From positions 1 through 39,475 of the forward strand of contig DTTI01000027.1 of the NCBI GenBank assembly GCA_012964825.1: a DNA stretch of 39,475 nt, given 5' to 3'. The notes beneath the pieces were generated by a model. That model had not been told where the DNA came from. It saw only the letters and a program-made list of their open reading frames with translations, and made no database searches. Position 1 is the first letter of the stretch. Every line of letters begins with the position of its first letter. The position numbers and the translations under genes are program-made. Shown piece by piece: positions 1 to 39,475 of this stretch. The stretch comes from Candidatus Neomarinimicrobiota bacterium. Lineage in GTDB: Bacteria > Fidelibacterota > Marinisomatia > Marinisomatales > S15-B10.

Positions 1-408
1 ACCTGTGAAAACTATAACGGACAACTCACGGGAAATAAGGGTGTTCACAAAAGATGGGAAGCAAATATGGTAGAAGAGTTTTTGCTGGACGCAATGAACA
101 CCTCCGGCAGATTAATCGGTTTTGATGACCCTGTTTCCCAGGCGTTTCTAATTGTTGAAGAATCTTTTCCCCATGTTAGTACCATCCTTGCAGCCGAAAC
201 CAAGGCTCGAGAAACAATTCCTGTCCAATCCAGGTCTACAATCTCAGATTGGAAAGTGTCCATGTTTGGAAGTGAGTATATTAGGGTTCTTTACGATGAA
301 ACCGGGGTACTGGCCGTCTCTCGGATGGAAATGGCTTCCCTCCGTGTGGCATCTTACTGGCATTCGGCCTGGGTGGCGGCGGGGAAACCGTCACCGCCGA
401 CCCGTTGA
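1..408 (+). CDS. Zinc-dependent phospholipase C / S1-P1 nuclease-like protein, C-terminal part
   Basis: The reading frame is open from base 1 and ends at TGA 406-408, so this is the last 135 residues of a gene whose start lies upstream. Near the beginning there is an ENYNGQLTGNKG stretch followed by GVHKRWE, an H-x3-E pair like the late zinc-ligand pair of the zinc-dependent phospholipase C fold (nucleases of the S1/P1 type usually have H-x3-D). The end, WHSAWVAAGKP, is a helix ending in a short Pro-rich tail. Such proteins are usually secreted trinuclear zinc hydrolases acting on phosphodiesters. The catalytic N-terminal half is not in the window, so substrate and signal peptide cannot be judged. 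Family assignment is from motif recall and is moderate. Confidence 0.5.
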   Translation, partial: TCENYNGQLTGNKGVHKRWEANMVEEFLLDAMNTSGRLIGFDDPVSQAFLIVEESFPHVSTILAAETKARETIPVQSRSTISDWKVSMFGSEYIRVLYDETGVLAVSRMEMASLRVASYWHSAWVAAGKPSPPTR

Positions 409-428
409 ACCCTTAACAAAGAAATCTC

Positions 429-1682
429 ATGGGTTCACATTTTTCATTGACTGCTGAAACTGTTGACGGCGGGCAGTCTGATATATTTTCCGTCTCCCAG
501 ATTACAGCAGAGATTAAGGCGTTGCTTGATGGGGCGTTTCCGGCTGTCTGGGTTGAAGGGGAAATTTCAAACTTTACCCATCATTTTGCTTCAGGGCATA
601 TGTACTTCACGCTGAAGGACGAAAAAGCCGAGCTGAGAGCAGCCATGTTCAGGGGATATAATGAACATCTGAAGTTCCCTGTGGAAAACGGAATGATGGT
701 TTTGGCCAATGGGGATATTTCTGTTTATGAGGCAAGAGGTCAGTATCAGCTGCTGGTTAGACGCATGGAACCAGCAGGAGTGGGAACGCTTTATCTTGCC
801 TTCGAGGCACTAAAAAAAAAGCTGGAAGGTGAGGGCCTTTTTGACGAAAGTCGTAAGCAATCGTTACCTCCTTACCCTTTCCGGATCGGCATTGTCACCT
901 CTGGTTCAGGTGCGACAATTCAGGATATAAGGAATGTTCTATCGAGACGGGCACCTCATTTAGAACTGATCCTTCGCCCCACACTGGTCCAGGGTAACGC
1001 TGCAGCCGAGGATATTATTTCAGCAATTGGTGAATTAGAGAAGATAGGTGACCTTGATTGTATAATTGTGGGTCGAGGAGGCGGATCGTTGGAAGATCTA
1101 TGGGCTTTCAATGAAGAGAAAGTGGTGAGGCGTATTGCTGCCGCCACTGTCCCAATCATCTCCGCTATTGGTCACGAGACTGATTTGACGCTGTCAGATT
1201 TTTCTGCTGACCTCAGGGCGCCCACGCCTTCAACTGCTGCCGAACTGGTGTCTCCAGCCTTAAGTGATATTAGAAGTGGCCTGGATGAAGTTGCTTGGAG
1301 ACTGGGGGAAGGTCTGAAAAATAGAGTCCAATCCTCGTGGCAGCAGCTTGACGGACAGGTTTCTCGCTACGGTTTTCAGCAACCGAGAGTTCTACTGGAG
1401 CGCGGAACTGAGTATTTGAATGAGACGGCAGAGCGTCTCGCCCGGAATGTGCGGGTGATCCTGGCTATGAAAAATGCTAACCACGGTTCTGTTAGTGGAA
1501 GACTTTCTGCTGTAAACCCAACGGCCATTCTCGAAAGAGGTTATGCGATTCCATATACCCTTCCAGATAAAAGGAATCTAAAGAGTGTTAGAGGCGTCAA
1601 AAAGGGAGATCGGTTTTCTCTTCATCTTTCCGATGGAAAATTGGAAAGTGAAGTGAAGAAAATCAGTAAAGACAGGAAGTAA
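429..1682 (+). CDS. xseA: Exodeoxyribonuclease VII large subunit
   Basis: Large subunit of exonuclease VII, which degrades single-stranded DNA from both ends to short oligonucleotides in the cytoplasm. The 417-residue protein has the usual layout: an N-terminal OB-fold DNA-binding domain (about 18-115), then the catalytic domain with GIVTSGSGATIQD (154-166), GRGGGSLEDLWAFNEE (215-230), SAIGHETD (245-252) and DLRAPTPSTAAE (261-272), a helical coiled region that would carry the small subunits, and the closing NPTAILERGYAI (363-374). The ATG at 429 has only a weak ribosome site but gives the expected N-terminus. xseB follows after 51 bases, and the two form one unit with nadK. The assignment is secure. 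Confidence 0.96.
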   Translation: MGSHFSLTAETVDGGQSDIFSVSQITAEIKALLDGAFPAVWVEGEISNFTHHFASGHMYFTLKDEKAELRAAMFRGYNEHLKFPVENGMMVLANGDISVYEARGQYQLLVRRMEPAGVGTLYLAFEALKKKLEGEGLFDESRKQSLPPYPFRIGIVTSGSGATIQDIRNVLSRRAPHLELILRPTLVQGNAAAEDIISAIGELEKIGDLDCIIVGRGGGSLEDLWAFNEEKVVRRIAAATVPIISAIGHETDLTLSDFSADLRAPTPSTAAELVSPALSDIRSGLDEVAWRLGEGLKNRVQSSWQQLDGQVSRYGFQQPRVLLERGTEYLNETAERLARNVRVILAMKNANHGSVSGRLSAVNPTAILERGYAIPYTLPDKRNLKSVRGVKKGDRFSLHLSDGKLESEVKKISKDRK

Positions 1683-1733
1683 ACGTGAGAATTGATAAAG
1701 AGACCTTAACTTCATCATTAGTGATAATTTGTT

Positions 1734-1934
1734 ATGACTAAAAAGAAATCTCTCAAGTTCGAAGATTCTATGAAACGTCTCGAAAAAATCGTTGATCAGT
1801 TGGAAGGTGACTCTGCCTCTCTGGAAAAAAGTCTTAAACTGTTTGAAGAAGGGATGAAGCTGACGGAAGAGTGTCGAAAAATGCTTGAAGAGGCAGAGGA
1901 AAAGATAAAGAATCTGCTTGGTGAGGAAGACTGA
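1734..1934 (+). CDS. xseB: Exodeoxyribonuclease VII small subunit
   Basis: A 66-residue, highly charged, all-helical protein with the family pattern of LKFEDSMKRLEKIVDQLE at the N-terminus and a second helix SLEKSLKLFEEGMKLTEECR. Several copies bind the stalk of XseA. Length is normal for the family. Its position directly after xseA is typical. The stop codon (1932-1934) abuts the ATG of nadK at 1935, and the last codons supply a GAGGAAG ribosome site for nadK, so the two are probably translationally coupled. Confidence 0.93.
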   Translation: MTKKKSLKFEDSMKRLEKIVDQLEGDSASLEKSLKLFEEGMKLTEECRKMLEEAEEKIKNLLGEED

Positions 1935-2813
1935 ATGAAAGTTGCATTCTGGGGGAATACCCAAAAAGAAGTTTTCTGGGAGCTTCTCCCAGAGTTGACC
2001 TCTTGGCTTCAAGAGAGGGGACAGAAAGTATTTTTCACCACCCACATTCATAAACGGCTTGAGGACAAGTCAAAATTCAATTACAGCATCATAGAAGAAG
2101 CAGACGATTTCAAGAATGTGGATTTCGTTTTAGCCATGGGTGGTGATGGAACCATCCTGTCGGCTGCCCGGGGTGTTGAACATCGTGGCACCCCTATTTT
2201 TGGTGTCCATCTCGGCGGCCTCGGTTTCCTGGCGGAAGGGACAATTGAAAATATGTACACACGTCTGGAATCAATCATCGCCGGGAACTACACCACTTTC
2301 CCTAGGATTCTTGTTGAGGCAGTCATCGAAGGAGATACGAACACCACTGTCACGGCATTGAATGACCTTGTCATAGACGCCGGGGAGGGGTTTCGACTTA
2401 TGAAATGCTCTCTTTTTTCGGAGGGGCATTTTATCACATCTTATTCTGCCGACGGGCTCATCATTGCCACGCCTACTGGTTCTACAGCTTACAATCTGGC
2501 GGCGGGTGGTCCCATAGTGGCGCCATGGCTATCCCTTTTCACCGTCACACCTATATGTCCTCATACACTCTCATCCCGTCCTATCGTATTGCCTGCTAAA
2601 AATGATCTCACTATAACCTTCCTTGAAGAGGAACCCGGTGCCCGCCTCACTGTAGATGGTCAGTTGGAGTATTCTATCCCAGCAAATGGTCGAGTGGTGG
2701 TCCGAAAGGCGGACTATGAGGTAAATATGATCACCTTTGAAGACAGTGACTATTACCAGACCCTAAGGACGAAAATGGGATGGGGTCAAAACAACAGCGG
2801 CCATCAATCATAG
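1935..2813 (+). CDS. nadK: NAD kinase
   Basis: Phosphorylates NAD to NADP in the cytoplasm. The 292-residue protein has the diagnostic GGDGT at 69-73, the ALND version of the NE/D motif at 141-144, and the long glycine-rich nucleotide-binding stretch ADGLIIATPTGSTAYN at 172-187 followed by AAGGPIVAP. Size and order of motifs are those of bacterial NadK. It starts immediately after the xseB stop. Downstream it converges on the minus-strand short-chain dehydrogenase across a 56-base gap in which I see no convincing terminator stem. Confidence 0.95.
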   Translation: MKVAFWGNTQKEVFWELLPELTSWLQERGQKVFFTTHIHKRLEDKSKFNYSIIEEADDFKNVDFVLAMGGDGTILSAARGVEHRGTPIFGVHLGGLGFLAEGTIENMYTRLESIIAGNYTTFPRILVEAVIEGDTNTTVTALNDLVIDAGEGFRLMKCSLFSEGHFITSYSADGLIIATPTGSTAYNLAAGGPIVAPWLSLFTVTPICPHTLSSRPIVLPAKNDLTITFLEEEPGARLTVDGQLEYSIPANGRVVVRKADYEVNMITFEDSDYYQTLRTKMGWGQNNSGHQS

Positions 2814-2869
2814 GAAATCGGTTGACCAAATTCTACTCTTTTGCCGAAGATAAATACTTAGTATAAAGT

Positions 2870-3634
2870 TCAGGTCCGCAAGTAAGAAGCGCCGTTTATA
2901 TCAACGATACACCCTGTCATGAAATCAGTTCCCTCAGACGCTAGTAGGACCGCTGCCCGAGCCACCTCTTCTGGCTTGGCCACTCGTCCAAAGGGACTCT
3001 GATTCTTTATTGAATTTCCTTCTGGGCCTTCTAAGATTGGGGATACCCGCTCAGTTTCTACATACCCCGGCGCTAGTGTATAGATAAAAATGTTGTGTTT
3101 GATAAGTGCCTGGGCCATGGATTGGCCGAAAGAGTTGATACCTGCCTTGCTGGCGCCGTAAGCAGGAGCAGTGGGTTCACCTCTAAAAGCGCCTCGGGAA
3201 GAAATATTGACAATTTTTCCACCCCCACGTTTTTTCATTTGTTGGATGGCACAGAATGAAACATTGGTGTGACCCACAAGATTTGTACCAAGCGTGCGAT
3301 CCCAAATGGCTACCCACTCCTCATAAGATAAATCGTCAAAGTTGAACTGTTCAATTAAAGCAGCATTGTTCACAAGGATATCCATACGGTCCATACCGGT
3401 AATGACCTCTTCAACGATTCGGCTTGCTTCGTGAGGTAAAGAAATATCACCCTGGACCAGCATATGATCTTTTCCATTTAGACTTTCCAGAGTTTCTCTT
3501 CCGCCATTCTCGTTGCTGTGATAATGCACTGCAACAGTGGCGCTTGACTCGGCGAAAGCCTGAGCGATGGCTCTCCCAATCCCGCTGGATGAGCCTGTAA
3601 CAAGAACTGTTTTCCCTCTGTAATCGATATTCAT
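2870..3634 (-). CDS. Short-chain dehydrogenase/reductase (FabG-like)
   Basis: Classical SDR oxidoreductase of 254 residues. The Rossmann nucleotide-binding motif TGSSSGIG is at 13-20, the structural VNNAA at 88-92, the catalytic serine in NISS at 145/146, and the catalytic pair Y159-x3-K163 in YGASKAG. The GNS..FG and substrate-loop regions look complete. It resembles 3-oxoacyl-ACP reductase and glucose dehydrogenase-type SDRs. The substrate cannot be read from sequence. It is the last gene of the minus-strand operon. Its ATG at 3634 is preceded by GAGGCACTAA, a ribosome site overlapping the stop of the decarboxylase gene, so it is probably translated in series with it. Confidence 0.9.
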   Translation of the reverse strand: MNIDYRGKTVLVTGSSSGIGRAIAQAFAESSATVAVHYHSNENGGRETLESLNGKDHMLVQGDISLPHEASRIVEEVITGMDRMDILVNNAALIEQFNFDDLSYEEWVAIWDRTLGTNLVGHTNVSFCAIQQMKKRGGGKIVNISSRGAFRGEPTAPAYGASKAGINSFGQSMAQALIKHNIFIYTLAPGYVETERVSPILEGPEGNSIKNQSPFGRVAKPEEVARAAVLLASEGTDFMTGCIVDINGASYLRT

Positions 3635-3643
3635 TTAGTGCCT

Positions 3644-5056
3644 CTATTTTTCATTTTCATATGTTTCCGTTATTCGGTGCCAAGTGGATTCTATGTTGCT
3701 TTGCTCTGTAAGGGGAGAACCCACACAAAGCCTTAGTGTGTACTTGTTATTCAGTTTGGTGTGTGTGAGATACATTTTACCACTGCTGTTCAGCTTAAAG
3801 AGAATCGCCTCATTGATCTCATCGCTGGTTTTTGCCCGGAAACAAACCAGATTCAAGGGTGCTGGAGCCATAATTTCAAACCGATCATCTTTCTCAACAA
3901 AAGATTTGAAGAGTTGCCCAAGTTCTACACCTTTTCGCACATGTGCTTTAAGTCCTTTTAGGCCGTAGTGTCTAATAACAAACCAAAGCTTTAACGCCCG
4001 GAACCGCCGACCCAGCGGAATCTGCCAGTCGCGATAATCGATGACAGCATCGGATTTGCTTGGTTTGTTTTTCAGATACTCAGGTAGGATGGAAAGCGTG
4101 GTCAATAGTGCTTTTCTATTGGAAACAAAGAAAGCGTCGCAATCAAAATTTGTCAGCATCCATTTGTGGGGATTAAAGCAGTAACTGTCCGCCATTTCCA
4201 ACCCCTCATGAACCCAGCGAAACTCTGGGCACAGTGCCGCTGTTCCTGTCATAGCCGCATCCACATGGAGCCAGATATTTTTTTCTTTACAGATTCTCCC
4301 TATCTGAGGCAGCGGATCAAAGGCAGTAGATGAAGTGGTTCCGGAAGTAGCACAAACAAAGGCCGGTTTTTTCCCGTTCTTTAGGTCTTCCTCTATTGTC
4401 GCGGACAATGTCTCACTCTTCATGGCGAAAGTTTCATCTACTTCTATAAGCCTCAGGTTATCTTTTCCCAAGCCTGCAATTTTTACAGCTTTCTCTAAGG
4501 ATGAGTGAGCCTGATTGGAAGTGTAAACTGTCAGTTCACTTTTTACACCGGACTTATTACTCCCATAATCCGTTGCCCGCTCTCGACCCGCCAAAAGGGC
4601 GCAAAGAGTGGCACTGGAGGCTGTATCGTGTATCACACCGCCGCCATCTGAGGAAGAGAGAAATTTTTTCGGCAAATCCAGCATCTCCACCAACCAGTCC
4701 ATTATATGTGTTTCCAGTTCAGTGCAGGCAGGGGAGGTGGCCCACAGCATGCCGTTGACACCGAAGCCCGAGGACAGCAGATCGCCCAAAATGGCTGGAC
4801 CTGAAGCATTGGCAGGAAAAAAGGCATAAAAGTTAGGGGACTGCCAGTGACTGATGCCGGGGAGTATGATGTCCTCAACATCCTTCATTACATCTTTGAA
4901 GGACTCTCCCTTAACAGGAGGATGAGGTGGAAGCTTGCTTCGAACTTCGCCTGGGGCAGCTTGGGACATAACAGGAAACTCGCCAACCTTTTCATAATAG
5001 TCGGCAATCCAGTCGATGACCTCTCGGCCCGCCTTTCGAAACTCCTCCGGCGTCAT
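3644..5056 (-). CDS. PLP-dependent group II (aromatic-L-amino-acid type) decarboxylase
   Basis: Cytosolic amino-acid decarboxylase that would release CO2 from an L-amino acid, giving an amine. Numbered from the start chosen here (470 residues), the N-terminal MTPEEFRKAGREVIDWIADY helix is that of the aromatic amino acid decarboxylase family. The cofactor-stacking histidine lies in NQAHSS near 183, the PLP-nitrogen aspartate in HVDAAMTG near 266, and the Schiff-base lysine in FNPHKWM near 298, followed by the family signature NFDCDAFFV. An in-frame ATG at 5125 would add 23 residues and overlap the previous gene by 47 bases. I prefer 5056 because it fits the family N-terminus and has AAGGG upstream, but both are possible. 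Tyrosine, tryptophan, DOPA or diaminobutyrate-type substrates cannot be separated. Confidence 0.9.
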   Translation of the reverse strand: MTPEEFRKAGREVIDWIADYYEKVGEFPVMSQAAPGEVRSKLPPHPPVKGESFKDVMKDVEDIILPGISHWQSPNFYAFFPANASGPAILGDLLSSGFGVNGMLWATSPACTELETHIMDWLVEMLDLPKKFLSSSDGGGVIHDTASSATLCALLAGRERATDYGSNKSGVKSELTVYTSNQAHSSLEKAVKIAGLGKDNLRLIEVDETFAMKSETLSATIEEDLKNGKKPAFVCATSGTTSSTAFDPLPQIGRICKEKNIWLHVDAAMTGTAALCPEFRWVHEGLEMADSYCFNPHKWMLTNFDCDAFFVSNRKALLTTLSILPEYLKNKPSKSDAVIDYRDWQIPLGRRFRALKLWFVIRHYGLKGLKAHVRKGVELGQLFKSFVEKDDRFEIMAPAPLNLVCFRAKTSDEINEAILFKLNSSGKMYLTHTKLNNKYTLRLCVGSPLTEQSNIESTWHRITETYENEK

Positions 5057-5078
5057 ATCTGTGCCCTTGGGCAAAGGT

Positions 5079-5486
5079 TTATAATTTCCCGAAAAGTTGT
5101 CTGTGCCGGCGCAACATGCAGTCATTCACCACCACCAAAAGGCCGGCATCTTCAGCTAGTTTTGTGGCTTCTTGATTGATAACTCCATCCTGAAGCCAAA
5201 GGGCCTTGGCACCGATCTCAACCGCCGCTTCGGAAATGGGAACCGTATGTTCCGGTCTACGGAACACATCCACAACGTCTACTTGCTCTTGAATGGATTG
5301 AAGATCTGGATAGCAGACCATTCCAGAAATATTATTTTGGCCTGGGTTCACAGGTATAATCTTATAACCATTTGTTTTAAGGTACATAGCTACGTAATGG
5401 CTGGGCCGTTCCGGTTTGGGACTCATCCCTACCACAGCAACAGTTTTCATATTAAAGATTTGCTCGATGGTTTCTGGTTCGTTCAT
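5079..5486 (-). CDS. CoA-binding domain protein (YccU-like)
   Basis: A 135-residue stand-alone CoA-binding Rossmann protein. The N-terminus TVAVVGMSPKPERPSHYVAMYL matches the nucleotide-binding strand and loop, followed by GYKIIPVNPG, a VDVVDVFR strand, ALWLQDGV and the closing DCMLRRH. This is the family of small cytosolic proteins related to the CoA-binding domain of succinyl-CoA synthetase. No enzymatic role is established for most members. The ATG at 5484-5486 (reverse strand) overlaps the proline dehydrogenase stop as TGATG, arguing for coupled translation. A longer upstream frame exists but lies inside proline dehydrogenase and is rejected. Confidence 0.88.
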   Translation of the reverse strand: MNEPETIEQIFNMKTVAVVGMSPKPERPSHYVAMYLKTNGYKIIPVNPGQNNISGMVCYPDLQSIQEQVDVVDVFRRPEHTVPISEAAVEIGAKALWLQDGVINQEATKLAEDAGLLVVVNDCMLRRHRQLFGKL

Positions 5487-6385
5487 CACTTCCTGAAAAA
5501 GTTTCTGACAATATATGAAGCAATCTTTGGATTTTCTTTGAATCGTCTGATGGCATAAGTGTGCCACTGATCCCCGAAGGGAATGTAGTAACGTACCTTG
5601 TGGCCATCCTCCAATAGTTGTTCAAGCCTGTTTCCCATAGGGACGCCGTAGAGTACCTGGAACTCGTAGCTGTCCTTGGAAATAGCTTGATTTTCGATCC
5701 ATGTCTCAAGTGTATCAATCAGATAGATATCGTGAGTGGCGATGCCGATAAAGGCTTCGTCCAAAAGACCGGCTTGAACCAGCTTTATATAATTTTCCCT
5801 GATTTCTTCTCTGTTGTGAAAAGCCGACTCTTCCGGCTCCCGGTATATTCCCTTACAGATTCGCACATTGAAATTGTCACCGTTCAATCGCTTGAGGTCG
5901 GTTTCACTACGATGAAGATATGCTTGAAGGACTGGCCCAACTCCGGCATATCTTGATTTGCACTTTTCGTAGAGGGAGAGTGTGATGTCTGTGTAGGGCG
6001 AATTCTCCATGTCGATGCGGAGGAAGTTGTCTATTCTTTTAGCCGTCTCCAACAGAGCGAACAGATTGTCTTCTGCAAGTTTATCATCATAGCCGAGGCC
6101 GAGATGGGTCAGTTTGATGGAGATGTTGCAATCGAGACTCGAATCGGCAATCACTTCGAACAGACGGATATAACTTTCGGTAATCACCTTGGCTTCTTCC
6201 ACCGATTTTGAATGTTCACCCAGAATGTCCAGGGTCGCAGAGAATCCCAGCTGATTGAGTTCATAAACCACACCGAGTGCGTCCCCTTCGGTATCGCCGG
6301 CAACGTACCGCATGGCGAAAGGACGGAGCACATTTCTTGGAAGAAGGGGAAGCAACAAGTTAAGTGAACTGTTCAGAAATCCCAT
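5486..6385 (-). CDS. Proline dehydrogenase (monofunctional)
   Basis: FAD-dependent oxidation of L-proline to pyrroline-5-carboxylate with electrons passed to membrane quinone. The 299-residue protein carries the full set of barrel motifs: TLDILGE (51-57), SIKLTHLGL (89-97), DMENS (125-129), QAYLHRSETDL (154-164), RICKGIYREP (175-184), ATHD (216-219), QVLYGV (243-248) and RYYIPFGDQW (265-274). It is the short bacterial PutB type, without the P5C dehydrogenase domain or the DNA-binding domain of PutA. It is the first gene of the minus-strand operon and is divergent from complex I set 1, so the gap at 6386-6509 holds promoters for both directions. No P5C dehydrogenase gene is in the window. Confidence 0.94.
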   Translation of the reverse strand: MGFLNSSLNLLLPLLPRNVLRPFAMRYVAGDTEGDALGVVYELNQLGFSATLDILGEHSKSVEEAKVITESYIRLFEVIADSSLDCNISIKLTHLGLGYDDKLAEDNLFALLETAKRIDNFLRIDMENSPYTDITLSLYEKCKSRYAGVGPVLQAYLHRSETDLKRLNGDNFNVRICKGIYREPEESAFHNREEIRENYIKLVQAGLLDEAFIGIATHDIYLIDTLETWIENQAISKDSYEFQVLYGVPMGNRLEQLLEDGHKVRYYIPFGDQWHTYAIRRFKENPKIASYIVRNFFRK

Positions 6386-6471
6386 AGAAGCGGGCGAATT
6401 TAGCTGAAGAGACCTCCTTCGTCAATCTGTTTTGGGCAAACTGTTTCAAAAATATCACTAGAATTTATATG

Positions 6472-6505
6472 AGCAATTGCCCACTCTTTATTGAGGGAAA
6501 TTGCT
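6472..6505 (+). promoter_or_regulatory. Stem-loop covering the ribosome site of nuoA-1
   Basis: AGCAATT at 6472-6478 pairs with AATTGCT at 6499-6505, and after one mismatch CCC 6480-6482 pairs with GGG 6495-6497. The GAGGG ribosome site at 6493-6497 is therefore partly inside the stem. The structure ends four bases before the nuoA-1 ATG. It could tune translation of the whole complex I block. It is seen by eye only, with no folding energy computed. Confidence 0.4.
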
Positions 6506-6509
6506 TTGC

Positions 6510-7019
6510 ATGACCAGAGGGGTGACAATAAATTCACAGCCTGTTTTAAACAGCTCATCATACATGTATAGAGATTTTGGAACCTCGTTCATTTTTATCT
6601 TGATTGGCATCGTTCTTGTTGCTGCACCCCTCTTTATTCAGAGGATTCTAGCACCCAGAAACAAAACCTTTGACAAGATGTCAACATACGAGTGCGGGGA
6701 AGCAGTAGAGGGCCCTGCCTGGGTCAAGTTCAATATCCGTTTTTATGTGGTAGCACTCATTTTTATCATCTTTGATGTGGAAATTGTTTTCCTTTTTCCG
6801 TGGGCCGTTGTCTACAAGGAATTGGGCCTATTTGCTTTTGTAGAGATGTTGATTTTTCTGGGAATACTTTCTCTGGGTCTAGCATATGTTTGGCGGAAAG
6901 GTGATTTGGAGTGGGTTAAGGTTTCTGTTCCATACGGCCGTGGCCGTTATCGAAAGCTTACCATTACAGAAGAAACACCTGTACCACCCCCTCCCGCGCC
7001 TCAGGAGACAGAGGCCTAG
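6510..7019 (+). CDS. nuoA: NADH-quinone oxidoreductase subunit A, set 1
   Basis: Membrane subunit at the quinone end of complex I. Three membrane helices are visible (around residues 25-45, 75-97 and 105-125 from this start), with the family motif YECGE before TM2, [17 protein letters not shown] through TM2, and [14 protein letters not shown] and [10 protein letters not shown] look like Bacteroidetes-type NuoA and differ clearly from the second nuoA at 16302. The protein has an unusual Pro-rich tail ([14 protein letters not shown]). I use ATG 6510; an in-frame TTG at 6501 sits too close to the GAGGG. It is the first gene of the complex I block and is followed directly by nuoC, with no nuoB between them. 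Confidence 0.93.
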
Positions 7020-7036
7020 TTAAACCTTCTGAATTG

Positions 7037-7537
7037 ATGGATTTTGTGGGGATTGTCGAAAGTATCAATGCGAAGTTCGGGAAGGACTTTGCATCCATTG
7101 ATGAAGAAGTTTCAGAAGAAACTGTTAGAATAACGCCAGAGCAGTGGGGGCAACTAGCCCCGTTTCTTCGGGAAGAGCCGGAACTTTTCTTTGATGCCAT
7201 GATGTGTATCACAGGCATTGATGAGGGGGAAGATAGTGAAAATCTGGCTGTCGTTTATAACCTCCACTCCATGAAGCACAATCACAAACTGGAGGTCTAT
7301 GTTTCTACGTTAAAGAACGACCCAAAGGTTCCTTCAGTAGAGCAGATTTGGCGAATTGCCGACTGGTTCGAAAGGGAAGTTTTCGATATGTATGGTATAG
7401 AATTTGATGGGCATCGTGACTTGCGCAGAATTTTGCTTCCCAGCGACTGGGAGGGTTTTCCGCTTCGCAAAGATTATGAATTTCCTGAAACGTGGCACGG
7501 AATTGTTGTTAATAAGATGAAAGAGGGATGGGAATAG
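7037..7537 (+). CDS. nuoC: NADH-quinone oxidoreductase subunit C, set 1
   Basis: Peripheral-arm subunit of complex I (30 kDa family), 166 residues. The family signature is present near the C-terminus: VEQIWRIADWFEREVFDMYGIEFDGH, then DLRRILLP, and GFPLRKDYEFP. Separate from NuoD, not fused. ATG 7037 is chosen over the preceding TTG at 7034. The gap to nuoA-1 is only 17 bases, so the usual nuoB slot is absent rather than hidden. The stop overlaps the start of nuoD-1 by ten bases. Confidence 0.94.
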   Translation: MDFVGIVESINAKFGKDFASIDEEVSEETVRITPEQWGQLAPFLREEPELFFDAMMCITGIDEGEDSENLAVVYNLHSMKHNHKLEVYVSTLKNDPKVPSVEQIWRIADWFEREVFDMYGIEFDGHRDLRRILLPSDWEGFPLRKDYEFPETWHGIVVNKMKEGWE

Positions 7538-8673
7538 CTGTCGAAAAGGAACTGGGTGCTTTCAGGGGCGAAGAGATGGTCCTCAATATCGGGCCGCAGC
7601 ATCCAAGCACGCACGGGGTGCTTCGACTCAAGGTCCACACCGATGGTGAAATCATAACAAAGATCATACCCTACATAGGATATCTTCACAGGTGCTTTGA
7701 GAAGCATTGTGAAAACCTTACCTACGAGCAAGCGATTCCCTTTACAGACCGTTGTGATTACATCGGCTCCATGAACAACAATTTTGGTTATGCCGTTGCT
7801 GTGGAACAGTTAATGGAGATCAAAGTCCCGGAAAAGGTGGAGTTCATGCGGGTCATTGTAGCTGAAATGAACCGCATCTCCAGTCATTTGTTGGCCTTGG
7901 GCACTTTTGGACTTGATGTGGGCGCGTTTACTCCCTTCCTTTACTGTTTTCGTGATCGTGAAAGAATCCTTGATCTATTTGAGATGCTTTGTGGCGCCCG
8001 ATTGCTTTACAACTACATTTGGGTGGGTGGTGTTTCTCATGATTTCCCTGTTGGGTGGGTGGAGAAGACATATGATTTTCTTGATTACTTTGAACCCAAG
8101 ATCAACGAGTATAACGAACTTCTCACCTACAATAAAATTTTCATTGAGCGTTCAGCCGATATTGGCGTAATTCCATCCGATATTGCCGTGAGCTACGGTG
8201 TAACGGGTCCCAATCTGCGTGGCTCGGGGATACGATGGGATTTGAGAAAAGATGATCCTTACAGCATTTATGACCGTTTTGATTTTGACATTCCTATAGG
8301 TACTGGTGCAATGGGCTCCGTGGGTGATTGCTGGGATAGGTATTACGTTCGCGTCAGAGAGCTGGAAGAGTGTATAAAGATCATTCGTCAGGCTCTGGAT
8401 GGAATGCCTCGTGATGGCGATGTTCATGCCACTTTACCAAAAAAGATTAGACCAAAATCGGGCCATGTTTACAGCAGGACTGAGAGTCCCCGCGGCGACC
8501 TCGGTTATTACATTGTCAGCGATGGAAGTGATATACCTTCCAGACTTAAACTGAGGTCACCGGCCTTTACAGCCTTAAGTTGCCTGGACGAAATTGCCCG
8601 AGGATGGATGATCTCTGATGTGATCGCTATTCTGGGTTCATTAGATATTGTACTGGGAGAGATCGATCGCTGA
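7528..8673 (+). CDS. nuoD: NADH-quinone oxidoreductase subunit D, set 1
   Basis: 49 kDa subunit that builds the quinone pocket together with NuoB and NuoH. The 381-residue protein has GPQHPSTHG at 22-30 (quinone-site histidine), the DRCDY motif containing the quinone tyrosine, and RISSHLLALGTFGLDVGA. It also has the GVTGPNLRGSG loop, SPRGDLGYYIVSDG, and the closing GEIDR at the C-terminus. All key quinone-site residues are present, so it looks functional even though its partner NuoB is not encoded in this set. The stop TGA overlaps the nuoH-1 ATG (TGATG at 8671-8675). Confidence 0.95.
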   Translation: MGIAVEKELGAFRGEEMVLNIGPQHPSTHGVLRLKVHTDGEIITKIIPYIGYLHRCFEKHCENLTYEQAIPFTDRCDYIGSMNNNFGYAVAVEQLMEIKVPEKVEFMRVIVAEMNRISSHLLALGTFGLDVGAFTPFLYCFRDRERILDLFEMLCGARLLYNYIWVGGVSHDFPVGWVEKTYDFLDYFEPKINEYNELLTYNKIFIERSADIGVIPSDIAVSYGVTGPNLRGSGIRWDLRKDDPYSIYDRFDFDIPIGTGAMGSVGDCWDRYYVRVRELEECIKIIRQALDGMPRDGDVHATLPKKIRPKSGHVYSRTESPRGDLGYYIVSDGSDIPSRLKLRSPAFTALSCLDEIARGWMISDVIAILGSLDIVLGEIDR

Positions 8674-9755
8674 TGGTTGATTATTTTCTCGAAATATTTT
8701 CTGGAATTCCATTTCTAGCATTTTCGCCTAATCTTTCATTCGTTCTGGCTGCAACCCTAGCAGGGCTTCCCTTATTTTTATTTATGGCGGTAAATGCTCT
8801 GGTTGCTGTCTATGCAGAGCGGAAAGTATCAGCCTTCATGCAGGATAGGTTGGGACCCATGGGCCAAGGTGTAGGTCTTCATGCAGGAAAATGGGGAATT
8901 CTTCAGACTGCGGCTGATGCTGTAAAGCTTATGACAAAAGAGGATATTATCCCGGCTACAGCAGATAGAAAGCTTTTTGTGATGGCTCCTTTCATTCTTT
9001 TTATCGGTTCTTTTTTGGCTTTTGCGGCACTTCCTTTTAATGAGCATGTGGTAGCAGCTGACTTCAATATTGGTCTATTCTACATTCTTGCAATGGGGTC
9101 GGTGGGTGTCATTGGTATCATCCTTGCAGGCTACAGTTCCAACAATAAATGGTCCCTCTACGGTGCAATGCGCTCCGCGGCGCAAATTGTAGGTTATGAG
9201 ATTCCGGCAGGTTTGTCGCTGCTAACTGTGATAATGCTTTCAGGAAGCCTTGCTTTTAAAGATATTGTTGCTGCACAAACAGGCACTACCCTTGCTGTAT
9301 TACCGAATTGGTTCATCTTTGATAACCCTTTTACTTTTGTCGCTTTCTGGCTTTTTTTCATTGCTGGTTTAGCTGAGGTTAACCGAACGCCTTTTGATTT
9401 ACCTGAAGCTGAATCGGAACTAGTGGCCGGTTTCCATACCGAATACTCAGGCATGCGCTGGTCGTTCTTCTTCCTGACAGAATATGCCAATATGTTTATT
9501 GTGGCCGGTGTTGCCTCTCTTGTTTTTCTCGGTGGCTGGCTTAGTCCCATCCCCGGTTACTTTCAAGGGAATCTCTGGGGTATTTTCTGGTTTCTGTCAA
9601 AGGCTTCTTTTCTGATTTTTGTCATGATGTGGTTTCGTTGGACGTTTCCACGGTTGCGCACAGATCAACTCATGCGTTTGTGTTGGAAGTTTTTCCTACC
9701 TGCTTCGTTCGTAACCATCATTGGTGTTGGTTTCTGGGACCTATTATTGAGGTAA
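8673..9755 (+). CDS. nuoH: NADH-quinone oxidoreductase subunit H, set 1
   Basis: Membrane subunit forming the quinone chamber and its link to the proton channels. The 360-residue protein has about eight to nine membrane helices. The signature YAERKVSAFMQDRLGP follows TM1, and EVNRTPFDLPEAESELVAGF, the acidic quinone-side loop, precedes HTEYSGMRWSFFFLTEYANM. The RWTFPRLRTDQLM motif precedes the last helices. The loop after GPMGQG contains a short insertion (VGLHAGKWG) relative to NuoH-2, where the motif is GPNRVGPQGLLQP. Confidence 0.95.
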   Translation: MVDYFLEIFSGIPFLAFSPNLSFVLAATLAGLPLFLFMAVNALVAVYAERKVSAFMQDRLGPMGQGVGLHAGKWGILQTAADAVKLMTKEDIIPATADRKLFVMAPFILFIGSFLAFAALPFNEHVVAADFNIGLFYILAMGSVGVIGIILAGYSSNNKWSLYGAMRSAAQIVGYEIPAGLSLLTVIMLSGSLAFKDIVAAQTGTTLAVLPNWFIFDNPFTFVAFWLFFIAGLAEVNRTPFDLPEAESELVAGFHTEYSGMRWSFFFLTEYANMFIVAGVASLVFLGGWLSPIPGYFQGNLWGIFWFLSKASFLIFVMMWFRWTFPRLRTDQLMRLCWKFFLPASFVTIIGVGFWDLLLR

Positions 9756-9759
9756 TATT

Positions 9760-10344
9760 TTGAACTATCTATCTAATATCTGGGAAACAATTTCATCAAT
9801 GTTTATAGGCATGAAGGTGACCATTGGGCACATGTTTAAGATCAGACGCGGAAATGTAACTCTTCAATATCCCGTAGAGCGCTGGCCCCAACCTGATCGT
9901 CACATCGGTTTCAGAGAAGACAGTTACAATGTGATTCGTTCCCGTCTCACCGTGGACATGGACGACTGCATCGGTTGTTTGAAGTGTGAACGTGCTTGTC
10001 CCGTTGACTGTATCAAGATTGAAACAGAAAAAGTTGATAAGGGTGCAGATATTCCAGAAGCTAATCACCGCGGTGTTACCTCACATGGAACCCAAAAAAG
10101 ACTTCTTGTTACACGGTTTGATATCGATATGACTGAGTGTTGTTATTGCAACCTTTGCGTATACCCATGTCCTGAGGAATGTATTTTCATGGTGGGTGGG
10201 CCAAACTCAAGCAAGCATGAGATCGATTACGAATTTTCAGAATATGATCGTGGTGATATGATTTATCGTTTTGCGAAAGTTCCAACGGATGTTATCCAAA
10301 CGTACGCAGAAACTAAAGATGATAAGGTGGAAGAGGCCGGATAA
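9760..10344 (+). CDS. nuoI: NADH-quinone oxidoreductase subunit I, set 1
   Basis: Two-[4Fe-4S] ferredoxin-like subunit (N6a, N6b) that delivers electrons to N2. First cluster C70, C73, C76, C80; second C127, C130, C133, C137, both CxxCxxCxxxCP. The 46-residue spacer between them is longer than in NuoI-2 (31 residues) and is charged. The TTG at 9760 is the likely start: GAGGT at 9749-9753 is six bases upstream, and an N-terminal amphipathic helix follows. The presence of an intact NuoI implies an electron route from some donor even though no NADH module is encoded in this set. Confidence 0.94.
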   Translation: MNYLSNIWETISSMFIGMKVTIGHMFKIRRGNVTLQYPVERWPQPDRHIGFREDSYNVIRSRLTVDMDDCIGCLKCERACPVDCIKIETEKVDKGADIPEANHRGVTSHGTQKRLLVTRFDIDMTECCYCNLCVYPCPEECIFMVGGPNSSKHEIDYEFSEYDRGDMIYRFAKVPTDVIQTYAETKDDKVEEAG

Positions 10345-10839
10345 GTGACTGGTACGTCATTTATTTTTTGGATTGTTGCTTTAGTTACAGTTGCATCCGC
10401 CGCAATGGTGGTATTTTCAAAAAACCTCATTTATTCAGCTATGGCCCTACTGTTTACTCTTATGGGTGTTGCTGGGCTCTACGTCTTCCTATGGGCGGAC
10501 TTTATCGCTGTGACTCAGATTCTCATTTACGTGGGGGGGATACTGGTGCTCATCATTTTCGGTATTATGCTCACTCATAGGATCACCAACGTCAGGCTGT
10601 CCCATTCCTCTATCCAGCAGGGTGTTGGGGGTGCCATCGTTTTGGTGATTTTTCTGGGGCTTACATCCATGATTCTTAAGGCACCGTGGTACAGGGCCAC
10701 AGCTGTTGAGCCTCAGGAAACTGTCCGCCAGATAGGTCGGTTACTGATGATCGATTATCTGCTGCCGTTTGAAGTTGCCTCTGTCTTACTTCTTGCCGCA
10801 CTTATGGGTGCTGCTCTTTTGTCCAGGAAGGTGGACTGA
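10345..10839 (+). CDS. nuoJ: NADH-quinone oxidoreductase subunit J, set 1
   Basis: Five-helix membrane subunit of 164 residues linking the quinone site to the antiporter-like subunits. The conserved third helix reads FIAVTQILIYVGGILVLIIF, with the pi-bulge tyrosine region, and the C-terminus ends DYLLPFEVASVLLLAALMGA, as in the family. It starts with GTG directly after the nuoI-1 stop and its TGA overlaps the nuoK-1 ATG (TGATG). Confidence 0.94.
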   Translation: MTGTSFIFWIVALVTVASAAMVVFSKNLIYSAMALLFTLMGVAGLYVFLWADFIAVTQILIYVGGILVLIIFGIMLTHRITNVRLSHSSIQQGVGGAIVLVIFLGLTSMILKAPWYRATAVEPQETVRQIGRLLMIDYLLPFEVASVLLLAALMGAALLSRKVD

Positions 10840-11144
10840 TGGTGGATCTCAACAGTTATCTGGTTATCGGCGCCCTGCTTTTCTCACTGGGGCTTTTTGG
10901 TGTCATTACACGACGGAATGGTGTGGCGGTGCTTATGGGAGTGGAATTGATCCTTAACGCGGCCAATGTCAATTTTATAGCCTTTGCCCGGTTTGGCGGT
11001 ATGGATTTTTCCGGCCATGTCTTTGCTCTGTTTGTCATCGTTATGGCGGCGGCGGAAGCGGCGGTGGCCCTGGCCATCATTTTGAATATTTTTAACAACA
11101 TGGGAACCATCAACATTGATGAAGCCGATCAGCTGAAACAGTAG
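10839..11144 (+). CDS. nuoK: NADH-quinone oxidoreductase subunit K, set 1
   Basis: MrpC-like subunit, 101 residues, three membrane helices. The two buried proton-path glutamates are present: E36 in GVELILNAANVNF and E73 in the AAAEAAVALAI helix. Length is exactly typical. Its stop TAG overlaps the GTG of nuoL-1 (TAGTG at 11142-11146). Confidence 0.95.
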   Translation: MVDLNSYLVIGALLFSLGLFGVITRRNGVAVLMGVELILNAANVNFIAFARFGGMDFSGHVFALFVIVMAAAEAAVALAIILNIFNNMGTINIDEADQLKQ

Positions 11145-13189
11145 TGGTCAACTACGGTATAGCAATTCTTCTCCTGCCCCTTCTGGCCTTTGTGGCCCAG
11201 ATTTTTGTGGGGAAGCGCCTTCCGAGAAATGGCGACTGGGTTTCCGTCGGGGCGGTGGCTCTAACGCTCTGTCTCTCCCTGGCAATGTTTGGCGTTATGT
11301 TGGTGAAATATGATCCTGAATTTTCTGTTGATCAGACTTGGACTTGGTTCGATCTTGGTTCGCTGAAAGTTCAAATAGGTATTCTTATAGATAACGTCAC
11401 TGTTGTGATGCTCCTTGTGGTCTCTCTCGTTTCAACACTGGTTCATGTCTACTCCACAGCCTACATGGAAGGCGATCTGCGGTACTCCCGTTATTTCGCT
11501 TTCCTTTCACTTTTCACTTTCTCCATGAACGGTATCATTCTTGCTAACAGTCTTCTCGGAATCTATATTTTCTGGGAGTTGGTAGGTCTCAGTTCTTATC
11601 TCCTTATCGGACACTGGTTTGAGAAAGATTCGGCATCTGATGCCGCCAAGAAAGCATTTCTTGTTAACAGGGTGGGTGATATTGGCATGTTCATCGGTAT
11701 CATGCTCTTTTTCACTGCCACCGGTTCCTTTCTATTCAGAGATGTTTTCGCCGGGGTGGAAAGTGGCCTTCTGTCTACAGAAACCCTCACCATTGCCGGA
11801 CTCTGTCTGTTCGCCGGTGCTATCGGAAAATCGGCTCAGTTTCCGCTTCATGTCTGGTTGCCTGACGCTATGGAAGGCCCCACGCCCGTCAGTGCTCTCA
11901 TACATGCTGCTACTATGGTGGCAGCCGGTGTCTATCTAACGTTCCGTCTTTTTCCCATTTTTACGCCGGCAGCGCTCACCGTCATCGCTTACATCGGTGG
12001 GTTCACCGCTATTTTTGCAGCAATCATTGCCGTAACACAGAATGATATTAAAAAGGTGCTAGCCTACTCAACGGTGAGTCAGCTCGGCTATATGATTCTG
12101 GCTATGGGCGTGGGGGCGTACACCTACGGACTTTTTCATCTTGTGACTCATGCTGCCTTCAAAGCGGGGCTTTTTCTCTGTAGCGGCAGTGTAATTCACG
12201 CCATGCATCACGCCTACCATGAACTCCATGATCATGAGTCCGATCCGCAGGATATGCGAAACATGGGTGGTATGAAGAGTAAGATGAAAACCACTTATCT
12301 CACCATGCTCATCTGCACGGTTGCGCTGGCAGGTGTTCCATTTACATCAGGTTTTCTCTCTAAGGATGCCATCCTTGCCGGCACGCTGTCTTTTACCATG
12401 CATCATCCTGAGCATTTCTTGCTGGCTTTGTTTGGATTTGGCGCTGCTTTTTTGACGGCTTTCTATATGTTCAGATTGGTCTTCATGACTTTTTACGGTG
12501 AACCTGTTCGGCGGGAAGTGTATGATAATATACACGAGTCGCCATCGGCCATGACGGCGCCTTTGGTGACCCTAGCCACACTGTCATTTTTTCTATTCTT
12601 CACTCTGCCGTATTTCAACCCGTTTTCTGATCACGGCTGGTTCACGGTGCTTATCGAGGCACAGGACTCCGTTGTGCCGGGGCACCTTAACCCCCCGGCC
12701 AACGAAATTGCGGGAGAGATGCATCATGCTCATATGCCGGCCATGTTCTTGTCAATTCTAATCGCCTTCAGCGGCATTGGCTTGGCGGTGCTCATGTATC
12801 TGCAAAAGCGAATCTCCGCCGATGATATGGCGGTGAAGCTGGCCCTGCCGTACAAACTTTCTTTTAACAAATTCTTTGTTGATGAAACGTATCAGCGTTA
12901 TCTCATCAACCCTTCGCTTATCTTAGCCCGAATGATAGCCTTTGTCGATTGGGAGCTTTATGACAAATATATCGTGAACGGTTTCGGCAAGGTGTCGGTG
13001 TGGTTTTCCAGGATTGTGGGCATTCGCTGGGACTATGATATTCTTGATCAGAAGATTGTGGATGGTATAGGCCGGAGCATAAGCTTTTTTGGTTCAGGAC
13101 TCCGCCTTGTTCAGACGGGAAAGGTTCAGAACTATCTTGTTTGGGTTCTGGCCGGAGTCATCATGATTTATGTCTGGCAAACCATTTAG
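11144..13189 (+). CDS. nuoL: NADH-quinone oxidoreductase subunit L, set 1 (long lateral helix)
   Basis: Distal antiporter-like proton pump of complex I, 681 residues, starting with GTG. The TM5 glutamate E145 (FWELVGLSSYLLIG) and TM7 lysine K229 (GAIGKSAQFPLHVWLPDAMEGPTPVS) are present, as is HAATMVAAGVYL in TM8. The C-terminal lateral helix region runs from about residue 575 (NKFFVDETYQ) to 657 (LVQTGKVQNY). From DETY to QTGK is 78 residues, against about 50 in most NuoL proteins I can recall, and it contains two D-x-IVxG-like units (near 607 and 635). This is a canonical NuoL otherwise. The extension is discussed in the findings. Confidence 0.96.
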   Translation: MVNYGIAILLLPLLAFVAQIFVGKRLPRNGDWVSVGAVALTLCLSLAMFGVMLVKYDPEFSVDQTWTWFDLGSLKVQIGILIDNVTVVMLLVVSLVSTLVHVYSTAYMEGDLRYSRYFAFLSLFTFSMNGIILANSLLGIYIFWELVGLSSYLLIGHWFEKDSASDAAKKAFLVNRVGDIGMFIGIMLFFTATGSFLFRDVFAGVESGLLSTETLTIAGLCLFAGAIGKSAQFPLHVWLPDAMEGPTPVSALIHAATMVAAGVYLTFRLFPIFTPAALTVIAYIGGFTAIFAAIIAVTQNDIKKVLAYSTVSQLGYMILAMGVGAYTYGLFHLVTHAAFKAGLFLCSGSVIHAMHHAYHELHDHESDPQDMRNMGGMKSKMKTTYLTMLICTVALAGVPFTSGFLSKDAILAGTLSFTMHHPEHFLLALFGFGAAFLTAFYMFRLVFMTFYGEPVRREVYDNIHESPSAMTAPLVTLATLSFFLFFTLPYFNPFSDHGWFTVLIEAQDSVVPGHLNPPANEIAGEMHHAHMPAMFLSILIAFSGIGLAVLMYLQKRISADDMAVKLALPYKLSFNKFFVDETYQRYLINPSLILARMIAFVDWELYDKYIVNGFGKVSVWFSRIVGIRWDYDILDQKIVDGIGRSISFFGSGLRLVQTGKVQNYLVWVLAGVIMIYVWQTI

Positions 13190-13210
13190 TTAAAGAGGGA
13201 ATTGAATCAT

Positions 13211-14758
13211 ATGGATTTCAATATTTTGAGTTGGTTGATCTGGGTGCCAGTGGTAGGTGCAATGGTTATTGTTGCTCTTCCCCGGGACAAAGCAGATGTT
13301 ATCAAATGGGTGGCGGTCGCATTTACCGGGCTTCAACTCATTATTGCCGTCGTGCTCTGGATGAATTTTGATAAAGATTTTGTGGGTTTTCAGTTTATGG
13401 AGAAAGCGGCTTGGATTCCGTCTTTTAATATTACTTATATGCTGGGTGTGGATGGTCTTAGTCTCCCTATGGTGGTCCTGACGGCTTTGCTTTCATTCCT
13501 CTGCATATTTGTAAGCTGGAATATTGATAAAGCGCTGAAAGGCTATTTTTCTCTTTTCCTTCTTCTGGACGCGGGTATGGTAGGTGTTTTTGTCTCCCTG
13601 GACTTTTTTCTCTTCTATGTCTTTTGGGAGGTGATGCTCTTGCCCATGTATTTCCTCATCGGTATATGGGGAGGTCCCCAGCGCGAATATGCCGCCATCA
13701 AATTTTTTCTTTACACGCTGTTTGGTTCTGTTCTTATGCTGATAGCCATTCTGGCTCTCTACTACACTTGCGGAAGAACATTTAACATGCTCGAACTGAT
13801 GGCTATCGCTCCCACCGCACTGGGTTCACTTTCCTGGTGGGGTTTTAGTGGAATGAAAGTTGTCTGGATATTGCTCTTCATCGGTTTTGCCATCAAAGTT
13901 CCCATCTTTCCATTCCACACGTGGTTACCATTGGCACATGTTGAGGCACCGACGGCCGTCTCCGTCATACTAGCCGGTGTGCTATTGAAAATGGGTACTT
14001 ATGGGCTTTTGCGGATCAATTACCCCATGATTCCCGATGGGACGGTTTGGTTCGCGGGAGCTCTTGCTGTGCTGGCACTCATTAACATTATTTGGGGTGC
14101 GCTTTGTGCTTTGGCCCAAACAGATCTGAAGAAGATGGTGGCTTATTCATCCATCAATCATATGGGTTACGTCATGCTGGGGATGGCTGCTGTGGTAGCG
14201 GCGGGACCACAACACGGATCCAATTCAGCAGCGGCCCAGCTAGGGATGAACGGCGCTGTACTCCAAATGTTTAATCATGGTACCATCACTGCCATGCTAT
14301 TTATTCTGGTGGGTGTCATTTACGATCGTGCTCATCACCGGAATATAGATGGTTTCGGTGGTCTGGCTTCGAAAACACCCATTTACGCAGGTGTTGTTGC
14401 CCTGGCTTGGTTTGCGGGCCTCGGTCTGCCCGGTCTCTCAGGGTTCATCGGCGAGGCCATGGTCTTCCTGGGCGCCTTTCCAGTTTACAGGACTATTGTC
14501 GTGATCTCCACCCTGGGGATTTTGCTGAATGCCGCATATTTCCTCTGGTCTTACCAGAGAATCTTTCTGGGCAAGCTGAATGAGAAATATGTTGATCTTC
14601 CGGAGATCAGCGGGAGGGAACTGTTCACCCTTGTGCCGCTGGCGGTGCTGGTGATCTTGCTGGGAGTCTATCCTTCACCCCTGATTGATATCATGAAAAC
14701 TACCATGGCACACATCATTGAACTTGTTCAGGTGAGCCCGCTTCTGACAGTAGACTGA
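13211..14758 (+). CDS. nuoM: NADH-quinone oxidoreductase subunit M, set 1
   Basis: Second antiporter-like pump, 515 residues and about 14 helices. Motifs: GVDGLSLPMVVLTALLS, the TM5 glutamate in FYVFWEVMLLPMYFLIGIWGG, the TM7 lysine in FAIKVPIFPFHTWLPLAHVEAPTAVS, ILAGVLLKMGTYG in TM8, and DLKKMVAYSSINHMGYV. The usual HTWLPDAH reads HTWLPLAH here. ATG 13211 lies ten bases after the GAGGG at 13196-13200; the in-frame TTG at 13202 is too close to it. Confidence 0.95.
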   Translation: MDFNILSWLIWVPVVGAMVIVALPRDKADVIKWVAVAFTGLQLIIAVVLWMNFDKDFVGFQFMEKAAWIPSFNITYMLGVDGLSLPMVVLTALLSFLCIFVSWNIDKALKGYFSLFLLLDAGMVGVFVSLDFFLFYVFWEVMLLPMYFLIGIWGGPQREYAAIKFFLYTLFGSVLMLIAILALYYTCGRTFNMLELMAIAPTALGSLSWWGFSGMKVVWILLFIGFAIKVPIFPFHTWLPLAHVEAPTAVSVILAGVLLKMGTYGLLRINYPMIPDGTVWFAGALAVLALINIIWGALCALAQTDLKKMVAYSSINHMGYVMLGMAAVVAAGPQHGSNSAAAQLGMNGAVLQMFNHGTITAMLFILVGVIYDRAHHRNIDGFGGLASKTPIYAGVVALAWFAGLGLPGLSGFIGEAMVFLGAFPVYRTIVVISTLGILLNAAYFLWSYQRIFLGKLNEKYVDLPEISGRELFTLVPLAVLVILLGVYPSPLIDIMKTTMAHIIELVQVSPLLTVD

Positions 14759-14761
14759 TCA

Positions 14762-16255
14762 ATGGGAAATATTCAGAGTATATCCTATTTTTTCCCTGAA
14801 TTGGTGCTGACCGCCACCGTAGTGGTGGCCCTCATCGCAGATCTGGTCTATTCAGACAGAAATTCGTATAAAGTAGGCTACCTGGTTATCGCGGGTCTAG
14901 TTGTGGCCTCTTTTACGTTGTGGCTGTCACCACCGGAAGAGACCACCGCCATCTTTCTCAACACAATTGTGGTTGACCCGTTTTCAAGGATTTTCAAGTT
15001 TGTTTTTCTCCTGGCCACGTTCATTGTGGTGCTCATGTCCATGAACAGTGACGAATTGAAAAGTGTGAGAACGGGAGAATATTATACTCTCATGGCGATC
15101 ATGGTGCTGGGGATGTCACTTATGGCTTCAAGTGTGGACCTTATTATGGTCTATCTCTCCATTGAGGTGGTTTCCATTGTTTCATTTATCCTCGCCGGTT
15201 ACCTGAGAGCGCAGGTCCGGTCAAACGAAGCAGCGTTGAAGTATGTCATTTATGGGGCATTTTCGTCAGGGTTGATGCTTTACGGCCTTAGTTTATTGTA
15301 CGGGCTTACCGGGACGACGAAATTGTTCGAGCTCAGCGGAGTAATTTCAAGCTTAGGCCCGGGATCAAATTTGACCCTCACAGTAGCTACGATTCTAATT
15401 ATGGCGGGATTTGGCTACAAAGTGGCCATCGTGCCATTCCATTTCTGGACACCTGATGTGTACGAAGGGGCCCCGACACCCGTAACAGCTTATCTGTCTG
15501 TGGCACCCAAAGCGGCGGGTTTTGCACTTCTGATCCGTTTCCTCAATTCACTTTTTGGCACCGACCAGCCCCTCAACTCACCTGTCTGGCAAGTCATGGA
15601 AGGTGTTCCTTGGCAGGATATTCTTATGGTGCTGGCAGCGGTAACCATGACTGTGGGTAATCTTGTGGCTATCCAGCAGCAAAATGTCAAGCGCCTTCTT
15701 GCTTATTCCAGCATTGCCCACGCCGGTTATATTCTCATGGGTGTACCGGTGCTTTCTCAAGAGGGTGTCTACGCTATTATATTCTACATTATTGTTTATC
15801 TGTTCATGCAGTTGGGGGCGTTCTTTTTGGCCATCGTTGTTTCCAACAGATATGGAACTGAGACCATCGAAGAATACAGCGGCATAGGCTGGAAGTCGCC
15901 CTATCTCGGTTTTTTCATGGCAGTCTTCATGTTTTCTCTCACTGGGATTCCGCCTACCGCCGGTTTCATCGGAAAAATGTATCTATTCGCTGCTCTGATT
16001 AACGGTGGTTCTCAGTTCTACTGGCTCGCCATTATTGGTGTTCTGAATAGTGTTATTTCTCTGTACTATTATATGAGAATTGTGAAGGTGATGTATTTTC
16101 AAGGTGAGCGGGTGAAGGACCTTTATGTTCCCGGTGGAATGTCATTGGCTATTGTTTTGGCCATGGGTATTCCTTCAATCTTTTTCGGAATTCGGTGGTC
16201 ATTCCTTGCTGATTGGGTGAACAGCTCACTGAAGTTTTTCGTAGCCGGCTTCTAA
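14762..16255 (+). CDS. nuoN: NADH-quinone oxidoreductase subunit N, set 1
   Basis: Third antiporter-like pump, 497 residues. The TM5 glutamate is in MVYLSIEVVSIVSFILAGYLR, followed by SNEAALKYVIYGAFSSGLMLYG. The TM7 lysine is in GFGYKVAIVPFHFWTPDVYEGAPTPVTAYLSVAPKAAGFA. VKRLLAYSSIAHAGYILMG is also present. Length is typical. It is the last gene of set 1; the 46-base gap to nuoA-2 holds no terminator that I can see, so transcription may continue into set 2. Confidence 0.95.
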   Translation: MGNIQSISYFFPELVLTATVVVALIADLVYSDRNSYKVGYLVIAGLVVASFTLWLSPPEETTAIFLNTIVVDPFSRIFKFVFLLATFIVVLMSMNSDELKSVRTGEYYTLMAIMVLGMSLMASSVDLIMVYLSIEVVSIVSFILAGYLRAQVRSNEAALKYVIYGAFSSGLMLYGLSLLYGLTGTTKLFELSGVISSLGPGSNLTLTVATILIMAGFGYKVAIVPFHFWTPDVYEGAPTPVTAYLSVAPKAAGFALLIRFLNSLFGTDQPLNSPVWQVMEGVPWQDILMVLAAVTMTVGNLVAIQQQNVKRLLAYSSIAHAGYILMGVPVLSQEGVYAIIFYIIVYLFMQLGAFFLAIVVSNRYGTETIEEYSGIGWKSPYLGFFMAVFMFSLTGIPPTAGFIGKMYLFAALINGGSQFYWLAIIGVLNSVISLYYYMRIVKVMYFQGERVKDLYVPGGMSLAIVLAMGIPSIFFGIRWSFLADWVNSSLKFFVAGF

Positions 16256-16301
16256 TCAAACACTAATTCTACCCGAGATTACTCAGTTATTTCAGAGGGG
16301 A

Positions 16302-16688
16302 TTGGTAAATTCGATTCTGATTATGATTGAGCATTATTTTCCAATAATGATTGTCTTTATTGTGGCAGCGGGCTTTGCTTTCGGAAGTCTCATTTTGACG
16401 CATCTGATGGGCCCACGGGTTCCGAATTCTGTAAAACTAATGCCATATGAATCGGGCGTGGATCAGGTCGGAGAAACGAGGATTCGGTTTTCCATCCGAT
16501 TTTTCCTCATCGCGCTTTTGTTCATCATCTTCGATATTGAAATTGTTTTTCTCTATCCATGGGCGGTGGTGTTCAAAGATTTTCTTTCAGCAGGTCCCTT
16601 CATTTTTTTCGAAATGGTTGTTTTTCTTGCTATCCTTGCATTCGGTTTTATCTACGTCTGGCGAAGCGGTGCGCTAGAATGGGAATAG
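16302..16688 (+). CDS. nuoA: NADH-quinone oxidoreductase subunit A, set 2
   Basis: Three-helix complex I subunit with YESGVDQVGETRIRFSIRFF before TM2, IALLFIIFDIEIVFLYPWAVVFKDF in TM2 and loop, and a C-terminus ending VWRSGALEWE. It resembles the proteobacterial/Nitrospina-type NuoA more than NuoA-1 (no YECGE, no Pro-rich tail), so the two nuoA genes are not a recent duplication. Start is uncertain. TTG 16302 lies close to an AGAGGGG at 16294-16300, while ATG 16323 gives the family-like MIEHYFPIMIVFIV N-terminus but has no nearby ribosome site. Confidence 0.93.
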   Translation: MVNSILIMIEHYFPIMIVFIVAAGFAFGSLILTHLMGPRVPNSVKLMPYESGVDQVGETRIRFSIRFFLIALLFIIFDIEIVFLYPWAVVFKDFLSAGPFIFFEMVVFLAILAFGFIYVWRSGALEWE

Positions 16689-16752
16689 TGTGAATCAGGG
16701 ATTTGAGTGTGAACGATACACCACCTATTACTAATTAGGATAAAATAATGTC

Positions 16753-17250
16753 ATGTCCTTGATTAAAGACGACATCAAATCAAATATATTGACTACAACA
16801 ATTGAGAGTGCTGTGAACTGGGGTAGAAAGAACTCGCTCTGGCCCATGCCTTTCGGTACGGCCTGTTGCGGCATCGAGTTCATGGCTGTCTTGGCCGCTC
16901 GCACAGACATATCCCGCTTCGGTGCCGAAGCTATCCGATTTTCGCCGCGCCAGTCAGATCTACTCATCGTTGCGGGAAGAATATCCATCAAGATGATGCC
17001 CGTTCTCATCCGCATTTACGAACAAATGCCGGAACCGAAGTGGGTGGTCTCCATGGGAGCCTGTGCATCAACGGGAGGTGTTTTCGACACATACAGCGTC
17101 ATCCAGGGAGTCGATCAGTTCATTCCTGTTGATGTCTACGTCCCGGGCTGTCCCCCCCGCCCCGAAGGCGTTGTTGAAAGTCTGTTGAAAATCCAGGAAC
17201 TGGTGGAGAAGGAAAAATTTTCCGACTATGCGGTCTCCGATTCCAAATAG
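16753..17250 (+). CDS. nuoB: NADH-quinone oxidoreductase subunit B (N2 cluster), set 2
   Basis: Carries the terminal [4Fe-4S] cluster N2 that reduces quinone. Its 165 residues contain all four ligands: C38 and C39 (GTACCGIEF), C104 (GACASTGG) and C133 (PGCPPRPEG). It is the only nuoB in the window, serving or potentially serving both complex I sets. The leader is odd: AGGA at 16737-16740 is best spaced for an ATG at 16748 that opens a four-codon frame (M-S-C-P-stop) overlapping the true ATG at 16753. Confidence 0.97.
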
Positions 17251-17766
17251 ATGCCGCTCGAACAGACAATTTCCGATATAAAGGAATCTTTCCCAAAAGC
17301 GGTTCTGGGTGTAACAGAATATGCCGGTGAGCAGTTTGTTCACATTAAGGGCGAAAGTGTCTTGGATATACTCGAACTCTTCAAGAATGACGGGTTTGAC
17401 TTTCTGGCCGATCTTACAGCGGTAGACAATCTGACTCTAGGCGGCTTCGAGCGTTTCGCCGTAGTCTATCATCTGCTCTCACACAAGTCTGTTATGAGGA
17501 TTACCATAAAGGCGTATGTAACAGAAAAGAATCCGACCCTGCCATCCGTCGAAAGTCTCTGGAAAACTGCCGATTGGCAGGAGAGGGAGGTGTATGATCT
17601 GTTCGGTATCTCCTTTGAAGACCATCCAAACCTCACGCGGATCATGAACCCAGACACCTATGATGGGCACCCGTTACGAAAAGATTATCCCAGGAAGGGG
17701 CGGACTGAGAGAATTGATTTTCCTCAGGTTATTCGCGGTATCAGAAAGGAAAACGACTCGAAATGA
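17251..17766 (+). CDS. nuoC: NADH-quinone oxidoreductase subunit C, set 2
   Basis: 30 kDa peripheral-arm subunit, 171 residues, starting at the ATG immediately after the nuoB stop. Family signature VESLWKTADWQEREVYDLFGISFEDHP, then NLTRIMNP and GHPLRKDYPRKGR. Compared with NuoC-1 it has a longer N-terminal domain containing FDFLADLTAVDN. Its TGA overlaps the ATG of nuoD-2 as ATGA. Confidence 0.95.
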   Translation: MPLEQTISDIKESFPKAVLGVTEYAGEQFVHIKGESVLDILELFKNDGFDFLADLTAVDNLTLGGFERFAVVYHLLSHKSVMRITIKAYVTEKNPTLPSVESLWKTADWQEREVYDLFGISFEDHPNLTRIMNPDTYDGHPLRKDYPRKGRTERIDFPQVIRGIRKENDSK

Positions 17767-18965
17767 ATCATGTGACGATTGAACCTCCCGAAACAGATCG
17801 GATGATTCTCAATTTTGGGCCCCATCACCCTTCGACTCACGGAACCCTCAGGATCATTCTGGAGCTTGAAGGAGAAACGATTACCAAAGCGACCCCGGAA
17901 ATAGGTTATCTCCATTCCGGCTTCGAGAAGCTGGGTGAGGATTTGGATTATAACCAGTATATCACGATTACGGACCGGATGAATTACCTTTCTCCACTCT
18001 GTAATAATGTATCTTTTTCTCTAGTGGCAGAAAAACTGTTTGGGCTGGAAGTTTCAAAGCGTACGATGTATATCCGCGTCCTGATGTGCGAATTGAGTCG
18101 AATCGCTGATCATATTTTGAATGTGGGTATGCTGGCTGTTGACTTAGGTGCATTGACTGCCTTTCTCTACGGTTTTCGCGTCAGGGAAGATATTTATGAT
18201 CTGTTTGAAGCAGCCACTGGAACGCGCCTTACAACCAGCTACACCTTGGTCGGAGGTCTCATGCGGGATATACCGGCTGGGTACGACAAAGCAGTTTTGC
18301 GCGTGCTTGAAGAGGTTGATGAAGTAACTAACGATATCGAAACTCTCCTGAATAAGAATAAGATCTGGCTAGACCGAACCAAGGGAATCGGTATCATTTC
18401 GAAGGATGACGCCTACTCTTACGGAATCTCCGGTCCCCTTGCGCGAGCGGCCGGTATCGAATGGGATTTGCGAGAGAAAGAACCCTACTCCTCCTATGAG
18501 GATTTCGATTTTGATGTGGTCATCGCTTTGAATGGCGATGTTTTCGACCGGTATCTGGTACGGATGGAAGAGATTCGTCAGAGTGTCAAGATTTGCCGTG
18601 AGGCCTTGGAAAAAATGCCACCGGGTGAAGTGAATGTCGATCCTGGTCTCGGCTTCAGCCTGCCGCCCAAGGATGAGGTTTATAATTCTATTGAGGGGTT
18701 AATCTATCATTTTGAAGTCACCATGCCGAACAGAGGAATGACTCCCCCCATAGGAGAAGCCTATGTTCCCACCGAATCTCCCAATGGTGAACTGGGCTTT
18801 TATATCGTCAGTGACGGCACCCGTACGCCATACCGTGTTCGGACTCGTCCGCCGTCGTTCATGAACTACTCCATCTTCTCCAAATTGGTGGTAGGGCACA
18901 TGCTCTCCGATGTGCCAGCTATTCTTGGGAGCTTCAATATCATTGCCGGAGAGTTAGACCGATGA
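17763..18965 (+). CDS. nuoD: NADH-quinone oxidoreductase subunit D, set 2
   Basis: 49 kDa quinone-site subunit, 400 residues. GPHHPSTHG is at 19-27, EIGYLHSGFEKLGE and ITDRMNYLSPLCNN carry the quinone tyrosine region, and SRIADHILNVGMLAVDLGALT follows. GISGPLARAAGIEWDLR, ESPNGELGFYIVSDG and the closing GELDR are also present. It is about 19 residues longer than NuoD-1 and only distantly similar, so the two belong to different NuoD lineages. The start and stop overlap nuoC-2 and nuoE by four bases each (ATGA). Confidence 0.96.
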   Translation: MNHVTIEPPETDRMILNFGPHHPSTHGTLRIILELEGETITKATPEIGYLHSGFEKLGEDLDYNQYITITDRMNYLSPLCNNVSFSLVAEKLFGLEVSKRTMYIRVLMCELSRIADHILNVGMLAVDLGALTAFLYGFRVREDIYDLFEAATGTRLTTSYTLVGGLMRDIPAGYDKAVLRVLEEVDEVTNDIETLLNKNKIWLDRTKGIGIISKDDAYSYGISGPLARAAGIEWDLREKEPYSSYEDFDFDVVIALNGDVFDRYLVRMEEIRQSVKICREALEKMPPGEVNVDPGLGFSLPPKDEVYNSIEGLIYHFEVTMPNRGMTPPIGEAYVPTESPNGELGFYIVSDGTRTPYRVRTRPPSFMNYSIFSKLVVGHMLSDVPAILGSFNIIAGELDR

Positions 18966-19453
18966 GTACGAATGGCGCACCGAAACAACCTTTCACTTTT
19001 GCGGATCCGGATAAGGTGAAAAACATCCTCTCCCAGTATCCTGATAAGCAATCGGCTCTATTACCGCTATTGCATCTTGCGCAGTCGGAGGAGGGATACA
19101 TCTCATCGGCCGTCATTGATACCATCGCTGAAATCGCGAGTTGCCATCCGGCCGTGGTTATGGATTGTGTCTCTTTCTACACCATGCTCTATACCAAACC
19201 GCTGGGCCGACACATTATTCAGGTTTGCCAGACGCTCTCCTGCAGTCTGAACGGAGCAGACGCTCTAGTGGATCACGTCACAGCTAAATGTGGGATCAAG
19301 CCAGGCGAAACAACGAATGACGACCGCTTTACACTGATGAAGGTTGAGTGTCTTGGTTCATGCGGTACTGCGCCTGTTGTGCAGGTGAATCATGACTATT
19401 ATGAAGGTTTGACTTTGGAGGGATTTGACGAAATGCTGGAGTCTCTGGAATGA
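18962..19453 (+). CDS. nuoE: NADH-quinone oxidoreductase subunit E
   Basis: 24 kDa NADH-module subunit with the [2Fe-2S] cluster N1a, 163 residues. Ligands C89 and C94 (VCQTLSC) and C130 and C134 (ECLGSC) are all present. The N-terminal helical domain has ALLPLLHLAQSEEGYIS and VVMDCVSFYTM, typical of the family. GGAGAG lies nine bases before the ATG at 18962. It is present only in set 2. Confidence 0.96.
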   Translation: MSTNGAPKQPFTFADPDKVKNILSQYPDKQSALLPLLHLAQSEEGYISSAVIDTIAEIASCHPAVVMDCVSFYTMLYTKPLGRHIIQVCQTLSCSLNGADALVDHVTAKCGIKPGETTNDDRFTLMKVECLGSCGTAPVVQVNHDYYEGLTLEGFDEMLESLE

Positions 19454-20748
19454 GTTCTTTTGAGCCTGTTTTGACGCAGCATATTCATGCAGAGGGCTGT
19501 CACACCCTTGCCTTCTACAGGAACGTGGGTGGATACAAGGCTTTGGAAAAAGTGATCTCCATGGGCCCCGATGAAGTTATTGATACTGTGAAAGCATCCA
19601 ACTTGCGCGGCCGCGGGGGGGCTGGATTTCCAGCCGGCGTAAAGTGGGGGTTTATTCCAAAAGAGAGCGGCAATCCGACGTATCTCATCAACAATGCAGA
19701 CGAGAGTGAACCGGGGACGTTCAAGGATAGACTTTTGATCAACAAAACACCTCACCAGATGCTGGAAGGGATGATCATTGCTTCCTACGCCATCAGCTGC
19801 AATCTCGCCTTCATCTATATTCGCGGTGAGTTCTACAGCGAGACCAAACTACTGGAAGAGGTATTGGCGGAGGCCTATGATGCCAACCTCTTGGGCAAGG
19901 GAATCTTGGGCTCAGATTATGATTTGGATGTGGTGATTCACCGTGGTGCCGGTGCTTACATCTGTGGTGAAGAGACTGGGCTGATCGAATCGCTGGAAGG
20001 TAAGCGGGGCTGGCCCCGAATTAAGCCACCGTTCCCAGCGGTGGAGGGGTACCTGAAATGTCCCACAGTGGTGAATAATGTGGAGACGCTAGCTAACCTA
20101 CCTCATATCTTTAATCGCGGGCCGGAATGGTTCCGTTCTATAGGGCATGAGCAAGGTCCTGGGCCGAAACTATATTGCGTCTCAGGCTGTGTCAATTCAC
20201 CCGGCGTTTTCGAGGAGCCTATGGGAGTACCCTTGAAGGACTTGATCTACGATCGCGCCGGAGGCATAAGGAACGGGAATGAGCTCAAGGCCGTCTTCCC
20301 CGGTGGTTCATCATCAGCAATCCTCACTGGTGAGGAAGCGATGAAAGTCAATATGGATTTTGATTCGCTCTTAGATATTAAGAGCATGCTGGGCTCGGCC
20401 GGAATTATTGTAATGGATGATAAGGTGAATATGGTCCAGGCATGCCTCAATATTGCTCGGTTCTATGAACATGAGTCGTGTGGACAGTGTACGCCTTGCA
20501 GGGAAGGGACAACCTGGTTGGTGAAAATGCTGACACGGATGGTCAACGGGAGCGGTACGGAAAGAGACATTGACATGATCTTTGAAATCACAGATAATAT
20601 CGGCGGTCTCATCGATTTCTCCCAAGGTAGTTTTGGAAAGACCATCTGTCCATTCGGTGAGGCAGTGGCCTGGCCCATCCGCAGTTTCGTGGAAAAGTTT
20701 AAGGATGAGTTCCTTAGCTGTGTACCGCAACTTGAGGCTGTAGCCTGA
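19450..20748 (+). CDS. nuoF: NADH-quinone oxidoreductase subunit F (NADH-binding)
   Basis: 51 kDa subunit that binds NADH and FMN and holds [4Fe-4S] N3, 432 residues. FMN/NADH motifs are GRGGAGFPAGVKW (54-66), NADESEPGTFKDR (82-94) and GAGAYICGEETGLIESLEG (167-185). N3 ligands are C344, C347 and C350 (SCGQCTPCREG) and C400 (KTICPFGEA). The stretch between C350 and C400 contains about nine extra residues (LIDFSQGSF) compared with the NIxGKTIC of most homologues I can recall. The catalytic site looks complete. The stop overlaps the nuoG ATG. Confidence 0.96.
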   Translation: MSSFEPVLTQHIHAEGCHTLAFYRNVGGYKALEKVISMGPDEVIDTVKASNLRGRGGAGFPAGVKWGFIPKESGNPTYLINNADESEPGTFKDRLLINKTPHQMLEGMIIASYAISCNLAFIYIRGEFYSETKLLEEVLAEAYDANLLGKGILGSDYDLDVVIHRGAGAYICGEETGLIESLEGKRGWPRIKPPFPAVEGYLKCPTVVNNVETLANLPHIFNRGPEWFRSIGHEQGPGPKLYCVSGCVNSPGVFEEPMGVPLKDLIYDRAGGIRNGNELKAVFPGGSSSAILTGEEAMKVNMDFDSLLDIKSMLGSAGIIVMDDKVNMVQACLNIARFYEHESCGQCTPCREGTTWLVKMLTRMVNGSGTERDIDMIFEITDNIGGLIDFSQGSFGKTICPFGEAVAWPIRSFVEKFKDEFLSCVPQLEAVA

Positions 20749-22334
20749 TGCCGATTCTAAAATTAGATGATGTTGAATTCACAGTGGAAAAGGGCACCAC
20801 TGTCTTGCAGGCCGCTTTAGCGAACGGTATTGAAATCCCATACTACTGTTACCATCCGGCGCTTGAAATTGTAGGGAGCTGTCGTATGTGCCTTGTCAAA
20901 GTGGAGGGGATGCCAAAGCTTCAAGTATCATGCAACACCCTTGTTGGTGAGGTACCCTCCGATAAGAAAATTGACGGGAAGTATGATATGGTGGTCAGCA
21001 CGAAGGATGAGTTGGTTCAACAGGAACAGAAGAATATGCTTGAATTTCTATTGTTGAACCACCCGCTCGATTGCCCCGTTTGCGATCAGGCCGGGGAGTG
21101 CTATCTCCAAGACTACTCTTTCAAGTATGGTAATGCTCACAGCCGATTTGAAGAAGACAAGCGGGTTCGTCCCAATGAATACCTCGGTTCTCAAATTGTT
21201 ATCAACCATAACCGTTGTATTCTTTGCAGTCGATGTATCCGCTTCACGCGGGAGATCTCCGGAACCAGCGAGTTGTTCATTGAACAGAGGGGATACCACT
21301 CCAAGATATCGATCCTGGATGACAAGCCCTTGGACAATCTATTGGCTGGCAATGTGGCTGATATCTGTCCCGTTGGCGCTTTGCTGAGTACCGACTATAT
21401 CCATAAGAACCGCATCTGGAATCTTCATAAGCAGCCGTCTGTCTGTCAGGACTGCAGTGTGGGTTGCAACGTCGACGTCTTCCATCAACAAGACCAAATT
21501 CTCAGGCTCACCCCACGTGAGAATCACCATGTTAACGAATTCTTCATATGTGATAAGGGCCGTTATGGGTTCCATCGATTTGAAGATATTGAAAGGGTGA
21601 CTGCGCCAATGGTAATGTCTGATGGCATTTTCATTGAAACCAGTTGGGATGAGGCGATTGCCAAGACGGTGGACGAACTGGCTAGCGCCGGTGAACGAAT
21701 TGCGGGTGTTGCTTCTCCTTTTCATACCAATGAAGCAAACTTTATGCTCGGCCGCTTGGTGAATGGCACGATCGGAACTCTACCATTGATAACAAGTGAG
21801 GAAATTACTTATCCATCGGGTTTTCGTATTAGCGGTGATCGCTCTCCTAACCGACGCGGTATGAATGATGTATGTCCTTCGATTGTGGAGGACTTTACCT
21901 CAGCCATCGAAGGGAGGGATATCCGTTTTATTTATCTGTTGGACGATGGTATCGACAGAGAACTGGACGAAGTATGGAAAGAGCTGCTCCGGAAGATCGA
22001 TTTTGTGGTCGTACATAGTTATGCCATGACAGATATGGCAAAGTGTGCAGATATTGTATTGCCGGGACAGGCGCCGTTTGAGCGGGAAGGAACAATCACC
22101 AATGATGTGGGACGTGTGCAGTGGTTGAGGCCATCAGTTACGCCGAAAGGTGAAGCACGCCCCGATTGGGAAATCCCCATGTTGATTAAATCCAAGCATG
22201 CTGGAGTCGAAGGACTCTCCGATGTAAGCTCAGTAATGATTGAAATGGGAAAAGAGTTCACCGCTTATTCCGAAGTCACCTTTTTTCGGTTGGGAGACCA
22301 AGGTTTACCTCTCAACGGAAAGGCTGAGAAATAA
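20748..22334 (+). CDS. nuoG: NADH-quinone oxidoreductase subunit G (short form)
   Basis: Iron-sulfur subunit passing electrons from NuoF to NuoI. All cluster ligands are visible: [2Fe-2S] N1b C34, C45, C48, C62; N5 H105, C109, C112, C118; N4 C157, C160, C163, C207; and the optional N7 C233, C236, C240, C268. The protein has only 528 residues; the molybdopterin-oxidoreductase-like C-terminal domain is cut down to about 240 residues, ending soon after the ADIVLPGQAPFEREGT motif. E. coli NuoG is roughly 900 residues. The reading frame is intact, so this is a natural short form rather than a broken gene. Confidence 0.95.
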   Translation: MPILKLDDVEFTVEKGTTVLQAALANGIEIPYYCYHPALEIVGSCRMCLVKVEGMPKLQVSCNTLVGEVPSDKKIDGKYDMVVSTKDELVQQEQKNMLEFLLLNHPLDCPVCDQAGECYLQDYSFKYGNAHSRFEEDKRVRPNEYLGSQIVINHNRCILCSRCIRFTREISGTSELFIEQRGYHSKISILDDKPLDNLLAGNVADICPVGALLSTDYIHKNRIWNLHKQPSVCQDCSVGCNVDVFHQQDQILRLTPRENHHVNEFFICDKGRYGFHRFEDIERVTAPMVMSDGIFIETSWDEAIAKTVDELASAGERIAGVASPFHTNEANFMLGRLVNGTIGTLPLITSEEITYPSGFRISGDRSPNRRGMNDVCPSIVEDFTSAIEGRDIRFIYLLDDGIDRELDEVWKELLRKIDFVVVHSYAMTDMAKCADIVLPGQAPFEREGTITNDVGRVQWLRPSVTPKGEARPDWEIPMLIKSKHAGVEGLSDVSSVMIEMGKEFTAYSEVTFFRLGDQGLPLNGKAEK

Positions 22335-23368
22335 TGGACTTTCTTGGCCTTTTTATCATCTGCGTGAAGGTTTTAGTCGTTTTTACAGGAACGATGGTAA
22401 CGGTGTTAATGATGGTCTATGCCGAGAGGAGAGTCTCAGCCTTCATGCAGGGCCGACTGGGCCCGAATAGGGTTGGTCCACAGGGGCTTCTTCAACCCAT
22501 CGCAGACGGAATCAAATTTCTCATGAAAGAGGACATAATACCTGAAGGAGTGAATAAGCCCATCTACCTATTGGCTCCGGCAATGCTGCTCATTCCAGCA
22601 CTCATGACCTTCGCTGTCATTCCTTTCGGTACCACGATTACGCTCTTAGGAAGGGAGGTTCCTCTCCAAGTAGCTGATCTGAATGTGGGGATTCTCTATA
22701 TCCTTGCACTCACGAGCATTGGTGTTTATGGGCTCGTTCTGGCTGGATGGGCTTCTAATAGTAAATATTCTCTTATTGGAGGACTCCGATCCTCGGCTCA
22801 GCTGATCAGTTATGAATTGGCCATGGGACTTTCAGTAGTGAGCATTATCCTTCTGGCAGGGTCACTGAAACTGAGTGTCATTGTTGAGGATCAGCAAGGA
22901 TACCTTTTATCGTGGAACGTGTTCAAGCAGCCTGTGGCTTTCCTTATTTTCTTAGTGTCCGTTTATGCGGAAACGAACCGGCTGCCTTTTGATCTTACAG
23001 AAGCTGAGCAGGAACTGGTGGGCGGGTATCACACTGAGTACAGCAGTATGAAATTTGCTATGTTTTTTACGGCTGAATATGCCAATATGGTCACCGCGGC
23101 AGCCTTAACGGTCACTCTCTTTTTTGGTGGGTGGGACGTGCCACTCTTAAATGAAACTTCTATAGGAGTATTGGGAGCAATACTGTCTGTTTTATCGTTT
23201 GTTTTGAAAACAGCCTTTTTTCTATTTCTCTTCATTTGGGTGAGATGGACTTTTCCGCGATTCCGATATGATCAACTGATGAAACTGGGATGGAAGGTCA
23301 TGCTTCCTTTGGCACTTATAAATATATTCGTTACAGCTGGATATCTTACACTTACCTCGATGAGATAA
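22334..23368 (+). CDS. nuoH: NADH-quinone oxidoreductase subunit H, set 2
   Basis: Quinone-chamber membrane subunit, 344 residues. YAERRVSAFMQGRLGPNRVGPQG is followed by LLQPIADGIKFLMKEDIIP, and the acidic loop ETNRLPFDLTEAEQELVGGYHTEYSSM by FAMFFTAEYANM. RWTFPRFRYDQLMKLGW occurs near the end. This is the canonical loop composition, unlike NuoH-1. ATG 22334 overlaps the nuoG stop as TAATG; its own stop overlaps the nuoI-2 ATG the same way. Confidence 0.96.
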   Translation: MDFLGLFIICVKVLVVFTGTMVTVLMMVYAERRVSAFMQGRLGPNRVGPQGLLQPIADGIKFLMKEDIIPEGVNKPIYLLAPAMLLIPALMTFAVIPFGTTITLLGREVPLQVADLNVGILYILALTSIGVYGLVLAGWASNSKYSLIGGLRSSAQLISYELAMGLSVVSIILLAGSLKLSVIVEDQQGYLLSWNVFKQPVAFLIFLVSVYAETNRLPFDLTEAEQELVGGYHTEYSSMKFAMFFTAEYANMVTAAALTVTLFFGGWDVPLLNETSIGVLGAILSVLSFVLKTAFFLFLFIWVRWTFPRFRYDQLMKLGWKVMLPLALINIFVTAGYLTLTSMR

Positions 23369-23904
23369 TGGCAACTATTGTTAAATCGTACGAACCTACT
23401 TTCTGGGACAAACTTTACCTCCCCGCGTTAGCAAAAGGCCTTATGGTTACACTTAAGCACTTTTTCAGGAAGAAGGTCACCATTCAGTATCCCGAAGAAA
23501 AATATGTGCCGCCAGATGGGTATCGCGGTCTCCATCGTTTGAACAAATATCCCGATGGACGAATCCGGTGCGTTGCGTGCGAAATGTGCTCCGCCGCCTG
23601 TCCAGCCGACTGTATCCACATTGTTCCCGGTCCCTCTCCCTGGGAGGATGGGAAGGAACGGTATCCGGTCAGGTTTGACATCGATCTGCTCCGGTGTATC
23701 TTCTGTGGTTTCTGCGAAATGGCCTGCCCGGAAGAAGCTATTGAGCTGACAGAGATATACGACTTCTCCAATTACACGAGAGATGATCTCCTGATTGACA
23801 AAGAAGGACTGTTAGGAGTCTATGAGTTGACAAAGGATAAGAACTATTATTCTCGCCGGACTGTGGGCCAAGAGTCCGAGGCGCTGCCATCGGACAAGTT
23901 TTAA
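23368..23904 (+). CDS. nuoI: NADH-quinone oxidoreductase subunit I, set 2
   Basis: Two-[4Fe-4S] subunit of 178 residues: C68, C71, C74, C78 and C110, C113, C116, C120, in CEMCSAACP and CIFCGFCEMACP. The spacer between clusters is the normal 31 residues. An in-frame ATG at 23290 exists but lies inside nuoH-2. The ATG at 23368, overlapping the nuoH-2 stop (TAATG), gives the expected N-terminus and fits the overlap style of the operon. Confidence 0.95.
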   Translation: MATIVKSYEPTFWDKLYLPALAKGLMVTLKHFFRKKVTIQYPEEKYVPPDGYRGLHRLNKYPDGRIRCVACEMCSAACPADCIHIVPGPSPWEDGKERYPVRFDIDLLRCIFCGFCEMACPEEAIELTEIYDFSNYTRDDLLIDKEGLLGVYELTKDKNYYSRRTVGQESEALPSDKF

Positions 23905-23919
23905 CCCTAGACTGAAGAC

Positions 23920-24417
23920 ATGCTTTCGTTTTTGTTTTATTTTGCCGCCGCCATTGCTGTAGGTACAGCCTTCTCAGTAGTCCTCAGCAGAAATGCTGTC
24001 TACAGTGCCATTTTGCTGGTTGTGTGCTTTTTTTCTCTCGCACTGATATATCTTCTCCTGGAGGCCTATTTCCTCGCTGTACTGGAAATCTTCATCTACG
24101 CCGGTGCTATTATGGTTCTCTTCCTATTCGTCATTATGCTCCTGAATCTCGGGGTTGAGAAAGCTCAAGAACATTTCAGGCACTTACAACGAGGGCTGTC
24201 GCTGTTTCTGGTCATTGTATTCTTCCTTGGCGTTTCGCTCATTTTTCTTAATGATTCAGGTGTCTTACATCAACCTCATGGGACGTTTGTCGCTGGTGGA
24301 GTAAAGGTGCTGGGAGAAGCGCTTTTCACTAAATACCTCCTACCTTTCGAGATTGCATCACTGTTACTGCTTGTGGCTCTAATCGGTACAGTGTATCTGG
24401 CCAAGCGAAAGGTTTAA
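23920..24417 (+). CDS. nuoJ: NADH-quinone oxidoreductase subunit J, set 2
   Basis: Five-helix membrane subunit, 165 residues. [26 protein letters not shown] is the conserved third helix, with its tyrosine and glycine/alanine pi-bulge region. The C-terminus [27 protein letters not shown] is typical. TAATG overlap with nuoK-2. Confidence 0.95.
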
Positions 24418-24722
24418 TGATTGTACCTCTGGAACATGTCATTGCCTTGAGCCTGGCGATTTTTTCAGCGGGTGTTGCAGGAGTTCTTTTCCGCCGCAAT
24501 GTTATCACGATCTTCATGTCCATCGAGCTGATGCTCAACGCTGTCAACTTGGCTCTAGTAGGTTTCTCAAGGTATTACAACAGTGTGGATGGGCAGGTCT
24601 TTGTCTTTCTTGTCATGACCCTTGCCGCAGCCGAAGTAGCGGTTGGCTTGGCGATAATTATTGCTCTTTACCGAAATCGCCAGACGGTGAATATTGATGA
24701 AATCAATTTGATGAAAAATTAA
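24417..24722 (+). CDS. nuoK: NADH-quinone oxidoreductase subunit K, set 2
   Basis: 101-residue, three-helix MrpC-like subunit. Buried glutamates E37 ([17 protein letters not shown]) and E73 ([13 protein letters not shown]) are both present, and the C-terminus [10 protein letters not shown] matches the family. In most operons nuoL would come next; here a MrpD-like gene follows after nine bases. Confidence 0.95.
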
Positions 24723-24731
24723 CCTATACTG

Positions 24732-26219
24732 ATGGAAACGATTGTATCCATAAAACCTTTAATGGCGGTCCTGGTATCTGCTGTAGGAGCATTGTTCATC
24801 ATTTTTTTGGGGAAAAAACCGAACATCAGAGAATTCTGGTCTATAATCGCGGGAGTAATAAAACTGTTTATTGTACTCTCCATGATTCCGGATGTGGTTT
24901 ACGATAAAAAGGTAATTTCATATTCACTGTTCACTCTCCTGCCCGGCATAGAAATTAGTTTCAGGGTTGATGCTTTTGGGCTTTTGTTTGCAATGGGCGC
25001 CTCGTTACTCTGGATTGCCACGTCCATTTATTCTATCGGCTATATGCGATCTACGAATGAGGGCTCTCAGACACGTTATTTCGCCTGTTTCGCAGTAGCA
25101 CTTTCCTCTACAATCGGTGTGGCATTTTCAGCAAACCTGTTTACCATGTTCCTCTTCTATGAAGGATTGACTATTATTACTTACCCACTTGTTGCTCACA
25201 AGGGCACAGCCGAGGCAATAAGCGGAGCGAGGAAATATGCCATATATCTGTTGGGTGCTGCTAAGGCTTTTTTAGTTGCGGCCATAATCCTTACTTATAA
25301 TCTTACAGGTACACTTGAGTTTTCAAAAGCTGGAATCTTTCCAACAGATATTCAATTAGTCCATCCTGAACTTCTTTATGTGATTTTCGTGCTTTTCCTT
25401 TTTGGTTTTGCCAAGTGTGCAATTATGCCCTTTCATGGCTGGCTACCAGCGGCCATGGTGGCTCCCACTCCGGTCAGCGCACTGCTTCATGCCGTTGCTG
25501 TGGTCAAGACGGGGGTTTTTACTGTCCTCCGCGTCATATTCTTTGTTTTCGGTGCTGATCTCATGATGGATATTGGTGTGGATGTATTCGTTATAACATT
25601 TGCTTCATTTACCATCATCACCGCATCTCTTCTTGCCCTGAGCAGGGATAACCTTAAGGCACGTCTTGCATTTTCAACCATAAGCCAGCTTTCATATATT
25701 ATTCTGGGTGCGGCGCTGCTTACACCCAGCGCTATGATAGGTGGAATAATACATATCACAAATCATGCCTTTTCAAAAATCACTCTCTTTTTTTGTGCTG
25801 GCTCAATATATGTCTCATCACATAAGACTGAAGTCAGTCAGTTAAACGGGATAGGAAAAAGAATGCCCTGGACTATGGCTGCCTTTACCATTGCTACTTT
25901 GAGTATGATAGGGGTTCCGCCTGTATCTGGGTTTGTAACCAAATGGTATCTTGTAATAGGTGCTATGGAGAGTCACAGTTTAGCGGTTCTCACTGTGCTG
26001 CTGGCAAGTTCGTTTCTCAATGCTGCATACTTTGCACCGATTGTGTATAAAGCATTCTTTAAAATGGAAGATTCAGAAGCTGTGAATCATAATCACGAAC
26101 ACGAGGAAGTAAAAGAAAACCCGCTTCTGGTGGTTCCTCTCTGTCTAACTGCAATAGTAAGTGTTGTATTGGGCCTATACCCTGACTTTATAGTGCGAAT
26201 AGCTAAAATAGTAATCTGA
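24732..26219 (+). CDS. MrpD/NuoM-like proton-conducting subunit in the nuo operon
   Basis: A 495-residue, roughly 14-helix protein of the proton_antipo_M family. The ion-pair glutamate E144 (FLFYEGLTIITYPLVAH) and TM7 lysine K228 (GFAKCAIMPFHGWLPAAMVAPTPVS) are present, and TM8 reads LLHAVAVVKTGVF, the form seen in Mrp-type monovalent cation/proton antiporter subunits and some NuoL/NuoM relatives. A cytoplasmic or periplasmic loop near the C-terminus is His/Glu-rich (NHNHEHEEVKEN). Position between nuoK and nuoM suggests it is a complex I pump. With the next two genes it looks like a MrpD-type cassette replacing nuoL. The best family name is uncertain, and base composition is more AT-rich than upstream genes. 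Confidence 0.85.
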   Translation: METIVSIKPLMAVLVSAVGALFIIFLGKKPNIREFWSIIAGVIKLFIVLSMIPDVVYDKKVISYSLFTLLPGIEISFRVDAFGLLFAMGASLLWIATSIYSIGYMRSTNEGSQTRYFACFAVALSSTIGVAFSANLFTMFLFYEGLTIITYPLVAHKGTAEAISGARKYAIYLLGAAKAFLVAAIILTYNLTGTLEFSKAGIFPTDIQLVHPELLYVIFVLFLFGFAKCAIMPFHGWLPAAMVAPTPVSALLHAVAVVKTGVFTVLRVIFFVFGADLMMDIGVDVFVITFASFTIITASLLALSRDNLKARLAFSTISQLSYIILGAALLTPSAMIGGIIHITNHAFSKITLFFCAGSIYVSSHKTEVSQLNGIGKRMPWTMAAFTIATLSMIGVPPVSGFVTKWYLVIGAMESHSLAVLTVLLASSFLNAAYFAPIVYKAFFKMEDSEAVNHNHEHEEVKENPLLVVPLCLTAIVSVVLGLYPDFIVRIAKIVI

Positions 26220-26473
26220 TGAAATTGTTAGAGATCGTAGAGGTACTTCGAACAAAAAAGGTAAAACGAATCGCTTATGGTGTGCTCATTTTACTCATCA
26301 TAGTTGATTTTATTATTCCACGCCACGAAGTGCATTTTTTTGGAGACGAAATCCACGGGTTTTGGTCTTTATTTGGCTTTATCGCATGCGTGCTGATTAT
26401 TGTAGTATCTAAATGGATAGGTCGTCTTGGGCTTATGCAGCATGAGAATTATTATGATGAGGGTGATGTTTAG
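26219..26473 (+). CDS. Small two-helix membrane protein of the antiporter cassette
   Basis: An 84-residue protein with two predicted membrane helices (about 15-33 and 47-68), separated by a short acidic/histidine loop (PRHEVHFFGDEIHGFW) and ending in a charged ENYYDEGDV tail. It overlaps the preceding stop (TGATG) and the next gene by eight bases, so it is translated as part of the cassette. I recall short proteins of this shape, with a GFWxLFGFxxC helix and a KxLGRxGL..YYD ending, beside MrpD-type subunits in other bacteria, but they have no assigned function. A role in assembling or linking the two antiporter subunits is inference. Confidence 0.75.
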   Translation: MKLLEIVEVLRTKKVKRIAYGVLILLIIVDFIIPRHEVHFFGDEIHGFWSLFGFIACVLIIVVSKWIGRLGLMQHENYYDEGDV

Positions 26474-28253
26474 TTTGGAATTCGTACATCCATCAGCATT
26501 TTATCTTTTAGGAGGACTTTTCATACCCTTGTTCAAAGGAAGAATAAGGCAAGGCTATATGCTGTTGATTGCTATCTCAGCCTTTATTGCCACTGTGCAA
26601 ATGCCTTATGGTGCTTACGGTATTTATGAGTTCCTAAGCTGGGAGTTGACTTTCTGTAATGTTGATAAGCTGAGCAAAGTCTTCGCCTATATATTCACTA
26701 TCATGGGAGTGATAGGGGTAATCTATTCTATCCATGTGAAGAACGACGGTGAACAGCTTGCTGCGTTTTACTATGTTGGAGGTTCACTTGGTGTGATCCT
26801 TGCGGGTGATTTCCTCAGTTTGTTCCTATTCTGGGAAATGATGGCTTTTTCATCGGTTTTTCTAGTATGGTATAGGAAATCAAACTCTTCCATCAAAACT
26901 GGTTTCAGATATCTTTTATGGCATGTTGCTGGTGGCTTGATATTGTTTGCTGGTATAATACTTCAATACTCTCTAAGTGGTGATTTGACTGTACAGTATT
27001 CGCCATTTCATGGTTGGTGGCCAGCAGATCTCCAGAGCCTGGCTTCATTTCTCATTCTATTAGGACTTATTGTTAATGCGGCTGTTCCTCCGTTTGGAGC
27101 TTGGCTTCCTGACGCATATCCAGCGGCTACCGTGACAGGTGCAGTTTTCATGAGCGCTTTCACTACTAAAACCGCAGTTTATGCACTGATTCGAATCAGT
27201 GCAGGCTCAGAGATTCTGATTATTCTGGGTGTTGTTATGGCGATTTACGGCGTGGTTTATGCAGTACTCGAGAATGACGCCCGCAGGCTCCTGGCATACC
27301 ACATTATTAGCCAGGTGGGTTATATGGTAGCCGGTGTTGGTTTGGGAACTCAAATGGCTATAAATGGGGTGGTAGCACATGCCTTCTGTCATATCCTTTA
27401 CAAGTCTCTTTTGTTTATGGGTACAGGTTCAGTGCTCTACATGACAGGGACAGCCAAATTGACAGAACTCGGAGGTCTCTATAGAACTATGCCGCGGACT
27501 ATGATCTATACGATAATAGGAGGACTTTCAATATCTGCATTTCCCCTTTTCAGCGGTTTTGTAAGTAAATCCATTACAGTTGCCGCTTTCGGTGAAGCGC
27601 ATTTGACTTGGGCATTTATGGCACTAATGCTCGCTTCAGCGGGAACGTTTCTTCATACAGGTCTAAAGGTGCCGTATTTCATATGGTTTGGCAAGGACCA
27701 GGGTATAAAAGCTAAGGAACCGCCATGGAATATGGAGCTTGCAATGATAATTGGGTCACTTTTTTGTATTGGGCTCGGAGTCTTCTACAAGCCCCTTTAT
27801 GCTCTACTTCCTTATCCTGTTCATTTCGAACCTTATACCGCATATCATACCTGGGAGACTTTGCAGATACTGCTATTTACACAGCTTGGTTTCTTCCTGC
27901 TACTTAAAAAGCTTTGGTGTGAAAATACGATTAGTCTGGATACGGACTGGTTTCCAAGGAAGAGTGCTAGAGCATTAATGTGGTTTACAAATAAACCGTT
28001 GGCAAGTATTGAGTACAATTTTATAGGTGAGATTTACGAGTTTATTATTCAAAAGCCCATACTGAGGGTCGCGAAATTCTTTAAGACAATTGATACAGTT
28101 GTTATTGATGGATCTTTCAGCGCGATAGGGGATTTTGCCCTCGCATGGAGCAGGAAAATGCAAGATGCTCAAACTGGTCAGGTTCAGCACTATGCTATGC
28201 TTATCGTCGCGGGAGTTATAGCTGTAATTATATTTGTAATGGTGATGCCGTAA
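26466..28253 (+). CDS. NuoL/MrpD-like antiporter subunit with C-terminal lateral helix
   Basis: A 595-residue membrane protein of the proton_antipo_M family that takes the nuoL position. The TM5 glutamate E124 (LFWEMMAFSSVFLVWY) is present, but the usual TM7 lysine is N204 in IVNAAVPPFGAWLPDAYP; a lysine follows in TM8 (AFTTKTAVYAL, K235). This is the pattern I recall for proteins annotated as Na+/H+ antiporter subunit D. The C-terminal 110 residues start at DTDWFPRKSARALMW and contain an amphipathic stretch (EIYEFIIQKPI to DAQTGQVQHYA) ending in a final membrane helix, matching the NuoL lateral helix at normal length. Start chosen at ATG 26466 after GAGGG; in-frame ATGs upstream lie inside the previous gene. 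Confidence 0.85.
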   Translation: MFSLEFVHPSAFYLLGGLFIPLFKGRIRQGYMLLIAISAFIATVQMPYGAYGIYEFLSWELTFCNVDKLSKVFAYIFTIMGVIGVIYSIHVKNDGEQLAAFYYVGGSLGVILAGDFLSLFLFWEMMAFSSVFLVWYRKSNSSIKTGFRYLLWHVAGGLILFAGIILQYSLSGDLTVQYSPFHGWWPADLQSLASFLILLGLIVNAAVPPFGAWLPDAYPAATVTGAVFMSAFTTKTAVYALIRISAGSEILIILGVVMAIYGVVYAVLENDARRLLAYHIISQVGYMVAGVGLGTQMAINGVVAHAFCHILYKSLLFMGTGSVLYMTGTAKLTELGGLYRTMPRTMIYTIIGGLSISAFPLFSGFVSKSITVAAFGEAHLTWAFMALMLASAGTFLHTGLKVPYFIWFGKDQGIKAKEPPWNMELAMIIGSLFCIGLGVFYKPLYALLPYPVHFEPYTAYHTWETLQILLFTQLGFFLLLKKLWCENTISLDTDWFPRKSARALMWFTNKPLASIEYNFIGEIYEFIIQKPILRVAKFFKTIDTVVIDGSFSAIGDFALAWSRKMQDAQTGQVQHYAMLIVAGVIAVIIFVMVMP

Positions 28254-28264
28254 GAAGGTGAGGG

Positions 28265-29830
28265 ATGGAATCTATTATTCTTAACACTCTAGATTATCCC
28301 ATACTGACGGTTACAACCTTTCTGCCGTTGGCGGGATCATTCGTTATACTTCTCCTTAGAAGAGAAGCGATTGTTAAGTGGTTTGCTCTTGCTACTACAA
28401 TTTCAACATTTGTTGTTTCACTGCCTATTTATAAGCATTTTGATAAAGAAACCTATAAGATGCAGTTTGCTGAAATCTATCCATGGATACCTACATGGAA
28501 TATACACTACAAGGTGGGTGTTGATGGTATCAGCGTGTTATTCATTATGCTTGTAGCAATTCTTAGCATACTCTGTGTCACAGTGTCTTGGAAGGCAATA
28601 CAGACAAAAACAAAAGAGTTTTTCATATCCCTCTTGATTATGGAAACAGCAATGATTGGGATTTTTATTTCCCTTAATGTTTTTCTTTTTTACCTGTTTT
28701 GGGAACTCACACTCATACCGATGTTTTTTCTTATAGGAGTGTGGGGCGGCTCTAAAAGAGTATATGCAGCAATAAAGTTTGTCCTTTTCATGCTGGCTGG
28801 CAGCGTTTTCATGTTGGTCGGAATAATAGTACTCTACTATGAGGGTGGAAGGACTTTTGATATGCTGGAACTTTCCAAGGTGATCTACCCCACAGGACTT
28901 CAATTATGGTTGTTCCTAGCCTTTTTTGCAGCATTTGCAGTTAAAATGCCCATGTTTCCAATACATACCTGGCTACCAGATGCCCATACAGAAGCGCCCA
29001 CGGCCGGGAGCGTGATACTTGCGGGTGTTATGCTAAAAATGGGGGCGTACGGTTTTTTAAGGTTTTCTTTGCCCATGTTTCCCCATGCAGTAAAGGTATT
29101 ATTTATCCCACTGCTTATTCTGTCTGTCACTGCGATAATCTATGGAGCTTATGTCACGTTGATGCAAAAGGATATGAAAAGACTGATAGCTTACTCAAGC
29201 GTTAGCCATATGGGATTTGTTACGCTTGGCCTTTTCACTCTTAACCAGACGGGTGTTGAGGGTGGACTACTCCAAATGATAAACCATGGTGTTATCACAG
29301 GAGCTCTCTTTCTCTGCATTGGCATGATTTATGAGAGAACCCACACAAGAATGATTGAGGATTACGGTGGGCTTTCGAAAACGGTTCCTATATATATAGT
29401 GTTTTTTACGATTTTTACACTAGCCGCAATTGGTCTGCCGGGCATGAACGCATTTGTGGGGGAGTTCCTTATTATAAGTGGGGCGTTCAAGGCAAATATG
29501 ATAATTGCTGCGTTTTCCATCTTTGGAGTCGTACTAGGTGTTACCTATATGGTATGGTTGTATTATCGGGTTGCTCTTAATGAAATAAACTCCAGCTCAC
29601 AGTCCCACCTTTTTGACCTTGATTGGAGGGAAATAGCAACCCTCGTGCCCCTCGTAGTGCTTGTATTTCTGATAGGTGTTCAACCGGGCATCCTTTTGAG
29701 TTATATGCATGTTTCAGTGGAACATCTGCTTGAGCAGGTACATACTGTTGTTCCTCTTGAAACTTTCAATATTAATCATTCGATTAATTTAGTTGCTGAA
29801 TATGTTAAGGAATTATTATGGTGGGTTTGA
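28265..29830 (+). CDS. nuoM: NADH-quinone oxidoreductase subunit M, set 2
   Basis: Canonical antiporter-like pump of 521 residues. GVDGISVLFIMLVAILS, the TM5 glutamate in LFYLFWELTLIPMFFLIGVWGG, and the TM7 lysine in FAVKMPMFPIHTWLPDAHTEAPTAGS are all present. ILAGVMLKMGAYGFLRF and DMKRLIAYSSVSHMGFV follow. Preceded by GGTGAGGG immediately before the ATG. Like the two genes before it, it is visibly AT-rich. Hand counts of two lines in this part of the window (27961-28020 and 28561-28620) give 35 and 38 percent GC. Confidence 0.95.
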   Translation: MESIILNTLDYPILTVTTFLPLAGSFVILLLRREAIVKWFALATTISTFVVSLPIYKHFDKETYKMQFAEIYPWIPTWNIHYKVGVDGISVLFIMLVAILSILCVTVSWKAIQTKTKEFFISLLIMETAMIGIFISLNVFLFYLFWELTLIPMFFLIGVWGGSKRVYAAIKFVLFMLAGSVFMLVGIIVLYYEGGRTFDMLELSKVIYPTGLQLWLFLAFFAAFAVKMPMFPIHTWLPDAHTEAPTAGSVILAGVMLKMGAYGFLRFSLPMFPHAVKVLFIPLLILSVTAIIYGAYVTLMQKDMKRLIAYSSVSHMGFVTLGLFTLNQTGVEGGLLQMINHGVITGALFLCIGMIYERTHTRMIEDYGGLSKTVPIYIVFFTIFTLAAIGLPGMNAFVGEFLIISGAFKANMIIAAFSIFGVVLGVTYMVWLYYRVALNEINSSSQSHLFDLDWREIATLVPLVVLVFLIGVQPGILLSYMHVSVEHLLEQVHTVVPLETFNINHSINLVAEYVKELLWWV

Positions 29831-29881
29831 AAAGCTCTTATAATCTCAAATACTTTTTTTTGGATTGTTCTTCGGAGCTTT
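29831..29881 (+). repeat. Inverted repeat in the nuoM-2/nuoN-2 spacer
   Basis: AAAGCTC at 29831-29837, directly after the nuoM-2 stop, is perfectly complementary to GAGCTTT at 29875-29881, just before the nuoN-2 ribosome site. An inner AATC/GATT pair and a T-tract lie between. The 37-base loop makes it a weak hairpin. It could be an mRNA processing or stability signal, or chance. Confidence 0.3.
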
Positions 29882-29893
29882 ATAGGTGATTTT

Positions 29894-31345
29894 ATGGACC
29901 TGAGTCAGTACTTCACATCAACAGATTTCACAGGTATTGCACCCGAGATTGTTCTAACCATAACAGCACTCTGTATTCTAACATTGGAAATGATGCGGTT
30001 CTCCCGTCCCGGAGTCAACTTGCTGTCAGCGACTGTTGGTCTGTTGATGGCGGGAGTATTTGTGGCTCAAGGTTTCGAGGAAGGAATACTCTTTGGAGGG
30101 ATGTTGAAACTCAACAAGTTCTCTATGTTCTTTGATTTTCTTTATCTGGGAATCGGACTTGGTACATTGATTTTATCACAGGGCTATCTGGAGAAAAAAG
30201 GGAGTGAGTCTCGAGGGGAATATTCGGCTCTCATACTTTTTTGTGTTATCGGAATGATGTTGATGACACGGGCTAATGATTTGGTGATTGTATTTCTCGG
30301 TCTGGAACTTCTTTCTCTTTCACTTTACGTCCTGGTTGGATTCCTTCGTAATAATCTTCTTAGCAATGAGTCAGGTATAAAGTATCTGCTTCTGGGAGCA
30401 TTTGCCACCGGCTTTTTCCTATTTGGCGCGGCTATGATCTATGGTGCCACAGGTACGACAAACTACAACGAAATTGCGTCTGCGGTTGCATCCGGATCGA
30501 TCCTTTCCAATGTTTATCTTTCTCTGGGGATCGGATTGCTTCTTACTGGTTTTGCTTTCAAAGTAGCTTTAGTGCCTTTCCATATGTGGTCCCCGGATGT
30601 ATATGAGGGAGCACCTACCACGGTGACAGCGTTCCTCTGTACAGCACCCAAGGCAGCTGGATTTGGGGCATTATTAATTTTGTTTAATAATGCGTTTGTC
30701 GAAATCCACTATCAATGGCGGGACATTTTTTGGATTTTGTCTGCTTTAACTATGACGGTAGGGAATGTTTCCGCACTGGTACAATCCAATGTGAAGCGAA
30801 TGCTTGCTTTTTCCAGCATTTCTCACGCTGGGTTTTTGGTAATGGGAATATTAGTACTAAATGAGTCAAGCATATCCGCATTACTCTTTTACTTGGTTAC
30901 ATACTCAGTTATAAATCTGGGTGCTTTCGCCATCGTTTCAGCAGCAGAGAACGAAGAGAGAGGATTAGAGTTTAAGGATTACCGTGGGTTGGCTGCACAG
31001 AGACCTGGGCTTTCTGCCGCTATGACTATTTTTATGATATCCCTGGCTGGATTCCCACCAACAGCCGGGTTTGTTGCCAAATACGGTCTTTTTTCTGCTG
31101 CTGTAGAACAAGGATATATTTGGCTTGTAGTTGTTGGTGTCCTAAATACATTGATCTCCGTCTATTACTATCTCCGATTGGTTATAAATATGTATATGCA
31201 AGAGGAAGAGAGAGCTTTGCTTCCATCTTTTAGTATGTTAGCAATCGGTCTTATCGGATTAATGGCAACTATGATGGTCGTCTTGGGAATTATACCTGGC
31301 TACCTATTAGAAATCGCTGCCGAAGCTGTAAATATTACATCCTGA
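29894..31345 (+). CDS. nuoN: NADH-quinone oxidoreductase subunit N, set 2
   Basis: Third canonical pump, 483 residues. The TM5 glutamate is in IVFLGLELLSLSLYVLVGFLR, with SNESGIKYLLLGAFATGFFLFG next. The TM7 lysine is in FAFKVALVPFHMWSPDVYEGAPTTVTAFLCTAPKAAGFG, and VKRMLAFSSISHAGFLVMG is also present. AGGTG precedes the ATG at 29894. It is the last gene of the complex I block; an AT-rich 227-base gap follows, in which I see no clear GC-rich terminator. Confidence 0.95.
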   Translation: MDLSQYFTSTDFTGIAPEIVLTITALCILTLEMMRFSRPGVNLLSATVGLLMAGVFVAQGFEEGILFGGMLKLNKFSMFFDFLYLGIGLGTLILSQGYLEKKGSESRGEYSALILFCVIGMMLMTRANDLVIVFLGLELLSLSLYVLVGFLRNNLLSNESGIKYLLLGAFATGFFLFGAAMIYGATGTTNYNEIASAVASGSILSNVYLSLGIGLLLTGFAFKVALVPFHMWSPDVYEGAPTTVTAFLCTAPKAAGFGALLILFNNAFVEIHYQWRDIFWILSALTMTVGNVSALVQSNVKRMLAFSSISHAGFLVMGILVLNESSISALLFYLVTYSVINLGAFAIVSAAENEERGLEFKDYRGLAAQRPGLSAAMTIFMISLAGFPPTAGFVAKYGLFSAAVEQGYIWLVVVGVLNTLISVYYYLRLVINMYMQEEERALLPSFSMLAIGLIGLMATMMVVLGIIPGYLLEIAAEAVNITS

Positions 31346-31572
31346 TATTTTATTGAAAATTTTTCCCATCTTTGTTTTATTCTATTATTAACTGTGACAA
31401 AAAATTAATGAAAAATAAATATCATTATTTGGATCAGTTTTTTATATCGATTAATTTCCGTTCTTTCAAGTTCGGCTTTAATTCAAAATAATTTTTCAAG
31501 AATGCAAAACATTTACATAAATACACTATTTTCCATCGCCCATGAAAATGGTACCAAGATAGGAAGGAATAT

Positions 31573-32904
31573 ATGGATTTAACTGCTCATTGGGTCGGTA
31601 TCACCGCGATCGTGGTGTTCGTCCTGTCCTACTCGTTTGTGATCACTGAAGAATTCACTCACTTAAGGAAATCCGTACCGGTCATCTTTGGCGCGGGGAT
31701 CATCTGGGCATTCATTGCTTATCAGTACATGGGTGGTATGGATCACGGGGCCGAAGAAGCCGTTAGACACTTCTTGGTTGAATTTAGTGAGCTTTTCTTA
31801 TTCCTTTTGGCAGCTATGACTTACGTCAACTCGATGAACGAACGGGGCATATTTGATGCGCTTCGCTCCTGGCTCGTACTCCGCGGTTTTAATTATCGAC
31901 AGCTATTCTGGATTACTGGCATCATCAGCTTTTTCCTCTCGCCCATCATTGACAACCTGACGACCGCGTTGGTGATGTGTGCTGTGGTACTCGCCGTTGG
32001 TCAAAACAACAAGCACTTCATTAGTCTTGCCTGTGTCAACATCGTGGTGGCTGCGAATGCCGGGGGTGCGTTCAGTCCTTTTGGTGATATCACTACACTA
32101 ATGGTCTGGCAAAAAGGCATAGTTGATTTCTGGACGTTTTTCGCGCTTTTCATTCCATCGGTGGTGAACTATTTCATTCCGGCAGCTATCATGTCTTTAG
32201 CGGTGAAGAGAGAACAACCGACCATCGATGGTGAAAAAGTCATTATGAAACGAGGAGCGAAACGCATTATGTTTCTTTTCGGGTGTACCATCACCACTGC
32301 CGTTTCATTCCATAATTTCCTTCACTTGCCTCCGTTCCTGGGCATGATGACTGGCTTGGCATACCTAAAAATATTCGGCCATTACTTGAATCAAACACAT
32401 GTTCCTCCTCCAGATCATAACCCTAACTATGGTGAGTCCGGCGACATTGTGCCGTTCGACAGTTTTCGGGAGGTGGCCCGTGTTGAATGGGATACGTTGT
32501 TATTCTTTTTTGGCGTGATCATGTGCGTCGGGGGCCTCGGCTTTATCGGATATCTCGATCTTGTGTCGGCGTATATGTACGTCGAGTTGGGTCCAACTTT
32601 TGCCAACACATTGGTAGGCATACTCTCAGCAATCATCGACAACATCCCGGTCATGGTCGCCGTGCTTCAGATGAATCCGACCATGGACATGTCGCAGTGG
32701 CTGCTCGTTACCCTAACGGCTGGCGTTGGGGGCAGCATGTTGTCCATCGGCTCCGCTGCTGGCGTGGCGCTCATGGGTCAAGCGCGCGGAATGTACACGT
32801 TCTTCGGCCACCTGAAGTGGACGCCGGTCATTGCACTTGGTTACGCCGCGAGTATCTGGATTCACCTCATGGTTAACAGCGGGTACGAGGGCATCATGCC
32901 GTGA
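31573..32904 (+). CDS. nhaD: NhaD-type Na+/H+ antiporter
   Basis: Inner-membrane sodium/proton antiporter of the ion transporter superfamily, 443 residues and about 12 helices. It has the NhaD-type landmarks: an N-terminal helix pair, FLVEFSELFLFLLAAMTYVNSM, SPIIDNLTTALVMC with the buried aspartate, and AANAGGAFSPFGDITTLMVW. The mirrored second half has AIIDNIPVMVAVLQM and GGSMLSIGSAAGVALMG. AGGAAGG at 31561-31567 is well spaced for the ATG. The 227-base AT-rich region upstream (31346-31572) probably holds its promoter, though I cannot pick -35/-10 boxes with confidence. Placement directly behind a complex I operon containing MrpD-like subunits suggests a shared role in sodium/proton balance (inference). 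Confidence 0.92.
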   Translation: MDLTAHWVGITAIVVFVLSYSFVITEEFTHLRKSVPVIFGAGIIWAFIAYQYMGGMDHGAEEAVRHFLVEFSELFLFLLAAMTYVNSMNERGIFDALRSWLVLRGFNYRQLFWITGIISFFLSPIIDNLTTALVMCAVVLAVGQNNKHFISLACVNIVVAANAGGAFSPFGDITTLMVWQKGIVDFWTFFALFIPSVVNYFIPAAIMSLAVKREQPTIDGEKVIMKRGAKRIMFLFGCTITTAVSFHNFLHLPPFLGMMTGLAYLKIFGHYLNQTHVPPPDHNPNYGESGDIVPFDSFREVARVEWDTLLFFFGVIMCVGGLGFIGYLDLVSAYMYVELGPTFANTLVGILSAIIDNIPVMVAVLQMNPTMDMSQWLLVTLTAGVGGSMLSIGSAAGVALMGQARGMYTFFGHLKWTPVIALGYAASIWIHLMVNSGYEGIMP

Positions 32905-33100
32905 TGATGGTTGAGCACGATTCAGGTATAGTATCTGGGGCCGTATCTGGTGGACAAGTAACAGTGTTCTCTTGATCGTTTTTTTTCTAAGGGTGTTACT
33001 TATTTTCAATTACTGGCAATGATTTGTGATCAATCTCTCATCTATTCTTTTTACCCTTTACCACAGGTAATCGTCAGAAAGCCTTCCTAAATTTCCTGTC

Positions 33101-33646
33101 ATGCGGATAACAAAGGTCTATACACGAACTGGCGATGACGGTACTACTGGATTGGCTAAAGGAGAGCGCTTGTCCAAGGACTCTCCTCGCATAGTAGCTT
33201 TTGGAGCATTGGATGAAATCAATGCCTCCATTGGTGTCTGTCTTTCTGAATCACTGCTAGACGAAATCTCAAGGGTGCTTAAGAAAATTCAGCATGTATT
33301 GTTCAACATTGGTGGTGAATTGGCAGTGGTAGATGAGGAATTGAATTTGATTTCCCAAGATGATATCAACGATTTGGAAAAAGCCATATATTTACTTAAC
33401 GATTCTCTTCCAACATTGAAAGAGTTTGTCATCCCACGAGGCTCAAGAGGGACGGCGTACCTACATCAGGCTAGAGTAGTATGCCGCAGATCTGAACGGG
33501 ATCTTGTGAAATTAAGTCACAAGGAAGAGATTAATCCGCTTCATATTCAATATCTGAACCGCCTGTCGGACTACCTATTTGTGGCGGCCCGGTATCAGAA
33601 CATGAAAGATGGTGGCGGAGAGGGGATGTGGGAGAAGAGCGCCTGA
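33101..33646 (+). CDS. Cob(I)yrinic acid a,c-diamide adenosyltransferase, PduO type
   Basis: Transfers the 5'-deoxyadenosyl group of ATP to cob(I)alamin to make coenzyme B12. The 181-residue protein has TRTGDDGTTGL (8-18, ATP phosphate binding), FGALDEINASIG (34-45), and the C-terminal RRSERDLVKL, then NPLHIQYLNRLSDYLFVAAR. This is the PduO/MMAB family, unrelated to CobA and EutT. No ribosome site is evident before the ATG. No other cobalamin gene is nearby, so it may be a stand-alone salvage function. It is separated from NhaD by 196 bases with a T8 tract but no stem. Confidence 0.93.
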   Translation: MRITKVYTRTGDDGTTGLAKGERLSKDSPRIVAFGALDEINASIGVCLSESLLDEISRVLKKIQHVLFNIGGELAVVDEELNLISQDDINDLEKAIYLLNDSLPTLKEFVIPRGSRGTAYLHQARVVCRRSERDLVKLSHKEEINPLHIQYLNRLSDYLFVAARYQNMKDGGGEGMWEKSA

Positions 33647-33897
33647 TCTCCTTTCTTTGAGAAATCTTGTTCGTTAGCCTCTGAGACGCCATCTCCCATC
33701 AGCTAAGAAGACTTCGTGAGACTGGACTGGTTAAGAAGTGGCAGTAAGGTCTAACAATTTATTATCGCCTTTCACCGGAGGATGAGTGGGTGGAAGCCTT
33801 TCGATCATTGGAGTGCGTTTTGGGATCCTCGATGGTACTGATGGCGTCAGAAGTTTCTTGATGCGGTAGGACATTGGTGGGTAAATTCTCTTTTGAA

Positions 33898-34263
33898 ATG
33901 AGGCAAGTTTTTTCATTTCTTTTAGTGTTGGTCTTTGCCGTGGGGCTTACCATTCCGTTCATCCCAACCGATGGTTGTGATCACGTCTGCTGTGAAAAGG
34001 CAGAAATGTGCTGTGCTAAGAAGGTGCCAGTCCAGGCATGTGGTATGACGGATGGTGAAGACAACCGAGCTCCGGTCCTCTTGGTTTTCACACCAAAACC
34101 CCCCAAGACGAGGCTCGCCCGGTTGATAGTCTTCGAACGGATTGGCATATGCGATGTGGCGGAAGAAACTTCCCCTCTGCTCCGAGCCGAGTATTTTCCC
34201 GGTGAATTTCGAGAATCGGCAACGACCCCCCTTTATTATCTCTTCCGTACTCTTCTAATTTAG
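33898..34263 (+). CDS. Secreted Cys-rich protein, putative metal-binding
   Basis: A 121-residue protein with a hydrophobic signal peptide (about 1-24) followed by a compact cluster C27, H29, C31, C32, C38, C39 and C48 (CDHVCCEK and MCCAKK). The remainder, with a PVLLVFTPKPP strand, resembles no family I recognise firmly. Short secreted CC-containing proteins occur next to metal efflux genes in Bacteroidetes-like genomes. It is the first gene of the metal cluster, so a periplasmic metal-binding role (probably copper) is likely but unproven. In-frame TTG 33874 and GTG 33877 would add seven or eight residues; ATG 33898 gives a better signal peptide n-region. Confidence 0.7.
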   Translation: MRQVFSFLLVLVFAVGLTIPFIPTDGCDHVCCEKAEMCCAKKVPVQACGMTDGEDNRAPVLLVFTPKPPKTRLARLIVFERIGICDVAEETSPLLRAEYFPGEFRESATTPLYYLFRTLLI

Positions 34264-34284
34264 CTGTCCCACGGCGGAAGAAGT

Positions 34285-34391
34285 CCTGACCGTGGTCAGG
34301 GGAATCCGCTTGCGATGTTGGAACGGTGTCCCCGTCTTCGAAGGAAGAGGGGCCTGTTTAGTTTTTAACAGGAAAAAAATGGAAAGTCCAT
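34285..34391 (+). promoter_or_regulatory. Array of four adjacent stem-loops before the TolC-like gene
   Basis: Four inverted repeats occur in 107 bases. CCTGAC/GTCAGG at 34285-34300 has loop CGTG. CCCC-G-TCTTC pairs with GAAGAGGGG at 34330-34352, with one bulged G and loop GAAG. CCTGTT/AACAGG is at 34353-34372. ATGGA/TCCAT at 34379-34391 has loop AAG. The second stem is followed by a T-rich stretch, so it could act as a terminator or attenuator between the Cys-rich gene and the efflux genes. Seen by eye, not folded computationally. Confidence 0.45.
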
Positions 34392-34403
34392 TTCATATAT
34401 ATA

Positions 34404-35768
34404 ATGCGACATAGCAGAATGAGAAAAATTGTATTCCTCTGGATCAGTATCATGTTTCTGGCAGGATGCGTGACCCTGCCCAGAGGATACGCTGACGCTG
34501 AATTAGAGTCATCCATCAGAGAGAGACTGAAAGACGACTTCAAAATCCCGGTTGATGAAGCGCGGGTCCAAGCTATTCAGGTCACGACCGATACCCTAGT
34601 GACGCTAGATGAAGCCGTCGGGATTGCACTCTCCAACAATCCCTCTATCCTGGCACTCTACGCCGAGCTCTCCATCGCCAAGGCGGAGGCGGTCGGTGCT
34701 ATGCTTCCGGATAATCCCATCCTACGTGGCGAGTTCCTGGTTACTTCCGACAATGCCGGAGAGAAGACGGCCATCGCTGTGAGTCAGGATTTGGTCGATC
34801 TGCTTTTGATGCCTCTCAAGAAACGTGTGGCTAAGGGGCGGATAGATCAGAGAAGACTCAACATTGCTTACGAGATTCTCGATGCTGTTGCCGTGGTGAA
34901 GAAAAGTTACCTCGAGTACCAGCGGGATCAACAGATTCTGGAGTTGCACCGATCGGTGGTTGTGACGGCTGAGGCTGAGGCGGAACTCAGCAAGAGGCAA
35001 TTCGGCGAGGGAAACATTAACGCCCTTGATCTCGCCCGCCATCAGGACGTTCTGCACGATGCGATATTGGAACTGATGCGTGCCGAAGCGGAAGTTCGTC
35101 ACAGCAAGGAGCTAGTGAGGAGGTTACTGAGTTTCGACATTGATAGAGATTGGACTGTGGAGAAAGATTTCCCCGGACTTCCGTCACGCGTATGGACTGC
35201 TGAGGAACTCCTCGTCTTGGGGCACGGCCTGCGACTTGATCTGGCGGCGGCGGAGAAGAGAGTGGAAGTCCTGAAATCGGAGGTCCCTCTCGCCAGATTC
35301 AATGCGGTGATTGATGTGGAGGCCGGTATCGGTCGTGAAAAAGAGTCCGATCAGCTGGGAAAGACGGGGCCCGAGATCGGGATCGCGCTCCCGCTATTTG
35401 ACCGTGGTCAGGCGGATGCATCGAGACTGAGATTCGAGATTGTTCAGGCGGAGAATCAGGTGGAAGCGATTTTTCGCGACATTGAGCGTGAGATCTTGAC
35501 CACCCACAGCCAACTACAAACAGAAAGGGAAAGTACTGAGTATTACCGGCAGGTCATTCTTCCCATGAAGCGAAGCGTGTTGGAGGCGGCACAAGCGCAC
35601 TATAATTTTATGCTCATTGGAGTGTACGATCTTCTACAAGCGAAGAAGGATCAGATCTCTGCTCAGCAACGGCATATCGAGACTTTGGCGGAGTATTGGA
35701 TCAAGTACGCTGAATTAGAGAGGGCTGTTGGTGGTGCGCTTCCCGTGGATAATGCGACTCAACATTGA
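34404..35768 (+). CDS. TolC-family outer-membrane efflux lipoprotein (CzcC-like)
   Basis: A 454-residue outer-membrane factor. The N-terminus is a lipoprotein signal with lipobox LAGC (C22), followed by the two long coiled alpha-hairpin regions of the outer membrane efflux protein family. Examples are LDEAVGIALSNNPSILALYAELSIAKAEA and, in the second half, GIALPLFDRGQADASRLRFEIVQAENQVEAIFRDIEREI. The GPEIGIALPLFDRGQ strand-to-helix junction is diagnostic. In such systems it forms the exit duct of an RND metal pump, but no RND or adaptor gene is in the window. It ends 13 bases before the multicopper oxidase ATG. A start at ATG 34419 is also possible. Confidence 0.88.
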   Translation: MRHSRMRKIVFLWISIMFLAGCVTLPRGYADAELESSIRERLKDDFKIPVDEARVQAIQVTTDTLVTLDEAVGIALSNNPSILALYAELSIAKAEAVGAMLPDNPILRGEFLVTSDNAGEKTAIAVSQDLVDLLLMPLKKRVAKGRIDQRRLNIAYEILDAVAVVKKSYLEYQRDQQILELHRSVVVTAEAEAELSKRQFGEGNINALDLARHQDVLHDAILELMRAEAEVRHSKELVRRLLSFDIDRDWTVEKDFPGLPSRVWTAEELLVLGHGLRLDLAAAEKRVEVLKSEVPLARFNAVIDVEAGIGREKESDQLGKTGPEIGIALPLFDRGQADASRLRFEIVQAENQVEAIFRDIEREILTTHSQLQTERESTEYYRQVILPMKRSVLEAAQAHYNFMLIGVYDLLQAKKDQISAQQRHIETLAEYWIKYAELERAVGGALPVDNATQH

Positions 35769-35781
35769 AGGAGAAGAGAAA

Positions 35782-37143
35782 ATGAAGCATACTCTGAGTA
35801 CCATTTTATCAATCATTTGCGGGCCGGGAGCCATTGTGTTCGGGCTTCTTTCAGTAAGCTTGGGGGGTATCCGGGCTGGCGAGTTGCCGTATACACCCGT
35901 GGTGACGCCCAACGGGACTACCATCGAGTGGAAGATTGTAGAAGGCGTCAAAGAGTTCCGCTTGACCGTAGAGGAGATTGAATGGGAGATGGCCCCTGGT
36001 ATGAAGATTAAGGCGTGGGGCTACAATGGACATACACCCGGCCCCACCATTGAGGCAGTGGAGGGAGACCGTGTGCGCATCTACGTCACCAACCGCCTAC
36101 CGGAACCGACAGCTGTCCACTGGCATGGCGTGATCCTGCCGAGCGGCATGGATGGGTTGCAAGGATTAACCCAAGAACCCATCATGCCGGGAGAGACATT
36201 TGTGTACGAATTCACTCTCAAACAACATGGCACGCAAATGTACCATTCCCACGGCGATGAGATGACCCAGATCGGCCTGGGATCCATGGGCTTCTTCATC
36301 ATTCATCCAAAGAAGCGTGATTACACCATCGACCGGGATTATGCCATTTTCCTCAACGAATGGTTTGTCGATCCTGGCACCTCCACGCCCGACCCGAACG
36401 TCATGACCGAATTCAATATCTTTACCTTCAATGGCCGTGCGTATCCAGGAACAGCTCCTCTTGTGGCGAAGACCGGAGAAAGGGTGAGGATCAGGTTCGG
36501 AAACGTGGGGCAGGAAGTTCATCCGATTCACCTGCATGGTCACTCTTTCAATGTGGTGGCGACAGACGGCGGTGATGTGCCGCCCTCCGCCCGTTGGCCA
36601 GAAACCACTGTCACTGTGGCACCGGGACAGACAAGGGATATTGAGTTTGTTGCCAATTCGGGCGACTGGGCTCTCCACTGCCACCGACGCCACCATCCCA
36701 TGAATGCTATGGGGCACGATTTGCCCAATGTTCTCGGTGTGAGTCAGCGAGGTGTGGAAGAGAAAATCAGAGAACAGCTCCCCAATTATATGGCCATGGG
36801 GGAGCGAGGGATGCATGAAATGGCCGAAATGCAAATGACGGGTCCGCCGAATACACTTCCCGCGATGAGCGGCCAGGGCCCGTTTGGCACCGTTGCTATG
36901 GGGGGCATGTTTACAGTGATGAAAGTTCGAGAGCAGCTTAAGAAAGGCGATGATCCTGGCTGGTATCCCAATCCGCCAGGGACCGTGGCATGGCGCATCC
37001 AGACAGACAAGGTAAAGGCACCGCTTAAACCCGATTTAGGCTACGTCTGCCCTATGCATCCCGACGTATACCAAACCGATCCTGGTTCATGCCCGGAATG
37101 CGGGATGTTTCTGATAAAGGCGCCCGAAAAAAAATATGATTAA
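35782..37143 (+). CDS. Multicopper oxidase fused to a C-terminal heavy-metal-binding domain
   Basis: Periplasmic oxidase, probably a cuprous oxidase. The 453-residue protein has a signal peptide or membrane anchor (about 1-32), then copper ligands HWHG (113-116), H155/H157 (YHSH), H247/H250/H252/H254 (HPIHLHGH), and the T1 region H299-C300-H301 continuing through HH to M310 (HCHRRHHPMNAMGH). All trinuclear and T1 positions are filled. A Met-rich segment (about 338-380) suggests copper collection. Residues 421-446 form a heavy-metal-binding domain with CPMHP (C423, H426) and CPECGM (C437, C440), a module also found in copper ATPases and RND adaptors. GAAGGAG at 35767-35773 supports the ATG at 35782. 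Confidence 0.93.
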   Translation: MKHTLSTILSIICGPGAIVFGLLSVSLGGIRAGELPYTPVVTPNGTTIEWKIVEGVKEFRLTVEEIEWEMAPGMKIKAWGYNGHTPGPTIEAVEGDRVRIYVTNRLPEPTAVHWHGVILPSGMDGLQGLTQEPIMPGETFVYEFTLKQHGTQMYHSHGDEMTQIGLGSMGFFIIHPKKRDYTIDRDYAIFLNEWFVDPGTSTPDPNVMTEFNIFTFNGRAYPGTAPLVAKTGERVRIRFGNVGQEVHPIHLHGHSFNVVATDGGDVPPSARWPETTVTVAPGQTRDIEFVANSGDWALHCHRRHHPMNAMGHDLPNVLGVSQRGVEEKIREQLPNYMAMGERGMHEMAEMQMTGPPNTLPAMSGQGPFGTVAMGGMFTVMKVREQLKKGDDPGWYPNPPGTVAWRIQTDKVKAPLKPDLGYVCPMHPDVYQTDPGSCPECGMFLIKAPEKKYD

Positions 37144-37158
37144 AAACTGGAGGAAAGC

Positions 37159-38223
37159 GTGAAAGGGATTTTTATTTGGATCAGTACAATGCTCTTTGTA
37201 TCGGCCCTCTGGGGCCAGTGACCGCTCTGAACGAATCCTAGCCTCCCGGTCGGGACGGCCAATACAGGAATCGGACTGGGTCGAGGTATGCTTTTGGTTG
37301 GTGGCAACCTGATGAATCAGAGAATCGACTGGTGGCACGGTGCTCTCGACTCTACCGGTGAACATCAAGGGAACTTAATTTCTCGTATCGGAGAACTAAA
37401 TTTGAATCTCGGTATCACCGATGATTGGAATCTCCAAATAAACCTCATAGGCGGCAACAGGAGGATGGACTTCCCAAGTGTTCCCAATATCCATCACCGT
37501 AATGAGGATAGGGGCGGCATCGCCGATACGAAATTGATGTTGAGATACTTGGTAAGCAATAGTGACTTTGGTCCCGGCGATCGTTTCTTTCTGGGCTTCG
37601 GTCTCTCCATACCTTCAGATAACACACTTTCGCGGAACCCCTTTCTCCTTGGGAGACAAGGGAAGGAACATACCCATTTTGATATGAGTGAAGGGGTCTA
37701 CAGAAGCTTGAATGAAGTTCAATTTTTCCGGAGAACGGAATCGCCCTTTGTTGTGGGTGGAGTCGTTCGTCTCGAGGTCCCATTCGGCCAGAACCAATAT
37801 GGTTATCTCCCGGGAACCCAGCTGACCATGGCTGGCATGGCTTATTGGCAAGGGAAGAGTGTTTTCGGCGGTATGCCCTATTTCCTATCCGCTGGCCAAT
37901 TCAGATCAAAAGATTATTGGAATGGAGAAGAGGCACCCAACTCCGGCGCTATTATCATCCAAGCAGGGGGCGGATTGGTCTGGAATGTGAATGAATCTCT
38001 GATTACATTCTCTATTCAAGCGCCTGTCGTTTTCAAAGCCAACATGGTTGGAGAAGATGCTTCCGTGGACAGCAGGGCCAATGTGTGGATCGCTTCAATC
38101 AGTCTCCGGAAAATCTTCGATGTTTCCGCTCTTTTCCCAAGCATAGATGATGATGAGTTGGAAGAGCATGAACATGAACACGAGGATGAGATAAATCAAA
38201 AGATGATTAGAATGGAACGGTGA
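37159..38223 (+). CDS. Candidate selenoprotein: outer-membrane barrel-like protein with UxxU motif (two in-frame TGA)
   Basis: Read from GTG 37159 (GGAGG at 37149-37153), the frame encodes a 20-residue signal peptide, then TGA (37219-37221), Pro-Leu, TGA (37228-37230), and continues without further stops to TGA 38221-38223, 354 residues in all. The sense frame downstream of the TGAs would otherwise begin at ATG 37288 without any secretion signal. The body is rich in alternating hydrophobic/Gly strands (GRGMLLVGGNLM, LNLNLGITDDWNLQINLIGG, RFFLGFGLSIPS), as in outer-membrane barrels, and the C-terminus carries a His/Glu tail (EEHEHEHEDE). The TGAs occupy CxxC-like positions 21 and 24, just after the signal peptide, and a SECIS-like hairpin follows at 37241-37259. 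Selenocysteine is my preferred reading; a Cys-type recoding or a double nonsense mutation are alternatives. Confidence 0.75.
37241..37259 (+). promoter_or_regulatory. Bacterial SECIS-like stem-loop
   Basis: GCC 37241-37243 pairs with GGC 37257-37259, C37256 is bulged, TCCC 37244-37247 pairs with GGGA 37252-37255, and the apical loop is GGTC (37248-37251). The same GGUC apical loop closes the E. coli fdhF SECIS. There are 17 bases between the second TGA and the loop and 26 between the first TGA and the loop, both within the roughly 16-37 range used in bacterial SECIS models. Pairing is by eye. Confidence 0.65.
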
Positions 38224-39428
38224 GTCGAACAATCCTTCATATATTGTTGATAATGCTAATCTTTGCTGGGTGCGAGTCGCCGCCAATGGAGGTCCGATCT
38301 TTGGAGAGCCCAGCACCTTTAGGCAGTCGTTTTCCCAATCTCACGACGACCTCGGAAGGGACCATGATCATGTCGTGGTTCACTCCCTACAACGATCAAG
38401 GTGGATATGAACTGAAGATGGCCGAATGGGATGGAACTTTGTGGAGTGAACCAAACACCATTTACAAGGGCGATGACTTTTTCGTCAACTGGGCTGACGT
38501 CCCTTCTATTTTTCAAGTTAATGGTGATAGGTTGGCTGCCCATTGGCTCTACATGCGAGGGGGAGGGACTTACGAGTATGATGTTTACCTTTCTACCTCT
38601 TATGATCGAGGCTTAACATGGAGTGAACCCATGATTCCGCATAGAGATGGTGTTGCTGCGGAGCATGGTTTTGTCTCGTTTTTCCATCGCGAGTCGGGAG
38701 GTCTCGGAATAGCTTGGCTGGATGGTCGAAACATGATTTCTTCTGATGATGGTCATGGCTCTGGTGCCATGTCGATATTTACGACAAATCTAGATCAAGA
38801 GAACCGATTGGATCAGGAATTTTCACTCGATGCCCGCGTCTGTGAATGTTGTCCCACCGCTGCTGCTACAATCGGTGCATCGAACATCATTGCCTATCGT
38901 GATAGAGGAGAAGAAGAAATTCGAAACATTCAGGTAGTTCGATATAGCGGAGGTGTTTGGTCAAAACCGTCGACCGTTCATGAGGATGGATGGATGATCC
39001 CCGGTTGCCCTGTTAACGGTCCGGCTCTTGCAGTGAGCGGAGATCGATTGGCCATTGCCTGGTATACGGCACCAAAAGGTGATGCACAAGTGAAAGTTGC
39101 TTTTTCGAAGGATGTCGGAGCAAGTTTCTCGGAACCAGTTAGAATAGATGGTGGTATCCCGTTGGGCCGTGTTGATTTAGAATGGGTGGATCATTCCTCT
39201 GTCATTGTCAGTTGGATAGAAGTAGCCGGGGATTCAGCTGAATTGAAATTGCGAAAAGTGTCTCTCAAGGGTGAGGTTGACTCGCCCTTGGTTGTGAGTA
39301 ATATTAATGCGGCCAGGGGAAGCGGCTATCCTCAAATGGTTAATTACAAAAATGAACTGGTCTTTGCCTGGACCGAACCCGGCCAGTGGGAAATCAGAAT
39401 GGCAAGGTTAAACAAAAATAGTCTTTAA
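38220..39428 (+). CDS. Sialidase-fold lipoprotein with CECC motif
   Basis: A 402-residue exported lipoprotein: lipobox IFAGC with C18, then a beta-propeller-like body. An Asp-box (STSYDRGLTW, about 125-134) and a degenerate one (FSKDVGASF) point to the sialidase/neuraminidase fold. No sialidase arginine triad or FRIP motif is obvious, so glycosidase activity is doubtful. C208, C210 and C211 (VCECCPTAAA), followed by AYRDRGEEEIRNI and WMIPGCPVNGPALA, look like a conserved metal or disulfide site. It starts with GTG overlapping the previous stop (GTGA), tying it to the candidate selenoprotein. I infer an envelope metal-handling role from context only. Confidence 0.8.
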   Translation: MSRTILHILLIMLIFAGCESPPMEVRSLESPAPLGSRFPNLTTTSEGTMIMSWFTPYNDQGGYELKMAEWDGTLWSEPNTIYKGDDFFVNWADVPSIFQVNGDRLAAHWLYMRGGGTYEYDVYLSTSYDRGLTWSEPMIPHRDGVAAEHGFVSFFHRESGGLGIAWLDGRNMISSDDGHGSGAMSIFTTNLDQENRLDQEFSLDARVCECCPTAAATIGASNIIAYRDRGEEEIRNIQVVRYSGGVWSKPSTVHEDGWMIPGCPVNGPALAVSGDRLAIAWYTAPKGDAQVKVAFSKDVGASFSEPVRIDGGIPLGRVDLEWVDHSSVIVSWIEVAGDSAELKLRKVSLKGEVDSPLVVSNINAARGSGYPQMVNYKNELVFAWTEPGQWEIRMARLNKNSL

Positions 39429-39440
39429 GGAGTTTTTTGA

Positions 39441-39475
39441 GTGGAACATGAACACGATACCCACCACGATCATGA
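39441..39475 (+). CDS. Start of a His-rich protein, cut by the window edge
   Basis: AAGGAG at 39427-39432 is well placed for GTG 39441, which opens M-E-H-E-H-D-T-H-H-D-H before the sequence ends. A His-rich N-terminus at this point of a copper cluster would fit a P1B-type metal ATPase of the CopB kind or another metal transporter, but only eleven residues are visible. Confidence 0.5.
   Translation, partial: MEHEHDTHHDH

Follow-up and report, generated by a model that had tools for sequence, protein, structure and literature searches.

A marine Neomarinimicrobiota gene family with paired in-frame UGA codons: evidence for a di-selenocysteine envelope protein and a tentative role in metal handling

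In a 39,475-nucleotide stretch of DNA from Candidatus Neomarinimicrobiota bacterium (contig DTTI01000027.1, hereafter the window), a GTG start at 37159 opens a frame that encodes a hydrophobic leader, VKGIFIWISTMLFVSALWGQ, meets the codons TGA-CCG-CTC-TGA at 37219-37230, and then stays open for about 330 codons. Does this frame encode an envelope protein with two selenocysteine (Sec) residues in a UxxU motif, or is it no selenoprotein at all, perhaps one that begins instead at ATG 37288, from which a stop-free frame is also available? A sequence-only reading had proposed the former, citing a ribosome site, the GTG start, a signal peptide, the paired TGA codons and the long open frame, and all of these held. 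It had added that a start at 37288 would leave the protein without its signal peptide; this held too, and the most conserved block would be lost as well.

The features of the locus are given in Table 1. The terminal TGA overlaps the GTG start (38220) of the next gene. TGA is also a stop here, since the UxxU gene itself ends in it; 12 other family members likewise end in TGA. The signal peptide is probably cleaved before an invariant Gln (37216-37218), an inference from the sequence, and the protein ends in an acidic, His-rich C-terminal tail, DDDELEEHEHEHEDE, at 38146..38190 (+).

Table 1. Features of the UxxU gene and its surroundings, in window coordinates
Feature	Position	Strand	Basis or remark
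Small Cys-rich secreted protein	33874..34263	+	In L032, relatives sit immediately upstream of the UxxU gene
TolC-like outer membrane efflux protein (PF02321)	34404..35768	+	
Multicopper oxidase with C-terminal heavy-metal-binding domain (PF07732, PF07731, PF19335)	35728..37143	+	
Ribosome-binding site, GGAGGA	37149..37154	+	Sequence
Gene of the predicted di-selenocysteine envelope protein, 354 codons plus TGA stop	37159..38223	+	Sequence, homologues
Predicted signal peptide	37159..37215	+	Sequence; cleavage site inferred
First Sec codon, UGA	37219..37221	+	
Second Sec codon, UGA	37228..37230	+	
bSECIS hairpin, GCCUCCC-GGUC-GGGACGGC, one bulged C	37241..37259	+	Covariation, consensus structure, published model
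BNR-repeat-like protein, overlapping the stop of the UxxU gene	38220..39428	+	Relative in the same place in L032
Terminal TGA, read as stop	38221..38223	+	

Conservation of the motif and the machinery to decode it

A first search found homologues in 15 of 41 genomes, and a profile (A1) recovered it from 85 of the 245 Marinimicrobia genomes, two marginal ones being dropped from later counts. Nearly all profile matches are full-length with exactly two TGA codons. For the reading of the motif the N-terminal search pattern itself demanded U or C, but the two TGA codons of nearly every full-length match come from mechanical stop counts. TGA occupies both positions in 78 of 82 N-terminal motif instances (the 78 include one gene twice, since an assembly gap splits it), and UxxU conservation reaches down to roughly 28-30% protein identity. 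The remaining four read CSLU (L038), UALC (L077), CALU (a second copy in L041, found also in L042) and CAMC (a second copy in L040). Among the homologues read, neither motif position holds anything other than Sec or Cys, and exchange is seen at each; these rare forms are the swaps between Sec and Cys that a genuine selenoprotein should show. The TGA codons recur in dozens of genomes and so cannot be sequencing errors. Across 54 diverse members the block QUxxUxNPSLPVG is invariant in Q, both Sec/Cys positions, N, L, P and G. The gene broken by the gap, with the motif on both sides (L034, about 10579-10799, - strand), is an assembly artefact in G029.

The CALU and CAMC copies belong to a tandem paralogue of the main family, and aligning the CxxC form of that paralogue to the main family sets motif upon motif (hhalign, 98.5%, E 3.5e-15). 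Another paralogue, a secreted protein in L128 and L129, carries only one Sec, which in the alignment falls on the second Sec of UxxU (93.6%, E 2e-7). At L128:4841-5797 (+) and in L129 (- strand) it reads AQVSURRPVLPVGSS with the same GGUC hairpin; L130 has a CC form, AQLCCTSG. In a narrow-pattern contig scan the only named match was Candidatus Neomarinimicrobiota NORP68, which does not show absence outside the phylum, and no relatives were found among the plasmids or the viral contigs searched.

The source genome of the window, 97.6% complete, has selA, selB, selC and selD. Its tRNA-Sec (ARAGORN, anticodon tca) lies side by side with selB and selA on contig C58, and its selD itself carries an in-frame TGA, reading GUACK, with GGCUCAGGUUCUGAGCC downstream. 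Across the family, selA is absent from 11 of 83 gene-bearing genomes, all 11 being 58-89% complete. The sequence-only reading had named what would refute it: no Sec machinery, homologues lacking Cys or Sec at both positions, TGA codons arising as sequencing errors, or other sense codons in close relatives. None of these outcomes occurred where it could be tested, and the selenocysteine interpretation is supported.

A single hairpin behind two UGA codons

A SECIS loop had also been claimed; that claim held through covariation and the published bSECIS model, not through single-sequence folding. Folding energies for three family members are no better than those of shuffles (z -0.50, -0.09, +0.63; the window stretch gives -11.7 kcal/mol), so a loop picked by eye alone is no evidence. 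The hairpin is the sole consensus structure predicted in 70 sequences (columns 24-29/34-39). It is 95% paired, and pairs 24-39, 25-38 and 27-36 vary on both sides. Six pair types occur between columns 27 and 36, each a third codon position, and the covariation lies partly at synonymous sites. With the hairpin and a weaker lower helix tested together, the covariation score is higher than in any of 500 shuffles or any slid control. The lower helix would engage the bases between the two UGA codons (columns 5-11 with 44-50); it is paired in just 53% and was not adopted.

The loop, GGUC at 37248-37251 in the window, is GGUC in 51, AGUU in 15 and AGGU in 3 of 69 sequences. The first UGA is 26 nt away from the hairpin and the second 17 nt; both spacings fall within the 16-37 nt required by the published model (PMC13188914), and one hairpin therefore fits both codons. 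Our own implementation of that model is met for both UGA codons by 62/69 sequences as against 25/123 ordinary TGA stops, and a strict tetraloop test by 56/69 as against 0/123. The strict loop list was derived from the same family, making this a specificity check and no independent test. Among the paralogues, CCUCCGGUCGGAGG is retained in the CxxU form and CUACCGGUCGGUAG is present in the single-Sec one, whereas the CxxC form no longer has the GGUC loop. On covariation and the published constraints taken together, the hairpin is real. Since no second conserved hairpin is seen, it would appear that one SECIS serves two UGA codons nine bases apart, a probable inference from comparative evidence. 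Machinery, conservation, Sec/Cys exchange and the covarying SECIS make Sec insertion very likely, and close to certain, in the absence of expression or selenium data.

Envelope location and metal-associated neighbours

The signal peptide makes a secreted, envelope-located protein likely, as inferred from sequence. Its fold is less clear. The window protein matches no Pfam or NCBIfam model, neither collection detects a thioredoxin-like or peroxiredoxin domain around the motif, and sequence searches of the PDB gave no credible match. PF13557 is weakly matched by 4-5 relatives (best 2.7e-6) and not by the window protein, and hhalign against the genome's own PF13557 protein was unsuccessful. Averaged hydropathy shows beta-type alternation greater than in 199 of 200 shuffles; AlphaFold2, run on the window protein and L031, gave pLDDT 37. 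With support from weak PF13557 matches and this alternation, and only a low-confidence model, an outer-membrane beta-barrel with a periplasmic N-terminus is plausible but not shown, and the earlier claim of an outer-membrane protein is only weakly supported. The family alignment contains conserved histidines, which with the His-rich tail could fit a metal role, a possibility for which there are no metal data. The invariant Gln before UxxU recalls the Q-rule of Bacteroidetes, a rule said not to hold throughout the FCB group (PMC5837995).

The TolC-like protein and the multicopper oxidase lie upstream of the UxxU gene in the window, in L033 relatives of the two follow it, and a multicopper oxidase is found in the same cluster in G013 also. 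Neighbours in other genomes include MerTP-type proteins, ArsR regulators and CopZ-like proteins, with MerA over its cut-off beside the gene in G004 and G237, MerB beside it in L095, L102 and L105, and an HMA lipoprotein adjoining it in L037. MerT occurs in 20/245 genomes, and 16 of the 20 also have the UxxU gene (Fisher p 1.4e-5; 4.3e-4 among selA-bearing genomes only); these p values overstate independence because the genomes are related. MerT is present in only a minority of gene-bearing genomes and is lacking in the window's own, and several lineages show housekeeping neighbours only. The context points to soft metals. For the window, the copper cluster that had been proposed is right, but across the family at large the signs are more of mercury and soft metals; the metal- or redox-active function proposed with it remains inference.

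Several further selenoprotein candidates occur near the gene. Upstream of it in mer-like operons is a MerA-like flavoprotein whose first redox residue is Sec, so that CxxxxC becomes UxxxxC (GGTUVNEGCIPTK), seen in L102 (G190:C48:3410-4768), L105 (G192:C7:65678-67039) and L095, with TGA-bearing matches also in G189, G191 and G193; it is not in Table 1 of the 2026 inventory. Downstream, near 14497 (+) in L040 and on the - strand in L041, is a TlpA/AhpC-like UxxC candidate, FFASWUPVC, fused behind beta-propeller-like repeats and ending in a C-terminal tail similar to a sorting domain. A conserved block in L040, L041 and L042 comprises the UxxU gene and, 3' of it, the CxxC/CxxU paralogue, a DUF3179 protein, a further secreted protein starting GQACC and a thioredoxin-like protein. 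Next to the gene in L122, near 7289 (+), is an HMA-rhodanese fusion with UxxC in its HMA motif, GMTUHSC, and an AAGUGC-GGUCU-GCACUU hairpin.

Competing explanations and known systems

The reading we favor, with a probability of about 0.55, is an outer-membrane partner of envelope metal detoxification whose selenolate pair is a ligand for Hg(II) or Cu(I), the metal binding being inferred. SelB and tRNA-Sec would decode both UGA codons, directed by a single bSECIS hairpin that closely follows the second, to give a mature N-terminus with Sec at about positions 2 and 5 (Gln-Sec-Pro-Leu-Sec). The body would be a beta-barrel (weakly supported) holding this N-terminus in the periplasm, and the selenolates of UxxU would most likely clamp soft metals there: Cu(I) in the window, and Hg(II) or organomercury in genomes that have the gene in mer operons. 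Captured metals might then be handed over or exported with the products of neighbouring metal genes, by analogy with the N-terminal metal-binding region of PcoB/CopB beside PcoA, or with the CxxC of MerP/MerT. The multicopper oxidase, the TolC-like protein, the mer neighbours, MerT co-occurrence and the conserved His support such a role by inference only. Against it stand the lack of expression, selenium or metal data, the weak barrel and a MerT link that is not universal. A bolder version, to which we give rather less credence, is that Marinimicrobia detoxify at the envelope with an outer-membrane protein whose near-obligate N-terminal diselenolate, its two Sec programmed nine bases apart by one bSECIS, traps periplasmic mercury, organomercury or copper.

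A true di-Sec envelope protein might instead use UxxU as a redox centre, for diselenide/selenol exchange or the reduction of peroxide or disulfide. This remains possible: most selenoproteins are redox proteins (PMC13188914), and thioredoxin-like and TlpA-like proteins lie near some copies. However, no thioredoxin or peroxiredoxin domain is detected, the recurrent neighbours are metal genes, and both positions are almost always Sec, whereas redox pairs usually combine one Sec with one Cys (PMC13188914 Table 1). It is very unlikely that the UGA codons are truly read through mainly to gate an ordinary envelope protein by selenium supply. Selenium supply does govern UGA decoding, but the codons stand exactly where the paralogue has CxxC, their rare replacements are Cys, and one UGA without Cys exchange would suffice for simple gating. 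That there is no selenoprotein, the gene being a pseudogene, a sequencing error, a product of general TGA recoding or one started at ATG 37288, is all but excluded. The stop-free ATG frame speaks for it, but that start would sacrifice the signal peptide and conserved block, the same two TGA codons recur across dozens of genomes, TGA serves as the stop in the window gene and in 12 further members, the set of Sec genes is complete and the SECIS covaries. On the shared TGA codons and TGA stop use, pseudogene, error and general recoding were rejected.

If the metal-handling reading is true, the outer envelope of marine bacteria from an uncultured phylum would contain selenium, tied to mercury and copper handling, and a widespread di-Sec family would be added that current catalogues seem to miss. 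The gene also offers a natural test of one bacterial SECIS serving two closely spaced UGA codons. The family is missing from the 2026 list of 119 prokaryotic selenoprotein families, whose UxxU entries are Prx-like, HMA-type and FmdB-type and whose outer-membrane entries have one Sec each (PMC13188914), and no paper on it was found in the open-access literature searched. The authors of deep-Sep note that their method may discard selenoproteins that have no Cys homologues (PMC12013277); Cys versions are very rare in the UxxU family.

Among known systems, the Prx-like family shares two Sec in UxxU, but is peroxiredoxin/thioredoxin-like (PMC2398784), a domain not detected in the envelope protein. 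Fish SelL, too, has UxxU and is peroxiredoxin/thioredoxin-like. GSU2204/MtrB-PioB-like proteins (NF041027) and TonB receptors of the FCYXU type (NF049945) are likewise predicted outer-membrane selenoproteins, but have one Sec each and are unrelated to the family by NCBIfam search. PF13557 (Phenol_MetA_deg), the weak match of some relatives, is not defined by an N-terminal Sec or CxxC. MerP/MerT and the HMA-type NF041115 share a CxxC/UxxU soft-metal motif in a mer context, and MerTP-type proteins stand beside the gene in relatives; they are, however, small HMA-domain or inner-membrane proteins, whereas the UxxU protein has no HMA domain and did not match the NF041115 model in the NCBIfam search. 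The CopB family gave no match in Pfam scans, and PcoB uses a His/Met-rich disordered region without Sec. With PcoB/CopB the UxxU protein, a probable outer-membrane protein, shares an N-terminal metal-ligand region and a multicopper oxidase neighbour. PcoB is the best functional analogue, since copper resistance depends on its N-terminal region, which also stabilises PcoA, encoded in the same operon (PMC12509749).
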